This document shows positions 1-64,000 of a DNA stretch of 64,000 nucleotides, piece by piece (the first letter of the stretch is position 1; the number at the start of each line of letters is the position of its first letter). The stretch is taken from contig NZ_JAGYJH010000003.1 of NCBI RefSeq assembly GCF_018402285.1, forward strand, positions 1-64,000, in the 5' to 3' direction. The stretch comes from Hyphomonas sp. GTDB lineage: Bacteria > Pseudomonadota > Alphaproteobacteria > Caulobacterales > Hyphomonadaceae. Below the pieces are notes generated by a model. It was not told where the DNA came from. It did no database searches and saw nothing but the letters and a program-made list of their open reading frames with translations. The translations under genes and the position numbers were made by a program.

Positions 1-2600
1 AACCGCGTCTCAAGGCCAGCCAGCCGATCCAAGAACAGCGTTGAGCTCCGCTGGATATCCGCCTCGCGTGCTTTCCGTAGCTCGACAAGGTGCGTCTGGA
101 ACCGGTCCACAGCGACCGGGATCGCCGCCCGCGCCGTGGAGAGATCCTCAAGCGATTGGCTTGGGGTGTTGCCCGCAAACCGGGTCCGTTCAAGGAATGC
201 GCCTACCTCTTCGATCCGGACCGTATCGTCCGCGGATCTGATCACTGCGGCCCAGCGGTCAACGACTGGTGCACCGTTCGCGTTCGGGATTGCCCCGTGC
301 AGGATAACGGCGACCTCCCCAGGGGGAAGACGGCCCATGAGCGGTGCGACCGGAGCCGCGTGCTCCGGGAAGAAGGTGCTAGCCCTATCAGCGAACCACT
401 CGAGGATCGGGTGCCCGTCCCAGAGGTACTGCACGGCCGGCCAAGGATTATCTTGCGCCTTCGCGTCGCTGATGGCCTGGTTGATGACTCGTGGCTGGTC
501 GGTCCAGCTCGATCCGGCCCCCAGGGCCCTGACCTCTTCCGCGCCCAGACCTGCCATCACCGCCCCTCGCTCAGCGTAGCCAAAGCCATCACGGGCTCGC
601 ATATCTGCCGGGATGGTGAACTGGATCAGCCGGTCAGTCTCCTGGATCCGCGGCAGTTCTGGAAACGCATTCTCCTCAGGCCGAGACAACCGTTCGATCA
701 TGGCCCGGGCATAGGTGAACGTATCCGGGTACAAGCGGGGTGGGCCCTGGTCAGTGAGGGCCACCGCTGCAGACAGAGCTGGCGTCGCATAATCGCCGAA
801 GAGGGCCGCAAACTCATCGTCTGACCAGCCATATTGCGTGACCGCCTCTGCGGCCCGCGCGTCCATCTGGCGTTCGAATGCCTCGGCGCCGATGCCAGCG
901 GCGACCGCCTCTGCAACGACAGCACTCTTCCCCATCCCACGTCGCCCGCGCCAAGGAACACAGCCGGGTCGCCGATGCCGGCCTGGTGGGCCGCTGTGGC
1001 TCCTTCGCGACAGAAGCTTCTCGGCACCCATCACCGTACCTTCGAATGCGTGCTCTCGCCCACGAAGTAGCTGATCTGCGGCAGCCGGTCGCAGCCCAGC
1101 GGTCTATCCGCCCGTTGCGCTGCTGGAACCGCAGGAGGGACCAGGGAAGATCGAAATGGATCAGCCGGTGACACTGGAAGTGGAGGTTGAGACCCTCTGA
1201 CGCCATGTCGGAGGCGATCAGAATCCGGATCGGGGACCGCTCTGGCCGGTGCCCCCTCGATCACCTCTGCGTCCGGACATCGCCGACCGCTGCCCGTCCA
1301 CCGCGCAGCCTGATCGATTGACGAGTCCAGTCCTCCCTCGCAGCCTGTCGGCGAGCCGGGACACAGTCGCGATCCGCTCTGAAGATTACCAGCCGATCCC
1401 GGGGCGTCCCACCGGTCCAATTGGGATTCGCAATGACGGAGGTTCCCTGTGTTAACGCTGGAACGCGCCCGTATCGATCGCTGGCCACGTGGTCCGCCAG
1501 CGCCTTTGGCCGGTCCCGGTCAGCTGGCGTTCCGCGGGCTGTCCCGTTTTCGATCCCCCGGATCCGGCGCGAGAGCGTCTCGAAGCAAGCGGCCGGGCTG
1601 GAGAATATCGCTTTGGCGATCGTGGTTCGGAAGAGGTCGATGGCGCGCCCTCGGGTCTGCTCCTCATCAAGATCAAGATGGAGGTCCGCGATTGCCTTGA
1701 TGGGCCACCTCTTCCTGCAGGCTGAGCCGGAAAGCGGCGCGGGAACAGCTGCCGTTTCGGGACCTCCCGGCCTATATCGGCGACCACTTCCGGCGACGAG
1801 CGGAACCGGCGGACGACCAGATCCTCGATGTCCCGATCCGGTGCAGCCGGGCGGATCAGGACCTGAGTCAGGTCAACGTGGATGGGCTCATGACTCTCCA
1901 CTGCGACCCGTCATGCGGGGTCGCTGTCGAAAACAAAGTCGGCCCGACGGGACAGAGGCTTCGCCAGCTCGGCCCGCTGCGAGTTGGTTGGCAGCAATTT
2001 CCGTTCAGCCCGCGTTATGAGCCTCGTCGATGATGACTAGGTCCCAGTAGGAGTGTTTAAGCGCATCCCGTATCTGATTGTCCCGTTTCAGCGTGTCGAT
2101 CGAGACGATGGACCGGTCGAACTGGTCAAAGACATTGTAATGGGCCGGGATCCGGTTCCGCATCCGCCGGATCGCGGCGCTGTCGAGCCGTGAGAGCGGG
2201 ATCGAGAACCGGGTCCAGAACTCTTTCTGGAACTGGGTCAGCATAGCTCTGGTAGTGACCACCAGGATCCTGTCCGCTCGGCCGCGCAAAGCGAGCTCGG
2301 AGGTGATCAGGCCTGCCTCGAGGGTTTTGCCAAGACCAACGTCATCGGCGATCAGGAGTCGCACTCGGTCTTGGGCCAGCGCCCGCTCTACCGGCAGATG
2401 CTGGAAGATCAGATCGTCGATCGCGGCGCGACCCAGGGTGAGCGGGCGTCGTGTCGTGGTGGCGGTGGCCCTGGAAGGGATGCAGCCGGGTGCGGCTTTA
2501 CGTATCGATCAGTCCGGAGGAGGTATCGAGGACCGGCGGACCGCCGCCAGGGTCGAGAACTCGCGCGCCCTTTTCCAAGTCCCATACAAATCGGGCCTCT
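1..2600 (-). pseudogene. Frameshifted SNF2-family helicase (DrmD/RapA-like), C-terminus beyond the window
   Basis: Pieces of one SNF2 ATPase can be read on the minus strand in changing frames. Near 2330-2360 there is a Walker A region (LLIADDVGLGKTLEAGL), near 2010-2030 a DEAH box (LVIIDEAHNAG), near 1600 FSSPAACFETLSRRI, near 1150-1200 helicase motif V (MASEGLNLHF) and motif VI (QQRNGRIDRW). From about 920 to the left edge one open frame continues without a stop and contains YLWDGHPILEWFADR, typical of the C-terminal part of long SNF2 proteins of this group. I count at least five frame changes between 900 and 2600, so no full-length protein can be made. Known DrmD proteins belong to the DISARM phage-defence system; no other DISARM gene is visible, so that assignment is inference. 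RapA-like or other island helicases are alternatives. Confidence 0.75.
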
Positions 2601-3040
2601 TTGTCGCGTACGAGCCCCCGTCAAGCCCACGGCAGTGGACTTCACTGATAGCCACGCTTCAACGTCGACGTCGACAAAACCTTCCAAGTGGCTGAGCGAA
2701 GTCGGATTACGGCGCCCGGGGTCGGGGTTGATTGTGCGGTCACAGTACAAGCACCTCGTGATTATTCATAATGCCGCAATCGGACCCCGGTTCAGCAAGA
2801 CAATCTGCTGGTACCTTCCCCGACCCTCCCTTTATATTCAACCTTAGAGAACCCACAGAAAGTCGACCATCGCTAACAGGTAAACCAGAATCGAACACGG
2901 TAGTTTAGTGGATTGCTGCCTGCAGATCGGCTATTTTGCCGACCTGGGAGACGACCATGTGAGCAACCCCGCCGGAATCACAGTCCGGCTTTCGAGGCGG
3001 AGAGTATGCTGGCCTGGCAGGCCCCCCTCACGCAGAAGTT
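2600..3040. other. No confident gene; upstream edge of the helicase remnant
   Basis: Only short overlapping frames are present. The part near 2600-2750 may contain more of the decayed helicase N-terminus, but I cannot join it to the rest. Nothing else recognisable is seen. Confidence 0.4.
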
Positions 3041-3170
3041 AGCTCCGGAACATCCCTCCGGAGACGGAACCGGACTCGGAACAGAACATCCCCTATATAG
3101 GGGGATGTGTTCCTGTTCCTGTTCCGCGCGGAACATGAGGAACATGTTCCGGAATATTCCGCTTGTTCCG
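3040..3170. promoter_or_regulatory. Cluster of GGAAC/GTTCC palindromes, possible replication origin or operator array
   Basis: Three perfect palindromes stand close together: GTTCCGCGCGGAAC (3121-3134), GGAACATGTTCC (3139-3150) and GGAATATTCC (3151-3160). Just before them TGTTCC is repeated three times in tandem (3108-3125), and the ACATCCCC/GGGGATGT arms around 3086-3108 form a hairpin with an AT-rich loop. More GGAAC half-sites occur from 3047 to 3090. The array sits just beyond the 3' end of the minus-strand replication genes. A binding site for the island's replication or regulatory protein is inferred from this density and position. Confidence 0.6.
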
Positions 3171-3179
3171 TGGGGGATG

Positions 3180-3823
3180 TCATTCTGACGGCCCTTCTTC
3201 GGGGCAGAGATCGATGGGCATAACGTGGAACCCTTGGTCATCGGGCTCAATGTCGCCAGCAGACTCAAAGTCTTCAATGCCCTTGGCAGGCGCTGAATGA
3301 ATTTCAGACTCGAGATTGCATATGGCCTCATGTTCCGCGGGCTCCCCATCTTTTGGGTAGAGCCCAGTGGTAAGAATACGAAAGCCCTCGCCTTCCGTCT
3401 CAATGTCACCAGCCGCCAGAAGGTCATCAACGCCTTTGGTAAGCGCCGCATAGACCTCAGACTGAGGATCGCAGAGAGCCTTACGGCTCAACCATGGAAC
3501 ACCATCGATTCGGAGGTGTGGCCACCAAGCCTCCCAGGCCAGTCTGGAAACTGGGTTCGCAGGACCCGCCTTACGCTTTCTCCATAGACGGTAGGCCCGC
3601 CGACGTGCGCGCAAACCGTGCGACCGCAGGATCGTCCATGGCAAGCACACCGTTCTGGCGCGAAAGAAGGCGTTCGGCGATGAGCTTTTCGACCCCCCGC
3701 TTCCAGGCCTGCGTCGCCGCTCCTCAGCACGCTATTTTTATTGTCCGAGTCAATTAAACGGAAGGCCTTTAGGGCGCACGTCAGCTTCCGGCGCCAAACC
3801 CCGCCGTGTTCTCTTATCCTCAT
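3180..3823 (-). pseudogene. Island protein with a C-terminal tandem repeat, frameshifted
   Basis: I do not recognise the family. The minus-strand reading passes through three frames: an N-terminal piece (3823 to about 3735), then a helical piece with WKRGVEKLIAERLLSRQ and VLAMDDPAVARFAR, then from about 3585 the open frame ending at 3180. The last frame contains two copies of a roughly 50-residue unit, SEVYAALTKGVDDLLAAGDIE and, 51 residues later, SEIHSAPAKGIEDFESAGDIE. The gene lies directly downstream of the RepA-like ATPase on the same strand, so it probably belonged to the same replication operon. The frame changes make it a probable pseudogene; the original start is uncertain. Confidence 0.5.
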
Positions 3824-3845
3824 ATGCTTGACCGACGATTTCAGT

Positions 3846-4783
3846 TTATTGAAACTTTCTGAGCGCCGGAATATCTTCCGATGGCCAGTTCTTCGGCACG
3901 ACGTCTGCCTGTTCTTTTATAACCGCAATACAAGAGGTGATCTCATCGCCATCTTCATCCGTGCCAAGAATGATGGTTTGCAGCTCAAAGGGCCAGGTCG
4001 CCCCGTCGGTCGAGTTTTTGCTCTTGGATAGCTTAAGCTCGCGCGAAGACTGTTGTCCATTTCGCGCTACTTCAAGGGAAACGTCCAGCGCAGCACGCAG
4101 GCTGGAATGACCGCGTTCGCCGCGGCTGGCGTCCTTGCCCGCATGGTGGACAATCAACACCAACGCATTCAGTTCTTAGCCAGTTTGCAAGGGCCGCATT
4201 TTCTAGCATTTCGGGCGCGGAGTTCTCATCAAGCCCCGAGCAGGCGTACAGAAGGGTATCCGCGATGATCAGCGTCAATGGTGCGCCGCGGCTTTCGAAG
4301 CCGGCCGCCTGCTCCTTTGCGAGGCCCACCAGAGCGGAGACATGATCAGGTTCGCGCCCCATCAGCCCCACCGGTGCGGGCTGAGAGAGGAAGGGTCGGT
4401 TCTGCCCATGCTCCTGCCGCCGGGCTGCGATCGGAGCCAGATCGCATCTGGATCTTCGGCCGCAAGATAAATCACGCCGCCACGATTGCATCGAGTTCCC
4501 AGCACGTCCGAACCTCGAGCTGGAGTGCCAAGTGTGAAACAGGAAGCTCTTTTTCAGAGCTAGCGGGCCAGACTGCGCCAATGCCGTTCCTGGGCAAGAT
4601 GTTCTTCAAAATCCAGGCAGCCTTGACGGGCTCAACGTCCTCAAACCACACGGCTTCAAAGTTGTCGTACTGCTTACGGTTAGGGAGCATGTCTGCCCGG
4701 TTCGTATCTTCGCCAAGCTCCTTAAGGAGGTGGGAAATCGGACCATTTTCCAAGGGTTCAACGCCCATCTCTGCGCCCACCAA
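3846..4783 (-). pseudogene. RepA-like hexameric replicative ATPase, frameshifted
   Basis: The family is a RecA-fold ATPase used in replication of plasmids and phage-like islands. The N-terminal frame has AVWFEDVEPVKAAWILKNIL followed by a damaged Walker A stretch around 4545-4580, where P-loop residues are split between two frames. The middle frame has the Walker B strand APLTLIIADTLLYACSGLDEN (near 4230-4290), and the last frame has VLIVHHAGKDASRGERGHSS and LRAALDVSLEV. That order matches RepA. At least two frameshifts separate the pieces, so the protein is inactive if the sequence is right. It overlaps the end of the primase gene upstream and precedes the repeat protein downstream, giving a replication operon. 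Confidence 0.7.
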
Positions 4784-5620
4784 GTCGAGGCAGCGGGTTG
4801 GCCAAGCCCCTCACGCAGAAGCCGCTCTCGATAGTTGCTTCAACCGCCTGGCGGCCATCATCCCGATTAAGACCAGAGGCCTCTGCAGCTGCGAGCAGCC
4901 CATTGATTGTCGCATCGAGAGGGAGCATCCCGGCGCCAACGAGTTCGCCCAAACGAGCGGCCGCTTTAAACAGCGTCGCATTTCGTTGCCCCTTGCCAGT
5001 CATCGCCAAAGCCGAAAGCTCGCGGTGGCAGACGGTTTCCGCGTAGCGCTCTGTGCCGCGGTGCGACTGGAACGGCCTATGAGTCGGAGATGGCCACAGC
5101 TGTGGACGGGCCGCGCGCACCAGCCCACTCCGGAGGGGGAGGAAGCTCGGCAATCGGGATCAGCGGCTTTATCCAGCTATAGCCATCGGTGGGTGGGCAA
5201 GTCACAAGTGAGCGGCCTGCTTTGATGTCAACGCCTGGTGCGATCCTTGAGGTGCTGGACCGCAATTCCACGCCAGCCGGCGAGGCGATATAGAGATGAA
5301 TCCCGCCGCGCCGGGTGCGGACACAAGGGCAGTGATCCGGAAAATCACCACCTTGGGCATTCACTAGCGCTGCAAAGCTGGCGACCCCGTCGACGCCCTC
5401 GGCATGGCCGCGGTCAAGATCCAGGACAATGAACCCGCGCGTCACCAGCGCCACGCCGATTAGCTGCGCAATGTTCAAGCGCTCGCGGGCGAGGCGTTTC
5501 TCCGGCCTCGGCATCTGGCCAGCCCTTGGTTGTGGGCCGCCGGTCGCAGTTCAGAGGGATTGGCACATAGCCAAGGCGCGCGAGCGCATCAATGGCGTTA
5601 AGGAGCATGGATCCAGTCAT
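4758..5620 (-). pseudogene. Bifunctional primase-polymerase (PrimPol/AEP family), frameshifted
   Basis: The start MTGSMLLNAIDALARLGYVP is a usual opening of island primase-polymerases. After a frame change the catalytic core follows: FIVLDLDRGH (acidic DxD motif), RRGGIHLYI and GVDIKAGRSLVTCPPT, the conserved surroundings of the AEP active site. After a second change a helical C-terminal domain follows (KGQRNATLFKAAARLGELV). The enzyme would prime and copy the island's DNA together with the RepA-like helicase next to it. Two frame breaks, near 5500 and 5110, make a functional product unlikely. Confidence 0.7.
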
Positions 5621-5733
5621 GGCGCGCTCCGATCACACCGTTTACTGAGCGACGTTTCAACTGCGGCCTCACAGCTCTTCTGACTGCTGATCAGCGAGAT
5701 GTTTCGCTTGCCCTTCTGCTGCCTCGGCATTGA

Positions 5734-5982
5734 TCAGTCTCTCGCCGAAGAGTCGTACTCAGAGGTCGAATGGAAGCGGTTGGCCAGTATCCAAGCCTCA
5801 AGATCTTCCAGCCGGTAAGCGATCCGGCGCCCCAGCTTCACATAAACCGGCCCTGCCCCGGTTAGACGCATCTTGGCCAGAGTGCTGGTCGAGGGGCCGT
5901 ATTGTTCGGAAACTTGTTTCGGCGAAAGAAGCGTCGCCTGCGCTGTACCGGAATAGTCATTGATCCACCGCCATCGCATCAC
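5734..5982 (-). CDS. AlpA-like helix-turn-helix regulator/excisionase
   Basis: An 82-residue protein with one winged helix-turn-helix of the AlpA/excisionase type: LLSPKQVSEQYGPSTSTLAKMR, then RIAYRLEDLEAWILANRF, the usual ending of the fold. Such proteins activate or repress integrase and replication genes of prophages and islands, or act as excision factors. It sits just upstream of the primase on the same strand, 110 bases away, and may control the replication block. The reading frame is intact, unlike most of its neighbours. The start could also be the second Met. Confidence 0.75.
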   Translation of the reverse strand: MMRWRWINDYSGTAQATLLSPKQVSEQYGPSTSTLAKMRLTGAGPVYVKLGRRIAYRLEDLEAWILANRFHSTSEYDSSARD

Positions 5983-6057
5983 CGGAACCCTCCGGCTGTA
6001 TGTGGCATCGTTATCAATCGGACTGGGTGTTGCGCACGTGGATTTGAGTGCAACAGT

Positions 6058-6818
6058 TCAATCGGTTTCATCCGAGCCGGATGACGGGTTGCTCGCAAGC
6101 GTCTCAGCCCTTAGGGCCTCCATGATTGCATGCCATTCATCAACCTCTTTATGGAAGTCGCCATCCTTGAACCATCGCAGAACAGTTGAGCGCTCGACAT
6201 GCATCAGTTCGGCAACGGCTCCGAACGAAACCGGCTTTCCAATATTCTTGAGATAGGCGCCTGCCCACAATGCGCTCTCTCGATTCAGTATCACTTCCAT
6301 GTTCCGCGCTTCGACTGAGACCTCCGTACCGAGCTGGTGCTTAATGAGCACGATCAGATCACGCGGAATGATCATGTTATCGTTCCAATCGAGCGCGTCG
6401 AGCATCATGGCTACAAGGTAGTTGACGAGGGTGTCACTGATGACCTCGCCGCGCCCTACAAGATGTGTCTCGCCAGAACTTTCACGCGCACGACGTTCGA
6501 CAAGCAATTCGATCAATCGAAGACTAAGGCGGCTCGCCGACGCCTCGTCAGCATCCAGGATGCGTTCAACGTCTCCAATCGGTATTCCGAGAGCTTGCAG
6601 CCGCTCTTCATTGGCCACCACCCAATCGAGAGAAAAACTCGTCGAGACCTCGATCAACTTTCCGCGGGATGCCCCCGCCGCAGTTCCAGATAATTCTCGA
6701 GAGTGGGCTTTCTCTTAAACGCCCTCGACATATCGCTGAGAGTACCCGTCACGCCATGGTGCTGGGGCGAAAGCACAAATGACGTGTAGTCTTCCTCGAA
6801 CTCATCTTCCGGTTCCAT
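6058..6818 (-). pseudogene. Island protein with C-terminal helix-turn-helix, one-base frameshift
   Basis: The main open frame (6657-6058, 199 residues) ends in a DNA-binding segment, VSFGAVAELMHVERSTVLRWF, like antitoxin or phage-repressor HTH domains. Upstream, the frame starting at ATG 6818, preceded by an AAAGGA ribosome site, reads MEPEDEFEEDYTSFVLSPQH and ends in LRRGHPAES-stop. It joins the main frame if one A is restored in the AAA run at 6659-6661. The intact product would have about 253 residues. I do not recognise the N-terminal domain. It lies upstream of the AlpA-like gene on the same strand and may regulate the island. Confidence 0.55.
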
Positions 6819-6960
6819 TCCTTTCAGATAGATGGATTCGGAAGGCCTGCATGAGCGCTAAATGTCTGTGCAGGAGCTTGTTTTCTAGCCGATTGATTGG
6901 CTCTCATTGCTTTTCGATTTAGGCTATCTAGAGATTGATGCGGACAGCGGGGATCGAAAA

Positions 6961-7299
6961 ATGAACAAGATCGCAATTTCGTTAGGCCTGATGATGTTTT
7001 TAGGCGGCTGCGCTTCGTCAACTGGAGTGCTGCCAATTGGTAAGGACACTTACACCATCACAACTGATGCTCATTTCACACGAGGTGGCGCCGGAGCCGC
7101 AAAAAGCCGCGCGATACTAGAAGCGAATGAGTATTGCAGCTCGCAGGGCCTCAACTTCGTATTTATCACTAGCTCTGGTGGCTCGTATGGTGAGTATCTG
7201 ACCCATGATTTGACATTTCGGTGCGTACCCGAGGGCGACTTGGAAGACGTCCGTCCCGATATTGAGACCGTGCCGGATGTCGTTGTCAGAAGCGAATAG
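6961..7299 (+). CDS. Small putative lipoprotein
   Basis: A 112-residue protein. The start at 6961 gives a typical lipoprotein signal (MNKIAISLGLMMFLGGCAS) with the lipobox at LGGC, so it should be lipid-anchored in the envelope. The mature part contains YTITTDAHFTRGGAGAAKSRA and a later SSQGLNFVFITSSGG; this pattern is common in small uncharacterised proteobacterial lipoproteins. It is the only plus-strand gene inside the island and is less GC-rich than the chromosome. Function unknown. Confidence 0.75.
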   Translation: MNKIAISLGLMMFLGGCASSTGVLPIGKDTYTITTDAHFTRGGAGAAKSRAILEANEYCSSQGLNFVFITSSGGSYGEYLTHDLTFRCVPEGDLEDVRPDIETVPDVVVRSE

Positions 7300-7529
7300 T
7301 GAGTGTCGAGGCAGTCAAGATTTAAACCCCGGGGGCTTTGTATTTTCCCCTGAGCAGCGAGAGTAATGACGGGGAGGGGTGGTCGGAACCCCCCGCCGAG
7401 ATAACCCACAGCCTTAGAGTCAGACTGACAAAAATTGAGCCGTTGTTCGAGGTTGAAGAGGCTAATGGGAACAGCCTTTAAGCACTTTCAGGATAACATG
7501 ATTGGATGAAAGGATTGTGGGGCCTGACG

Positions 7530-8748
7530 CTAGTCTCGGATGAAGTCTGCTAAGCGTTCACCAACCTTCTCAACTGCTCCACGCACAGGATCATCATGCA
7601 GGTGGGCATACTGCGCAGTAGTCGCGGCATCCTTATGCCCCAAAAGTACACCGATGACAGGGAGGCTGGAACCTTCAGAGACAGCCACGCTGGCAAAGCT
7701 GTGTCGAAGGTCATGCAATCGCACGCCGCTCAACTCACACGACGCCCGAACAGCAAGCCATACCTTCGGGGTTCCAACATAGGGCCTGTCCGGCTTTTGC
7801 GAGGGGAAAACTAACTCGCCCCCTTGATACCTTGGCAACGAGGCAAGCACTGCCCGTGCAGCGCGGTTCAAAGGCCTTATCGTCTGCCCCGTCTTTGAGT
7901 CAGGCAACCGCAGAAATCCGAGGTCAAAATCGACATCCTGCCACCTGAGATTCTCAATTTCACCTTTGCGGCAGCCTGTCAGGATCAACAGCCGGATGAT
8001 CGAAACGCCTTGCGGATTTGCGCCATTCGCCTCGACCTCGCGCAGCGCCTCACCAAGCTGGATCAGTTCTTCATAATTCAGAAAACGAAGGTTCTTCTTG
8101 TCTTTGTAGCGCTTCACCCCTCGGACCGGATTCTCTGACATGAGGCCCGCTTCAACAGCGTAAGTGAAAATACCGCCGAGCAGACCAACAGTCCGCGATG
8201 CAGTGCCTTTACCGCCGGTCACAATGGCTCGCCCACGGTGGCCGGTTTTCACGTCCTTTGCCGTCTTGCCCATGGCTACATCCTGCATGAACCGCGTAAC
8301 GGTCGCTTTGGAGACGTCGGTTAGTCTAACGTGGCCAATTAGCGGTTTAATATGCCGTTCAATCCGCCCACGATCGGAGACCAAAGTCGAAGCTTTCTTT
8401 GTTGCAACGCCGCTGAGAAGATAGTCGTCACAAAGCTCAGTAATGGTGAGTACAGCTTTCGCGTCCTGTTTCTCCTTCGCCGGGTCCGCACCTTGCGCCG
8501 CCATACCAAGATCCTGCGTGCTTCTTTTCGCGCGGTCTCGACCGTCCAGGGTGAACCGTGAGCGCCGATGGTCATTCGCCGCGTCGGAGCCCTGCGGCCG
8601 GTTCCATGCCGGTATTGACATATATAGACCTTTCTCCCCCAGCGCAGACCTTTAGGCCGAACCCTGCAAGTTCGCCGTCCCAGAGGAACCGGTCCTTAGC
8701 TTCGGGCTTTGCCCTATCAACAACGGTTTTTGTGAGCTTAAGAGACAT
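7530..8748 (-). pseudogene. Island tyrosine recombinase (integrase), two N-terminal frameshifts
   Basis: The catalytic domain is complete in one frame: the first Arg in TGCRKGEIENLRW, HDLRHSFASVAVSEG with the HxxR pair, the second His in LLGHKDAATTAQYAH and the Tyr nucleophile in the same motif. The N-terminus starts at ATG 8748 with MSLKLTKTVVDRAKPEAKDR, typical of prophage P4-like integrases. It then changes frame near 8620, gives TIGAHGSPWTVETARKEARR in a second frame, and changes again near 8500 to join the catalytic frame. The enzyme would integrate the island at a tRNA gene; the tRNA-Arg half lies 130 bases upstream. Unless these are sequence errors, the island is locked in place. Confidence 0.8.
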
Positions 8749-8749
8749 G

Positions 8750-8791
8750 TGTGCTTACTCGTCCATAACCAGTAAGCACACAGTAAGCACG
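8750..8791. promoter_or_regulatory. AGTAAGCAC operator-like repeats before the integrase
   Basis: AGTAAGCACA occurs at 8771-8780, AGTAAGCACG at 8782-8791, and the inverted copy TGTGCTTACT at 8750-8759, two bases from the integrase start codon. The direct copies repeat every 11 bases, one DNA turn. This arrangement suggests a binding site for a regulator or excisionase controlling the integrase, or recombinase arm sites. Confidence 0.5.
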
Positions 8792-8881
8792 CTCGGCGGA
8801 AACTCAAGGCATCGCGAGGAACCTGGAATCCTATTTTTTAAGCAATAACAGAACTCTGTGCTATCATTTGGAACCCAGAGA

Positions 8882-8953
8882 ACACCCAAGAAGCATCTTA
8901 CACTTGCCCTCCGAAGGCAAAGGTCAGAGGTTCAAATCCTCTTGGGTGCACCA
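8882..8953 (+). other. tRNA-Arg(CCG) 3' half, probable island attachment site
   Basis: From 8904 the sequence forms a normal tRNA 3' part: anticodon stem TTGCC/GGCAA around loop CTCCGAA (anticodon CCG), variable loop, T arm AGAGG/CCTCT, acceptor strand TGGGTGC, discriminator A and encoded CCA. On the 5' side ACACCCA (8882-8888) could pair with the acceptor, but only 15 bases separate it from the anticodon stem and no proper D arm forms. This is the pattern of a duplicated tRNA 3' end left by tyrosine-recombinase integration. The intact tRNA would lie left of the window. Confidence 0.7.
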
Positions 8954-9163
8954 TAAAAATCAAGGGCTTAGACGTTATTTTCTGTCCTTCCGGCGCCTGA
9001 ATTTTCCTAGGGGTTCCACCGAAAATTACATATATTCGCTGTTTCGGCCCGTCCGAGGCTGTTTCGATGCGGGGTGCCTGCCCGTTTAGGCCCCGTGAGG
9101 GCCGGTAATCATCCCATTTTTAAGCGGCCGGATTTCTGGGCTTCACGCGGCAAGTTTAAGTTT

Positions 9164-9183
9164 GGCTACGCCTGCCTTCGGCT
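9164..9183 (-). repeat. 20-nt insert, copy 1 (end of orfB)
   Basis: Plus-strand sequence GGCTACGCCTGCCTTCGGCT between TTT and CAT. Deleting it rebuilds the family C-terminus GITPAMKLKLAA; with it the frame ends early after MSRRQA. It consists of two mini-hairpins, GGC-TAC-GCC and GCC-TTC-GGC. Confidence 0.75.
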
Positions 9184-9612
9184 CATGGCGGGGGTAATGC
9201 CGCCGATGCCCATGTTCGGGCGCTCATTGTTGCAACTCCATAGCCAACTGGTGGCGTGTTCCTTGACCTCCTCGATCGTGTTGAAGATGAACTGCCCAAA
9301 CCATTCCTGCCGGACGGTCCGATTGTAGCGTTCGACATATGCGTTCTGCTGCCGCTTGCCGGGCTCATGTAGAGGATCCCGATGCCACGCTTTGCTGCCC
9401 AGGTTTGCAGCGCGGCGCTGACATTTTCGGGGCCGTTGTCGACGCGAATGCCCATCGGCTTCCCCCGCCATTCGATGATCCGCTCCAGCGTGCGCACGAC
9501 GCGCGCTGCGGGTAGGCAGAAGTCAACCTCGATGGCGAGGCCTTCGCGGTTGAAGTCATTAATCACATTCAGTGTCCGGAAGGAACGGCCATCTCCAAGC
9601 TGATCTGCCATG

Positions 9613-9632
9613 AGCCGAAGGCTGGCGAAGCC
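9613..9632 (+). repeat. 20-nt insert, copy 2 (middle of orfB)
   Basis: Plus-strand AGCCGAAGGCTGGCGAAGCC between ATG and AAC, inverted relative to copy 1. Deleting it restores [14 protein letters not shown] in the transposase; with it the frame is shifted. Confidence 0.75.
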
Positions 9633-10107
9633 AACTCCATCGACCACATTTCATTCGGCCGCTCCGGAACGGCCAGAGGCTCAGGAACTTCCCGAACCAG
9701 CCGTTTTCTTGGCTTGATCCGCAGGTTCAGTTCCAGTTCGCAATAGATGCGGCGAACGCGCTTATGGTTCCAGGCGAAGCCTTTCACATTGCGCAGGAAC
9801 AGATAGCAAAGGCCAAAGCCCCAGCGCCTCGTCTTTTCGGACTTCGCCAACCCCACCAGCCAATCGGCGATCTCGGCATTCTCGTCCGACAGCTTCGCCT
9901 CATACCGGTAGCAGGTCTCGCTGATGCCAAAGGTGCGGCACGCCAGCGCCACAGACACGCCCTTCTTCCGAACAGCTTCTTTGGCCATCTCTCGTCTTTG
10001 AGATGGCCTTACGGCTTTTTTCCGAGAGCATCTCTCAATAACTGGTTCCGCATCGCCAGTTCGGCATACATCTTCTTGAGCCGGCGGCTCTCATCTGCCA
10101 TCGCGTT

Positions 10108-10127
10108 GGCTACGCCTGCCTGCGGCT
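10108..10127 (-). repeat. 20-nt insert, copy 3 (end of orfA)
   Basis: Plus-strand GGCTACGCCTGCCTGCGGCT between GTT and CAT. It puts a TAG stop into orfA; deleting it restores SEMNAMADESRRLKKMYAEL. Confidence 0.75.
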
Positions 10128-10386
10128 CATCTCAGACATCAGCGAGGCGTCCATGCTCACACTCATAGCCAATTTTGCTCCTTATGGATTGAGCAGTTTT
10201 TCGCTGGGTCGATACAGATGAAACAACACCCCTTTTGAAGCAAGCCACATTCAATGGGACAGAAACCAACGACAACGAACAAAAGGCGCCCGCATAGAGA
10301 TATCAATGAAAAGCTAAGTTGCTTGTTCACTTTATTTTTTTGTTGTTTCTTCGTACGTGCTTGGTTGATTTTGAAGGAACATCCAA

Positions 10387-11508
10387 ATGAGGTTTGGTTT
10401 CAGTCGTCATGTCGTCGCTTTGACAGCTGTGATTTCGGTAGTTGGTGCGCCGATCGCAATTGCCTGCACCGGAATCTCGTTAGAGGCCCAGGACGGAACA
10501 ACTATCGTCGCCCGGACTGTAGAATGGGCCCTTGGCGATGCAGATCATGATACGCTTGTTTTGTTCCCGCGAAATTACGAATTCGTCGGCCAGACGCCTG
10601 AAGGTTACAATGGTCTCACTTGGACCGGCAAATACGGCTTTGCGTCTCTATCGGCATACGGAGAGCCATACGGACCGGATGGAATGAACGAGGTTGGATT
10701 ATATGTGGGCATGTATTATTTCCCCGATTTCGCCAGCTTTGAGGCTTACGATTCCTCTCAACGGGACAGCTCACTTAGCGTTGGCGACTTTATGCGCTGG
10801 ATGCTGTCCAATTTCTCAACAGTAGAGGAAGTCCGCGAAAATCTTGATAAAGTACGTGTCGTCAATGTAGACGATCCACGCTTCGGCGGAGCGGCTTTAC
10901 CGTTTCACTGGAAAATAGCCGACCCAACTGGTGAAAGCATCGTCATCGAGATTACAGACGGAGGGAAGATTGAAATCTTCAATACCGTCGAAGGTGTAAT
11001 CACTAATTCACCTGGCTACGGTTGGCACCTGACAAATCTACGCAACTATCTCGGCCTGTCGCCGAGTGCGGAGGCCCCGATAGAGGTGGATGGTCAAGTC
11101 TTCGCGCCACTCGGTTCCGGGTCCGGTTTGCGCGGTTTGCCGGGTGACTTCACGCCTCCATCACGCTTTCTCCGTGCCCTCGCTTTTACCGCCAGCGCAA
11201 GGCCGCTGGAGAAAAGCCAAGACGCCGTTTTCGAGGCATTCCGTATTCTTGATAATTTCAACATACCGGTTGGGAGCACAGGTGCTCCAGGGAAAATAGC
11301 GACCGATATCGAAAGCGCGACCCAGATTACAACGGTCAGCGATCTCGACAACAAGCTTTTTTATTTCCATACTATGTCAGATCGGCAAGTGCGCATGCTT
11401 GACCTCAAAAAAATCGACTTTGGCTCGATTGAGATGCAGTTGATCACCTCTGGTGTTTCTACAGAACAGACCATCCGAGAGATCTCTCCAAACGAAGGGT
11501 CACTTTAG
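10387..11508 (+). CDS. Secreted choloylglycine-hydrolase/penicillin-acylase-like Ntn hydrolase
   Basis: A 373-residue protein with a signal peptide (to about residue 26) directly followed by ACTGISL. Removal of the signal would free Cys27 as the N-terminal nucleophile, the hallmark of this Ntn family. Arg43 in IVARTVEW, Asn in [12 protein letters not shown] and the [15 protein letters not shown] stretch fit the other active-site positions. The usual Asp near Arg is Glu here (RTVEW). Relatives cleave linear amides: bile salts, penicillin V or, in Gram-negatives, acyl-homoserine lactones; the true substrate is unknown. Start chosen at 10387 with GAAGGA upstream. The gene is clearly less GC-rich than its right-hand neighbours and follows the IS, so it may be acquired. 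Confidence 0.85.
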
Positions 11509-11806
11509 TTGAAGTCAGCACCTGATCCGTCACGCCTGAGCCGGTAAGTTATTAGGTGCTGCCGATTTCTTGGTCGGCAGCTTATGCTATCAGGATTTGT
11601 TCCTTTTGCGCGCGGCTAAGGCACGCGTCGAAAGCCTATGTCTGATTGGAGAAACTGAAGTTCGAACTCTCAGTACCTTTGCCCAATCTGCTACCTATGT
11701 CTCAGGTCCCTCACTCCTCTTTGCCGTTCTCCGCCCGCGCGCCCCATTGGCCAGCGCGGCTTTCCCTCCTAGGGTAGTCTGCAGACACTTCAGGGAAGGA
11801 AACACA

Positions 11807-12577
11807 ATGGATCTCGGACTTAAAGGCAAGAAGGCCATCATCCTCGGCGGCACACGCGGCATCGGCCGGGCGATCGCCGACACATTGGCGAAGGAAGGCG
11901 CACATGTCGCTGTCTGCGCCCGCAACGGCGATCAGGTGGCCGCCGCCGTGGCCGATCTCAAGATGCTCGGCGTCAACGCCACAGGCGCCTCGGTGGATGT
12001 GACGGACGGCCCCGCCCTGAAGGCGTGGATCGCTGACGCGGCTAAGACGCTCGGCGGCCTCGACATCCTCATCTCAAACGCCGGCGCCATGGCGCAGGGC
12101 AATGATGTCGCCGCCTGGGAATCGAACTTCAAACTCGACGTGCTCGCCGCCGTCAACGCCTTCGAGGCGGCGGAGCCCCTGCTCTCCACGGCCGCAAAAA
12201 CTTCCGGGGACGCAGCCTTCGTGATCATCTCCTCGATTTCTGCCGCAATGGCTGACCGAGGCGACTCCTATGGCCCGATCAAGGCCGCCCTCATCCACAT
12301 GGCCAAGGGCCTCGCCCGCCAGCATGCCAAGGCCGGCATCCGCGTCAATGTCGTCTCCCCCGGCATGGTTTATTTCGAAGGTGGCGTCTGGCACATGGTG
12401 AAGACCAACATGCCGGAATTCTTCGAGCAGGCGAACGCCCGCAACCCCACAGGTCGCTGCGCCACGCCGCAGGAAATCGCCAATGCGGCGGTGTTCCTCG
12501 CCAGCCCCGCCTCCTCCTACACGACCGGCGCCAACCTGATCGTGGACGGAGCAGTTTCAAACCGGGTGAACTTCTAG
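11807..12577 (+). CDS. SDR-family NAD(P)-dependent oxidoreductase
   Basis: A classical short-chain dehydrogenase of 256 residues: cofactor motif GGTRGIG near the start, NAG in ISNAGAMAQG, catalytic Ser in IISSISAAM and YxxxK as YGPIKAALIHMAKG, with the ending GANLIVDGAVSNRVNF. I chose the start at 11807 because GGAAGGA lies just before it and the protein then begins MDLGLKGKKAIILGG. The open frame extends further upstream, but that part looks non-coding. The substrate cannot be read from sequence. It stands alone, with about 300 bases of apparently non-coding DNA before it. Confidence 0.9.
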   Translation: MDLGLKGKKAIILGGTRGIGRAIADTLAKEGAHVAVCARNGDQVAAAVADLKMLGVNATGASVDVTDGPALKAWIADAAKTLGGLDILISNAGAMAQGNDVAAWESNFKLDVLAAVNAFEAAEPLLSTAAKTSGDAAFVIISSISAAMADRGDSYGPIKAALIHMAKGLARQHAKAGIRVNVVSPGMVYFEGGVWHMVKTNMPEFFEQANARNPTGRCATPQEIANAAVFLASPASSYTTGANLIVDGAVSNRVNF

Positions 12578-12608
12578 GAAAAGCCCGGCGGCCAATTCCG
12601 GAGAGGGC

Positions 12609-13874
12609 TTAGCGGCTAGCCAGGTGAGACCGGCGCTTGAAGGTCAACTCAGTTTCTTCGACCGGCCGGCCAGACATGTCCTCCGGGGTCGAATAGACCC
12701 GGACGGTCATGTCCTCTTCGGTCAGGCCGACATGCATGAACCCCCAGAGGGATCCTTTGGAAAAGGGATTGGCAAGCCCCGGATTGGCCGCCAGCTGATT
12801 GGCCATGAATTTCGGGTGAAGCGGGCGGTACTTGGACCCTGCCCCGGAGACCAGCGCGGGCAGCACCGGCGCGCCGGAAACTCCCTCGCTGCGGCAATCA
12901 TCGGTGTAGACTTCCAGCATGTGATCATCGCCGGAAATGTAAGCGTCGGCATGTTTGCACACGGCGATCATGTACAGCGACCGCAAGGCATGGGCCTTTT
13001 CAAACTTGCTGCCCCCGCCCGACCAGACCGCATGATGGCCGATGACAATCTTCCAGTGCGCCTCTGAAGACGCCAGCGCCTCTTCCAGCCACGCGACCAT
13101 CTGCTTCTCGCCCTCTGTCGCTGGTTTCACGAAGTCGTCCCATTCCTCCATCTCGCCGGTGCGCGCCTCGCGGCCCTCCGTATCCAGATTGTCCACATGC
13201 ACGCTTGTGCTCGCCAGCAGCATCTCTGTGTCGATAACGAAAATCTCGACAAAGCCTTCCATTCCGGCCGGAGAGGCGCGGTAGTAGAAATCCGGCATGG
13301 TGAAATTGGGGTGCTTCTGGAAATAGTCCATCTGCGCCGCAGTGGCCTCGCGCGAGACGCGCCAGTCATGGTTTCCCATCATCGCATAGATGGTGAAATC
13401 CTCCACGCCTTTGCCAAGCGTGCCATAGGGCTGGTCCAGCATGTCGTAGAAGCGCCGCTCATCGCTGATCCCGTCAGCCCCCAGCGTCGCGCCATCCGGA
13501 TAGATGTTGTCGCCCACCATCGTGGCAAAATCACACCCGAGCTTGCGGCACACTTCCTCGGCAGCAAAGGCAACCGGATACATCCCGCTGGCTTCCATAT
13601 ACCCGCCGATCGCTGCCTCAAACACAAAGGGCGTTGGCCGGAAGCCGGTCATGTCGGCATTGCGCTCAAGCCAGTCTTCCGCCTGGGCGGCAAGATAGCT
13701 GCTCAGCGTACGGTGAGGCGTCTCGTCCTCGTCGAGGCGCTCATAGGACGGAATGTAGCCCGTATCGCCCAGAACCGCGAAATTGGCCCTGCGGTCTTCC
13801 GCGCCGGCAGGCCCGGAGTGGACGCACGCCGCAAGGCTGAGGGCGCAAAGCGCGGTCATGAGGTGTTTGTACAT
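12609..13874 (-). CDS. Purple acid phosphatase-like metallophosphoesterase lipoprotein
   Basis: A 421-residue calcineurin-fold phosphoesterase. The signal ends in LSLAACVHSG, a lipobox, so it should be membrane-anchored and face the periplasm or outside. Metal-binding motifs appear in order: VLGDTGYIPSYE, MVGDNIYPDG, MMGNHDW, VIGHHAVWSGGG and ISGDDHMLE, as in tartrate-resistant acid phosphatases. It lies downstream of a TonB-dependent receptor on the same strand, with a terminator-like hairpin between, and the pair is preceded by a PHO box. It most likely releases phosphate from organic esters under phosphate limitation (inference from motifs and context). Confidence 0.85.
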   Translation of the reverse strand: MYKHLMTALCALSLAACVHSGPAGAEDRRANFAVLGDTGYIPSYERLDEDETPHRTLSSYLAAQAEDWLERNADMTGFRPTPFVFEAAIGGYMEASGMYPVAFAAEEVCRKLGCDFATMVGDNIYPDGATLGADGISDERRFYDMLDQPYGTLGKGVEDFTIYAMMGNHDWRVSREATAAQMDYFQKHPNFTMPDFYYRASPAGMEGFVEIFVIDTEMLLASTSVHVDNLDTEGREARTGEMEEWDDFVKPATEGEKQMVAWLEEALASSEAHWKIVIGHHAVWSGGGSKFEKAHALRSLYMIAVCKHADAYISGDDHMLEVYTDDCRSEGVSGAPVLPALVSGAGSKYRPLHPKFMANQLAANPGLANPFSKGSLWGFMHVGLTEEDMTVRVYSTPEDMSGRPVEETELTFKRRSHLASR

Positions 13875-13924
13875 GGGTCTGTCCTGTCTTTGTTTCGGGG
13901 ATCACCACCCCGCCAATGGCGAAA

Positions 13925-13947
13925 GGCCCCGGCGGTCTGCCGGGGCC
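13925..13947 (-). terminator. Hairpin terminator or attenuator between receptor and phosphatase genes
   Basis: GGCCCCGGC and GCCGGGGCC form a 9-bp stem with a 5-base loop, followed by TTT on the minus strand. It lies after the receptor stop codon and before the phosphatase start, so it could reduce expression of the downstream gene relative to the receptor. Confidence 0.65.
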
Positions 13948-13960
13948 TTTGCTCTTTGTA

Positions 13961-16816
13961 TCAGAAGTTGGCCTTGAAGCCGAACTTCGCCGTCCAGCCA
14001 TACTCTTCATACTGCAGGAGGCGGTCACGGCCGGGGCCAGTCTGATAGGCCGTATAGGTTGCGTCGTTGATGTTTACGAGTTCTCCGAACAATTGCAGGT
14101 TCGGGGTGAGCCGGTACTTTGCGGAAGCATCAACCTGGAAGTGCGATTCGACATACCGGTCACTTTCGGCGTCACTTTCTATTTCATCAAGGTAGGACGA
14201 GCGGCCCGTGCCCGAAAGGCGCAGGCTGAGAGGCCCTTTATCATAGCCAACCGCGATGTTGAAGGTGTGCTTGGATGAGGTCGGCAGCGGGATTGACCGT
14301 CCCAGCACATCACCCGACGCGTCCGTGTAGGTATAGTTCACGTTTGCCAGCAGTCCGTCAAACGGCGCCGGCAAACCGGTAAAGGCCTGCGCGTAGGAAA
14401 GCTCGATACCTTTCACTTCGGCCGTTTCACCATTGATCGGGATAGTGGCCTCATCATAGGCTATGCCCTGAAAGGTGCCGTTCTCGAACCCTGCATCAAC
14501 AATGAAGTCTTCAATGCGCTTGTAGAAGACGCCGCCCTGGAGCACGGCTTCGGGTGCAAAATAATATTCCAGTGTCGCGTCGAAATTGGTCGCGCGGTAG
14601 GGGTCAAGGTCCGGATTGCCGAACTCGCCTTCACGCTCGTTCTCGTCATTCTCCTCAACAACGAAGAATGGGGCAAATTGTTTGAAATTAGGACGAATGA
14701 TTGACTGGAAGGCGCCGAAGCGTGCGACGATTTTTTCATTTACATCGTAGCGGATATTCAAACTTGGCAGGACGTCGGTATAATCGTTGCTAAACGAGAC
14801 CGGCGTAATGAAGAGCGTGTCCTCCTCGAGGCTGAGGCCGCCGACAATTGCACCTTCCTCGACCAGCTCCGTTCGGTTGCCGCGGGTATCGGTCTTGGTA
14901 TGCTCTATGCGAATGCCGGCGATCAGACGCAGCGGGCCTGACTGGTACTTGCCCATCACATAGCCGGCCAGGATATCCTCGTCAGCTTCGAAGCTTTCAA
15001 CTGTCGAAACAAACTCCGTCTCAAGTTCGTTCAGTTCAAAAGCACCGAGGCCATTTCTGGAAACAAAGTTCTTAACGGCTCCGAGGTCAGGCAGAACGCC
15101 GAGATCGGCAAGCCCATAGGTCTGGGTTCCCGCCACGTCGGCAAGGGTGAAGTCGCCATCAAAGTCTTCGTAAAGATCGATCACAAAGTTCTGCGTTTTT
15201 TCACGCTGGCGAAGCTTCAAGCCGCTCTTGATTTCAAATGTCCCTCGATCGACGGCGAACTCGCGCGCCACGTCAATCTTGAACGAGGCTTCCTTATCGT
15301 CTGCGTCTTCGCGCGTGGTTCTCTCCAGAAGCGTGAAGCCGTAATTGGTGGGATCGGAAAATGCCGCCGCCCCAAAATCGATATTATAGAGCGGTCTGTT
15401 CATGTCGGAAAAATCGAAAGTCACGCCCAGCTCACCGGGAGACCGGAAGCGTTCCTGGAACCGGATCGGGTCGATTGAGCCTCGCTCTTTCTGGTCGGCT
15501 TCCGAGTAGGCGGCATCATATGTCACCGTCCAAGGGCCGGTGAAGGTCTCACCACCAAGCGAAAAGGTACGGATGGTCTGAGCCTCACCGCGATCTTTCA
15601 GGTCGCGGCGAACCTGAATGCGGCCATCGGCTGAATCGAACGACGCTGTGTTTTCTGAGCCTGCAAAAGGCTCTTCGCTCATGCCAAAAATCAGTCGACG
15701 ACGTAGTTCGGTATCGTCAAACTTGGAATAAAGCCCACGCGCATAGAGAGTGGTACTATCGTTTAGTCGGTAGTCTGCGCCGAGTGTTATTCCATAGCGC
15801 TCCCGGCGTACGTCATAGTCACGGTACTCAACGTCTTCAGCGTAGGCAATGCCGTCATCGGTCTCGCTCCAGCCATCCATTTCAATATTGTCGGTCGCGA
15901 ATTCGCGATCATAGTAGCTAAACCCACCTGCAATACCCAGGTCGTCGCCAAACAGCTTGATAAAGTCGAAGCTTCCCTTAGGCGACGTTTTACCATTCAG
16001 GTCGTTGTACGACCCTTCCAGCGACGCTGAAAAATAGTCTGACTTGCGGTCGAAGGCGCTTGTGGTGTTAATTTCGATCGAGCCACCGATTGTGTCGGCG
16101 TCCATGTCCGGGGTCAGCGATTTCTTGATCTCGATCGACTCAATGAGCTCCGACGGGATCACGTCCAACGCTACGGCGCGCTCATCGCCGCCCGTTGCCA
16201 GTACGCGATTACCGTTGATCGAAGAGGAGTTGAGGTTTGGATCGAGGCCGCGCACGGAGACGAAACGCCCTTCGCCCTGGTCATTCAGGACGTTGATGCC
16301 GGGCGCGCGGCGTAGCGCTTCTGCAACGTTCTGGTCCGGGAACTGACCAATCGCGTCACGCGTCAGAACTGTTTCAACCGTATCGGACGCTCGCTGACGA
16401 GCAATTGAGCTCAGCAGGTTGGACTGCTGGCCGATCACCAGAACGGTTTCCATCACGGCCGTGTCGCCGTCTGTGCCGCGCGGCGCGAGCGCGAAGGACT
16501 CGGCCAACGTGCCGTCTTCGGAAACCGTGATCACGCGGGACTGCTCTTCAGCGCCGGGATAGCGGACCCGCAGGGTGTAGGTGCCCGCCGCAATGTTGGT
16601 GAAGCGGTAAGACCCGTCCTGGCCGACTTCGGCGCTCTGGTTGATTTCCACCAGAGTGACTTCGGCCCCGCGCAGCGCGCGTGTGCCGGTCGCATCGGCA
16701 ACCTCACCGGTGATGGTGCCAGCGCTGGCAACCGGAACGGCGACGGCAGTGGCGAGAATGCTGGAGGCAAGCAGGCGCGCCGTCAGGCCGCGGCCGAAGA
16801 ATGAAGCGTGGAACAT
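13961..16816 (-). CDS. TonB-dependent receptor with N-terminal carboxypeptidase-regulatory-like domain
   Basis: A 951-residue outer membrane receptor. Signal peptide to about residue 32, then a small beta domain (residues 33-110: TGTRALRGAEVTLVEINQSA, YTLRVRYPGAEE), a plug domain (DTVETVLTRDAIGQFPDQN; FVSVRGLDPNLNSSSINGNR) and a long beta-barrel ending in the typical terminal Phe (AKFGFKANF). The layout matches the large Caulobacter/Xanthomonas receptor family, which imports varied substrates. The PHO box 170 bases upstream and the phosphatase downstream suggest a phosphorus-containing substrate. The N-terminal extension resembles a CarboxypepD-type domain rather than an anti-sigma signalling domain. 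Confidence 0.92.
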   Translation of the reverse strand: MFHASFFGRGLTARLLASSILATAVAVPVASAGTITGEVADATGTRALRGAEVTLVEINQSAEVGQDGSYRFTNIAAGTYTLRVRYPGAEEQSRVITVSEDGTLAESFALAPRGTDGDTAVMETVLVIGQQSNLLSSIARQRASDTVETVLTRDAIGQFPDQNVAEALRRAPGINVLNDQGEGRFVSVRGLDPNLNSSSINGNRVLATGGDERAVALDVIPSELIESIEIKKSLTPDMDADTIGGSIEINTTSAFDRKSDYFSASLEGSYNDLNGKTSPKGSFDFIKLFGDDLGIAGGFSYYDREFATDNIEMDGWSETDDGIAYAEDVEYRDYDVRRERYGITLGADYRLNDSTTLYARGLYSKFDDTELRRRLIFGMSEEPFAGSENTASFDSADGRIQVRRDLKDRGEAQTIRTFSLGGETFTGPWTVTYDAAYSEADQKERGSIDPIRFQERFRSPGELGVTFDFSDMNRPLYNIDFGAAAFSDPTNYGFTLLERTTREDADDKEASFKIDVAREFAVDRGTFEIKSGLKLRQREKTQNFVIDLYEDFDGDFTLADVAGTQTYGLADLGVLPDLGAVKNFVSRNGLGAFELNELETEFVSTVESFEADEDILAGYVMGKYQSGPLRLIAGIRIEHTKTDTRGNRTELVEEGAIVGGLSLEEDTLFITPVSFSNDYTDVLPSLNIRYDVNEKIVARFGAFQSIIRPNFKQFAPFFVVEENDENEREGEFGNPDLDPYRATNFDATLEYYFAPEAVLQGGVFYKRIEDFIVDAGFENGTFQGIAYDEATIPINGETAEVKGIELSYAQAFTGLPAPFDGLLANVNYTYTDASGDVLGRSIPLPTSSKHTFNIAVGYDKGPLSLRLSGTGRSSYLDEIESDAESDRYVESHFQVDASAKYRLTPNLQLFGELVNINDATYTAYQTGPGRDRLLQYEEYGWTAKFGFKANF

Positions 16817-16986
16817 TGGTAAACCCTTCCGCTGAAAACTGCATCGGCGGGTAACAGGGCAGTGTCTCAGACTTGCGACAGTTTTGCGTACTTATTGTTG
16901 CAACGCTTTGATCGTATCCGGAGCGTTGCAGGATCGCCACTAAGATACATTTTTATGTATTTTTATTTTTAGTTACTGCAGGAATA

Positions 16987-17015
16987 ATGACGCTGGAATG
17001 ACACTTTCCTGACAG
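16987..17015 (-). promoter_or_regulatory. PHO box (PhoB site), three 11-bp repeats
   Basis: On the minus strand CTGTCAG, GTGTCAT and GCGTCAT begin at 17015, 17004 and 16993, exactly 11 bases apart and separated by 4-base AT-rich spacers (GAAA, TCCA). This matches the known PhoB consensus of CTGTCAT direct repeats. It stands about 170 bases before the TonB receptor start and just after the stop of the antiporter gene. Confidence 0.8.
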
Positions 17016-17022
17016 CGCGCCC

Positions 17023-18879
17023 TCAGGACTGGTCACTGATATCCTTGCCGGGCGTTGATTCGGAAAATCCGCTGGCAACCGCCCGGCGCTTACCCACGAG
17101 CCTGCCGGCGCGCGCCCCTGCCCGGCGTATCAGATCGGCCATCAGGACGCCAAAGCCGGGGTCCTCCTCGCCGATCACGATACCGACCGTGCCGACCCCG
17201 CCGGCATCGTCGAGCGCGCAAACCACGATATCCACATCGCCGGCAGACACCCGGTCGCCAACGACCGGATTGCCATCAAACGCCCGGTCCAGATACTGGC
17301 CGGCCGTCTGGCCTTCGGCCGCGTCAATGTCCTCCAGCCCGTACTGGCGCACGAGGTCGGACATCTTCGTCGCGCCCTTGAGCCGGAACTGGATATCGGA
17401 GTCCGCCGTCATCTCTTCCCAGGGGCTGGCATAAATCTGGTCAAGCAGGCGCACCCGCCGCGCGGCGGCAAAAAGGTAAACCTGGTCATCGGCCTGAAGC
17501 GGGCCGATCGTATGGACTGAATAGGAAAGCCCGTCGCGGATCACCATGACCGGCCGCGCCCAGCGCGGGACGCGCTCGCCCCTGGCAATCGCGCTGTCGG
17601 GATGGATCTTGTAGCCGACGAGTTCCATCTCTGCCGCGCCGCGCAGTTCAAGCTCTACCCGGTCCACCAGCCCCTGCTCGGAGGGCAGGCTCATCTTCAG
17701 GAGCTTGGCTGCCGGCTGGATCGTCCAGCCCTGAACCAGCAGCGACGCCAGCACCATCACAAACACGACGTTGAAATAGAAACTGCCATTCTCGATGCCT
17801 GCAAGTCCCGGCAGGATCGCCAGCAGGATCGATACGGCCCCCCGTAAGCCAACCCAGCCGGTAAACAGGGTTTCCCGCGAGCGGAAATCGAACGGCAGCA
17901 GGCACAGCCAGACGGCCAGCGGCCGGGCGACGAAGATCAGCACACCCGACAGGACCAGCGCCGGCAAGAGAATGTCCGGAAACTCCGAAGGCGTCGCCAG
18001 GAGGCCGAGCGCTAGGAACATCCCGATCTGGGCGAGCCAGGTCATGCCGACCTGAAACCGGCGCAGCCTCTGGGCAAACCGGACCTTCTGGTTGCCTGCC
18101 ACCACCCCGGCCACATAGGCAGCCAGGAACCCGCTGCCTCCCAGGAGGGCGCACACAGAGAAGACGACCAGCGCCGCGGCAAGACCCGTGATCGGGTAAA
18201 GGCCCGGATCGAGGTTCACGAGCTTGTTGAGCAGCCAGGAAACCCCGAAGCCGCCGATTACGCCAAACAGAAGGCCAAGGCCCATCTGCTGGATAAAGGT
18301 GAGCAGCACTTCAAATCCGAAGAGAGCACTTGTGCCGGCATCGGCCGCAATCAGTTCGATCAGCAGGATGGTAAGGAAGATCGCCATCGGGTCGTTCGCC
18401 CCGGATTCGATTTCCAGCGTCGAGCCGACCTTCTCCCTCAGCCTTATCCCCCCTGCCCGCAGCAGGAAGAACACAGCAGCCGCGTCCGTGGACGCCACGA
18501 TCGAGCCAAGCAGGAACGCCTCCAGCCACCCGGCCCCGAACAGGAAGTGGGCCGCAACCCCCGTCAGCCCTGCGGTCAGCAGAACACCAAACGTCGCCAG
18601 ACTGAGCGCGGGCGCCGCCGCCACGCGGTAACTGCGCAAAGGCGTCTCGAAGCCGCTGTCAAAAAGGATGATGGCGAGGGCAAGGGAGCCGATGAAGTAA
18701 GCCACCGATCCGCTGTCAAACTCGATGCCGAGCAGGCCGTCTTCGCCTGCCAGAAGTCCAATCCCGAGAAAGACGAGTAGCAAGGGCGCGCCGAAGCGCT
18801 GCGAGACCAGGCTCGTCAGGGCCGCGAGCGTCACGAGCGCAGATCCGATCAGGATTGCAATGTTGACAGATTCAAACAG
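17023..18879 (-). CDS. nhaP2: Potassium/proton antiporter, NhaP2 (CPA1) type
   Basis: About 619 residues: an N-terminal membrane domain with around 12 helices (ESVNIAILIGSALVTLAALT onward; STLEIESGANDPMAIFLTIL holds the transport motif with the ND pair), then a cytosolic tail with a TrkA-C-like regulatory domain (ELRGAAEMELVGYKIHPDSA) and a further C-terminal CorC/HlyC-like part (DIDIVVCALDD region). This is the NhaP2/CvrA arrangement, a K+/H+ exchanger. The reading frame is open to 19020, but the homology begins at FESVNIAILIG. A perfect AGGAGG (18888-18893) lies 8 bases before a CTG at 18879, so a rare CTG start is the best fit; an upstream start remains possible. Confidence 0.85.
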   Translation of the reverse strand: MFESVNIAILIGSALVTLAALTSLVSQRFGAPLLLVFLGIGLLAGEDGLLGIEFDSGSVAYFIGSLALAIILFDSGFETPLRSYRVAAAPALSLATFGVLLTAGLTGVAAHFLFGAGWLEAFLLGSIVASTDAAAVFFLLRAGGIRLREKVGSTLEIESGANDPMAIFLTILLIELIAADAGTSALFGFEVLLTFIQQMGLGLLFGVIGGFGVSWLLNKLVNLDPGLYPITGLAAALVVFSVCALLGGSGFLAAYVAGVVAGNQKVRFAQRLRRFQVGMTWLAQIGMFLALGLLATPSEFPDILLPALVLSGVLIFVARPLAVWLCLLPFDFRSRETLFTGWVGLRGAVSILLAILPGLAGIENGSFYFNVVFVMVLASLLVQGWTIQPAAKLLKMSLPSEQGLVDRVELELRGAAEMELVGYKIHPDSAIARGERVPRWARPVMVIRDGLSYSVHTIGPLQADDQVYLFAAARRVRLLDQIYASPWEEMTADSDIQFRLKGATKMSDLVRQYGLEDIDAAEGQTAGQYLDRAFDGNPVVGDRVSAGDVDIVVCALDDAGGVGTVGIVIGEEDPGFGVLMADLIRRAGARAGRLVGKRRAVASGFSESTPGKDISDQS

Positions 18880-19159
18880 GGTCCCGACCTCCTCGTCTTT
18901 GTCGCGGCGGGCAAAAAATGATTTGTGACAGATCGCTCTGAAGCTAGGGTCTGAGACATGGGCAGGCCAGTAGCAATTCGGTATTTCCAGCCCCGCCAAG
19001 CCTGATTGCCATGCAGGCATGCAAAAACATCACGAAAACGTGAGCGCAGCTCAGACGGAATCTGAGGCTTCAATCGTTTAAGGAAGCGCGCGGCAGGTTA
19101 ACTGCCAACTGCAGGCTGTTGCCTTGATCAGTAATGTTCTTCGTCTACTTCGGTACAAG

Positions 19160-20599
19160 ATGTCAGAGAAACTGCTTTCCCGGTACGCGCGCCTGATGGG
19201 CGCGGCGGCACTCGCGCTTATTGCTGCGGGCTGCGCCTCCGTGCCGGAAAGGCCTGCCGCAGATGCCGTGCCGCCTGCCGGAGACGCTTTCCGCGCCGGC
19301 GCCAGCCCTGAACCCGTATCGGCCGAATGGTGGACAAGCTTCAATGATCCCGTCCTGGCAGACCTCGTCAACACATCGCTAACCACATCCCCGGCCCTGC
19401 GGGGGGCAGACTTTTCCGTCGCCGAAGCCGAAGCCTTTCTGCGCCTGGCGCTTCTGGGCACCAGTCCGACCGCCTCCAGCCGCGCCGGCCTCACCGCCGC
19501 CCGCCCCACAGGCACTGCCGCTGACCGGATCAATGTCAGTGCCACCGGAACCCTCGCCGCCAGCTGGGAGATAGATGCCTTCGGTCGCCTCGCCGCCCTC
19601 ATCGAGGCCGCCCGCTTTGATGCAGCCACCGCCCGCGAGTTGCGCCGCGATATCGCCGTGACCCTCGCGTCGGAGACAGCCCTTGCCTATATCGACCTGC
19701 GCGGCGCCGAAGTGCGCCTCGAGGTCGCCCGCCGCAACGCCCAGTCCCAATCCGAAGGCCTCGAGCTCGTCCAAACCCTCGTCGAGAATGGCCGCGCCAC
19801 CCAGCTCGACCTCGAACAGGCCCAGACCCAGTACCGTACCACCCTCGCCATCATTCCCGTTTATGAAGGCGACCGGGAAGCCGCCATAAGCCGCCTTGCG
19901 GCCCTCACCGGCGTTCCAGCCAGCAGTGCCGGTGCTCTTGTCACCCAGCTGGCCTCTTCGCCCGGCGTCATTCCCGCGCTTGAAGCGCCCATGACAGCCA
20001 GTACGCCCGAAGACCTGCTCCGCCGCCGGCCCGACATTCGCGTCGCCGAAGGCCAGATCGGCGCCGCCCTCGCCATCGGTGAGGCCGCCCGCGCAGACCT
20101 CTTCCCGCGTATCACCCTCAACGCAAACCTCCTGGGTCTCCTGCGCAATACCGGCGTTGCCCTGAGCGACGAGAGCATCGGGTTCGATTTTGGCCCCGCC
20201 ATCAGCTGGGCGGGCCCCGACCTGCGCGGGGTTTATGCAAACATCGAGGCCACCGATGCCCGCACCGGACAAATCATTGCCAATTACGAAACCACTGTGC
20301 TTGATGCCCTGGCAGATGCCGAGACGGCCCTGACGAATCTGGCGAGCGAGAGCCGCCGCTCCGCTGATCTGGACGCCGCCCTCACCTCTGCCCGCCGGGC
20401 ACTCGACCTTGCCCGCCTGAGATATCAGGAGGGGCTCGACAGCTACCTCAATGTCCTCGACGCGCAGCGCTCGCTGCTAGACGCGGAAGACCGCGTTGCG
20501 GTCAACCGGGCAGAAACCGCCCGGCGCGCCGTCCGCGCTTACCGAAGCCTGGGCGGCATCTGGACCAACGAAGAACTCGCCGCCTTCCGGGCGGGATAG
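19160..20599 (+). CDS. RND efflux outer membrane lipoprotein, NodT/OprM family
   Basis: A TolC-like channel of 479 residues. Starting at ATG 19160 gives the signal MSEKLLSRYARLMGAAALAL with lipobox IAAGC. The two repeated outer-membrane efflux domains are visible (helical blocks with LVENGRATQLDLEQAQTQYR and LARLRYQEGLDSYLNVLDAQ, the signature RRPDIRVAEGQIGAALA between them). It exports drugs or other compounds across the outer membrane. It is the first gene of a three-gene operon; the adaptor follows after 9 bases. The open frame begins earlier, at a TTG at 19124, which lacks a signal peptide context. Confidence 0.92.
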   Translation: MSEKLLSRYARLMGAAALALIAAGCASVPERPAADAVPPAGDAFRAGASPEPVSAEWWTSFNDPVLADLVNTSLTTSPALRGADFSVAEAEAFLRLALLGTSPTASSRAGLTAARPTGTAADRINVSATGTLAASWEIDAFGRLAALIEAARFDAATARELRRDIAVTLASETALAYIDLRGAEVRLEVARRNAQSQSEGLELVQTLVENGRATQLDLEQAQTQYRTTLAIIPVYEGDREAAISRLAALTGVPASSAGALVTQLASSPGVIPALEAPMTASTPEDLLRRRPDIRVAEGQIGAALAIGEAARADLFPRITLNANLLGLLRNTGVALSDESIGFDFGPAISWAGPDLRGVYANIEATDARTGQIIANYETTVLDALADAETALTNLASESRRSADLDAALTSARRALDLARLRYQEGLDSYLNVLDAQRSLLDAEDRVAVNRAETARRAVRAYRSLGGIWTNEELAAFRAG

Positions 20600-20608
20600 G
20601 AAACCCCG

Positions 20609-21751
20609 ATGCTGAAACTCGTCCGCAAGAACCCGTTCAGGACCACAGGCGCTGCGCTGGTGGCGGTGCTGCTGATCGCAGCCCCCGCCCTGACGCAGCA
20701 GCGCGGCGGTGGCCCTGGCGGCGCAGGCGGTCCCCCGCCCAGCAGCGTGTTTGCCGAACCCGTGCGTGAGCAAACCTTTGCCAGCCGCGTCGAAGCCATC
20801 GGCACGCTTGAGCCCAACGAACGCGCCGACCTCACCCTCACCGCCTCCGACCGCGTCACCGCCGTCTATTTTCAGGACGGTGACCGCGTGAAGCAAGGCA
20901 AGACGCTACTTTCCCTCGCCCAGCGCGAACAGCTCGCCCTCGTGGAGTCGGCTGAAGCCGACCTTGCCCAGGCCAATCAGGATCTCGCCCGCGTCGAGCC
21001 CCTCGCCCAGCAGGGCGCCGTCTCGACGTCCGAGCTCGACATGGCCCGCCGCAATGTGAACGCCGCCGCCGCCCAGTTGCGCGCCGTCCAGTCCCGCCAG
21101 AACGACCGCGTACTGGTCGCGCCTTTTGATGGCGTCCTCGGCTTCCGCCGTGTCAGCGTCGGCTCGCTCGTCCGCCCCGGTGATGTCGTCGCCACGCTGA
21201 TTGATGACAGCGTCATGCGCCTCGAATTTGCTGTGCCCTCAAACTTCCTGCGCGTACTCCGCCCGGGTCTTGAAATCGAGGCCGCCTCCAATGACATTCC
21301 TGGCCAGGTATTCACCGGCACGGTTGACTCAATCGACAACATGATCGACCCCGTCACACGTTCCATCCGTGTACGCGCAAATGTTCAAAATCCCTCGGGT
21401 ATCCTCAAATCGGGCATGTACATGGCCGTTGCCCTTCAGGCAGAGCCACGCCGGGCCCTCTCGGTTCCAGAAGTCGCCCTCCAGCCGCGCGGCCCGGAAA
21501 CCTTCGTCTGGGTTGCCGCCACGTCCGGAACCCAGACCGTCGCACGCCGCGTCAGGATCGAGCCCGGCCTGCGCCTCGATGGCCGCGTCGAAATCGTCGC
21601 GGGCTTGAGCGAAGGCCAGATGGTGATCACCGAAGGCGCCCTGCGCGTGCGCGAAGGGGCCCCGGTCGTCATCAAGGATGAAAGCATGCTCCAGCCCAAG
21701 CCGGCGGCCCGCAGCGGCTCGGTAGGCGGCAGCGCCGTGAACCTGGAATAG
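20609..21751 (+). CDS. RND efflux periplasmic adaptor (membrane fusion protein)
   Basis: 380 residues with an N-terminal signal/membrane anchor (TGAALVAVLLIAAPAL), a Gly/Pro-rich linker, the lipoyl/barrel-sandwich halves (VTAVYFQDGDRVKQGKTLLS and RVLVAPFDGVLGFRRVSVGS) flanking a coiled-coil hairpin, and the beta-barrel part with VPEVALQPRG. This is the standard MexA/MdtA-like adaptor linking pump and outer membrane channel. It sits 9 bases after the channel gene and 4 bases before the pump gene, so all three are translated from one mRNA. Confidence 0.95.
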   Translation: MLKLVRKNPFRTTGAALVAVLLIAAPALTQQRGGGPGGAGGPPPSSVFAEPVREQTFASRVEAIGTLEPNERADLTLTASDRVTAVYFQDGDRVKQGKTLLSLAQREQLALVESAEADLAQANQDLARVEPLAQQGAVSTSELDMARRNVNAAAAQLRAVQSRQNDRVLVAPFDGVLGFRRVSVGSLVRPGDVVATLIDDSVMRLEFAVPSNFLRVLRPGLEIEAASNDIPGQVFTGTVDSIDNMIDPVTRSIRVRANVQNPSGILKSGMYMAVALQAEPRRALSVPEVALQPRGPETFVWVAATSGTQTVARRVRIEPGLRLDGRVEIVAGLSEGQMVITEGALRVREGAPVVIKDESMLQPKPAARSGSVGGSAVNLE

Positions 21752-21755
21752 GCCG

Positions 21756-24700
21756 ATGTTTCTTTCGGACACTTCCGTCAAGCGGCCGGTCTTCGCGTCA
21801 GTCCTTTCGATCCTCCTGATCGTCTTCGGCCTCGTCGCCTTTTCCCGCCTCCCCCTCCGGGAGTTTCCCGACATCGACCCACCGGTCGTTTCGATCAGCG
21901 TCAATTATCCCGGCGCTTCGGCGTCGGTTGTCGAAACCCGCATCACCCAGGTGATCGAGGAACGTATCGCCGGCATCGGCGGCGTCCGCTTCATCAACTC
22001 CCGCTCGCGCGATGGCCGCGCCGACATCTCCATCGAGTTCAACGTCAACCGGGACATCGACGCAGCGGCAAACGATGTGCGCGACCGGGTTGCCAGCGTC
22101 GCCGACCGCCTGCCGCCGGAAGCTGACGCGCCCGAAGTCGAAAAGGCCGACGCAGACGATGACGTGATCCTCTGGCTGAACTTTGCCAGCCAGGAAATGA
22201 CGACGCCCGAACTCACAGACTACGCTAACCGGTTTCTGGTTGACCGCTTCTCTGCGATTGACGGGGTCGCCCGCATACAGATCGGCGGCTCGCGCGACTA
22301 TGCCATGCGTGTCTGGCTTGACCGCCGCGCCCTAGCCGCCCGCGGCCTTACTGCCGGAGACATAGAACGCGCGCTGCGCGCCGAAAACGTCGAAGCTCCT
22401 GCCGGGACGCTGGAGTCCGGCGCCGTCAGCTACACCCTCCGGATTGATCGCCCCTTCCGCACGGCCGACGATTTTGCCGGTCTCGTGATTGCCGAAGGCG
22501 AAGGCTATCTTGTCCGCCTTGCCGATGTCGCCCGCGTGGAGCGCGGCACCGTCGACGACCGCACGATGTTCCGCGGCAACGGCGAACCCATGGTCGGCCT
22601 CGGCATCGTCAAACAGTCCACTGCCAACACCGTGGATGTCGCCAAAGGCGCCAAGGCGCTCATGGTCGAACTCAATACGACGCTCCCCGAAGGAATGCAG
22701 CTCTACCTCTCTTTCGACAGCTCGGTGTTCATCGAAGCCTCCATCCGCGAAGTGTGGACCACCCTGGGCATCGCCGTTGTCCTCGTCACGCTCGTGATCT
22801 TCCTCTTCCTCGGCAGTTTCCGCACGACCATCATTCCGGCCGTCACGGTGCCGGTCTCCATCATCGCCACCTTCATCGTCCTCTACCTGCTCGGCTTCAC
22901 GCTGAACCTCCTGACACTGCTCGCGCTCGTACTGGCCATCGGCCTTCTGGTGGACGACGCCATCGTCGTTCTGGAGAATATTCACCGCCGGATGCAGGAA
23001 GAGCACGAATCCCCGCTGGTCGCCGCTTTCAACGGCGCCCGCCAGGTCGGCTTTGCCGTTATCGCCACCACGCTGGTCCTGATGGCCGTGTTCATTCCCA
23101 TCACCCTGATGGAGGGCAATACAGGCCGTCTGTTCACGGAATTTGCCGTCACGATCGCTGCTGCTGTCGCCTTCTCGAGTCTTGTGGCCCTTACCCTGTC
23201 GCCGATGCTCGCGTCCAAGATCCTGAAGCCCCATGCGGAGTCCCGCTCCGGCCCCCTCTCCGGATTTATTCAGGGCATCGACACCACCGTCGACAAGATC
23301 CGCGGCGTCTATTCCCGCATCTTCGATTTCCTTGTCCGCCGCCCCATCGCCATTGCCCTTGCCACTCTCGCCATCATGGTCGGCAGCTGGTTCATCTTCC
23401 AGGACCTCGACAGCGAATACGCCCCACGCGAGGATCGCGGCGGCTTCTTCATGTCGATCCGCGGCCCCGAAGGCGCCTCGTTTGAATACATGGAGCGCTA
23501 TCTTGACGAGATCGAGCGCCGCCTCATGCCCTACACGGAGTCCGGCGAAATCAGCCGCCTCCTGATCCGCGCTCCCGGCTGGGGCGGCGGCTACAATCAG
23601 GGTAACGTCGTCGCCGTTCTGGAAGACTGGGACGAGCGCCGCCCGGCCGACGAGATCATCAACGAGATCAACGCCAAACTTTCCGACCTTCCCGGCATCC
23701 GCGGCTTTGCCATGATGCGGCAGGGCCTCTCAGGCGGCGGCGGCAAACCCGTCCAGTTCGTGATCGGCGGCCCATCCTATGAAGAACTTGTCGTCTGGCG
23801 CGACACCTTCCTCGCCGCCATCGAAGCGGACAATCCTGGCATCGTCGACATCGACTGGGACTATAAGGAAACCCAGCCGCAATACCGTATCCAGATCAAT
23901 TACGAGCGCGCTGCCGATGTCGGCGTCACCGTCGCCGAGATCGGCACCACGCTGGAAACCATGCTCGGCTCCCGCCGTGTGACCACCTATATCGACAATG
24001 GCGAGGAATATGACGTCATCCTCGAGGGCATCCGCTCGGAGCAGAACACGCCCACCGATGTCCAGAACATCTATGTCCGTTCGGCCCGCTCCGGCGAGCT
24101 GATCCCCCTCTCCAGCGTCATCACGCTTGAGCCCTTCGCCGACAGCCCGACACTCAACCGCTACAACCGCGTTCGCGCCATCACCATCGATGCCGACCTC
24201 GCCCCCGGGGTCACCCTCGGCACGGCGCTGAGCGGCATGCAACGCATCGCCGCAGACGTCCTGCCCACCGAAGCGACCATCGACTTCAAAGGCCAGTCGC
24301 TGGAGTTCCGCTCGGCGGGCGCCTCCATCGCCTTTGTCTTCGTCATCGGCCTTCTCATTGTATTCCTGGTGCTCGCCGCCCAGTTCGAGAGCTGGATCCA
24401 CCCGCTGGTGATCATGCTGTCGGTGCCCGCCACCCTGGCAGGCGGCCTCTTCGGCCTCTGGATCTTCGGGCAGACGCTCAACATCTACACTCAGATCGGT
24501 CTCATCATGCTGATCGGCATCGCGGCGAAGAACGGCATCCTGATCGTAGAGTTTGCTAACCAGCTGCGCGACGCGGGCAAGGATTTCGACGCCGCGCTGA
24601 AGCAAGCCGCCCTCGCCCGCCTGCGCCCGATCCTGATGACCGGCCTCACCACTGCGGCTGGCGCCATCCCGCTGATCGTCACCAGTGGCGCGGGCGCAGA

Positions 24701-24884
24701 AACCCGCATCGCCATCGGCATCGTGATCCTTTTCGGTTCACTCGCCGCCGTCACCGTTGCCCTGATCGTTGTGCCAACAGCCTATACGCTGCTCGCCCGG
24801 CGCACAGGCTCACCCGGCGACGTGACGCGCCGCCTCAAGGAAGAAACCCGCGATCCCGCCGCCGCGCCGTTCCCGGCAGAGTAA
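21756..24884 (+). CDS. RND multidrug efflux pump, HAE1/AcrB-like permease
   Basis: 1042 residues, the normal size of AcrB-type pumps. The N-terminus FLSDTSVKRPVFASVLSILL is the first membrane helix. The two membrane blocks each begin after a large periplasmic loop; proton-relay Asp residues are in LVDDAIVVLENI, and the C-terminal half has GIAAKNGILIVEFANQLRDAG. It uses the proton gradient to expel drugs or lipophilic compounds through the adaptor and channel encoded just upstream. The family member most like it cannot be chosen from sequence alone, and no regulator gene is adjacent. Confidence 0.95.
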   Translation: MFLSDTSVKRPVFASVLSILLIVFGLVAFSRLPLREFPDIDPPVVSISVNYPGASASVVETRITQVIEERIAGIGGVRFINSRSRDGRADISIEFNVNRDIDAAANDVRDRVASVADRLPPEADAPEVEKADADDDVILWLNFASQEMTTPELTDYANRFLVDRFSAIDGVARIQIGGSRDYAMRVWLDRRALAARGLTAGDIERALRAENVEAPAGTLESGAVSYTLRIDRPFRTADDFAGLVIAEGEGYLVRLADVARVERGTVDDRTMFRGNGEPMVGLGIVKQSTANTVDVAKGAKALMVELNTTLPEGMQLYLSFDSSVFIEASIREVWTTLGIAVVLVTLVIFLFLGSFRTTIIPAVTVPVSIIATFIVLYLLGFTLNLLTLLALVLAIGLLVDDAIVVLENIHRRMQEEHESPLVAAFNGARQVGFAVIATTLVLMAVFIPITLMEGNTGRLFTEFAVTIAAAVAFSSLVALTLSPMLASKILKPHAESRSGPLSGFIQGIDTTVDKIRGVYSRIFDFLVRRPIAIALATLAIMVGSWFIFQDLDSEYAPREDRGGFFMSIRGPEGASFEYMERYLDEIERRLMPYTESGEISRLLIRAPGWGGGYNQGNVVAVLEDWDERRPADEIINEINAKLSDLPGIRGFAMMRQGLSGGGGKPVQFVIGGPSYEELVVWRDTFLAAIEADNPGIVDIDWDYKETQPQYRIQINYERAADVGVTVAEIGTTLETMLGSRRVTTYIDNGEEYDVILEGIRSEQNTPTDVQNIYVRSARSGELIPLSSVITLEPFADSPTLNRYNRVRAITIDADLAPGVTLGTALSGMQRIAADVLPTEATIDFKGQSLEFRSAGASIAFVFVIGLLIVFLVLAAQFESWIHPLVIMLSVPATLAGGLFGLWIFGQTLNIYTQIGLIMLIGIAAKNGILIVEFANQLRDAGKDFDAALKQAALARLRPILMTGLTTAAGAIPLIVTSGAGAETRIAIGIVILFGSLAAVTVALIVVPTAYTLLARRTGSPGDVTRRLKEETRDPAAAPFPAE

Positions 24885-25033
24885 ACGGGCCCCATCCAGG
24901 CCCTGCCCAGCAGCCCTTTGCTGCCCGCGCCTTGCCTTTCCGGCACAGGCTCGCATAGACAGGCGCGCCCTCTGGCGGCGTTGCGCTTCCATTAGGGGCT
25001 TGTGAACACCGCCTTGCTTAGAATGCGCCTGTC

Positions 25034-25558
25034 ATGAACCTTTTCTTCCGGTTCCTTCGAATCTTCCTGCCGGCTTTCTTCAGCCGCGTGCACACCAGCC
25101 TGCTGGACCTGCACATCATACGCTCGGCCGTCTGGCTCGGCGACCAGGACCCGATGGGCCATATGACCAATTCGCGCTACTCCTCGTTCACCGATCTCTC
25201 GATCATGAACTATATGGGCCGCACCGGCGCCCTGAAGGCGTTCCGCAAGCGCGGCTGGATCCCCGTCATCCAATACGAATCATTCGCCTATTTGCGCATG
25301 CTACGTTACCCGCAGAAATTCGAGGTCCACACCCGCCTCACAGGCTGGGGCGACACCCACCTCGTCTTCCAGCACACCTTCCTCTCGCAGGGCCGTGTCC
25401 ATGCCGAAAGCACGATGATCGCCCGCCTCACCGGCCGGAAAAAGCTGCGCGTCACCTCGCAGATGGCGATGGACGCCCTCGGCGTCACGCTCGAAAGCCC
25501 GCCTCTCTCCCCGCAAGTCCAGGCGCTTCTGGAAGACCTGAAAGCCCGCGCCGCGTGA
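25034..25558 (+). CDS. Acyl-CoA thioesterase-like protein (hotdog fold, THEM6-like)
   Basis: 174 residues. A hydrophobic N-terminus (NLFFRFLRIFLPAFF) is followed by a 4HBT/hotdog domain with LGDQDPMGHMTNSRYSSFTD, the conserved Asp-x-x-GHMTN motif of this thioesterase group, and MLRYPQKFEVHTRLTGWGD. The likely role is hydrolysis of acyl-CoA thioesters, substrate unknown. Its stop codon overlaps the GTG start of the nucleoside hydrolase (GTGA), so the two are translationally coupled, although their functions are not obviously linked. Confidence 0.75.
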   Translation: MNLFFRFLRIFLPAFFSRVHTSLLDLHIIRSAVWLGDQDPMGHMTNSRYSSFTDLSIMNYMGRTGALKAFRKRGWIPVIQYESFAYLRMLRYPQKFEVHTRLTGWGDTHLVFQHTFLSQGRVHAESTMIARLTGRKKLRVTSQMAMDALGVTLESPPLSPQVQALLEDLKARAA

Positions 25559-26487
25559 CCGCCCCTCTCCCTCTCATCATCGATTGTGACCCTGGCATCG
25601 ACGACGCCGTGATGCTGATGATGGCGCTCGGGTCCCCGCGCTTTGACGTACGCGCCATCACCACCGTTGCCGGAAACGTCCCCTTGCGTCTCACCAGCCG
25701 CAACGCCCGCATGATGTGCCAGCTGATGGACCGGCCGGACATTCCCGTCTTCGCCGGCTGCCCCCGCCCGCTGCTGCGCGCACCGGTGACGGCCGAAGAC
25801 TTCCATGGCGAAAGCGGCATTTACGGCATCGACGTGTTCGAGCCTGCCGCCCCGCTCCAGCCCGGCCATGCCGCGCCCGAACTCGTCCGCCTGGTGAAAG
25901 CCGCCCCGGAGAAAAGCATTACCCTCGTCATCACCGGCCCGATGACCAACATCGCCTGCGCCCTTGTCATGGCCCCGGAAATTGCTGGCCATATCCGTGA
26001 GCTTGTCATCATGGGCGGGGCCGACGCTGAAGGCGGCAACATCACCCCCTTTGCCGAGTTCAACATCTTCGCCGACCCCCACGCCGCCGCGATCGTGCTG
26101 GAAACCGGTCTCCCCGCCACGATCCTCAGCCTCGACGCCTCCCACCAGGTCCGCGCCACGTCCGAGCGCATCGCGCGCATCGCCGCCCTGCCCGGCCCCC
26201 GGGCCGCCATGATGGCCTCGCTGCTGATGGCTGCCAACAACCTCGAAACCCGAGCCCGACCCGGCACGAAAGTGCCGATGCATGATCCCTCCACCATCGC
26301 CTGGCTGCTCGCCCCGGAAATCTTCGAGACCCAGCCCTCGCGCGTCACAGTCAATGTAAGGCCCGGCAAGGAGTTTGGCCGCACGCGCGTCAAGCCGTCG
26401 AAGAAAGGTCCCCATCGCTGGGTGACGAAGGCCGATGCCGATGCCTTCTTTGCCCAGATCGAAGACATCCTGAAGGCCGCCCCATGA
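25555..26487 (+). CDS. Nucleoside hydrolase (IunH/RihA-like)
   Basis: 310 residues beginning at a GTG that overlaps the previous stop. The calcium-binding signature DCDPGIDDAVMLMMAL is at residues 10-25, followed by VITGPMTNIACAL, MGGADAEGGNITPFAEFN with the second Asp cluster, and a C-terminal HDPSTIAWLL holding the catalytic-site His and Asp. It splits ribonucleosides into base and ribose. The ribokinase gene starts within its stop codon (ATGA overlap), so ribose released here would be phosphorylated by the next enzyme. No signal peptide; cytosolic. Confidence 0.92.
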   Translation: MTAPLPLIIDCDPGIDDAVMLMMALGSPRFDVRAITTVAGNVPLRLTSRNARMMCQLMDRPDIPVFAGCPRPLLRAPVTAEDFHGESGIYGIDVFEPAAPLQPGHAAPELVRLVKAAPEKSITLVITGPMTNIACALVMAPEIAGHIRELVIMGGADAEGGNITPFAEFNIFADPHAAAIVLETGLPATILSLDASHQVRATSERIARIAALPGPRAAMMASLLMAANNLETRARPGTKVPMHDPSTIAWLLAPEIFETQPSRVTVNVRPGKEFGRTRVKPSKKGPHRWVTKADADAFFAQIEDILKAAP

Positions 26488-27326
26488 TCACCGTCGTTGG
26501 TTCTGTCAATCTCGACTTTGTCGCCAGCGGCGCAAGCCTCCCCAGGGCGGGCGAAACCGTAACCGGCGCACGCCTTGCCCGCCACCCCGGCGGCAAGGGC
26601 GCCAACCAGGCGCTCGCCGCAAGACGTCTGGGGGCGGATGTTCGCCTCGTCGCCGCTGTCGGCAATGACGACATGGCCGAAGAAGCCCTGAAGCTCTTGC
26701 GCCATGGCGGGGTGGACCTCTCGGCCACCCAGTATATCAACGGCGAAACCACTGGCGTTGCCTTGATCGCAGTCTCCGCCCAGGGCGAAAACCAGATCAT
26801 CGTCTGCCCCGGCGCCAATGAGGCGCTCGATCCCGGCGATGTCGAAGGCGCAACGATAGAGCACATGATGGGCGTCCTCGAAGTGCCCGCCGCCACGCTG
26901 CTTGCCGCCGCCGAGCGCGCCACCGGCTTTGTCGCGCTGAACCTCGCTCCCGCCATGCAAGTTCCGTCCGCGCTCATCGCCCGGGCAAACCTGCTGATCG
27001 TCAACGAAACCGAAGCCGCCTTCTATGGCGCCGCGCTCCATGACCCCGGCCGCTATGTCGCCATCTCGCTTGGCGCGGCCGGCGCAGAGCTCTGGAAGGA
27101 TGGCACAAAGATCGCCTCTGCGGCGCCCCCGCCCGTTACCGTGGTCGACACCACCGGCGCCGGGGACACCTTCAGCGCCGCCCTCACGGTCAGCCTCATC
27201 AAGGGCAAATCCCCCGAAGAGGGCCTCGCCTACGCCGTTGCCGCCGCGGCGCTGGCCTGCACCAAACCCGGCGCCCAACCCAGCCTCCCCCGCCGCGCAG
27301 AGGTCGAGGCTTTGCTGAAGGTCTAA
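26484..27326 (+). CDS. rbsK: Ribokinase (PfkB family)
   Basis: 280 residues with the PfkB signatures HPGGKGANQALAARRLGADV (substrate side) and VVDTTGAGDTFSAALTVSL (anion hole and catalytic Asp). GSVNLDF at the N-terminus is typical of ribokinase. It phosphorylates ribose, here probably from nucleoside cleavage. ATG overlaps the stop of the nucleoside hydrolase gene. It is about 25 residues shorter than usual ribokinase. Other PfkB sugar kinases are the alternative, but context favours ribose. Confidence 0.88.
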   Translation: MITVVGSVNLDFVASGASLPRAGETVTGARLARHPGGKGANQALAARRLGADVRLVAAVGNDDMAEEALKLLRHGGVDLSATQYINGETTGVALIAVSAQGENQIIVCPGANEALDPGDVEGATIEHMMGVLEVPAATLLAAAERATGFVALNLAPAMQVPSALIARANLLIVNETEAAFYGAALHDPGRYVAISLGAAGAELWKDGTKIASAAPPPVTVVDTTGAGDTFSAALTVSLIKGKSPEEGLAYAVAAAALACTKPGAQPSLPRRAEVEALLKV

Positions 27327-28029
27327 TCATCCGGACAGGAACTACATCCCCTTTGGCCCTTCCCATTGAATCACGAGCAGGCGCATCAGACCTTCACCTC
27401 GCACGCCCTGCGGGCGCAGGCCCCTCCTCTTCTATTTCCGCAGAGAGCTGAGTCGTACCCAACCTTTCTGGTCTGTGATATGGCGCGGTGAAAACCCCTC
27501 TCCTATTTGTGGGAGATGAGGCCTCGGTCATCGAGGATAAGCTGCGCCTTATCCAACGCTCCCCATCTCTCCCGCCTGTGTCATCCCGGCGAAAGCCGGA
27601 AGAGAATCCCGACTGGTTCGCCCCTTTTTGCCAGAGGTCGCGAGAGTGAGGGGCTCCGAGGATCAGCAGTTGCACTGCGATTGCCCGAGGGGCGGTCAAG
27701 GCCTGGGAGCGCCGACGTCATCCCGAACACTGCCCGAAACGCCGCCGGCAGTGCGCGGCGGGCGAAGACGCTCACTCCTCAACCTAAACCTAATCCCCGG
27801 GCGCCGCGGCTCCGCGTCGCAGGCTCCCTGCGAGGGATCTGAAATCGCGCTGCGATTTCCGGGGAAGGCCAGTTTTCTGAAAGACAACTGGCTAAGCCAC
27901 CTGTACTGCTCCGGACCCGGATGACCAAGGCCAGTCCGGCCAAAGACGATTCTGCTACACTCAAGGCCTGACGTCCCCGTGAGCAAGGCGATCGCTGCGC
28001 ATTGCAGACGCGGAAACTGCCGCGAACAA
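27327..28029. other. 700-base non-coding gap with small hairpins
   Basis: No frame here looks like a conserved protein. The sequence is rich in short inverted repeats: GGATAAG/CTTATCC (27535-27554), CCGGC-GAAA-GCCGG (27586-27599) and GAAATCGC-GCT-GCGATTTC (27841-27859), plus GCAGG-CTC-CCTGC just before the last. It may hold worn dispersed repeats or the ends of two transcripts. The ORFs in both strands lack typical codon use. Confidence 0.5.
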
Positions 28030-28854
28030 TCAGAGGGATGGCACCTGCGGGCTGAGGCGCCCGCCCATGCGGATCGGCTCAACGCGCACGGCGAGCCCCG
28101 AGCGGTCATCGGTCTCGACATAAGTGCCGCACAGTGTCCCCTCCCCCAGCGCCGGCTGGTAGCGCTCGCCGGGAAGCTGCGTCGTGAACCGGTAGAGGGA
28201 CATTTCCTTCTGCATGCCGATCACCGAGTCATAGTCCCCGCACATGCCCGCATCGGTGTGATAGGCGGTGCCGCCATTCAGGATCATCGTGTCGGCGGTC
28301 GGCACATGCGTATGGCTTCCCACCACGAGGCTGGCGCGGCCATCGCAATGATGCCCCATCGCCATCTTCTCGCTCGTCGCCTCGCAATGCATGTCCACGA
28401 TCACGGCATCGGCCACCGTGCCGAGCGGCATCTGGTCGAGGGCGGCATCGGCCGCCGCAAACGGGCAGGCCAGCGCCTGGCGCATGAACACATTGCCCTG
28501 CAGCTGCACCACGCCCACCCGGCGCCCGTCCGGGAGGGTGTAGAGCTCGGCGCCCTTGCCCGGCGCGCCGGAACTCGCCGGATAGTTCAGCGGCCGCAGC
28601 AGGCGGGGTTCACGCTCGATATAGGTCAGCGCCTCGCGCTGGTCCCAGGCATGATCGCCCAGCGTCAGGCAGTCGGCGCCCGCCCCGAAAAACTCCTCTG
28701 CGATCTGACGGGTGAGACCAAAGCCCCCGGCCGCGTTCTCGCCGTTGACGACAACGAAATCGAGCTTCAGCCGCGCGCGCAGCTCCGGCAGGTATTCCAG
28801 CACCGCCGCCCGGCCGGGCTTGCCGACCACATCTCCGAAAAACGCCAGTTTCAT
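28030..28854 (-). CDS. YmdB-family metallophosphoesterase
   Basis: 274 residues of the TIGR00282/YmdB type: LAFFGDVVGKPGR (metal Asp), VVNGENAAGGFGL, LTLGDHAWDQRE and VVGSHTHVPTADTMIL are the conserved motifs. Homologues hydrolyse 2',3'-cyclic nucleotides or act as phosphodiesterases in Gram-positive biofilm control; the role in alphaproteobacteria is not established. Cytosolic, no signal. It ends the minus-strand run before the long gap on its right side in transcription terms. Confidence 0.9.
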   Translation of the reverse strand: MKLAFFGDVVGKPGRAAVLEYLPELRARLKLDFVVVNGENAAGGFGLTRQIAEEFFGAGADCLTLGDHAWDQREALTYIEREPRLLRPLNYPASSGAPGKGAELYTLPDGRRVGVVQLQGNVFMRQALACPFAAADAALDQMPLGTVADAVIVDMHCEATSEKMAMGHHCDGRASLVVGSHTHVPTADTMILNGGTAYHTDAGMCGDYDSVIGMQKEMSLYRFTTQLPGERYQPALGEGTLCGTYVETDDRSGLAVRVEPIRMGGRLSPQVPSL

Positions 28855-28892
28855 GGGCTCAAGCCTATGCCTTCAATGCCGCCCAATGAAAA

Positions 28893-28921
28893 GGGCGCGG
28901 CAGCCAATTGCTCCCGCGCCC
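28893..28921 (-). terminator. Rho-independent terminator after the EF-hand lipoprotein gene
   Basis: GGGCGCGG and CCGCGCCC form an 8-bp stem followed on the minus strand by TTTTC. It lies between the stop at 28950 and the YmdB start at 28854. Confidence 0.6.
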
Positions 28922-28949
28922 CCTCTACTCGCCCTTGAGGGCCATCTGC

Positions 28950-30695
28950 TTAATTGTTACCGGCCGAGAAGCCGAGCTTCGCCTTGTCCAGCTTGAGGGC
29001 CGGATCAGACGGGTTGGAGGCAGCGTCCACAAAGCTCTGCGCGGTCACCGGTGCCGGCGGGGCCAGCGTGATCGTCAGGGTCTTGGGGTCCTGCACGAAG
29101 CTCGAGATCGCCGAGGCAAGCTCGGTGACCACGGCCACGTCAACGCCGGTCTGGCCAGCCATCATCGGGGCCATCGCCATGACGCCGGAAATCTGCGCCC
29201 GGACATTGGCGGGGTCTTCGCCCGACTGGGCCGCATAGGCATTGAGCGCCCGGTTGAAGAAGCCGTTGTCGTCAAACGCGATTTCGAGCTGATGGAAAGC
29301 CAGCTTGCTCATCATCGCTTCCATCATGGCGTCCGGATTGGCTTCCAGCTGGGCCGCCGAAGAGGCCTCTGCGATCGCCTTGGAGCCTTCATACTTGGCC
29401 GATACGTCCAGCTTGAAGCCGTCATTGAGCTGCCAGTAGTTCTTGCCCTTCGGCAGGGTCACGATGTCCGCGTCCGGATCATACAGCTGCTCGCCGGCGC
29501 CGCTGAGGGTCAGCGACTCATAGCCCAGCGTTGCCAGCGCGCCGGCAAACTGTTCGCCATCGGGATTGTCCCGTGCCGCAACCGTCATGCTGAAAGGATC
29601 GGTGGTGATCTTGGTGGCGCGGCCCTGATTGTCACGTCCCACATAGGAGTTGAACTCGGCCAGATCGACGCTTGCACCGATGATGTCCGCCTTCAGGCCC
29701 TTCATGAGCGCGGCGTCAAAACCCGGATTGCCCGGATCGGCCTGCATCGCTTCTGACATGGCGGCCGGATCGGACGAACTGGCAGCTGCAGCCGCGATCA
29801 GGCCATAGTCGAGACCGGCCAGGCCAAATCCGTCGAGCGTGATGTTGACGTCGCCGGTTTCGCCTTCGGTGAACTGGAATTTGAGATTGGAGAGGCCAAC
29901 CCGTCCCGCCTTCTCTTCTTTCAGGCCATCAATATAGAACGAGCCGAGATCGAACCCGCCCGACCCGCTGGCATCGTTCATGACGAGGTTGACGTCCTTG
30001 ACCGCCCAGCGGTCAAACGACAGCGCCGTGCCTTCCGGGAAGTCTGCTGGCTCGCCCTGGCCAAAGAGGCTGGCGACCCAGGCGGCCGTTTGCGGCGAGG
30101 GATTGATCAGCTCGATCGTGCCGACGGCGCCGGTGGTCTGGTCTTCAGAACCCTCCACCGGGGTCACTGAAATGTCGGAGAGGCGCATGAGGGAGAAGTT
30201 TGCGGCGCCGTCGATCATGCCGAGGCCGTCAAACTCGAGCTTTGCCGCCTTGACCACCGGCGGCGGGCCGGCTGGCTCGGTGGCGTTCATGCTGACGCCG
30301 TACTCTTCAAGCGTCATCTCGGAGCCGTCGTCCGCGATGCCGTCGCCATCATAGTCCATGTAGGAGAACAGCTCGGCGATCTCTTCCTCAGAATAGAGGG
30401 GCTCATCCGCAGTGGTGTCCTGAGGGATGGAGAGGATCACATTTGTGAAAACGGCTTTGTCGCCGTTGATGTCCTGGCCATCAAAGGACAGCCTCCCGGA
30501 ACCGGACTCAGACAAGGACAGAGCGGCAAGCGCCTGGGAAGCCGTGTCTGCGTCTCCATTGCGGAGCGAGACATCGGACAGTTTCGATACGTCGAATTCA
30601 ACTGCCGCGAGAGCAGCCTCACCAGTCGGCTTGTCTTTCTCCCCACATGCCGTAAGCAAAGTTATAGCGATCACGCCCGTGAGCAAATACTTCAT
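28950..30695 (-). CDS. Large unknown lipoprotein with EF-hand-like loop
   Basis: 581 residues. The signal KYLLTGVIAITLLTACGEKD ends in a lipobox (LTAC). Near residue 115 a calcium-loop-like DYDGDGIADDGSEMTLEEYG resembles an EF-hand or dockerin loop. The rest is a long series of beta-rich segments of similar style (LSFDRWAVKDVNLVMND, VGLSNLKFQFTEGE, LTIDPFSMTVAARDN and others), suggesting repeated envelope domains. I do not recognise the family. It probably sits at the outer membrane or periplasm. Orthologue searches in Hyphomonadaceae could show whether the EF loop is conserved. Confidence 0.75.
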   Translation of the reverse strand: MKYLLTGVIAITLLTACGEKDKPTGEAALAAVEFDVSKLSDVSLRNGDADTASQALAALSLSESGSGRLSFDGQDINGDKAVFTNVILSIPQDTTADEPLYSEEEIAELFSYMDYDGDGIADDGSEMTLEEYGVSMNATEPAGPPPVVKAAKLEFDGLGMIDGAANFSLMRLSDISVTPVEGSEDQTTGAVGTIELINPSPQTAAWVASLFGQGEPADFPEGTALSFDRWAVKDVNLVMNDASGSGGFDLGSFYIDGLKEEKAGRVGLSNLKFQFTEGETGDVNITLDGFGLAGLDYGLIAAAAASSSDPAAMSEAMQADPGNPGFDAALMKGLKADIIGASVDLAEFNSYVGRDNQGRATKITTDPFSMTVAARDNPDGEQFAGALATLGYESLTLSGAGEQLYDPDADIVTLPKGKNYWQLNDGFKLDVSAKYEGSKAIAEASSAAQLEANPDAMMEAMMSKLAFHQLEIAFDDNGFFNRALNAYAAQSGEDPANVRAQISGVMAMAPMMAGQTGVDVAVVTELASAISSFVQDPKTLTITLAPPAPVTAQSFVDAASNPSDPALKLDKAKLGFSAGNN

Positions 30696-30761
30696 TAGGT
30701 GTCCCTCTGTTTCGGATTGGGGGTGCGGTGTGGCCGCTCGTTTAGTGCGGACTCTTTACAC

Positions 30762-31481
30762 ATGCTATACAACAATGGCCAGACCATGACATTGAAAGCG
30801 CCCGGTGGTCACCGGGTGAAAGTGCGCCTTGAGGTCAATGCCAAGGCCAGACGCCTGATAATCCGCCTGGATGAACGGCGCCGCGAGGCTGTTGCGATTG
30901 CCCCGAGCCAGCGTCAAATGGAGGCTGCAGTCGCCTTCGCCGCAGAGCGTGTCGACTGGATTTCCTCAAGACTTCAACACCTTCCGGAGATTGTCCGCTT
31001 CGAGGAGGGGGCCGTTTTCAATTATCGCGGGGAGCCGTGTCAGATTACGGGCGAAGGCGAGGGCCGACTGGCAAAACTTTTGCCGGGCGCCCCGAAACTG
31101 CTGCACGTACCCGGCGATCCCGAAACCATTCATATGCGCGTCGAACGCTTCCTAAAGAAGCAGGCACGGGCAGATCTGACGCGCGCCGCAAAGCGTCATG
31201 CCGAGACCTTGGGCGTTGAATACAAAGGCATTTCGGTAAAAGATACACGCTCACGCTGGGGCTCCTGCACCTCTGACGGGCAGCTGTCCTTTTCCTGGCG
31301 CCTCATCATGGCGCCCCCGGAGATCCTCAATTACGTCGCCGCCCATGAATGCGCCCATCTTCTGGAGATGAACCACTCCAACCGATTCTGGACATTGGTG
31401 GCCAAATGCTGCCCTGACTGGAAGCGTCAGAGGTCCTGGCTGAGGGTTCACGGGGCTGAATTGCAGGCCGCCGGCGAATAA
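30762..31481 (+). CDS. YgjP/DUF45-type zinc metallopeptidase
   Basis: About 240 residues. The C-terminal zincin motif YVAAHECAHLLEMNHSNRFW gives HExxH with a further His, as in the YgjP/SprT-like M48-related family; SRWGSCTSDGQLSFSWRLIM precedes it, which is the conserved WGSC signature of this group. A cytosolic peptidase with unknown targets. Two ATGs compete as start (30762 and 30786); the homology begins near the second. Confidence 0.8.
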   Translation: MLYNNGQTMTLKAPGGHRVKVRLEVNAKARRLIIRLDERRREAVAIAPSQRQMEAAVAFAAERVDWISSRLQHLPEIVRFEEGAVFNYRGEPCQITGEGEGRLAKLLPGAPKLLHVPGDPETIHMRVERFLKKQARADLTRAAKRHAETLGVEYKGISVKDTRSRWGSCTSDGQLSFSWRLIMAPPEILNYVAAHECAHLLEMNHSNRFWTLVAKCCPDWKRQRSWLRVHGAELQAAGE

Positions 31482-31602
31482 TCCGTGTCAAGACGGAATG
31501 ACTGCGAAATCCCGAAATAAATTTTCTCCCCAAGAGGGAGAATACTAATTCCGGATTGAGGATATAATCAGTCGCCTGCAGTCCAGAGTATTAAATGCGT
31601 AT

Positions 31603-32133
31603 TTAGGATTCAAATCCTAGTTTGGACTCAGGCAGCGAGAAGTCAAAGCCGATCGCACGGGCCCCATAGGAGCCCTCTCGGTAGCGCTCGATGTTCTCGG
31701 TAAACCAGCCCTGGATGTGCTCGAATATGTGTGCATTGAAAGGCCGGGCGTCTTCCTCGCTGATCGGGAGCCGGAATTCATACTCGGCGCCCTCCTCGAT
31801 CGACACGATGAAGCTATCGCCCGACTTGCGGCAATGCATCGCCAAGCGCAGCCAGTCATGCGTCTTCGTTACCCTCACGGCGAGGCCAAACGAGACCGGC
31901 CCAAGGGGCCGAAACCCCCTCGGCGGGATGGAGAAGGCCTGATCGCCATAAGAGCGCGGCTCGAACGGGCCCGCCGGCGGTACGAGGTGCACGCAGATCC
32001 CATCGCTGGCGCCCAGATAATCGCAGAGGCCCGAGCGCACCTCTTCGGCGAGCCGCCGGATGCGATTGTAGTTCTCCTCGGCCAGGGCCTGGTAGACTTC
32101 AACGGTGGCGACAAGTTCATCGAAACGGGACAT
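31603..32133 (-). CDS. Conserved hypothetical protein
   Basis: 176 residues, no signal or membrane segment. Segments such as RIRRLAEEVRSGLCDYLGA, FSIPPRGFRPLGPVSFGLAV and PFNAHIFEHIQGWFTENIER give a mixed alpha/beta protein of good codon quality. I do not recognise it. The start could also be two residues earlier. It lies downstream of motA on the same strand, 66 bases apart, and might be co-transcribed. Confidence 0.7.
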   Translation of the reverse strand: MSRFDELVATVEVYQALAEENYNRIRRLAEEVRSGLCDYLGASDGICVHLVPPAGPFEPRSYGDQAFSIPPRGFRPLGPVSFGLAVRVTKTHDWLRLAMHCRKSGDSFIVSIEEGAEYEFRLPISEEDARPFNAHIFEHIQGWFTENIERYREGSYGARAIGFDFSLPESKLGFES

Positions 32134-32198
32134 CGGCAACAGCCTTGTTCTGACAGGGGGAAAGGCAGGAGCCTAACGGCTCAGGCCGCCTGCGCCAA

Positions 32199-33074
32199 TC
32201 AGGCAGCTGGTCTTCGAGCTGCTGTGAGCGGGGTCACCGCCGCGCTCGCCGATACGGCTTCTGGCTGCAACGCAATGGGCAGCGTCGTGCGCGCCATCTC
32301 GATGGCGAGCGAGGGGGCGGCGCCCTCGCCGAAACTACGGATCACGCCGCGGATCGTCTCCAGGAAGATCGCCTCTTCCTCGACGATCTGGCCATAACGT
32401 GCCGCAATCGGCCCGACGAGCCCGTAGGCGAGGAACACGCCGAGGAAAGTGCCGAGCAGCGCCGCGCCGATCATGGCGCCCAGAATGGCGGGTTCCTGGT
32501 CAATCGCGCCCATCGTCCGGATGATGCCGAGCACAGCGGCAACAATGCCCAGCGCGGGCAGCGCGTCGGCCAGCGTCTGGAGCGCGCCAACCGCCTTGGC
32601 CCGCTGAGCCACGTGCCCATCGATGGCCTCCATCATCCGCTGGTCCGCCCGCTGAGGGTCAGACAGGTCAAGCGCCATCAGCCGGAACGCGTCGCATATC
32701 AGTGTCCGTGCAGGCGCGTCCTCCAGGATACGCGGCGCCGCGCGGAAGAGCGCTGACTCTTCGGGCATCTCGATGTCCGCTTCGATGGCGACAAAGCCCC
32801 GCCGTTTGACAGCGCGCATCAAGCCGCCGGTCAGCGCGAAGAGATCGGCATAATCGCTCCTCTTCCAGCGGGCGCCGCGAAAAGCCCGCACAAAGCCTGC
32901 CAGCGCTTCGCGCGCAACTGCCGGAGAGTTCGCCAGCATCACTGTGCCAATCGCCGCCCCGCCGATCAGCGCCAGCTCAAATGGCAGCGCGTGCATGGCC
33001 GCGGGCCCGCCGGTCAGGGCAAGGCCTCCCCCGACGAGGATCAGAACGATGACAAGACCGGCCAGTTGGAGCAC
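32199..33074 (-). CDS. motA: Flagellar motor stator protein MotA
   Basis: 291 residues starting at GTG 33074. It has the four-helix MotA layout: LAGLVIVLILVGGGLALTGG, LIGGAAIGTVMLANSP, then a cytoplasmic part with DYADLFALTGGLMRAVKRRG, and the last two helices in ALPALGIVAAVLGIIRTMGA and AALLGTFLGVFLAYGLVG, the conserved Pro-rich pore region. It forms the proton channel of the flagellar motor with MotB. No motB is adjacent; unlinked motA/motB also occurs in Caulobacter. Confidence 0.9.
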   Translation of the reverse strand: MLQLAGLVIVLILVGGGLALTGGPAAMHALPFELALIGGAAIGTVMLANSPAVAREALAGFVRAFRGARWKRSDYADLFALTGGLMRAVKRRGFVAIEADIEMPEESALFRAAPRILEDAPARTLICDAFRLMALDLSDPQRADQRMMEAIDGHVAQRAKAVGALQTLADALPALGIVAAVLGIIRTMGAIDQEPAILGAMIGAALLGTFLGVFLAYGLVGPIAARYGQIVEEEAIFLETIRGVIRSFGEGAAPSLAIEMARTTLPIALQPEAVSASAAVTPLTAARRPAA

Positions 33075-33217
33075 TGCGCGTCATTTCCCTTTCAAGACTT
33101 GAGAACCGCGAATACCCTTCATGGCCCGGCGCGTCTTAAAGCCGCGTTCACAAGCGCGCGTGTTCGGGCGCACCGCAGACTCCAAAAAAAAGCCCATTGC
33201 GAGGGGGACCATCCATA

Positions 33218-34492
33218 ATGCCAGGCATCAACGGCCCTCTTCCCGACGAGTCCCGCCCGGACCGGCGGGGCGCATTCATTCTCCTGTTCTTCGCGCTGAT
33301 GGCCATTGGCGCGGGCAACACGATGCTGCTGGCCGCCGTGCTGCCTCAGCTGACGCGGGAAATGGCGATGCCGGACTGGATGGCAGGGGCGGTCTTCTCA
33401 CTCTCTGCGCTCCTCTGGTCGCTGACCTCCCCGTTCTGGGGCGAACGCTCCAATCGCTGGGGCCGGCGGAAAGTCGCCGCGATTGGCCTGGCGGGCTATG
33501 CCGCCTCAATGTTCTTCATCTGGCTGACGGGGCGTTTCGCCCTCTCCGGCATGATGACCAATATCGTTGCCATCTTCGTCTGCCTCGCGCTCGCCCGCTC
33601 GCTGTTCGGCCTCATCGGCTCGGCGGCCAACCCGGCGGCGCAGGCTTACGTCGCCGACCGCACCAGCAAGGCCGAGCGCCAGAGCGAGATTGCGTTTCTT
33701 TCCTCCGGCTTCAGCGTCGGCAGCGTCATAGGGCCTGCCTTTGCCGCGGCCCTGGTCGCCTGGGTCGGCATCCTCTCCCCGGCCCTGGTCACGGCGGTTC
33801 TGGCCGCCACGATGGCGGCGCTCGTCTGGTGGCGCCTGCCAGAAACGCGCGCCCCGGTCGCTGACGCCGTGAAGATCGATGCAGAGATCGGCGCCAAGGG
33901 CCTCTGGCATTCAGACAGGGTCCTGCCCTTCCTCATCTATGCGGTCGCCATGTCTCTGGTCACCGGTGTGCTTACCCAGGTTTTTGTCTTCGCGGTGATG
34001 GACAAGCTCGGCGTCTCTGGCCGCGAAGCGGCGCAATATACCGGCCCTGCCTTCACGGTTGGCGCAGTGGCGGTCCTGCTTGCCCAGCTTGTGATCATCC
34101 CGCGCCTGCACCTGCGCAACAAGACGCTGATGTGGGTGGGCTGCGTGCCCCTGCTCGTGGGTACGCTGATGATTGTGTTCGCCAATGATTTTGCGAGCCT
34201 CATCCTGTCGCAATTCCTGATCGGGCTTGGTCAGGGCCTTGCCCGGCCGGGCTTCTCAAGCGGTGCTTCCCTCGCCGTATCGCCGCAGCTTCAGGGCAAT
34301 GTCGCCGGCCTTGTCATTTCGGCCAATGGCATGGGCTATATCGTGACGCCCTTCTTCGGGCTGTTCTTCTACGAATATGTCAGCCGCGAGCTGCCCTTCT
34401 ATCTCTGCGCCGGCATGCTGATCGCCATGTTCCTCTATGCCCGGTTCGGCATGAAGGATGGCCTCGGCGAGGCACGGGATGACGAAGCCTAG
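33218..34492 (+). CDS. MFS transporter
   Basis: About 424 residues with 12 predicted membrane helices in two halves. The first half has WSLTSPFWGERSNRWGRRKV, the MFS loop-2/3 signature (G-x-x-x-[DN]-R-x-G-R-[RK]). A soluble loop around residues 190-225 (DAVKIDAEIGAKGLWHSDRV) separates the halves. GAGGGGG lies before the ATG at 33218. The cargo cannot be inferred. It stands alone, divergent from motA. Confidence 0.85.
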   Translation: MPGINGPLPDESRPDRRGAFILLFFALMAIGAGNTMLLAAVLPQLTREMAMPDWMAGAVFSLSALLWSLTSPFWGERSNRWGRRKVAAIGLAGYAASMFFIWLTGRFALSGMMTNIVAIFVCLALARSLFGLIGSAANPAAQAYVADRTSKAERQSEIAFLSSGFSVGSVIGPAFAAALVAWVGILSPALVTAVLAATMAALVWWRLPETRAPVADAVKIDAEIGAKGLWHSDRVLPFLIYAVAMSLVTGVLTQVFVFAVMDKLGVSGREAAQYTGPAFTVGAVAVLLAQLVIIPRLHLRNKTLMWVGCVPLLVGTLMIVFANDFASLILSQFLIGLGQGLARPGFSSGASLAVSPQLQGNVAGLVISANGMGYIVTPFFGLFFYEYVSRELPFYLCAGMLIAMFLYARFGMKDGLGEARDDEA

Positions 34493-34505
34493 CGCTGGCC
34501 CGGCC

Positions 34506-35843
34506 TTAATTGATAGCCGGTCCGCCTGCCCTGACGGCCGCCAGCATTTCCTGCGTCGGATACCCATCCGCCAGGAAGCCGCGCGCCTTCTGGAAATTCT
34601 GAAGCGCCGTCTTCGTGCGCCGCCCCGCAATTCCGTCCGGCGTGCCCGCATCATATCCAAGCTCGTTGAGGCTGGCCTGCAGCTCCCGGATGTCAGCCAC
34701 GGTCAGCGGCGGCATGTGTTTGGGCCACGCCGCCACTGGCCCGCCCTTACCCGCGATCATGTCGCCTGAAAGGCCCACGGCGAGGGCATAGGAATCGGCG
34801 CGGTTGTAAGTCTTGTAGACGTTGAAGTTCTTGAACAGCAGGAATTTCGGCCCTGACGCGCCGGCCGGCAGCCAGAGCTCTGCATATTCGGCCCCGCCGG
34901 TATCGAACGCTCCGCCGCGGATCGGCGAGAGCCCTGCCCCGGTCCAGGTCGTCATCCGGCGCTCATTGCCATCGGCCAGGCCGTAGTCGAAGCCTTCAGG
35001 GGTCAGCACTTCGATGCCCCAGGGCTGGCCCTTCACATAGCCGGACCGGGCGAGGTAATTGGCAGCAGATGCCAGCGCGTCCGCCTCGCTTTTCCAGACA
35101 TCCTTGCGGCCATCTCCGTCAAAGTCGACCGCATGGGCGACATAGGTCGAGGGCATGAACTGGGTGTGGCCCATGGCGCCCGCCCAGCCTGCGATCAGGT
35201 CGCCCCGGCGCGCGTCGCCATCCTTGAGGATCTTCATCAGAGCATAGAGTTCGGATTCGGCGAGATTCCGGCGGCGCCCCTCCACTGCCATGTTGGCCAG
35301 CGCATTGGCGGCGTCATCGCGGCCGATAAAGCCGCCGAAATTGGTCTCCATGCCCCAGATGGCCAGCAGCGCCTGCCGGTCCACCCCGTACTGGGCTTCT
35401 ATGGCAGCGAGTGTTGCACCAGTGCTGGCGAGCTTCTGCTGGCCTTGCGTGATGCGCGTATTGCCCAGCGGCGTGGCGAGATAGTCCCAGATCGGCTTTG
35501 CAAACTCGGCCTGATCACTTGGCGCGGTCTGGGTTGTCACCTCCGTCTCGGAGCTGCCCAGCCACATCCGGATCGGGCTGATATTTTCCAGCAGCGATTT
35601 GACCAGCGCCCGGTCATTTCCCGCTGCCATAGCGCGGGCGGAAAATTCGTTCCGCCAAGCATCCATCGCGGCATGACCGGAAGATTTATAGACAATCGGG
35701 CCGGTTTCAGGCGCCGGAGCGGGCTTTCCGGTGACCGGAGGCTTGGGCGAAGGAGCCTGAGGCCCGGCCGCGCAGGAGGCAAGCGCCCCGCAGACTACCG
35801 CGATCCCCATCCATTTTGAGCTGGCCAAACCGCGTTTAATCAT
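34506..35843 (-). CDS. Lytic murein transglycosylase, MltB type, with peptidoglycan-binding domain
   Basis: 445 residues. With the start at 35843, the signal MIKRGLASSKWMGIAVVCGA ends in lipobox LASC. The SLT_2 domain has the catalytic Glu in LLAIWGMETNFGGFIG and MGHTQFMPSTYVAHAVDFDG; after it LTVADIRELQASLNELGYDA begins a PG_binding_1 domain. It cleaves peptidoglycan glycan chains to make 1,6-anhydro ends, and probably sits in the outer membrane. The frame opens further upstream, but that part has no signal. Confidence 0.92.
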   Translation of the reverse strand: MIKRGLASSKWMGIAVVCGALASCAAGPQAPSPKPPVTGKPAPAPETGPIVYKSSGHAAMDAWRNEFSARAMAAGNDRALVKSLLENISPIRMWLGSSETEVTTQTAPSDQAEFAKPIWDYLATPLGNTRITQGQQKLASTGATLAAIEAQYGVDRQALLAIWGMETNFGGFIGRDDAANALANMAVEGRRRNLAESELYALMKILKDGDARRGDLIAGWAGAMGHTQFMPSTYVAHAVDFDGDGRKDVWKSEADALASAANYLARSGYVKGQPWGIEVLTPEGFDYGLADGNERRMTTWTGAGLSPIRGGAFDTGGAEYAELWLPAGASGPKFLLFKNFNVYKTYNRADSYALAVGLSGDMIAGKGGPVAAWPKHMPPLTVADIRELQASLNELGYDAGTPDGIAGRRTKTALQNFQKARGFLADGYPTQEMLAAVRAGGPAIN

Positions 35844-35954
35844 GCCTTTTACCCTTTTGTCGGCCTTCTCGCCGCAGTTACCGTTCTTGACTCGGCTATC
35901 CGGATTCATTACGCGCTCCGCTTTCCCAATTCCTAAACGTTTCAGGCCAGACCC

Positions 35955-36080
35955 ATGAAAGTCCGCTCGTCTCTCAAATCGCTCAAGTCACGTCACCGCG
36001 ACTGCAAGATCGTGCGCCGCAAGGGCCGGGTCTATGTGATCAACAAGACCGACCCCCGTTTCAAAGCGAAACAAGGCTGA
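35955..36080 (+). CDS. rpmJ: 50S ribosomal protein L36 (zinc-less form)
   Basis: A 41-residue ORF too short for usual ORF lists: it begins [20 protein letters not shown] and ends in DPRFKAKQG. It has the [15 protein letters not shown] core of L36. Only one of the zinc-binding Cys/His residues (Cys17) is left, as in C-minus L36 proteins common in alphaproteobacteria. A component of the large ribosomal subunit. Confidence 0.93.
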
Positions 36081-36111
36081 GCCTTAGATGAACAGGGATT
36101 GAGGCGGCAGA

Positions 36112-36721
36112 ATGACGGCCCGCATCGCCCTCTTCGATTTAGGTGGCGTCCTCCTCGACTGGTCGCCGGCTCGGCTTTACTCGCAGGTCTTCAGCAACGC
36201 GGCTGAAGCAGACCGGTTCCTTGCCGACGTGTGCACCATCGGAATGGCACACCGGGCACGACCGCGGCGTAAGCTTTGCCGATAATGCCGCCCCGCTGAT
36301 CGAAAAATATCCGCACTACGAGCCCCAGATCCGCGCCTGGCACAGCCGCTGGGCAGACATGTTTGACGGTTACATCACCGGAACCGACCGTCTCGTGGAA
36401 ATGCTGCATGGCCGGGAAGTGCCGATCTACGGCCTCTCCAACATGCCCGCCGAAATCTGGCCGCAGATGCTGGGCATGTTCCCCGCGCTGCTGCGCTTCC
36501 GCGAGGTGGTAGTTTCCGGTCAGATCGGGATGATCAAACCCGACCCCGCGATCTTCCACTATACCCGCACCCGGATGGGTGATCCCGATCCGTGCGATGT
36601 CCTGTTCATCGATGACGCGCCGCGAAACATCGCGATGGCAGATGCCCTGGGCTACCAGACCCACCTCTTCACCGGCGCCGCCCGGCTTGAAAGTGAACTG
36701 ATCCGCCAGGGACTTCTCTGA
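36112..36721 (+). pseudogene. HAD-family hydrolase (phosphatase), one-base frameshift
   Basis: The N-terminus reads MTARIALFDLGGVLLDWSPA, with the DxG-type HAD motif I of the subgroup whose second residue varies (FDLGG). After about 44 residues the frame changes at 36241, where an extra G follows ATC. Removing it joins to EWHTGHDRGVSF and the rest, with the HAD motif II area GLSNMPAE, the Lys region VVSGQIGMIKPDPAIFHY and motif IV LFIDDAPRNIAMADALGYQT. The full enzyme would be 202 residues, a normal size. Either a recent mutation or a sequence error; the gene is otherwise well preserved. Confidence 0.75.
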
Positions 36722-36789
36722 GACTTTCTCTGGCAACTCTGCTGAGGGCCGCCGTTGCCGCCGGCCGCGCGCGCGTCATATCATAAGCT

Positions 36790-37326
36790 ATGATCAAAAG
36801 GCTCGTCCCTGCCCTTTTCCTGCTCTGGCTGGCGCCCTTGGCCCAGGCGCTGCCGTCCGATGAGATGTTCGAGAAACTGAAATCGGCTGAGGACGAAGTT
36901 CAGGCCGCCGATGTGGCGGACGACATCTGGGCCACCTGGCTGGAATCGGGCTCGCCCAGCGCCGACCTTGTAATGAGCCGCGCCGTCGAGGCGCTGAGCT
37001 ATGGCGAGACTGAGCTTGCCCGCGACCTGCTCGACCGGGTCATCCTGATGCGTCCGGACTTTGCCGAAGCCTGGCACCGGCGCGCGGGCATCTTCCTGTC
37101 GGAAGAAAACTACCCCGAAGCCCTGCGCGATCTCAATCAGGCACTTGAGGCCGAGCCACGCCATTTCGGCGCCTGGCTGGGCCTCGGCTACATCCTCGAA
37201 CAGCTTGGCGGCGAGGCAGAAGCCCTCGACAGCTATCGCCAGGCGCTCACCATCTACCCGCTCATGCCTCAAGCCAAGGCCGCCGAAGCCCGCCTGACCC
37301 TCAAGGCTGAAGGCCAGGAGCTTTGA
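36790..37326 (+). CDS. TPR-repeat periplasmic protein
   Basis: 178 residues with a signal peptide (KRLVPALFLLWLAPLAQA) and at least three tetratricopeptide repeats from about residue 65 to 170 (LARDLLDRVILMRPDFAEAW, EALRDLNQALEAEPRHFGAW, AEALDSYRQALTIYPLMPQA). TPR modules bind partner proteins; no enzyme domain is seen. The next gene, a lipoprotein hydrolase, overlaps its last bases, so they are likely co-transcribed. Confidence 0.85.
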   Translation: MIKRLVPALFLLWLAPLAQALPSDEMFEKLKSAEDEVQAADVADDIWATWLESGSPSADLVMSRAVEALSYGETELARDLLDRVILMRPDFAEAWHRRAGIFLSEENYPEALRDLNQALEAEPRHFGAWLGLGYILEQLGGEAEALDSYRQALTIYPLMPQAKAAEARLTLKAEGQEL

Positions 37327-37331
37327 AACGC

Positions 37332-38279
37332 ATGATCACCGTATCCCTCGTGGCCCTCTCCGGCCTCGGTCTCGGCGCCTGTGTCAGCAGCATGGCCTAT
37401 ACCTCGAAGGTGGAAACGGCGTTCCCTGCAGAGGGCCGCCAGATCGAGGTAAACGGCCACGGCGTTCACGTCTTCGCCCGGGGCCATGAAACCGCGCCCG
37501 TCGTGCTGATGATACACGGCGCTAGCGCCAATGCCCGCGAGTTTACCTGGACCCTGGCCCCCCGCCTTGAAGCCGACATGCGCGTCCTGATGGCAGACCG
37601 ACCGGGGCATGGCTATTCGCAGCGCTTCGACGGGGCCGAAACGCTCGCCGCACAGGCCCGCCAGATGGCCGGCGTTCTGGAGCAGCTGGCACCCGGCCAG
37701 AAAGCGGTTGTCACGGGTCATTCCTTCGGCGGGGCCGTCGCCCTGCGACTTGCCCTCGACCGGCCCGACCTTGTCACCGGCCTCGTCCTGCTGGCCCCCG
37801 TGACACATGACTGGGGCGAGGGCAGCGGTATGGCCTGGTACAATTCAATCGCAGCCTCGCCCATCGTCGGGCCCGTCTTCTCCCAGCTCGTGCCAATCGT
37901 CGGGCCACCGCAGATGAAGAACGGCATCTCCAGTGTTTTTGCCCCGGCGCCGACGCCTGAGGGGTATTATCAAAACTCCGGTCTCGGACTGTTGCTGCGC
38001 CCGCCAAATTTCCGCGCCAATGCGCAGGACATGACCCGGCTGAAGGCCGAGCTGGCCGAACAATCCGAGCGGTATGGAGAGCTCACCGTGCCCGTCACCC
38101 TGTTTTCCGGCAGCCAGGACACCGTGCTTTCACCGAAACTTCACGCCGCGCGGCTCAAGAAGCAGATACCTCTCGAACTGGTGATCCTGCCGGACGAGGG
38201 ACACATGCCACATCATGGCGAAGGCGGCGCTGTTTCGGGGGCCATCCGGCGGCTGGCCTTTGGCCGCCAGACCCGCTAA
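37332..38279 (+). CDS. Alpha/beta hydrolase lipoprotein
   Basis: About 315 residues. Starting at ATG 37332, the signal MITVSLVALSGLGLGACVSS has lipobox LGAC. The hydrolase fold has the oxyanion HGASANAREF, DRPGHGYSQRF, the nucleophile elbow VVTGHSFGGAVALRLAL (Ser) and the catalytic-His region LPDEGHMPHHG; an Asp is in FSGSQDTVLSP. It should act on an ester or similar substrate in the envelope. A TTG at 37323 is the alternative start. Coupled to the TPR gene before it. Confidence 0.88.
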   Translation: MITVSLVALSGLGLGACVSSMAYTSKVETAFPAEGRQIEVNGHGVHVFARGHETAPVVLMIHGASANAREFTWTLAPRLEADMRVLMADRPGHGYSQRFDGAETLAAQARQMAGVLEQLAPGQKAVVTGHSFGGAVALRLALDRPDLVTGLVLLAPVTHDWGEGSGMAWYNSIAASPIVGPVFSQLVPIVGPPQMKNGISSVFAPAPTPEGYYQNSGLGLLLRPPNFRANAQDMTRLKAELAEQSERYGELTVPVTLFSGSQDTVLSPKLHAARLKKQIPLELVILPDEGHMPHHGEGGAVSGAIRRLAFGRQTR

Positions 38280-38318
38280 GAGCCTTCCCCTCGCCTCAGA
38301 CCCCGGAAAGGACGCCCC

Positions 38319-38588
38319 ATGGCCGATGATGACAGCTTCGAGCTCACCAAGATCGACGAAACCACCCGGGAAAAACTCCGCCAGACCGTCGCCAAGATCG
38401 AGCGGCTGGAGGAGGAAAAGAAGGAGGTCGCCGAGCAGATCAAGGAAGTCTACGCCGAAGCAAAGGCCATCGGCTTTGACACCAAGGCCCTGCGCCAGGT
38501 GATCCGGCTCCGGAAGATTGAGCGGGCCGAACGCGAAGAACAGGAAATGATCCTGGAAACCTATCTGATTGCGCTGGGCGAAGCCTGA
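38319..38588 (+). CDS. gapR: Nucleoid-associated protein GapR (DUF2312)
   Basis: 89 residues with the long coiled-coil helix ETTREKLRQTVAKIERLEEE followed by VAEQIKEVYAEAKAIGFDTK and ALRQVIRLRKIERAEREEQE, the family's near-invariant sequence. GapR is a DNA-binding protein that recognises overtwisted DNA in Caulobacter and is nearly universal in alphaproteobacteria. The ribosome site GGAAAGGA is close to the ATG. Confidence 0.95.
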   Translation: MADDDSFELTKIDETTREKLRQTVAKIERLEEEKKEVAEQIKEVYAEAKAIGFDTKALRQVIRLRKIERAEREEQEMILETYLIALGEA

Positions 38589-38637
38589 GATCGCACTGCC
38601 GATTGCGGAGACTGGCAAACTCGTCTGAGATGATGCC

Positions 38638-39135
38638 ATGGCCAGAGAAGTGGATGAGCGCAAGAAGCGCGCCGCGCTGAGGAAGCTGCGGAAAGCCGCG
38701 CTACTGGCCGAAAAGGGCCTCGGGCCGCCGCTTTCGGACTGGGAACGCGAGTTTCTCGAAGAAGTCGAAGGCAGGATCGAAAAGTTCGGCTCTGCCTTCG
38801 CCGACCCCATGAAGGGCGCGCAGGGCGAAGCCCTTTCCAGCCTGCAGCAGGCCAAGCTTCGCGAAATCGACAAGAAAGCCCGCGGCAAGCCCTCCGGCGG
38901 CTTTCAGACCCGCAAGCCGATGGGCATGAAGCGCAAGCCCCTGCCCCGCGTGCGCCATACCGGGCAGGACGCAGAGACATCCGAGGCCGAGACGCCCCCG
39001 CCAGCCCGGTCCAAACCCGCCCTGGTGCCTGCTTCCAGCCTGCCCCCGCCCGAGCCGGGAAAGGTGACGCGCCTGCGCCAGACCAAGCCCCGGCTGACGG
39101 TGATTGAGGGCGGGAGCAAAAAAACTGAAAACTGA
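38638..39135 (+). CDS. Conserved hypothetical protein, basic C-terminus
   Basis: 165 residues, soluble and strongly charged: KKRAALRKLRKAALLAEKG, DWEREFLEEVEGRIEKFGSA, then a Pro/Ala-rich tail with scattered Arg and Lys (RKPMGMKRKPLPRVRHTG). It follows gapR by 50 bases on the same strand. No recognised domain; a nucleic-acid binding role is possible from its charge, but this is only a guess. Confidence 0.65.
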   Translation: MAREVDERKKRAALRKLRKAALLAEKGLGPPLSDWEREFLEEVEGRIEKFGSAFADPMKGAQGEALSSLQQAKLREIDKKARGKPSGGFQTRKPMGMKRKPLPRVRHTGQDAETSEAETPPPARSKPALVPASSLPPPEPGKVTRLRQTKPRLTVIEGGSKKTEN

Positions 39136-39161
39136 CAGGCTTTTCGCGCGTATAGAAAGAC

Positions 39162-40046
39162 ATGACCGATCTGACCGCGCCCGCCCTCGCCCGTACCCTG
39201 CTCGTCACCGGAGCCTCAACCGGTATCGGCGAAGCCGCTGCCCGGCACATGGCCACCCAGGGCTGGACCGTGTTTGCCGGCGTGCGCTCGCAGAAGGACG
39301 CCGATGCTCTGCGTCAGGGCGCAAACGGCGATCTTCGCCCGATCATCCTGGATGTTACGAGGAATGATCAGGTCGCCGCAGCTGTTACCACACTCAGCGC
39401 CGCGCTCGGCAAGCGGCGCCTCACCGGCCTCCTCAACAATGCCGGCATCGCCAAGATGGGACCGCTGGCCATTCAGCCGCTTGAGGATTTCGAGGCGCAT
39501 TTCGCGGTTAACGTCTTCGGCATGCTGCGCGTTACGCAGGCCTTCGTGCCCCTTCTCGGCGGAGATCCCGCACGCGAAGGCCCGCCTGGCCGCATCGTCA
39601 CCATCACCTCCGTCGGCGGAAAGATCGCCGCGCCTTTCCTGGGCGCCTATACCGCAACCAAGCATGCCAATGAGGCGATGACCGACACGCTGCGCCGGGA
39701 ACTTGCCATCTACGGCATCGACGCCATTGCCATCGGCCCCGGCTCGGTGAGAACGCCGATCTGGGACAAGGCGGAGAAGGACAATGAAGGCGGCCTCTAT
39801 GCAGGCAGCGACTGGGCCGGGTCCCTCAACATCTTTGAAGAAACGATGCTGAAGGGCGGCAAGACCGGCCTGAAACCGGAGACGATCGCCGAAGTTGTCG
39901 AGGACGCGTTCAGCAATTCCAGCCCGAAAGCGCGCTACGCGCCCGTCCCCGACAAGCTGACCAATTTCACGATCGCCAGCCGCCTGCCCAAACGCTGGCT
40001 CGACAGGATCTTCATCAAGCGCTTCGGGCTGCAGAAGAAGCGCTGA
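39162..40046 (+). CDS. SDR-family oxidoreductase
   Basis: 294 residues with TGASTGIG cofactor motif, NNAG in LTGLLNNAGIAKMG, Ser in TITSVGGKIAAPF and YTATKHANEAMTDTLRRELA as YxxxK. The C-terminal half is longer than in minimal SDRs. Substrate unknown. Good ATG near an AGAAAGA stretch. Next gene on the same strand is another SDR, separated by a spacer of about 120 bases. Confidence 0.88.
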   Translation: MTDLTAPALARTLLVTGASTGIGEAAARHMATQGWTVFAGVRSQKDADALRQGANGDLRPIILDVTRNDQVAAAVTTLSAALGKRRLTGLLNNAGIAKMGPLAIQPLEDFEAHFAVNVFGMLRVTQAFVPLLGGDPAREGPPGRIVTITSVGGKIAAPFLGAYTATKHANEAMTDTLRRELAIYGIDAIAIGPGSVRTPIWDKAEKDNEGGLYAGSDWAGSLNIFEETMLKGGKTGLKPETIAEVVEDAFSNSSPKARYAPVPDKLTNFTIASRLPKRWLDRIFIKRFGLQKKR

Positions 40047-40163
40047 TCCACTCCCCTCTACCGCTCGAGTTGGGGCGGCCAGAATTTGACGCCCCCGTCA
40101 TCTTTCTCCCTTGACGCCCCTCGCGGAAGGGCGGCCCATGTCGGCGAAAACCGGGAGGAATAC

Positions 40164-41048
40164 ATGGCAGATCTCAAGGGCAAGGTAGCCGTCATCACAG
40201 GCGCCGCCAGCGGCATCGGACTGGCCGGCGTAGAAGTGTTCATCGCAGCGGGCGCGAAGGTCATCGCCGGCGACATCCAGGACGACAAAGGCAGGGCGCT
40301 GGAAACCCGGTTCGGGCCGGACAAGCTGCGCTTTGTCCATTGCGACGTGACCAACATGGACGAGCTCAAAGCCGTTATGGACGCGGCCCCCGCCGCCTTC
40401 GGCTCTCTCGACATCGTCTGGAACAATGCGGGCCATGGCGGCACGAATACGTCTGTCGAAGAGCTCGACCTTGATGGCTACGACCAGACGATGAACCTGT
40501 TGCTGAAACAGGTTTTCGCGGGCACCAAATTCGCCATTCCGCACATGAAGGCCAGGGGCGGCGCGATCATTAACACCTCCTCGATCAGTGCGGTCTCGGC
40601 GGGCTACGCCCCGATCACCTATTCGGTGGCCAAGAAGGGTGTCGCCCACTTCTCCAAGCTCGCCGCCGCCGAGCTCTCGAAATACAAGATCCGCGTCAAC
40701 GCTATCCTGCCTGGCTTCATTGCCACCTCGATCTTCGGCGCCTCGCTCGGCCTGCCGCGCGAAGTGGCCGACCAGATGGCCGAGATGCTTTACCAGGCCG
40801 GCGGCAAGATGCAGCCCATCGGCCGCGTCGGCAAAGGCACGGACATCGCCGAGATGGCGGCCTTCCTCGCCTCTGATGCCGCCGAATTCATCACCGGGGC
40901 GGAATTCCTCGTTGATGGCGGCATGACCGTCGGCCCGCGCCACAGCTGGGACGAGACGGCCTCCAGCCCGGTTCTGGAAAGCCTCGGCATCAGCCCGGAA
41001 CAGGCCGAGCAGATGCGCCTGGCGCAGCAGGCTGCCGCTCAGTCCTGA
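40164..41048 (+). CDS. SDR-family oxidoreductase
   Basis: 294 residues, starting at 40164 because GGGAGGA lies six bases before this ATG; the open frame begins earlier. Motifs: TGAASGIG, NNAGHGG, SSISAVSAGYAPITYSVAKK (Ser and YxxxK) and ITGAEFLVDGGMTVGP near the end. A substrate cannot be inferred. It overlaps the stop of the small convergent gene 41039-41323 by 10 bases. Confidence 0.9.
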   Translation: MADLKGKVAVITGAASGIGLAGVEVFIAAGAKVIAGDIQDDKGRALETRFGPDKLRFVHCDVTNMDELKAVMDAAPAAFGSLDIVWNNAGHGGTNTSVEELDLDGYDQTMNLLLKQVFAGTKFAIPHMKARGGAIINTSSISAVSAGYAPITYSVAKKGVAHFSKLAAAELSKYKIRVNAILPGFIATSIFGASLGLPREVADQMAEMLYQAGGKMQPIGRVGKGTDIAEMAAFLASDAAEFITGAEFLVDGGMTVGPRHSWDETASSPVLESLGISPEQAEQMRLAQQAAAQS

Positions 41049-41323
41049 TCGGCAACACGCAGCTGGGGCACGGCTTCCACTGCCTTGAGCAATTCCTCCA
41101 GGGTCGCCGCTTCGCGGAAGAGGCGGCCCTGATCATCCCCCAGAGCATACCCCGCTTTCGTGCGCGTCAGCGGAAAGCGCCGCCAGTGGGCCCGCGACCG
41201 ATAGATCCACACCGTCTCGGGGGACTGGCCAACCGCGGCCCAACCGGTCCAGATGTGGCCCGCCGGCAGGCTGCGCCAGAGCCGGTCAATCTCTTCGACT
41301 TCTTCAGGTGAAAAGCGTGGCAT
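41039..41323 (-). CDS. Small conserved hypothetical protein
   Basis: 94 residues from ATG 41323: MPRFSPEEVEEIDRLWRSLP, a central GHIWTGWAAVGQSPETVWIY and a C-terminal EELLKAVEAVPQLRV. No domain is recognised. Its ATG and the ATG of the plus-strand exporter share the bases CATG (41321-41324), so the two divergent starts overlap; one of them may really be further inside. Confidence 0.6.
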   Translation of the reverse strand: MPRFSPEEVEEIDRLWRSLPAGHIWTGWAAVGQSPETVWIYRSRAHWRRFPLTRTKAGYALGDDQGRLFREAATLEELLKAVEAVPQLRVADQD

Positions 41324-42284
41324 GAGCGGCAGGGAACCTTCTGGATCAGGGGCATCGTTAAGCCGCCCCGGCCTCTCGGGCAATCTTCAGGGCGCGCTGT
41401 GGATGCTGGTTTCCGGCGCCGGATATACCTTCCACATCGCCCTCGCCAAGGAGATCACCGCCGACGCGCACCCGATTTTCCTGGCCTTCTGGCGCAGCTT
41501 CCTCGCTTTCCTGATCGCCATGCCGTTCATGTGGATCGGCGGCGTGAGGATCCACACCGCCCGGTTTGGCGCGCTGGTGACGCGCAGTTTGATCGGGTCG
41601 GCGGGGTTTGTATTCGGGTTGATTGCGATCTGGCCGATTTTTGAGTTGCCGCTTGCGGAGTTCAATGCGCTGTCGTTTACGCGGCCGCTGTTTGTGACGC
41701 TGCTGGCGATGGTGCTGCTGCATGAGAAGGTGGGCATCCATCGCGGCGGGGCGGTGGTGATCGGCTTTGCCGGTGTGCTGGTCATGACATTGTTACCGGC
41801 CCTGCTCGGCAGCGAGGGCGGCACGCATCTCAATCTCGGCGCGCTCTTTGCGCTCGCCTCCTCGCTCTGCTTTGCCTTCACCATCGTGCTGGTAAAATCA
41901 CTGACCGGCGTTCACTCTCCGCTGGCCCTGCTGGTGTGGGCCAACATGTTGTCTTCCATCATTATTTTGCCCTTCGCACTGTTCTACTGGAGCAGCCCGG
42001 ACCTGATGGGATGGGCCCTCATCTTCGCCATGGCGTTTGCCGGGTTCGTGGCCCAGTTCTGCTTTATCAAGGGGATGTCGGTGGGCGACGCGTCCTTCCT
42101 TTCCCCGCTCGACTATGTGCGCCTGCCGATGGGAACCCTGGCGGACTGGATCATGATCCGCCTGTTGCCCGGGCCCTTCGTGTGGGTGGGCGCGGGCATC
42201 ATTATCGTCTCGACGCTTTACATCACCTGGCGGGAACACCGGCTCAACCGGAGGAAGCCCGCCCTGCCGCCAAAGCCGGTCTGA
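41322..42284 (+). CDS. DMT-superfamily exporter (two EamA domains)
   Basis: 320 residues with ten membrane helices in two EamA halves (GALWMLVSGAGYTFHIALAK; VLLHEKVGIHRGGAVVIGF; then LSSLCFAFTIVLVKSLT and SFLSPLDYVRLPMGTLADWI). Start at 41322 is the first ATG in frame with conserved LSGNLQGALWML following. Substrate unknown; relatives export amino acids or metabolites. The start codon is shared on the opposite strand with the small gene 41039-41323. Confidence 0.85.
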   Translation: MSGREPSGSGASLSRPGLSGNLQGALWMLVSGAGYTFHIALAKEITADAHPIFLAFWRSFLAFLIAMPFMWIGGVRIHTARFGALVTRSLIGSAGFVFGLIAIWPIFELPLAEFNALSFTRPLFVTLLAMVLLHEKVGIHRGGAVVIGFAGVLVMTLLPALLGSEGGTHLNLGALFALASSLCFAFTIVLVKSLTGVHSPLALLVWANMLSSIIILPFALFYWSSPDLMGWALIFAMAFAGFVAQFCFIKGMSVGDASFLSPLDYVRLPMGTLADWIMIRLLPGPFVWVGAGIIIVSTLYITWREHRLNRRKPALPPKPV

Positions 42285-42421
42285 GGGCGCAAAACACGCG
42301 CCAAATGCCTGCCAAAAGAGGGACACTTCCAGCCCTTCCAGGCCACTTTTTTTCACGCCCCCAGTTTCCCCTTGTGAACAAAAAACGTTTCGTTTATTGT
42401 TCCAAAAATCGGGAGGACGGC

Positions 42422-43445
42422 ATGGCGAAAGTTCTGGTCACAGGGGCGACGGGGTTCATCGCCGGGCACGTCATCCACCAGCTGCTCGAGGCAGGCCATG
42501 AGGTGATCGGAACGGCCCGTTCCGCCTCAAAGGCCGGGCCGCTCAACCAGACCCTCAGCGCCTATGCCGGCAAGCCGGTCTCGATTCGAAATCCGCGCGG
42601 CCGACCTTTCCTCCGATGCCGGCTGGGCCGAGGCGGTGAGCGGCGTGGACTTTGTCCAGCATGTTGCCTCCCCCATTCCGCTGACCGTGCCGAAGAATGC
42701 CGATGAGCTGATCATCCCCGCCCGCGACGGCGCGCTGCGCGTGCTGCGGGCGGCGAAGGCGGCAGGCGTCCAGCGCGTGGTGATGACTTCCTCGATGGCG
42801 GCCTGCGCCTATGGCTGGGGGGACAGGCGCCCCAACCCCGTGACCGAGGAGCACTGGTCGCAGGACAATGGCGCCCCGGACATGACCCCCTATATCCGCT
42901 CCAAGCTGATCGCCGAGCGGGCAGCCTGGGATTATGTCGAGGGCGAAGGCGAGGGCCTTGAGCTGACCACCATCAACCCCGCCCTGGTGCTTGGCCCGGT
43001 GATGAGCGGGGACTTTTCAGCGTCGGTCGAAATCCTCACCCAGCTGATGTCGGGCAAGCTGCCCGGCACGCCGCGGGTCGGCTTTGTGGTGGTGGATGTG
43101 CGCGATGTGGCCGCCGCCCATGTGGCCGCGATGACGAACCCTGCCGCGCAGGGCGAGCGCTTCCTTGTGGGCGACCGGTTCATCTGGTTCCGGGATGTCG
43201 CCGAAATCCTCACCCGCGAGTTTCCGGGCCATGCCTCAAAAATTCCGTCCAAGGACATTCCCGGCTGGATGGTCCACCTGATCGCTAGGATCAACCCGCC
43301 CGCCAAACAGCTGATCCCCGAACTCAACCGCGAACGGCATATCTCCAGCGAGAAAGCCAAGCGCGTGCTGGGCTGGACCCCGCGCACGAGCGAAGAAGCC
43401 GTGATCGCGGGCGCGCGGACTTTGATTGCGTTTGGGGTGGTTTGA
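42422..43445 (+). pseudogene. NAD-dependent epimerase/reductase (dihydroflavonol reductase-like), one-base frameshift
   Basis: MAKVLVTGATGFIAGHVIHQ opens a normal extended SDR. After about 55 residues the frame breaks: an extra C at about 42587 (ATTCGAA instead of ATTGAA) shifts it; removing the base joins to EIRAADLSSDAGWAEAVSGV and the rest. The remaining protein has HVASPIP, TSSMAACAYGWG and the SDR Tyr region, and ends normally (SEKAKRVLGWTPRTSEEAVI). Function in carbonyl reduction is likely but not specific. One indel in an otherwise clean gene could be a sequence error. Confidence 0.75.
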
Positions 43446-43511
43446 GGGGGGCTGGCGAATATCCTTCGGTCTCAGGTTTTGGCGGGAAATTCTCAAACTT
43501 CTTCAGGCGGT

Positions 43512-44159
43512 TCAAACCACGCGCTTTAGCTCGCTGTATGCGCCATTGGTCCTCAACGTCATCGTCACCGGCACGTCGCTGCGGTTACGCCAGAACCAGC
43601 CGTGTGATCCGTCAAACGCCGCTGTAACCTTTCCTGAATTACCCGCTTCGGCGCGGCCCTTCCGGTAGCTTGTGGATTGTCCGGCCGTGCCATCCCCGTG
43701 CAGGTCGGAATTCACATGACCCTGATTAACGCTCCAGTCATAGTCGGCAGTCTCGCCCTGTTTCATGACAAGCTTGATTTCAGCGGCTTCGCCCGGGGCC
43801 AGTGTCACGACAACCTCATCGCGCCAGTCTGGACCCGGCTGTTGGGTAGCTGGCGCGGCCGCTTGCATTTCTGCCTCGGGCGGGGCGCTCTCTTCGGTTT
43901 GTGCCTGAGGGGACGCCTCGGCGGATGCCATGCTTAAGGCCACATCTGCCTCAGCCTCTTCAGCAAGCTGCTGCTTGATCTCCCCCATTTCAGTGAGACC
44001 GAGAACGCGGCCGATGCCGGTCGGGTCCACCGCATACTCGGCTGGAAGCACCACCGTGACGAGGAGTACGCCAGCTGTCACGAGGGCAATGAGTGTGGAC
44101 CGGATCAGCTGGCCGGTCGTGGGCAGCTCGGCGCGGCCGGGAGTGTCGGTATTGTACAT
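43512..44159 (-). CDS. Transmembrane anchor protein
   Basis: 215 residues with one N-terminal membrane helix (LIRSTLIALVTAGVLLVTVV), a Glu/Ala-rich stalk with SEASPQAQTEESAPPEAEMQ, and a C-terminal beta-rich domain (VVVTLAPGEAAEIKLVMKQG; VTAAFDGSHGWFWRNRSDVP). Such proteins typically sit beside HupE/UreJ-type membrane proteins, as here; the gene before it on this strand encodes one. It probably anchors an extracytoplasmic domain. Function unknown. Confidence 0.75.
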   Translation of the reverse strand: MYNTDTPGRAELPTTGQLIRSTLIALVTAGVLLVTVVLPAEYAVDPTGIGRVLGLTEMGEIKQQLAEEAEADVALSMASAEASPQAQTEESAPPEAEMQAAAPATQQPGPDWRDEVVVTLAPGEAAEIKLVMKQGETADYDWSVNQGHVNSDLHGDGTAGQSTSYRKGRAEAGNSGKVTAAFDGSHGWFWRNRSDVPVTMTLRTNGAYSELKRVV

Positions 44160-44171
44160 GAGCGCGTCCTT

Positions 44172-44898
44172 CTAGGAGACGAAATACCCGGCGATCTGGT
44201 AGCCAGCCAGCAGGAAGCCGGCAGCCATCATCGCCACATTTGCGGTATAGGCATTTTTCAGGAAACTCGGCGTCCGCCGCCAGAAGCCCATCGCGATAAG
44301 GATAGCGCCAAGGGCAAGCAGCTGGCCAATCTCGACCCCGACATTGAAAGCCAGCAGGTTGGGCAAGAGCCCGTCCGGCGAGATTTCGTAATCGAGGATT
44401 TTCGAGGATAGGCCAAAGCCATGGCAGAAGCCGAAGATCAGGGTCGCGGCCTTGGTGTTGGGCTGCACGCCAAACCAGCGCTGATACGCGCCCATATTGT
44501 CGAGCGCTTTGTAAACAATCGACAGGCCAATGACGGCATCAATGATGTAGCTGTTGATGCCGAAGTTGAAAGTAGACCCCGGCCAGCATCGTGGTTGAAT
44601 GCCCTATGGCAAACAGGCTGACATAAATGCCGATGTCTTTCATCCGATAGAGAAAGAAGATCACACCCAGCAGGAAGAGGATGTGATCATATCCCGTCAC
44701 CATATGCTTGGCGCCAAGATAGAGAAAGGAGACCAGATGGACGCCCGTTATCTCCTGAATGTAGCCCTTATCGCCTTCAGCAACGGCGTGCGCAAAAGCT
44801 TCGCCCGGAATTGCAAAGGCAAACATGATAGCCAGCGCCGCCAGGATGGGCCGGGTTAGACTAACGCGAGGCAATTCCTTCAAGCGCTCAGCAGGCAT
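44172..44898 (-). pseudogene. HupE/UreJ-type membrane protein, one-base frameshift
   Basis: The N-terminal half (MPAERLKELPRVSLTRPILA; then EAFAHAVAEGDKGYIQEI; KHMVTGYDHILFLLGVIFFL with the HxxxxxDH metal-like motif) leads to HSTTMLAGVYF. There an extra base at 44568 breaks the frame; removing it gives NFGINSYIIDAVIGLSIVYK, then NMGAYQRWFGVQPNTKAATL and the last helices. Related proteins carry nickel or cobalt; metal transport is inferred from family name only. It is paired with the anchor protein downstream on the same strand. Confidence 0.75.
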
Positions 44899-44940
44899 CT
44901 GCCGGTTCCGTCTGCGCGTACAAAACTACTTCGCATGGCC

Positions 44941-45306
44941 CTATTGTCCTTGTCCGAATGATATGCCTAGCCGGCCCTCAAGCCAGAGAGCTGAAAGGTA
45001 AAGGCAGATTGTGATGACACTCGCGACGATCAGCGCAACCCAGAAATTGACATTCTTTTCCATGAGCCAAGGCAGGATCAGAAAGAAAGGCAGGCTAGGC
45101 ACTACATACCATAACGTTGCACGCGCATGCCCTGCAATCTGGGCGGTATCTCCACCCGTGTCGCGCCATAGCCAGATTATCGCCATCAGTGAAATTAGAG
45201 GCAACGACGCAATCAGCCCTCCGAGGGCCGGATAGCGGCGCGCGGTCTCCGAAATGAGCGCAATCAAAATGCCAGAAAGTGCCGCCTTCACTATGAAATA
45301 GGTCAC
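44941..45306 (-). CDS. DUF3147-like small membrane protein
   Basis: 121 residues from a GTG at 45306 with a GGAG ribosome site. Four hydrophobic segments fit the DUF3147 pattern (TYFIVKAALSGILIALISET; GLIASLPLISLMAIIWLWRD; YVVPSLPFFLILPWLMEKNV; WVALIVASVITICLYLSALW). Probably an inner membrane protein of unknown function. The longer frame upstream is a fused remnant of something else and is not part of this gene. Confidence 0.7.
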   Translation of the reverse strand: MTYFIVKAALSGILIALISETARRYPALGGLIASLPLISLMAIIWLWRDTGGDTAQIAGHARATLWYVVPSLPFFLILPWLMEKNVNFWVALIVASVITICLYLSALWLEGRLGISFGQGQ

Positions 45307-45520
45307 ATGTTGCTCCGCTGAATTGCCATAGGGATGTCTCATTCCGCTGCGGTTGAGCCCTCGTGCCACTTCAATGCACCATTCCAAGATTCCCGCTAAC
45401 TTCAATGGATAGGCGGCAGCTGCACATCGCCGGGCCTGGCTAAAACCAAGCGCGGCATAGAAGCCGTAGGCGTTTCCCCCGCCGCGATTCCCCGGTTGTT
45501 GCGCAGCCAGTATTCGGGCA
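45307..45520 (-). pseudogene. Possible GNAT acetyltransferase fragment
   Basis: The minus-strand frame contains GNAYGFYAALGFSQARRCA, which resembles the C-terminal strand and helix of GNAT acetyltransferases. No N-terminal acetyl-CoA-binding part is present. Low confidence, because a plus-strand gene overlaps. Confidence 0.3.
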
Positions 45521-46194
45521 ATTGGCGGGAAAGCTTCAAGGACCTCTCCCCCGTGCAAACTGACCGTATCGTTTTTCCGCCCGCCAGCGCGCATCCTGAT
45601 ATCCTGCTGGCTCATAGTGGACTGCCCGCCGAGATGCTGGACTGGCTAAGGCAGTATTTCCTGGCCGCCGTGGCGGCGGGCAACAGCATCGCGCCGGGCG
45701 AGCATATCCAGGTCGGCTGGATGCTGGTGGAGGCGCGCAGCGAGGCGGACGGGAGCCTTGCCCTGTGGGAGCCTGATTTCAGCGCGATGCCGATTGTGTG
45801 GACGCGCGGCGTTGACCGCACCGCCTGGGCCCTCGCGCAGCAGCGCGCCGTTTGCGACGCCCTCAACACGGCCCCGGCTTTCCCGAGCCTGCGCGACGGG
45901 GCGGTCGTCTCGCCCGGCTTTGCCGGAACGCGCGACACGTTCATGATGATGCGCGGGGAACCCAAAGGCGGGAACAGTGGCTGGCAGGTCAAGCAGCTGA
46001 AAGACCCGGCGAAGGAAGGCGTGATGCTGTCGCTCTATGAGGTGGCTCTGCACACGCGGGCCGTGCTGCCCTATCTCGCGCTGCCGCCCGGCGCGGTGGT
46101 CGCGCGGACCAGCGTGGCGGTGGAAATCGAGCTGGGCAGAATACGTCTCTCCTCGAAGGACCATGCGCTGCTGGCAAGCCTCGTTCAGGTCTGA
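45496..46194 (+). CDS. Hypothetical protein
   Basis: The frame encodes 232 residues; the coding style becomes convincing from SGLPAEMLDWLRQYFLAAVA onward, with EPDFSAMPIVWTRGVDRTAW, VSPGFAGTRDTFMMMRGEPK and GVMLSLYEVALHTRAVLPYL. No signal or membrane part and no recognised domain. The start is uncertain: the region before about 45620 overlaps the remnant on the other strand. Confidence 0.6.
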   Translation: MLRSQYSGNWRESFKDLSPVQTDRIVFPPASAHPDILLAHSGLPAEMLDWLRQYFLAAVAAGNSIAPGEHIQVGWMLVEARSEADGSLALWEPDFSAMPIVWTRGVDRTAWALAQQRAVCDALNTAPAFPSLRDGAVVSPGFAGTRDTFMMMRGEPKGGNSGWQVKQLKDPAKEGVMLSLYEVALHTRAVLPYLALPPGAVVARTSVAVEIELGRIRLSSKDHALLASLVQV

Positions 46195-46201
46195 GAGGGG
46201 C

Positions 46202-46593
46202 TTACCTCTGCCCTTCTGTGCCTGACCATTCCGTACCCGGATCGGTCAGCTTGTCGTGCAAGGCGCGGATAGTAGGATTGAGCGCACGTAGTTCGTCTGC
46301 GGACTTTCTGGCCATTTCAACGAGATTTGTGCCGACACGGCCGGCCTGCAGCTGCACGGCTCCAGCTCCAGCTCCAGCTCCAGCTCCAGCTGGCCGGAGA
46401 GCTCGCTGACCGACTGATTGTCACGGCCCCAGAGGAGATTGAGCACCAGATACTGAAGGTATGTGATGCCAAGCTCGTCGAGGACCACCTTGTGGACTCG
46501 CTGGATGACGAGGTTGGCGGCGTAGATCGTGCGGCAGATGTGCTCGCTGAGCGGCGGGGGCCGCGGCGGGTTTGCGGGCGTCAGCCTGGGCAT
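46202..46593 (-). pseudogene. MarR/OhrR-like regulator, truncated and altered
   Basis: The N-terminal half is clear: LSEHICRTIYAANLVIQRVH and YLQYLVLNLLWGRDNQSVSE, as in OhrR-type MarR regulators. It then enters a run of Leu-Glu dipeptides caused by five tandem CCAGCT hexamers and loses the recognition helix and wing. The following frame, ending at 46202, holds an unrelated-looking tail (NLVEMARKSADELRALNPTI). The DNA-binding part is missing, so it is probably dead. Confidence 0.6.
46362..46391. repeat. Five tandem CCAGCT hexamers
   Basis: Perfect tandem repeat of 30 bases inside the MarR-like gene, encoding repeated Leu-Glu on the minus strand. Hexamer slippage changes length without shifting frame. 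Confidence 0.85.
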
Positions 46594-46658
46594 GTGGTGC
46601 TCCTTTCGTGCGCGGGGGCAGAAGAGACCCTTATCGCGAAATCAAGCGGAGCCCGCCC

Positions 46659-47593
46659 ATGATGAAGTCCCTGCTTTCTGCCGTTGCCCTCTCCACCCTC
46701 GCCGCGTGCCAGCCTCCCGCTACCAATCCCTCCCTCCAAACCTCAGCTCTAGGAGAACTCCAGATGTCGATGATCAAAAGCAAAGACGGAACGCAGCTGC
46801 ACTACAAGGACTAGGGCCCGAAGGACGCTCAGCCTATCGTGTTCCAACCTGGCTGGTCGCTGACGGCCGATGACTGGGACGCGCAGATGCTGTTCTTCCT
46901 CTCGGAAGGCTACCGCGTCCTGGCGTTTGACCGCCGCGGCCAGGGCCGCTCCACCCAGACGGATGTGGGCCATGACATGGACACGTTTGCCTCTGACACG
47001 CTTACCTTGTTGCCACCCTCGATCTGAAGAACGCCGTGCATATCGGCTACGCCACCGGCAGCGGCGTTGTTACCCGCTATGTAGCCCAGGCTGAGCCCGG
47101 CCGGGTGTCGAAAACGGTCCTGATCGGCGCCATCACGCCGGTCCTCGGCCAGATCGAGAGCAACCCCACCGGCGTGCCGCTGGAAGTGTTTGAAGGCTTC
47201 AAACTTGCCCTCGCGAAGAACCGCGCCGAATTCTACCGCGAGATCCCCACGGGGCCGTTCTATGGCTTCAACCGGGAAGGCGCAGAGGTGAGCGCAGGCC
47301 TCATCCAGAACGGGTGGCGCAAGGGCATGAACGGCAGCGCCAAGGCACAGCTCGACACGATCACGGCCTTTGCAGAAACGGATTTCACCGAAGATCTCAA
47401 GGCGATCACCGTGCCGGTGCTGGTGATGCATGGCGGCGACGACCAGATCGTCCCAGTCGATGAAACCGCCCGCCGGGCCGCTGCCCTGCTGTCGAACGGA
47501 TCGCTGAAGGTCTATGACGGCCTCTCGCACGGCCTGTTCGCGACGCATCCGGAGCTGATCAACGCCGACCTTCTCGCCTTCATCGAAGGCTGA
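46659..47593 (+). pseudogene. Alpha/beta hydrolase (haloperoxidase-like), inactivated
   Basis: MMKSLLSAVALSTLAACQPP gives a lipoprotein signal, then the hydrolase fold follows: IVFQPGWSLTADDWDAQMLF, VLAFDRRGQGRST. A TAG stop at 46812 replaces the usual Trp codon (KDWGPKD) and a frame change follows near 47008. The later frame begins LVATLDLKNAVHIGYATGSG. The nucleophile motif, usually GHSTGGG in these proteins, reads GYATGSG, so the catalytic Ser is gone. HGGDDQIVPVDETARRAAAL and LSHGLFATHPELINADLLAF complete the fold. Three independent defects make real decay certain. Confidence 0.8.
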
Positions 47594-47612
47594 GACACGC
47601 CCCAGAAAAAGA

Positions 47613-47647
47613 CCCGGGCCGCCCCTCGCAAGGCGGCCCGGGCTTTT
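47613..47647. terminator. Bidirectional Rho-independent terminator
   Basis: CCCGGGCCGCC and GGCGGCCCGGG form an 11-bp stem with an 8-base loop, A-rich before and CTTTT after, so it can serve both the hydrolase gene from the left and the DUF1674 gene from the right. Confidence 0.85.
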
Positions 47648-47663
47648 GCTTCCGGCAGGGGCG

Positions 47664-47873
47664 TCAGAAATCGTAGGCGATGCCCTTGCGTTCCCAGTCC
47701 CCGAACCGGGTGGGCTCAATGGTCTTGGGGCCGCCATATTCATCCTTGGGCAGGGCGGCGGCATCGGCCGCTTCCTTGGCCTTGCGGGCCTGCGCCTCTT
47801 CAAGGGCGCGGCGGGCAGCTTCGGGCAGGGCGGCGCGGCGGGCGGCCTCTTCTTCTGACAGATCGTTACTCAT
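47664..47873 (-). CDS. DUF1674/SDHAF4-like protein
   Basis: 69 residues: MSNDLSEEEAARRAALPEAA, then ending in EYGGPKTIEPTRFGDWERKG, the invariant tail of the DUF1674 family whose mitochondrial relative SDHAF4 helps assemble succinate dehydrogenase. Only ATG 47873 fits. Cytosolic. Confidence 0.85.
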   Translation of the reverse strand: MSNDLSEEEAARRAALPEAARRALEEAQARKAKEAADAAALPKDEYGGPKTIEPTRFGDWERKGIAYDF

Positions 47874-47976
47874 TTGAAATCTTTCCCAGTCGTTCACCCC
47901 TTCCCATATAGTTAGGCGTCTGCGAAATGCTGCAAAGCGCGCGACAGCATTCTTGTTGATGAGGAGCACCCCAAAG

Positions 47977-48870
47977 ATGGGCACGGCCAAGACATTCGTC
48001 CTTCTCGCCGCGATGACGGCGATCTTCATGGCAATCGGCTTCCTAGTGGGTGGCACTGGCGGGATGATCCTCGCCTTCCTGGTCGCCGCAGGCATGAACA
48101 TCTTTGCCTGGTGGAATTCCGACAAGATGGTCCTGCGCATGCAGGGCGCCCAGGAAGTTCTCCCCGATACCAAAAACCCGATGCTTCGCGCCTTTGGCGA
48201 GGATGTTGCCCGCCTGGCGGAGAATGCCGGCCTGCCTGCGCCGCGCATCTACATCATCGACACGCCCCAGCCCAACGCCTTTGCCACGGGCCGCAACCCG
48301 CAGAACGCCGCCGTGGCCGCCACAACGGGCCTCCTCAGCATGCTGACCCGCGAAGAAGTCGCCGGCGTGATGGCGCATGAACTCGCCCATGTGCAGAACC
48401 GCGACACGCTGACGATGACCGTGACCGCGACGCTGGCCGGTGCCATCGGCATGCTGGCAAACTTTGCGCTGTTCTTCGGGCGCGAGCGCGCGGGCCTGAT
48501 CGGCTCGATCGCGATCATGATCTTTGCGCCGATGGCGGCCGCGCTCGTCCAGATGGCGATCAGCCGCTCGCGCGAATATGTCGCCGACAAGCGCGGTGCG
48601 GAAATCTGCGGCAACCCGCTCTGGCTCGCTTCGGCGCTGGAGAAGATCGAGCGCGGCGCCCGCGCTCAGATCAATCCTTATGCGGAGCGCAGCCCGGCGA
48701 TGGCCCACATGTACATCTCCAACCCCTTGAACGGGCGCGGCGCGGACAACCTCTTCTCCACCCACCCCTCCACCGCCAACCGCGTGGAAGCCCTCCGCCG
48801 CATGGCCGGCGAAATGGGCATCTCCGGCGTGGCCGCTCCAACGGCGCGTTCGAGCGGGCCCTGGGGTTGA
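47977..48870 (+). CDS. htpX: Membrane zinc protease HtpX
   Basis: 297 residues: two N-terminal membrane helices, then the M48 zincin motif [20 protein letters not shown], two further membrane helices, and the third zinc ligand region [20 protein letters not shown]. It degrades misfolded membrane proteins. GAGGAGC lies just before. The upstream part of the open frame is not needed. Confidence 0.95.
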
Positions 48871-48901
48871 CCCTTTCCATTCCAGTCTGGAGGCCATCGA
48901 T

Positions 48902-50173
48902 TTGAGCGGCGCCCGTATCCGGCTGGCCGCTGGCCGCCTTCTGAACCTTGTGCTCGACAAGCGGCGCACGCTTGATGACGCGCTGGCGACCGATGACGCC
49001 TACAACACGCTTGACGGCTCCGACCGCGCCTTTGCGCGCGCCATTGCCTCTTCTTCGCTGCGCCATCTGGGCTGGATCGACCGGGGCGTGGCCCCCTTCC
49101 TCTCCCGGCCAATGAGCGCGACGGGCGCCGAAATCCGCGCGCTGATCCGGGCGGGGGCAGCGCAGATCTGGTTCATGGATGTGCCCCACCATGCCGCCGT
49201 TTCCGAAAGCGTGGAGGCTGCCCGCCTCTGGTCACCGGCCCGCTCGGGCGGGGGATTTCTCAACGCCGCCCTGCGCCGGGTCAGCGAAAGCGAGAGTCCG
49301 GCGGCCGCAATGAGCCCGCTCGCCCTCTGGCCGGACTGGCTGGCAGGGCGCCTTGGCTCAGCCTATGGGCGCGAGGCGGCAGAAGCCCTCGCGCTCGCCC
49401 AGCTGGAAGAGCCCAGCCTCAATCTCTCCCCCAAGGGTGACGGCGCGCGTGTCGCCGAGGCAACCGGCGGCACGCTTCTGCCCGATGGCGCCATCGACAT
49501 CGTCAGCGGCGCGGTCGAGACCCTGCCCGGCTATTCAGCGGGCGACTGGTGGGTGCAGGACGCTGCCGCGCGCATTCCCGCCCGGCTCCTCGCCCCGCAG
49601 GCTGGCGAGCGCATCCTGGACCTTTGCGCCGCGCCGGGCGGCAAGACGCTGCAGCTGGCCGCCGCGGGCGCCGAGGTCACCGCGCTGGACCGCTCGCGCC
49701 CGCGCCTTGAGCGGCTGAAGGAAAATCTCGCCCGAACCGGCCTTCACGCCGAAGTGATCGTGGCCGATGGCGAGGCCTGGACGCCCCCTGCCCCCTTCCC
49801 GAAAATCCTGCTGGACGCGCCGTGCTCGGCGCTGGGCACGCTGCGCCGCCACCCTGAAGGCGCCTGGATCAAGACCGAAGAGGATGTCACCCGCTTTCCG
49901 GCCGTGCAGGCCCGCTTGCTGGAGGCAGCCACCGGCATGCTCACGCCGGGGGGAACGCTGGTCTACTGCGTGTGTACGCCGGTTCCGGCCGAAGGCGTGG
50001 AGATTGTCGAGGCCGCCATCGCCCGGGGAACGCTCGCCCGCGCGCCGGTCTCGGCGGCCGAAATTCCCGGCTTTGAGGCGGCCCTCACGCCGGCCGGAGA
50101 CGTGCTGACCCTTCCCCGCGCCGGGCGCAGCCAGGACGCCTTCTACATTGCCCGGCTGACCCGGCAGGCCTGA
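48902..50173 (+). CDS. rRNA (cytosine-5-)-methyltransferase, RsmB/NOL1-NOP2-Sun family
   Basis: 423 residues from a TTG at 48902. An N-terminal NusB-like helical part (LDDALATDDAYNTLDGSDRA) precedes the SAM-binding fold: ILDLCAAPGGKTLQLAAAGA, ILLDAPCSALGTLRRHPEGA with the motif IV Cys and GTLVYCVCTPVPAEGVEIVE with the second Cys. It probably makes m5C in 16S rRNA; the exact site is not certain. First gene of a run toward purH. Confidence 0.9.
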   Translation: MSGARIRLAAGRLLNLVLDKRRTLDDALATDDAYNTLDGSDRAFARAIASSSLRHLGWIDRGVAPFLSRPMSATGAEIRALIRAGAAQIWFMDVPHHAAVSESVEAARLWSPARSGGGFLNAALRRVSESESPAAAMSPLALWPDWLAGRLGSAYGREAAEALALAQLEEPSLNLSPKGDGARVAEATGGTLLPDGAIDIVSGAVETLPGYSAGDWWVQDAAARIPARLLAPQAGERILDLCAAPGGKTLQLAAAGAEVTALDRSRPRLERLKENLARTGLHAEVIVADGEAWTPPAPFPKILLDAPCSALGTLRRHPEGAWIKTEEDVTRFPAVQARLLEAATGMLTPGGTLVYCVCTPVPAEGVEIVEAAIARGTLARAPVSAAEIPGFEAALTPAGDVLTLPRAGRSQDAFYIARLTRQA

Positions 50174-50291
50174 CCTCTCCAAACCGTAATAGTTTTCTGA
50201 ACGGAAATTCTGAATGCAGTTCATATGTCATTCAGCCGTCCCTGCGGTATAAGCAGCCCATCGCAGGTATGCAGTGCGAAAGGAATAACTC

Positions 50292-50780
50292 ATGACTATG
50301 GCGATTACCCCTCGGGCGAAGCCCATCAAAATGGCCGCAGGCGCGCTTGCGGCTCTGACCATGGCGCTTGCCGGTTGCGCCAGCACCTACAATTCCAGCA
50401 CCGTAACCCCCGGCTCGGTCGGTCAGGCCTCCACGGTCTATACCGGCTATGTCCAGTCGGTGCGCGAAGTGACCATCCGCAATGACCGCTCACTCATCGG
50501 CACCGCAACCGGCGCTGTTCTTGGCGGCCTGGCTGGCTCTGAACTTGGCGGCGGCGACAAGGCCCAGACGGCCGGCGCCATCGGCGGCGCGGTCATCGGC
50601 GGCATCGCCGGTAACGAGGCTGGCAAGGCCGTCGGCACCAGGCGCGGCTATGCCTACACGATCCGCTTCGACAATGGCGAAGTGCGCGAAATCACCCAGG
50701 GCGCGGATCTCTACATCCAGCCCGGTACCCCGGTGAACGCAATTGCCGGCGCTGATGGTTGGCGGGTCGTTCCCCGCTAA
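50292..50780 (+). CDS. Glycine-zipper outer membrane lipoprotein (SlyB/17 kDa-antigen-like)
   Basis: 162 residues. Signal with lipobox LAGCAS, then STVYTGYVQSVREVTIRNDR and a Gly-zipper hairpin (IGTATGAVLGGLAGSELGGG; GGAVIGGIAGNEAGKAVG), with a C-terminal small beta domain (YTIRFDNGEVREITQGADLY). Envelope stabilising lipoproteins share this plan. Ribosome site AGGAAT. A terminator follows. Confidence 0.88.
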   Translation: MTMAITPRAKPIKMAAGALAALTMALAGCASTYNSSTVTPGSVGQASTVYTGYVQSVREVTIRNDRSLIGTATGAVLGGLAGSELGGGDKAQTAGAIGGAVIGGIAGNEAGKAVGTRRGYAYTIRFDNGEVREITQGADLYIQPGTPVNAIAGADGWRVVPR

Positions 50781-50815
50781 CCCCGTGCAGACGCGGCGAA
50801 AAGCCCGGAAACACG

Positions 50816-50850
50816 ACAGCCGGCTGCCTTGTGCGGCCGGCTGTTCCCTT
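50816..50850 (+). terminator. Rho-independent terminator after the lipoprotein gene
   Basis: ACAGCCGGC and GCCGGCTGT form a 9-bp stem with an 11-base loop, followed by TCCCTTTT, 35 bases after the lipoprotein stop. Confidence 0.75.
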
Positions 50851-50863
50851 TTAGGGATGGGGC

Positions 50864-51532
50864 ATGAAACCCGTCCTGATTTCCCCATCGATCCTGTCTG
50901 CAGACTTTGCCAAGCTGGGCGAGGAAATCCGCGCCATTGATGCGGCCGGCGCCGACATGATCCATGTCGATGTGATGGACGGCCATTTCGTGCCCAACCT
51001 CACCTTCGGCCCGCCGGTCATCGAAAAGCTGCGCCCGCATACGAAGAAGCTCTTCGACGTACATCTGATGATCGCGCCGGTGGACCCCTTCATCCAGGAC
51101 TTTGCAAAGGCCGGCGCCGATATCCTCACCGTCCATCCCGAGGCCGGCCCTCACCTGCACCGCACCATCCAGGCGATCCGCGCCGCGGGTATGCGTCCGG
51201 GGGTTGCCCTCAACCCAGGCACCCCGGCCAGCTTGATCGAGCCGGTGATCGGAGACATCGACCTTTTGCTGGTGATGTCGGTCAACCCCGGCTTTGGCGG
51301 GCAGAGCTTCATCGAAAGCCAGCTGAAGAAGGTCGAACAGCTTCGCCGCATGATCGATGCGTCGGGCCGCGACATCATTCTGGAGATTGACGGCGGCCTC
51401 AACGCCGAAACTGCGCCGCGGGCCATTGCCGCGGGTGTCACAGCGATTGTCGCCGGATCTGCCGTATTCAAGGGCGGCCCGGAAGCCTATGCTGCAAACA
51501 TCCGGGCACTGAGACCGCAGGTCGACGCCTGA
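50864..51532 (+). CDS. rpe: Ribulose-phosphate 3-epimerase
   Basis: 222 residues: ISPSILSADFAKLGEEIRAI, MIHVDVMDGHFVPNLTFGPP with the metal His and catalytic Asp, DVHLMIAPVDPFIQDFAKAG, LLLVMSVNPGFGGQSFIESQ and LEIDGGLNAETAPRAIAAGV. Interconverts ribulose-5-P and xylulose-5-P in the pentose phosphate pathway. Start at 50864 with AGGGA upstream. Confidence 0.96.
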   Translation: MKPVLISPSILSADFAKLGEEIRAIDAAGADMIHVDVMDGHFVPNLTFGPPVIEKLRPHTKKLFDVHLMIAPVDPFIQDFAKAGADILTVHPEAGPHLHRTIQAIRAAGMRPGVALNPGTPASLIEPVIGDIDLLLVMSVNPGFGGQSFIESQLKKVEQLRRMIDASGRDIILEIDGGLNAETAPRAIAAGVTAIVAGSAVFKGGPEAYAANIRALRPQVDA

Positions 51533-51561
51533 TTGGATAGTCCGGGAACGGGTCTGAAGTC

Positions 51562-53301
51562 TTGGCCGAGAGCGATTCTGATTTCCATGCCGACCGCACA
51601 CGCACCCGCGGTGATGACGCCGCGCTTTGGCGCCGCTTCCGGGGCCATGTTGGCGAGGACGCAAAAGTCTCAACCCTCCAGAAGCTGAAACTCACCGGCC
51701 ACGGCCCGGACGGTTTCTCCCTGCACATCTCCAACCTTCTGCCCCCGGATGACCGGCGCGGCGAAGCCCTGATGGGCGGCGTCTGGCGCATCGGCCAGCA
51801 GCGCATGGTGATGGCGGGCGGCGAAGCCCCCTGGGGCCTGGAGATGCCCTCGCGCCACTTTGCCGACCGCGTCCACCGCTTCGGCTGGCTGCCCGACCTT
51901 CTGGCCAGGGGCGAAGACGGCGGCGCTCTCGCCCGGCGCCTGACCGATGACTGGATCGAACGGTTCGGCAAGTTCAACGGCTTTGCCTGGCGCATCGAGC
52001 CGACCGCGAGCCGCGTGTGGAACTGGATGCGCTGCGGGCCAGGCCTGTTTGAAGGAGGCAGCGCCGAAGAACGCAGCCTGCGGATCGATGCCCTCTCCCG
52101 GCAGCTGCGTTATCTCGCCGAAGTGATCGACAGCGCGCATGATCCCAAATCCCGCTGGATGGGGGCCGTCGCCCTCGTCGCCCATTCCCTCTGCCTGCGG
52201 AAAGGCGCGGGCCTCAGCGAAGCGCTCGCGCGCCTGGAGGGCGAGGTCACCGCGCAGATCCTTCCCGATGGCGGCCATGTCAGCCGCAGCCCGGCGCACA
52301 CCCTCTCTGCCCTCCTCCACCTTCAGACAGTCGAGGATGCTCTGATCCGCGCCCAGCGGCCGGTGCCCGAATGGATCACCCGCTGGATACCGCGCATCGG
52401 CGCGATGCTCGGTTTCTTCCGCTGCGGCGACGGCGCGCTCGACACATTCAATGATGGCGACGAGAGCCGCGCTGAAGTTGTCGAGGCCGCCCTCTCGCGC
52501 CTTGAGACACCCCCGCGCCGCTTCCTGTTTGCGCCCAAATCCGGTTTCCAGAAGATCGAGCGTGGCAGCCTGCGTTTTGTTTTGGATTGCGGCGAGGCCC
52601 CGCCCCGTCCGTTTGCGGAACATGCCCGCGCCGGCGCGCTCGGCTTCGAGCTTTCCGACGGCCCGGCCCGCATCATCACCTCTTGCGGCTATTCCTCCGA
52701 GGTGAACGTCGACTGGCAGGCCGCCGTGCGCCGCACGAGCGCTCACTCCACGCTCATCCTCGCCGGGCGAGATAGCTCCGCCTTCGTTCTCAATGACGAA
52801 ACCCGCATGCGCGCCGTCACCGGCCCGGAAGGCATCGCCGCCAAGCGCCTGGAGGAAGCCAACGAGATCTGGCTCGACGCCCAGCATGCCGGCTACAAGG
52901 CAGCCTACGGCCTCCTCCACCGCCGCCGCATCTTCGTCTCCGGCGCAGGCGACCGCCTGACCGGCGAGGACTCCCTCGTACGCCCCGTCGCTCAGCCGCC
53001 CACCGACGACAAGAAGGGCATCCCCTTCGAGATCCGCTTCCACCTCCACCCCACCATCACCGCCCATATGGGCCGCGAGGTCATCCGCCTGATCAGCGAG
53101 ACCGGCGCCGTCTGGCGTTTCAAGACGAGCCATGAGGGCGCGCGCCTGGAACGCACCGCCTATCTCGCCCGCGGCGTGGTCGAGACGCCCGAGCAGATCG
53201 TCCTCTCGGGCTTTGCCGACCCCAACGCCGACGGCAGCCAGCCACCCAACTGCATCCGCTGGGCTTTCATCCGGGAAACGGCCGCCCCGCACCCAGCCTG
53301 A
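51562..53301 (+). CDS. Heparinase II/III-like protein
   Basis: 579 residues from a TTG at 51562. An N-terminal alpha-toroid part (WRIEPTASRVWNWMRCGPGL; LPDGGHVSRSPAHTLSALLH) and a C-terminal beta-sandwich (RGSLRFVLDCGEAPPRPFAE; RRTSAHSTLILAGRDSSAFV) make the heparinase II/III fold. The family cleaves acidic polysaccharides, but bacterial members in this genomic position (between rpe and purH) have no known substrate. No signal peptide was seen. Confidence 0.88.
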   Translation: MAESDSDFHADRTRTRGDDAALWRRFRGHVGEDAKVSTLQKLKLTGHGPDGFSLHISNLLPPDDRRGEALMGGVWRIGQQRMVMAGGEAPWGLEMPSRHFADRVHRFGWLPDLLARGEDGGALARRLTDDWIERFGKFNGFAWRIEPTASRVWNWMRCGPGLFEGGSAEERSLRIDALSRQLRYLAEVIDSAHDPKSRWMGAVALVAHSLCLRKGAGLSEALARLEGEVTAQILPDGGHVSRSPAHTLSALLHLQTVEDALIRAQRPVPEWITRWIPRIGAMLGFFRCGDGALDTFNDGDESRAEVVEAALSRLETPPRRFLFAPKSGFQKIERGSLRFVLDCGEAPPRPFAEHARAGALGFELSDGPARIITSCGYSSEVNVDWQAAVRRTSAHSTLILAGRDSSAFVLNDETRMRAVTGPEGIAAKRLEEANEIWLDAQHAGYKAAYGLLHRRRIFVSGAGDRLTGEDSLVRPVAQPPTDDKKGIPFEIRFHLHPTITAHMGREVIRLISETGAVWRFKTSHEGARLERTAYLARGVVETPEQIVLSGFADPNADGSQPPNCIRWAFIRETAAPHPA

Positions 53302-53377
53302 CATGTCTTGACGCCCCCGCAGGGGGTGCTAGGCCGCGCTGAGCCATCCAGACGCCCCCAAACCAAGGAGCCCGCCC

Positions 53378-54964
53378 ATGTCCGGCGCCCCCGTCACCCT
53401 CCGCCGCGCGCTCATTTCCGTGTCCGACAAAACCGGCCTGATCGAGCAGGCCAAGCGCCTTGCCGCCTTAGGTGTCGAGCTGGTCTCTACTGGCGGCACG
53501 TCGAAAGCGCTGAAGGATGCCGGCCTCACGGTGAAAGACGTCGCCGACCTGACCGGCTTCCCCGAAATGATGGACGGCCGCGTCAAGACGCTCCACCCCG
53601 CAGTGCATGGCGGCCTCCTCTACCTGCGCGACAATCCCTCTCATGTGAAGGACGCAGCAGACCACGGCATCGGCGCAATCGACCTCATCTATGTCAACCT
53701 ATACCCCTTCGAGGCAACCGTCGCTTCCGGCGCAGACTTTGAAACCTGCATCGAGAACATCGACATCGGCGGCCCGGCCATGCTGCGCGCAGCCGCCAAG
53801 AACGGCGCCTTCGTGGCCGTGTGCACCGATGGCGGCGACGTGGACGCTGTCCTCGCAGAGGCCGAGGAAACCGGCGCCGTCCAGCCCGCCCTCCTCCGCC
53901 GTCTCGCCGCCAAGACCTATGCCCGCACCGCCGCCTATGACGCGGCCATCTCCGGCTGGTACGCAAACCAGATCGGCGAGGACGCCTCTGACTGGGCCGC
54001 GATCGGCGGCCGCCTCCAGCAGTCGCTGCGATATGGCGAAAACCCCCACCAGAAAGCCGCCTTCTACGTGACCGGCGAAAAGCGCCCGGGCGTTGCCACC
54101 GCGCGCCAGCTTCAGGGCAAGGAGCTTTCCTACAACAACATCAACGACACCGATGCGGCCTATGAGCTGATCGGGGAGCTGGGCAGCGAGAAACCCGCCG
54201 TCGCCATCATCAAGCACGCAAACCCCTGCGGCGTGGCGCTGGGCGCAAACATCATCGAGGCCTATAAGGCGGCCCTCGCCTGCGACCCTACCTCCGCCTT
54301 CGGCGGCATCGTGGCCCTCAACCGCCCGCTGGACGAGGAAACGGCGAAAGTCATCACCGAGATCTTCACAGAAGTCGTCATCGCCCCGGGCGCGGACGCC
54401 GCCGCTGAAGCAATCTTCGCGACAAAGAAAAACCTCCGCCTCCTGATCACCGACGGCCTGCCCGACCCTGCTGCGCAGGGCATCTTCGCCAAGACCGTCG
54501 CCGGCGGCTTCCTGCTGCAGGACCGCGATGCGGGCCGCATCCATCTTGATGACCTTGAAGTCGTCACCAGGCGCGCGCCCACGGCGCAGGAACTCGAAGA
54601 CATGCTGTTTGCCTGGCGCGTTGCCAAGCATGTCAAATCCAACACCATCGTCTACGCCAAGGACGGCGTCACCGCCGGTATCGGCGCCGGCCAGATGAGC
54701 CGCATCGACTCAGCCCGCATCGCCGCCCGCAAGGCGCAGGACGCCCAGGAAACCGCCGGCTGGGCCGACCCGCGCACCAAAGGGTGCGTCGCCGCCTCCG
54801 ACGCGTTCTTTCCGTTTGCGGACGGTCTCCTCCAGGCCGCCAGCGCCGGCGCAACCGCCGTCATCCAACCCGGCGGGTCAATTCGTGACGAGGAAGTGAT
54901 CGCGGCGGCCGACGAGGCCGGGCTCGCCATGGTGTTCACGGGGATGCGGCACTTTAGGCATTAG
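53378..54964 (+). CDS. purH: Bifunctional AICAR transformylase/IMP cyclohydrolase
   Basis: 528 residues. The N-terminal MGS-like cyclohydrolase domain has [20 protein letters not shown] and [19 protein letters not shown]; the C-terminal transformylase has [20 protein letters not shown] and the catalytic KHANPCG. It makes the last two steps of IMP synthesis. The length is standard for PurH. Confidence 0.97.
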
Positions 54965-55404
54965 GTAGCAGCCTTCTGAGCAACCGGAATTTGATATCTT
55001 GCTTTTTTTGATTGAAGATCTGGGTCGACCCAGAGAAAACTGATCAAGCCATAAGGGGCAAAATTGACTATGAGTGGGAGCATGGACGCCGAGATCAAAC
55101 GCTGGTCTGCGAAGCGGAAAACGGGACCGGTGATGGATATCATTCAGCGCAAGACGACCGGGGCGGAAGCCTTCAACTCGAAGTAAACCTGGGCGTCCCC
55201 GTCAGTCCGGATGCAGAGATATCGGGCGCCGCTATTGCCAGAAGCAAACGAGACCGCCGCCTTGACCACGCCTGAATTGCCGCGTCGCCATCCTGCGCCT
55301 CACCGGCGCGCCGGCCTGTCTTATCGCGCGCAGCTCAGGGGAGGCGCCGCGCCAAGCCCTGCGCGCGCTGGGCCATCCCCAGCGGCGGCGGGACACGGCC
55401 TGGC
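54965..55404. other. Intergenic stretch with an IS fragment
   Basis: Apart from the transposase fragment at 55070-55186, nothing convincing is seen; the remaining 200-odd bases show poor codon use in all frames. Confidence 0.4.
55070..55186 (+). pseudogene. Transposase OrfA N-terminal fragment
   Basis: A 38-residue ORF, MSGSMDAEIKRWSAKRKTGP then VMDIIQRKTTGAEAF, matches the start of small OrfA proteins of IS elements (family pattern IKRWTAKRKxALVxxIIQGKTT). It ends at a stop before the helix-turn-helix is complete, so it is a dead remnant. Confidence 0.6.
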
Positions 55405-55539
55405 CTATTTCTCCCCGGCGGCCTTGCCCATCTGGCGCAGGAGCCAGACCGTAATCCCGGTCATCACCAGAACCAGCGTACCAAACCCGGCCAGCGCCGC
55501 CACCGCCAGCGGATCAATCGTCAAATTGCCGATCTGCAT
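55405..55539 (-). CDS. Small single-pass membrane protein
   Basis: 44 residues: short N-terminus, hydrophobic helix DPLAVAALAGFGTLVLVMTG, then a basic end VWLLRQMGKAAGEK. It follows the YdcH-like gene on the same strand after 12 bases, so it is probably in that transcript. Too short for usual ORF lists; real-gene status rests on codon quality and the helix. Confidence 0.55.
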   Translation of the reverse strand: MQIGNLTIDPLAVAALAGFGTLVLVMTGITVWLLRQMGKAAGEK

Positions 55540-55551
55540 GCATCCCCTCCC

Positions 55552-55794
55552 TCAGCTTTCCGCCCGAAGCCGGGCATAGAGATCATCCTTCAGTGTCATG
55601 CGTTTGCGGCGCAGCTCTGCCTGCACCGTATCGCTGGCCGGGGTGATGTCGGTCTCGATCCGGTGAATCTCCCGGTTCACCTCATGATATTCGGCTGCCA
55701 GCCGGGAAAATTGCGGATCGGCGGCCTTCAACTTCTGGATTCTCGGCGCAAGCTCAGGGAAGTCTGCGGCAAGTTCGTGCGGGGTGTGGGACAT
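55552..55794 (-). CDS. YdcH-family (DUF465) protein
   Basis: 80 residues from ATG 55794: MSHTPHELAADFPELAPRIQ, FSRLAAEYHEVNREIHRIET and ELRRKRMTLKDDLYARLRAE, the full DUF465 coiled-coil pattern. Such small proteins are widespread and uncharacterised. The frame opens further upstream, but that part is unlikely to be translated. Confidence 0.85.
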   Translation of the reverse strand: MSHTPHELAADFPELAPRIQKLKAADPQFSRLAAEYHEVNREIHRIETDITPASDTVQAELRRKRMTLKDDLYARLRAES

Positions 55795-55868
55795 GAGATT
55801 GCTCCTCCAGCATGTGTGTGCCAACGAGCATACACATGCCGGACGCGCGGCAAATCGCGTAAGACTAC

Positions 55869-56771
55869 CTAGACCGGGAACGCCCCTGCACGGCTGAGCG
55901 AGCTGGCCACGGGATGGCCGAGCACGGTTTCCAGCCATTTTGCCGTGTCGATCAGGCGGCCAAGGTCAAGCCCCGTTTCGAAGCCTGCCCGCTCCAGCAT
56001 CCAGACCACGTCTTCAGTCGCCACATTCCCCGTCGCCGCCGGGGCAAAGGGACACCCGCCGATCCCGCCGCAGCTGGCATCGATCACATCCACGCCCGCC
56101 TCAACGGCGGCAAACACATTGGCAAGGCCCGCCCCGCGCGTGTCGTGGAAATGCATCCGCAGGAATACGTCAGGTGCCTCCATCCGCACCCGGTCTATCC
56201 GCCTGCGGACATCCCAGGGCGTGGCTGCGCCGATCGTGTCGCCCAGCGCCAGCTCGGCCACGCCGGCCCGCTGGGCCTGCGCGGCGAGGCTGCCGACCAC
56301 GCCAATGTCCACGTCCCCGTCATAGGGATCGCCAAACGCCACCGAGATCGTCGCCGATAGCGGAATGCCCTCTTCCAGGACCAACGGCGCGCAACGGGCG
56401 AGCATGTCGGCGCTCTCCTGCGGGCTCATACCCTGATTGCGCCGGCCAAATCCTTCGCCTGCCACCAGCACGAAATTGATCTCGTCCGCCCGCGCCTCAA
56501 TCGCCCGGCGCACACCGGTCTCGTTTAGCGCCAGGGCGATGTGGCGCGTCGGCTTCGCGCGGTCGAGGCCCGCAAAGACGGCCGGAGAGTCGGCCATCTT
56601 CGGCACGGCTTTCGGGCTGACAAAGCTGCCCGATTCCATACGGCGCACACCGGCCGCTTCCAGCCGCGCGATGAATTCCAGCTTCTGATCGACGCTCAGA
56701 TTGGCCGGGTCATTCTGCAGCCCGTCGCGGGGGCCAACTTCGACGATGTCGATACGCCGCCCCATGCTCAA
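55869..56771 (-). CDS. Hydroxymethylglutaryl-CoA lyase
   Basis: 300 residues with IVEVGPRDGLQNDPANLSVD (metal/substrate site), LRMHFHDTRGAGLANVFAAV and GGIGGCPFAPAATGNVATED, which holds the active-site Cys. It splits HMG-CoA into acetoacetate and acetyl-CoA in leucine breakdown. Its start overlaps the stop of the enoyl-CoA hydratase gene, so the pair is one operon. Confidence 0.93.
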   Translation of the reverse strand: MSMGRRIDIVEVGPRDGLQNDPANLSVDQKLEFIARLEAAGVRRMESGSFVSPKAVPKMADSPAVFAGLDRAKPTRHIALALNETGVRRAIEARADEINFVLVAGEGFGRRNQGMSPQESADMLARCAPLVLEEGIPLSATISVAFGDPYDGDVDIGVVGSLAAQAQRAGVAELALGDTIGAATPWDVRRRIDRVRMEAPDVFLRMHFHDTRGAGLANVFAAVEAGVDVIDASCGGIGGCPFAPAATGNVATEDVVWMLERAGFETGLDLGRLIDTAKWLETVLGHPVASSLSRAGAFPV

Positions 56772-57601
56772 CTCCCGGTAAAGGCCGGGGCGCGCCGCTC
56801 GACAAAGCTCGCCACCCCTTCCTTGAAGTCATGCGTGGCAAAGCTCGCCTCCATCTCGGCGTCGGCCACAGCGAGAGACGCCGCATAGGACTGGAAATAG
56901 CTCTCACGGATCTGCCGCTTCATAATCGCCACCGAGCGCGGCGATACCTGCGTCGCAAGGTGCTGCGCCACCTCGCCCACAAAGGCCATCAGTGCCTCGC
57001 CCGGCAGCGCCTTGTTGACGAGGCCCAGCTTCTCGGCCTCTTCCCCGTCAAACTTGCGCGCGGTGAAAAGAAGGTCGAGCGCGTTGGCTTCCCCCACAAG
57101 TCGCGGCAACTGCCAGGCAATGCCATGCTCGGCGATCAGCCCGCGCTGGGCAAAGGCGGTGGTGAACTTCGCTTCGGACGCCGCATAGCGCATGTCGGCA
57201 AAGAGGGTTAGGATCAGGCCGATGCCGGCGCAGGGGCCGTTGATCGCCGCAATGATCGGCTTGGGGCAGGCAAACATGTGGCCAAACCGGCCCGGAAAAG
57301 TCTGCTCCAGCTCCGAGGGCGAAACCGGCTTGGGGGCAGCAGGCCGCGTCTCGTTATAGTCCGCCCCGGCGCTTGCCTGGATCGACTGCAGCCCGTTCAT
57401 GTCCGCCCCCGCGCAGAAGCCGCGTCCGGCGCCAGTAATCACAATGCAGCGTACGCCATCATCGGCCCCGCCCGCGCGGATTGCTGTCTCCACCTCGGTC
57501 TGCATGATGCCGGTCCAGGCATTCAGCCGCTCCGGCCGGTTCAGCGAGATCGTCAACACCCCGCCCGACACATCCGTCAGGATTTCCCGAAAATCGCTCA
57601 T
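56768..57601 (-). CDS. Enoyl-CoA hydratase/isomerase
   Basis: 277 residues of the crotonase fold: LNRPERLNAWTGIM, VITGAGRGFCAGADMN (oxyanion hole) and AINGPCAGIGLILTLFADMR. The usual second active-site Glu region reads AFAQRGLIAEHGIAWQLPRL. It precedes and overlaps the HMG-CoA lyase gene. A role in leucine or acyl-CoA catabolism is inferred. Confidence 0.9.
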   Translation of the reverse strand: MSDFREILTDVSGGVLTISLNRPERLNAWTGIMQTEVETAIRAGGADDGVRCIVITGAGRGFCAGADMNGLQSIQASAGADYNETRPAAPKPVSPSELEQTFPGRFGHMFACPKPIIAAINGPCAGIGLILTLFADMRYAASEAKFTTAFAQRGLIAEHGIAWQLPRLVGEANALDLLFTARKFDGEEAEKLGLVNKALPGEALMAFVGEVAQHLATQVSPRSVAIMKRQIRESYFQSYAASLAVADAEMEASFATHDFKEGVASFVERRAPAFTGS

Positions 57602-57735
57602 CTTGTGTCTCTCCCTGTCTCGTTGCCGGCAGTCTAGCCAGCTTTCGCGCGCAAGGGCAGACGCAATTCTGACCCGGCCTGCTTGCCCGGTCTGCTTGCT
57701 TGACTTGGCCCCCGTCCTGCGCGACCGCTGCAGGC

Positions 57736-58131
57736 ATGACGTCCTTCCCTCCTCCCCTCTCCGGCAGCGCCCAGGATGAAACCGCGCAGCTGCGCCCGCG
57801 CTTCGATGCGAACGGTCTCATCGCCGCCATCGCGCAGGACTCGGTGACGGGCGAGGTCCTCATGCTCGCCTGGATGAATGCCGAGGCGCTTGAGAAGACG
57901 ATAGAGACCGGCCGGGCGACCTACTGGTCGCGCTCGCGGACTGCGCTCTGGGTAAAGGGCGAGACCTCCGGCCACACGCAGGAAGTCATCGAACTCCGCG
58001 TCGATTGCGATCAGGATGCCGTGCTGCTGAAGGTGCGCCAGACGGGCGGGGCCTGCCACACTGACCGGGAAAGCTGCTTCTACCGCCGGATCGAGAACGG
58101 GGCGCTATCCTTCACGCGGAACGCAGATTAG
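57736..58131 (+). CDS. hisI: Phosphoribosyl-AMP cyclohydrolase
   Basis: 131 residues: [40 protein letters not shown], then [20 protein letters not shown] with [11 protein letters not shown], the Cys and Asp residues of the zinc and magnesium sites. It carries out the third step of histidine synthesis. It is the single-domain form without HisE. Start at 57736 is the second ATG-like option in the frame. Confidence 0.94.
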
Positions 58132-58158
58132 GGTCCCCCAAAAACCGGAGGAACCGCC

Positions 58159-59055
58159 ATGCACTCGCGTCACACCCTGAAATCCCTGCTTCTCGCCGGC
58201 ACGGCCGCGCTGATCCTGTCTGCCTGCGCGCCTGACGCCGAAACCCCAGCGGCCCCAGAAGCGCCTGGCGGCGAAGTGGCTGAAGCCACAGCCCCGGCGC
58301 TCTATGTCGACGTGCTCGATTGCGGCACCATCAGCATCTCCGATCTCGACGCCTTCTCCTCGGCCGGTGATTACGCTGGCCAGGCCGACCAGTTCACCAA
58401 CACCTGTTATCTCGTCAATCATCCCAGCGGCCGGCTGCTCTGGGATCTGGGACTGCCCTCCCAGCTCGTCGGCCAGCCGCCCTTCACCCAGCAGATCTTC
58501 ACTGTCTCTGTTGAGAGCTCCATTACGGACCAACTTGCCGGCCTCGGCGTGGTTCCCTCCGAACTCACCTATGTTTCGATCTCGCACGCTCATTTCGACC
58601 ACATCGGACAGATCGATCAGGTCCAGGGCGCAACCTGGCTCGTGAACCAGACCGAGTATGACTACATGTTCCCGGCCGATGGCTCTCCCCCGGCTGACCC
58701 GACGCTGGCGGCCAACTTCGCTCTCTTCCAGCCGATGGAAACCCAGATCATCAGCGACGGGCATGATGTCTTCGGCGATGGCAGCGTGGTGATCTTCCAG
58801 ACCCCCGGCCACACCCCGGGCCACTCATCCCTGCAGCTCACCCTGCCGGAAACCGGCCCGGTCCTTCTGACCGGCGACCTCTATCACCGAACCGAGAGCC
58901 GCGAGCTTGGACGCGTCCCCCGCTTCAACACGAGCGAAGAGACGACGCTTGCATCGATGGCGGCCTTCGAGGCCCGCGCAACAGATCAAGGCGCCAAGGT
59001 GATCATCCAGCATGAACCGGCAGATGTTGACCCGCTCGGCGGGGTCATTCGCTAG
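58159..59055 (+). CDS. Secreted metallo-beta-lactamase-fold hydrolase (AHL lactonase-like)
   Basis: 298 residues with a lipoprotein signal (LLLAGTAALILSACAPDAET). The zinc motif SISHAHFDHIGQIDQVQ (HxHxDH), GHTPGHSSLQLTLPETG and TGDLYHRTESRELGR follow, with the last His in VIIQHEPADVDPLGG. The size and order fit N-acyl-homoserine lactonase proteins such as AttM-type enzymes. Unlike those it is exported. Substrate specificity is inference. Confidence 0.85.
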   Translation: MHSRHTLKSLLLAGTAALILSACAPDAETPAAPEAPGGEVAEATAPALYVDVLDCGTISISDLDAFSSAGDYAGQADQFTNTCYLVNHPSGRLLWDLGLPSQLVGQPPFTQQIFTVSVESSITDQLAGLGVVPSELTYVSISHAHFDHIGQIDQVQGATWLVNQTEYDYMFPADGSPPADPTLAANFALFQPMETQIISDGHDVFGDGSVVIFQTPGHTPGHSSLQLTLPETGPVLLTGDLYHRTESRELGRVPRFNTSEETTLASMAAFEARATDQGAKVIIQHEPADVDPLGGVIR

Positions 59056-60686
59056 GCTCAACGTCCGGCTTGGCGGAGGCAATGACCGGCCGGAGGAAAA
59101 TCAGGTCTTCCCGCTCGGCAAACTCCCCGCGCCGGAACTCGCCGATCACGGCCGCGGTGATGCCTGCCTCGTCCAGAGCAGACGCAATCTGTGTCCCCCG
59201 GCGATGGCCAAGGGCGCGTTCATCGAATGTCTGGGCCGCCAGGGCGTTGGGCAGGTAGGCGACAATCTCGACCTCTGCCGCGCCCCAGCGTTGCAGCGCC
59301 CAGACCTGATCATTCAGCCGGTCAGCCGCGCGAGGCGTGAGCGCATCTTCTTCGGGCGCAAACGGGATGGGCGAAAGCGCCAGTGGCGGGGGCACAATCG
59401 TGATTGTCCAGTCCGCGAAGTTGCGGGTGAGGCCTTCTTCGAGGCTGCGCCAAGCCGGCAACGTCACCCCTTCGGTCGGCGCTGCGGCAAACACCGCCGT
59501 GCGCGCCTGCGCGTCGATATCGGCCGCCGTCAGATTGAAGGGAAAGGCTGCGCGCACTTCCCGCTCGGTCCGGCGGGCCTGGGCGAGGGTCTCGTATTGC
59601 GACATCTGCGCCCGCAGCGGCGCGCCCAGCGAGGATTCGGCGGCCTGAAGGAAGCGGGCCGTCTCGGCATTGCTGTCCTCAACCTGGATCTGGTCGATCG
59701 TCACTTTGACGGGACGGCGGAACCGCGCCTCCAAACGCTCGGCCAGCGCGGCTTCGGCGCCCGGAACCCGATATGAAGTCAGCACCGTTGCCTGCAGCAC
59801 GATGCGGTGCTCGCCCCGGCGCGGAAAGGCGATGTCCATGTCAGAGAGGCGCGCTTCCCGTCCCTCGAACGGCTCCAGAACGATGTCACGCGACACATCC
59901 CGCACCCGCGTTTCATAAGCGATGTCGCGCAAGGCGAGGCCCAGCGGGATGGACAGGGCCACGAACACGCTGACAATCATGCCGGTTTGCCAGAAATTGT
60001 GCTTGGGGCTGTGGCGCTCGCCGAAACCATAGAAGCGGGAGAGCACGGTAACCGACAGCGCAATCGCCAGGAGGTTGGTCATGTAGAGGAAGAACGCCCC
60101 GCCCGCGATCTGGAACTGCGCCGTAGCGAGGCCATAGCCCACCACAGCCAGCGGCGGCATCAAGGCCGTCGCAATCGCCACGCCCACGATCGTCTCGCCC
60201 TTGCGGTGGATAACGGCATACCCGCCCGCCAGACCGGAAAAGACAGCTACCAGAAGATCAAAGAAATTCGGCCGCGTCCGCGAAAGAATCTCCGGCGTCA
60301 CGTCCGTAAGCGGAGAAAGGAAAACAATCAGGAACGAAGTTCCCAGCGCAAGGCCTGTTCCGACGGCCAACGATACGATCGATTCCCGCAAAGCCTTGAG
60401 CTCGAGAATCGAAAGGGAAAAGCCCATCAGCATGATCGGGCCCATCAGGGGCGAGATAAGCATCGCCCCGATAATGACGGCCGGAGACGACAGTAGGAGG
60501 CCCAGAATGGCAATGCCGCAGGACATCGCGGTCATGAAGAGGTAACGGCCCGAAAGCCCCCTCCTCATGGACGTGATCGACCACTTCCATATGATCGATG
60601 CTGCGGATGCCGCGCCAGCGGGCGACCCGCAGACGGCGATACCATTCCGGGCGGCGCTGCGCCTTCTGTTCAGCCGTATCGGTCAT
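59045..60686 (-). pseudogene. DUF389 membrane protein with OmpA-like C-terminus, one-base frameshift
   Basis: The N-terminal frame MTDTAEQKAQRRPEWYRRLR leads to IDHMEVVDHVHEEG; then five C (plus strand, 60557-60561) where four would keep frame shift it. The main frame continues GLSGRYLFMTAMSCGIAILG with the DUF389 membrane helices and PAVIIGAMLISPLMGPIMLM. Its C-terminal third (RAADRLNDQVWALQRWGAAE) looks like an OmpA-type periplasmic domain. Because the indel sits in a homopolymer, a sequence error is as likely as a mutation. The stop overlaps the lactonase gene by 11 bases. Confidence 0.75.
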
Positions 60687-60772
60687 CTTGCGTCCTCGTT
60701 GGCGAGAGTCCGTTCAGTCGAGCCACAGTGTAGCCCTCTCTCGCAACTGAAGTGTTACGGCAAGAACGAGCG

Positions 60773-62473
60773 TCAGTTCGCGCCTTCGACAAGGCGGCGG
60801 GCAATGACCATCGCCTGCACTTCGCCGGCGCCCTCGAAGATGTTCAGGATACGCGCGTCCTGCAGGATGCGGCTGACCGGATACTCCAGCGCAAAGCCAT
60901 TGCCGCCATGGATCTGCACGGCATTGTCCGCCGCCGCCCAGGCAACCCGCGCCGCCAGCAGTTTGGCCATGCCGGCCTCCAGATCACAGCGCTTGCCGTT
61001 GTCCTTCTGGCGCGCCGAGAAATACGTCAGCTGGCGCACACCGACGAGTTCAGCCGCCATCATCACCAGCTTGTTGGAAACGCGCGGGAACTTGAAGATT
61101 GCCTGGCCAAACTGTTGCCGGTCGAGCGCGTAACGAAGCCCGGTCTCGAACGCGTTCTGCGTAACGCCGACCGCGCGCGCCGCCGTCTGGATGCGGGCAC
61201 TCTCAAACGTTGCCATCAAATGCTTGAAGCCCTGGCCTTCCACGCCGCCTAACAGGTTCCCGGCCTTCACCTTGAACCCGTCAAAGCCGATCTCGTATTC
61301 CTTCATGCCGCGATAGCCGAGTACTTCGATTTCGCCGCCGGTCATGCCTTCAGCCGGAAACGGCTCGGCGTCGGTGCCGCGCGGCTTCTCCGCCAGCAGC
61401 ATGGAGAGACCCGAAAAGTTGTTCGTGGCCGGATCGGTTCGCGCCAGCAGCGTCATCAGGTCAGCCCGCACCGGATGCGTGATCCAGGTCTTGTTTCCCG
61501 TCACGATATAGTCGGCGCCATCGGCGGATTTGACCGCCCGGGTGCGCAGCGAGCCAAGGTCGGAGCCGGTATTGGGCTCGGTGAACACCGCCGTTGGCAG
61601 GATCTCGCCACTGGCAATCTTCGGCAGCCACTTTTCCTTCTGCTCGGGCGTTCCCCCGATCAGGATCAGCTCGGCAGCAATCTCCGACCGCGTGCCCAGG
61701 GAGCCCGTCCCGATATAGCCGCGCGAGAGCTCCTCGGAGACAACGCACATCGCGGTTTTGCCCATGCCGAGCCCGCCGAACTCTTCCGGGATCGTAAGCC
61801 CGAACACGCCCAGCTCCGACATCTCGTCGACCACATCCATGGGGATATAGTCATTGCGAAGATGCCAGCCATGGGCATGCGGCTTGATCCGGTCCGCGGC
61901 AAACTTGGCAAACTGTTCGCGTACCATCTCCATGGTCTCGTCGAGACCCGTTGTCTCCACCGTGTGGCGCGACAGGGCGTCGGGCAGCAGGTTTGCTGCC
62001 GCCGTCATGACGGCCTGCGTCTTTCCCTCGATGATCAGCTTGCGGATGACCGGCACGGCAAACAGCGCGTCGGCCGCCTCGAGACTGCCAAGCTCGTGCG
62101 GGCGGATCGTCTCGCCCTGGTTCATCGGGATGCCACCGATGATCTGGGCGCAATACTCGCTGAAAAGGATCTGCGAGAGCAGCGCTTCGGCCTCGCCGAA
62201 CTTGCCTTCATCGTCAAGACGCGCGGCCCATTCGGAAACCTGGCGCAACGTCTCGACATAGGTAATCAGCCAGGAGAGCCCATGGGCGAGGTGCTGGCTG
62301 CGCTCGAAGGCGGCGCGGTCTGGGCGTCCATCTGGACCGGCGAGCAGCGCCCTGGCCCCCGAGAGCGCCGCAGCGGCATAGGTATCGAGCGCAGCGACGG
62401 CTTCCGCCAGCGCCGGCACCAGCCCCTTGAAGATTGTGCCCTGCCCGTTTTCCAGCGTGCTCACTGCGCCCAT
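60773..62473 (-). CDS. Acyl-CoA dehydrogenase
   Basis: 566 residues from ATG 62473. An N-terminal helical extension of about 160 residues precedes the normal ACAD fold: MTGGEIEVLGYRGMKEYEIG, the FAD region and VQIHGGNGFALEYPVSRILQ, and the catalytic-base area RILNIFEGAGEVQAMVIARR. The longer N-terminus marks one of the extended ACAD subgroups found in alphaproteobacteria. It oxidises an acyl-CoA thioester; chain length unknown. Confidence 0.92.
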   Translation of the reverse strand: MGAVSTLENGQGTIFKGLVPALAEAVAALDTYAAAALSGARALLAGPDGRPDRAAFERSQHLAHGLSWLITYVETLRQVSEWAARLDDEGKFGEAEALLSQILFSEYCAQIIGGIPMNQGETIRPHELGSLEAADALFAVPVIRKLIIEGKTQAVMTAAANLLPDALSRHTVETTGLDETMEMVREQFAKFAADRIKPHAHGWHLRNDYIPMDVVDEMSELGVFGLTIPEEFGGLGMGKTAMCVVSEELSRGYIGTGSLGTRSEIAAELILIGGTPEQKEKWLPKIASGEILPTAVFTEPNTGSDLGSLRTRAVKSADGADYIVTGNKTWITHPVRADLMTLLARTDPATNNFSGLSMLLAEKPRGTDAEPFPAEGMTGGEIEVLGYRGMKEYEIGFDGFKVKAGNLLGGVEGQGFKHLMATFESARIQTAARAVGVTQNAFETGLRYALDRQQFGQAIFKFPRVSNKLVMMAAELVGVRQLTYFSARQKDNGKRCDLEAGMAKLLAARVAWAAADNAVQIHGGNGFALEYPVSRILQDARILNIFEGAGEVQAMVIARRLVEGAN

Positions 62474-62591
62474 GCTCTGCTCCCTAGATCTATCTGCCGC
62501 GTCATGTCGCCTTATAGGATAGGGCGGCAAGCGCTTTCTGGCACATCCACATTGTGCGGCGCAACAACGCGCCGGAGTCCATCCCGTGGGC

Positions 62592-63410
62592 TCAGCCCTC
62601 AAGTTTGCGGTAACGTGCAGTCTGTGAATGGGCCAGAGCCCTGCCCACCGGCTCAGGCAGGATGCGCGTCAGCGTCGCCACCGCCTTGTTGAACATCCCC
62701 GGCACAACCACCGGCTGGCCGCGATTGACCGCGTCGATCCCCGCTTTCACAACAGGCGCCGCCTCCATCCACATCCATCCGGGCATCTTGTCGGTCGTCT
62801 CGCGCATGCCATTCACATCGTGGAACTCGCTCCAGGTGAAGCCCGGGCAGAGCGCGGTGCAATGGACATCCTTGTGACCCAGCGTCTCGCATTCAGCCGC
62901 CACGCTCTCTGAGAACTTGATCATCGCGGCCTTGACGCTGCCGTAGAGCGTGTGTCCTGCACTACCGGCGGTATAGCCCGCCAGCGAAGCCACATTGATG
63001 ATCCGCCCGAACCCGCGGGCGGCCATGCCCGGCAGGACGCGGTGGGTCAGCTCCACCGGGGCCGTATAGAGTACCTGAAGGAAATCGGCCTGATCATTCC
63101 AGCTGGTAGAGAGAAATGTGCCCGGCAGGCCATAGCCGGCATTGTTGACCAGCGCGTCGATCTCCCGGCCCTTGCCTTCCAGCGCCGCAATGAGGCGAGG
63201 CGGCGCGCCGGGATTGGCCAGATCTTCAGGGATCACCTCGACCAGCACCCCGTGGCGGGCGTGCAATTCCGCCGCCAGAACCTGCAATCGGTCCGCCCTG
63301 CGCGCCGTCAGGGCGAGGTCCCAGCCCAGGGCTGCGTATTGTTTTGCAAACTCAGCACCTATGCCGGAAGATGCACCAGTAATGAGGCAAAGCCGTCTAT
63401 TCATGCCCAT
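62592..63410 (-). CDS. SDR-family oxidoreductase
   Basis: 272 residues: TGASSGIGAEFAKQYAALGW, NNAG in ALVNNAGYGLPG, INVASLAGYTAGSAGHTLYG and YGSVKAAMIKFSESVAAECE as the YxxxK region. Of the type often annotated as short-chain dehydrogenase acting on fatty or aromatic substrates. It is divergent from the TonB receptor gene to its right. Confidence 0.9.
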   Translation of the reverse strand: MGMNRRLCLITGASSGIGAEFAKQYAALGWDLALTARRADRLQVLAAELHARHGVLVEVIPEDLANPGAPPRLIAALEGKGREIDALVNNAGYGLPGTFLSTSWNDQADFLQVLYTAPVELTHRVLPGMAARGFGRIINVASLAGYTAGSAGHTLYGSVKAAMIKFSESVAAECETLGHKDVHCTALCPGFTWSEFHDVNGMRETTDKMPGWMWMEAAPVVKAGIDAVNRGQPVVVPGMFNKAVATLTRILPEPVGRALAHSQTARYRKLEG

Positions 63411-63584
63411 TTTTCATGCCTGCTTCATAAATTGTGTCAGAAATACAACAAAAGTAGAACTAAAGCATGGTGTTAGCACGGTCTTCTTGTTGATTGCTGC
63501 GCCGCCCACACCTTACGATCATTCTAGGTTTCCACAACCGTCCGCCGGCGCACCGGCAACACATGCACACGGAGTAACACTTCC

Positions 63585-64000
63585 ATGCGATTCAAATCAG
63601 CCTTGTTCGCGGCCGCAGCCGCCGTCGCGTTTTCAGCAGTCTCTGCACCAGCCCTCGCGCAGGAGCAGGAAGACGAGTCCTCCCGCACGCTCGATACCGT
63701 TGTCACCGTCGGTACGCGCGTTGCCAACCGCTCGGCCCTCGACACGGCCGCACCGGTCGACGTCGTTTCCGCCGAGACCATCCAGAACATGGGCGTCGGC
63801 GAGCTCAATCAGGCGCTCGCGGTCAACCTGCCTTCCTACAACTTCCCTCGCCCGGCCCTCGCCGACGGTACCGACTCGGTGCGCCCGGCCGCCCTGCGCG
63901 GACTCGCGCCTGACCAGACCCTCGTTCTCGTCAACGGCAAGCGGCGCCACTCGGCCGCCCTCGTCAACGTCAACGGTACGATCGGCCGCGGCGCTTCGGC
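63585..64000 (+). CDS. TonB-dependent receptor, N-terminal part (runs off the right edge)
   Basis: The signal MRFKSALFAAAAAVAFSAVS is followed by ALAQEQEDESSRTLDTVVTV and plug-domain motifs: NRSALDTAAPVDVVSAETIQ, VNLPSYNFPRPALADGTDSV and PAALRGLAPDQTLVLVNGKR. About 139 residues lie in the window. Substrate cannot be told. Start at 63585 has GGAGTAA before it. Unlike the receptor at 13961-16816 it has no extra domain before the plug. Confidence 0.9.
   Translation, partial: MRFKSALFAAAAAVAFSAVSAPALAQEQEDESSRTLDTVVTVGTRVANRSALDTAAPVDVVSAETIQNMGVGELNQALAVNLPSYNFPRPALADGTDSVRPAALRGLAPDQTLVLVNGKRRHSAALVNVNGTIGRGAS

Follow-up and report, generated by a model that had tools for sequence, protein, structure and literature searches.

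Two adjacent genes of a Hyphomonas sp., one for a TonB-dependent receptor and one for a lipoprotein resembling purple acid phosphatases (PAPs), probably form a module under PhoB control that scavenges phytate or lower inositol phosphates. On our best reading, the PAP-like enzyme would partner a β-propeller phytase or, here, take its place. This proposal draws on a promoter box, the gene order, the protein families, an intergenic hairpin, a linkage that recurs in other organisms, and co-occurrence with phytase genes, all of them observed directly in the DNA and proteins compared.

The unit lies on the minus strand of the window, which is the whole stretch of 64,000 nucleotides that was analyzed. 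From its upstream end it comprises a PHO box of three CTGTCAT-like units with a period of 11 bases (16987 to 17015, by motif match), a leader and promoter stretch (16817 to 16986), the receptor gene (13961 to 16816, by family profiles), a GC-rich hairpin whose T tail, read in the direction of the genes, is weak (13922 to 13950, by folding), and the gene for the PAP-fold metallophosphatase lipoprotein (12609 to 13874, by PF00149). The gap between the two genes is 86 bases and holds the hairpin. A potassium/proton antiporter gene (17023 to 19020, minus strand) is the upstream neighbor and lies outside the unit; its stop is 7 bases from the start of the box, which in turn starts 199 bases ahead of the receptor start. 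An earlier note on this DNA had described three CTGTCAT-like units spaced exactly 11 bases apart before a TonB receptor followed by an acid phosphatase-like lipoprotein, and that arrangement was confirmed in the sequence. The other identified neighbors of the pair are genes for an SDR dehydrogenase and a choloylglycine hydrolase (10387 to 11508). A tRNA-Ser called by ARAGORN within the dehydrogenase gene (minus strand, 12107 to 12196) is probably false. Upstream of the hydrolase sit an integrase-like frame (7530 to 8621) and overlapping transposase-like frames (9166 to 9988), recognized by reading the frames only, which are perhaps the remains of mobile DNA.

Receptor and phosphatase in other genomes

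The receptor is a protein of 951 amino acids with a plug domain (PF07715), a barrel domain (PF00593), and a CarboxypepD_reg extension, and it scores 602 bits against TIGR01782, whose cut-off is 310; it is thus a TonB-dependent receptor of the TIGR01782 type. A siderophore reading was considered and rejected, since the best PDB matches, with E values of 1.5e-8 or weaker, are to plug regions, those of BtuB and the colicin I receptor, and are uninformative. In the genus, we took the best receptor match per genome by protein similarity alone (E ≤ 1e-150; 26 genomes, window included). Nineteen of these receptors have a phytase within 1.5 kb and two, in the window and in genome G042, have a PAP beside them, while the remaining five (G045, G046, G043, G039, and G064) are near neither. 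Six records in a plasmid collection match the receptor at E ≤ 1e-100, and in all six a phytase, a PAP-type phosphatase, or both lie directly downstream. Three Pseudoalteromonas records have a PAP directly after the receptor, and these same three are the only plasmid matches of the PAP at E ≤ 1e-10. In Catenovulum adriaticum the receptor is followed by a gene that carries the annotation tartrate-resistant acid phosphatase and, after it, by a phytase. On an Acinetobacter pittii plasmid, phytase annotations follow an unannotated receptor in two pieces, and an unannotated A. junii record encodes the same protein at 97.6% identity. Because two of the Pseudoalteromonas records (98% identical in the receptor gene) and the two Acinetobacter records are near-identical, the plasmid records represent about four independent cases. 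On the A. pittii plasmid (L175), the receptor and phytase, both in pieces, are followed by tolQ, tolR, and tonB-type genes.

Six receptors from other genomes of the class proved 48 to 58% identical to the window receptor over nearly the full length; they had been chosen at phytase loci, which makes their adjacency a matter of construction and leaves the similarity as the test. Together with the window receptor they fall in one group of 13 rows (97/100). Three further receptors near a phytase (G254, G116, and G369) lie outside that group. The window receptor belongs, then, to a family that neighbors phytase elsewhere, and no phytase adjoins it here. The β-propeller phytase gene of the window genome (G000:C3:397791-398790, locus L116) sits about 380 kb from the unit on the same contig and is read in two frames, as a result of either a pseudogene or an assembly error.

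The antiporter gene is a syntenic anchor in five relatives (G042, G045, G046, G057, and G059), where it was recognized by reading the open frames. In G042 it is accompanied by the same receptor (77% identical) and a PAP in the same order. In G057 and G059 the flanking antiporter is again present along with a PAP (86 to 87% identical), but the receptor is a different one, of 924 amino acids (30% identical). G045 and G046 retain the receptor in this position and lack a PAP. In G051 the last 42 residues of a window-type receptor (83% identical) remain before the PAP, which is followed by a phytase. The earlier note had proposed a search for the pair with PHO boxes in relatives. The pair was recovered in the same order in G042, with the other receptor in G057 and G059, and, as more distantly related versions, in the three Pseudoalteromonas records, which supports the view of it as a unit. 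Receptor and PAP were thus probably paired before these species diverged, and each of the two has been exchanged or lost among them.

The receptors that stand in at this locus have relatives of a similar kind. The 924-residue receptor is 47 to 49% identical to nine Sphingomonas/Sphingomonadaceae plasmid receptors among the matches listed; by coordinates, seven of those nine adjoin a phytase and two do not. In G051 a receptor of a third type is transcribed divergently from the PAP region. It shares 59% identity with a receptor of Pseudoalteromonas sp. THAF3 that has a metallophosphoesterase and then a phytase downstream, and in G167 another of its relatives stands divergent to a phytase. Each of the three receptor types seen close to this PAP thus has phytase-linked relatives elsewhere, which we regard as the strongest pointer to inositol phosphates. 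The earlier note had put no substrate to the receptor; comparison would narrow the field to phytate and the inositol-phosphate class.

The PAP itself is sparsely distributed. At an identity of at least 66% it occurs in 7 of 105 genomes of the family, five of them from the genus (window included) and two from another genus; weak, short matches (in G018, G086, and G088 and at one other site of the window genome; E values of 6e-4 to 3e-6) were not counted. A search of 385 genomes across the class at E ≤ 1e-40 returned the window genome only. All 13 PAP-bearing genomes found, comprising the window, G042, and 11 further loci, contain a PF02333 phytase gene, the window copy being the frame-shifted one. 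A phytase gene is present in 15 of the 385 genomes of the class, window included. The co-occurrence is confounded by descent, because 39 of the 42 genus genomes (window included) hold a phytase anyway, regardless of PAP. PAP and phytase are neighbors in G051 and in Luteimonas wenzhouensis, where the order is receptor, double-domain phytase, sugar-type ABC transporter, PHO-like box, and PAP. The binding protein of that transporter is nearest to the rhizopine family, far below the cut-off. Another record, L045 (LNFC01000012.1), is titled Acidobacteria bacterium and has the same genes as the Hyphomonas-like G051; it is probably a mislabelled MAG.

Other contexts were also observed. In three Erythrobacteraceae (L044, L046, and L047), a PAP homolog lies directly behind a serine palmitoyltransferase gene, assigned by analysis in L044 and by like sequence in the other two, and in two Ponticaulis it lies near dnaX- and recR-like genes, as judged from the frames; no receptor was seen beside it in any of these five. 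A sphingolipid reading suggested by the palmitoyltransferase neighbor was rejected, since those three genomes hold a phytase elsewhere beside a window-type receptor and the identified window neighbors include no such enzyme. Homologs with neither a receptor nor a phytase seen next door (L040 to L044, L046, and L047) would also fit a general scavenging of phosphomonoesters, with the receptor importing some other phosphorylated compound, such as a sugar phosphate, a nucleotide, or a glycerophosphate, and the PAP serving as an unspecific acid phosphatase. PAPs are commonly broad in substrate, and TIGR01782 receptors take many substrates. We nevertheless consider such a role unlikely, if credible, because the receptor family lies near a phytase or PAP in 21 of the 26 genus genomes (window included) and in every one of the six plasmid records, and because the three distinct receptor types near this PAP share phytase-linked kin.

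The PAP-like phosphatase

The phosphatase has 421 amino acids, and its nearest solved relative is pig purple acid phosphatase (E value of 7.6e-12). A structural model with a mean pLDDT of only 69, built with 12 sequences, has the PAP fold, matching human PAP (2bq8) with a Z score of 28.2 over 282 residues and 1ute with a Z score of 27.7. Identity to these tartrate-resistant/purple acid phosphatases is 23 to 25% in the structural alignment. Wheat purple acid phytase appears lower among the structural matches, with a Z score of 20.7, and the shared fold shows no function.

There are seven positions that we take to be the canonical PAP metal ligands, including both histidines of the GHxH motif. 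Six of them, D37, D122, Y125, N168, H280, and H318, are invariant in all 13 homologs. The first histidine of GHxH is an aspartate in all 13, D316 in the window protein, giving GDDH in alignment with the GHDH of rat PAP, and the set of seven ligands is thus incomplete. We use the name PAP-like because of this departure. The corresponding motif is GHEH in the Pseudoalteromonas and Catenovulum phosphatases and GHDH in the metallophosphatases at three of four other loci read, and the change from His to Asp therefore seems to be specific to this branch. It may tune the site or disable it, and because one canonical metal ligand is changed, the predicted enzyme could be altered or inactive. GAP50 also appears among the structural matches and, according to its PDB title, is an example of a PAP fold with another role. 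A uniform GDDH, set against GHxH in rat PAP, three of the four other loci, and the Pseudoalteromonas homologs, would suit a binding or structural protein of that kind that is not a hydrolase at all. We judge this improbable, given that the other six ligand positions do not vary and that an aspartate can bind metal.

A lipobox, LAAC, occupies residues 14 to 17 and predicts a lipidated Cys17. Among the 13 homologs a lipobox is clear in seven, absent in five, and doubtful in Luteimonas. The motif argues only for an envelope lipoprotein, and the dephosphorylation at the cell surface that the earlier note had predicted is unsupported as stated. The other half of that prediction, the coupling of the receptor to a phosphatase, is supported at the level of sequence.

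Promoter and intergenic hairpin

On the minus strand, the units of the PHO box read CTGTCAG (17015 to 17009), GTGTCAT (17004 to 16998), and GCGTCAT (16993 to 16987). We had taken at least two upstream CTGTCAT-like 7-mers at an 11-base period as a PHO box, and the region before the window receptor has three. The pattern TGTCA-N6-TGTCA-N6-TGTCA, allowing up to two mismatches, has four matches in the 3.04-Mb genome, compared with two for a reversed-pattern control. The window box, with one mismatch, is the best of these and the genome's sole match with no more than one. It agrees with the consensus at 17 of 21 letters, a score not reached once when the 320 upstream bases were shuffled 200 times with their dinucleotides preserved. 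These results support the control of the receptor through a PHO box that had been predicted. The genome encodes one PhoB above the NCBIfam cut-off, whose gene follows pstC- and pstA-like genes; a PstS-like protein is encoded at another place, and weaker repeats lie upstream of pstC (13/21) and pstS (12/21). A separate PHO-like box (13/15) was observed in this genome at G000:C3:796138-796164 (about position 3138 of L084), approximately 14 kb from pstS and some 100 bases before the gene for a 1,093-amino-acid outer-membrane barrel protein with a CarboxypepD_reg domain.

The earlier note had named lack of conservation of the box before orthologous receptors as refuting, and the four orthologs give a mixed picture. 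The window genome has the whole box, G042 has two near-perfect units, G045 has two weaker ones, and G046 has a single unit; a shuffle test on the whole box was significant for the window copy only. We also scanned 36 upstream regions, belonging to receptors, phytases, PAPs, and the palmitoyltransferase genes, of which there were three. For several receptors the start is the first Met of the open frame, and some distances are therefore rough. A PHO-like box with p ≤ 0.010 was found in six: before the window receptor, the G051 phytase, the Luteimonas PAP (with the box oriented opposite to the gene), and an Altericroceibacterium receptor-phytase pair (L157), and at L164 and L074. The other 30 regions lacked a box at that level, including those of G042, G045, and G046 by whole-box score; alignment nonetheless places two units in G042 and in G045. 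AraC-type and GGDEF/diguanylate cyclase genes adjoin the receptor in P. xiamenensis, Catenovulum, A. pittii, and THAF3.

Closer to the receptor, a proximal element at 16865 to 16901, GCAACAATAANTACGCAAAACTGTCGCAAGTCTGAGA, is nearly identical ahead of all four orthologous receptors. A 26-base stretch covering part of the element and its edge has one copy in the window genome at up to three mismatches, and the element was rejected on that count as a genome-wide receptor motif. It may be a promoter, a regulator site, or a leader RNA. Its constancy while the box decays could mean that the PHO-like repeat is fortuitous and that the proximal element drives the receptor. This seems to us quite improbable: the box is the best match in the genome, two units are kept in place in G042 and G045, and boxes occur at some other phytase or PAP units. 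It is very improbable that the receptor takes a metal-phytate complex (iron or calcium) from which the phosphatase frees the metal, for although TonB-dependent receptors classically import iron chelates and phytate binds metals strongly, the promoter carries a PHO box and the identified neighbors are the antiporter, the dehydrogenase, and the choloylglycine hydrolase.

The hairpin between the genes has its stem at 13947 to 13925, and the 66 bases that surround it have a folding energy of -34.3 kcal/mol (z score of -3.5). A terminator scan called it on the plus strand only, opposite to the genes, and the scan gave no excess of terminator-like sites (three, versus a shuffle mean of 4.9). Read in the direction of the genes, the hairpin has too short a T tail, so the earlier label of partial terminator is a fair one. 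The hairpin is kept in all four loci with the receptor-PAP pair here (the window genome, G042, G057, and G059), and a similar one is found at the end of the receptor gene in G046, which is without a PAP. It may be a partial terminator, an attenuator, or an RNA-stabilizing stem, and we infer partial read-through.

Proposed pathway and known systems

A PhoB-controlled module for phytate or lower inositol phosphates would work as follows. Under phosphate starvation, PhoB-P would bind the three-unit box, and the receptor would be transcribed together with, at a lower level through the leaky hairpin, the phosphatase. The TonB-energized receptor would carry an ester of the inositol-phosphate type over the outer membrane. 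Phosphate would then be freed by the PAP-like enzyme, which would be held by its lipid anchor, in the simplest arrangement on the periplasmic side, and would act beside a β-propeller phytase or, here, instead of it. PstSCAB would import the phosphate.

The β-propeller phytase stops at an inositol trisphosphate. We tentatively raise the possibility, to which we give distinctly less than even chances, that bacterial phytate use has a missing second enzyme in the PAP-like lipoprotein, which with its altered two-metal site would remove the phosphates left after β-propeller phytase and would be fed by a phytase-type receptor. If this is true, the window species, with its own phytase frame-shifted, lives on partly dephosphorylated inositol phosphates left by its neighbors. 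Phytate is a main form of organic phosphorus and the phosphate store of plants; to our knowledge, its uptake across bacterial outer membranes and its final dephosphorylation are poorly tested. The recurrent grouping of receptor, β-propeller phytase, and PAP-like enzyme, in which the receptor as well as the enzyme has been exchanged, gives an orphan receptor a candidate substrate class and offers a clear enzyme assay.

We met no description of a receptor paired with a PAP-fold lipoprotein in the literature searched, which took in only a minority of subscription papers. The unit would work like a receptor-phytase module but fails its defining feature, an adjacent phytase. In Flavobacterium johnsoniae, a member of the Bacteroidetes, a receptor (Tbdt) and phytase pair, Fjoh_1368/Fjoh_1367, is induced by low phosphate and higher under phosphate depletion (PMC8115612). 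That pair is alike in joining a receptor with a phosphate-ester hydrolase; its partner enzyme is a β-propeller phytase (PF02333), whereas that of the window is a PAP-fold lipoprotein. For Citromicrobium bathyomarinum JL354, phytic acid has been proposed as the substrate of a TonB-dependent receptor adjoining a phytase; the portion of that article available to us names no PAP, and its main text is without the word phosphatase (PMC3400609). The PhoB regulon of Caulobacter crescentus includes TonB-dependent receptors, a phytase, and phosphatases, and no receptor-PAP pair is named in the accessible portion of the account (PMC11208175).

The runs in Catenovulum adriaticum and Pseudoalteromonas sp. 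THAF3 are alike in having a receptor and a PAP- or tartrate-resistant-type phosphatase as direct neighbors. They differ in having a phytase in third position and divergent genes of the AraC and GGDEF/diguanylate cyclase types, and their phosphatases, with GHEH, are only 27% identical to that of the window. The window phosphatase shares the fold and six of the seven metal-ligand positions with the tartrate-resistant/purple acid phosphatases 2bq8 and 1ute, and differs from them in the change of a ligand His to Asp and in being a bacterial lipoprotein. In the PusCD phosphate utilization systems of Bacteroidetes, a lipoprotein of the SusD/PusD type lies beside the receptor; the neighbors in the window are instead the PAP and the antiporter.
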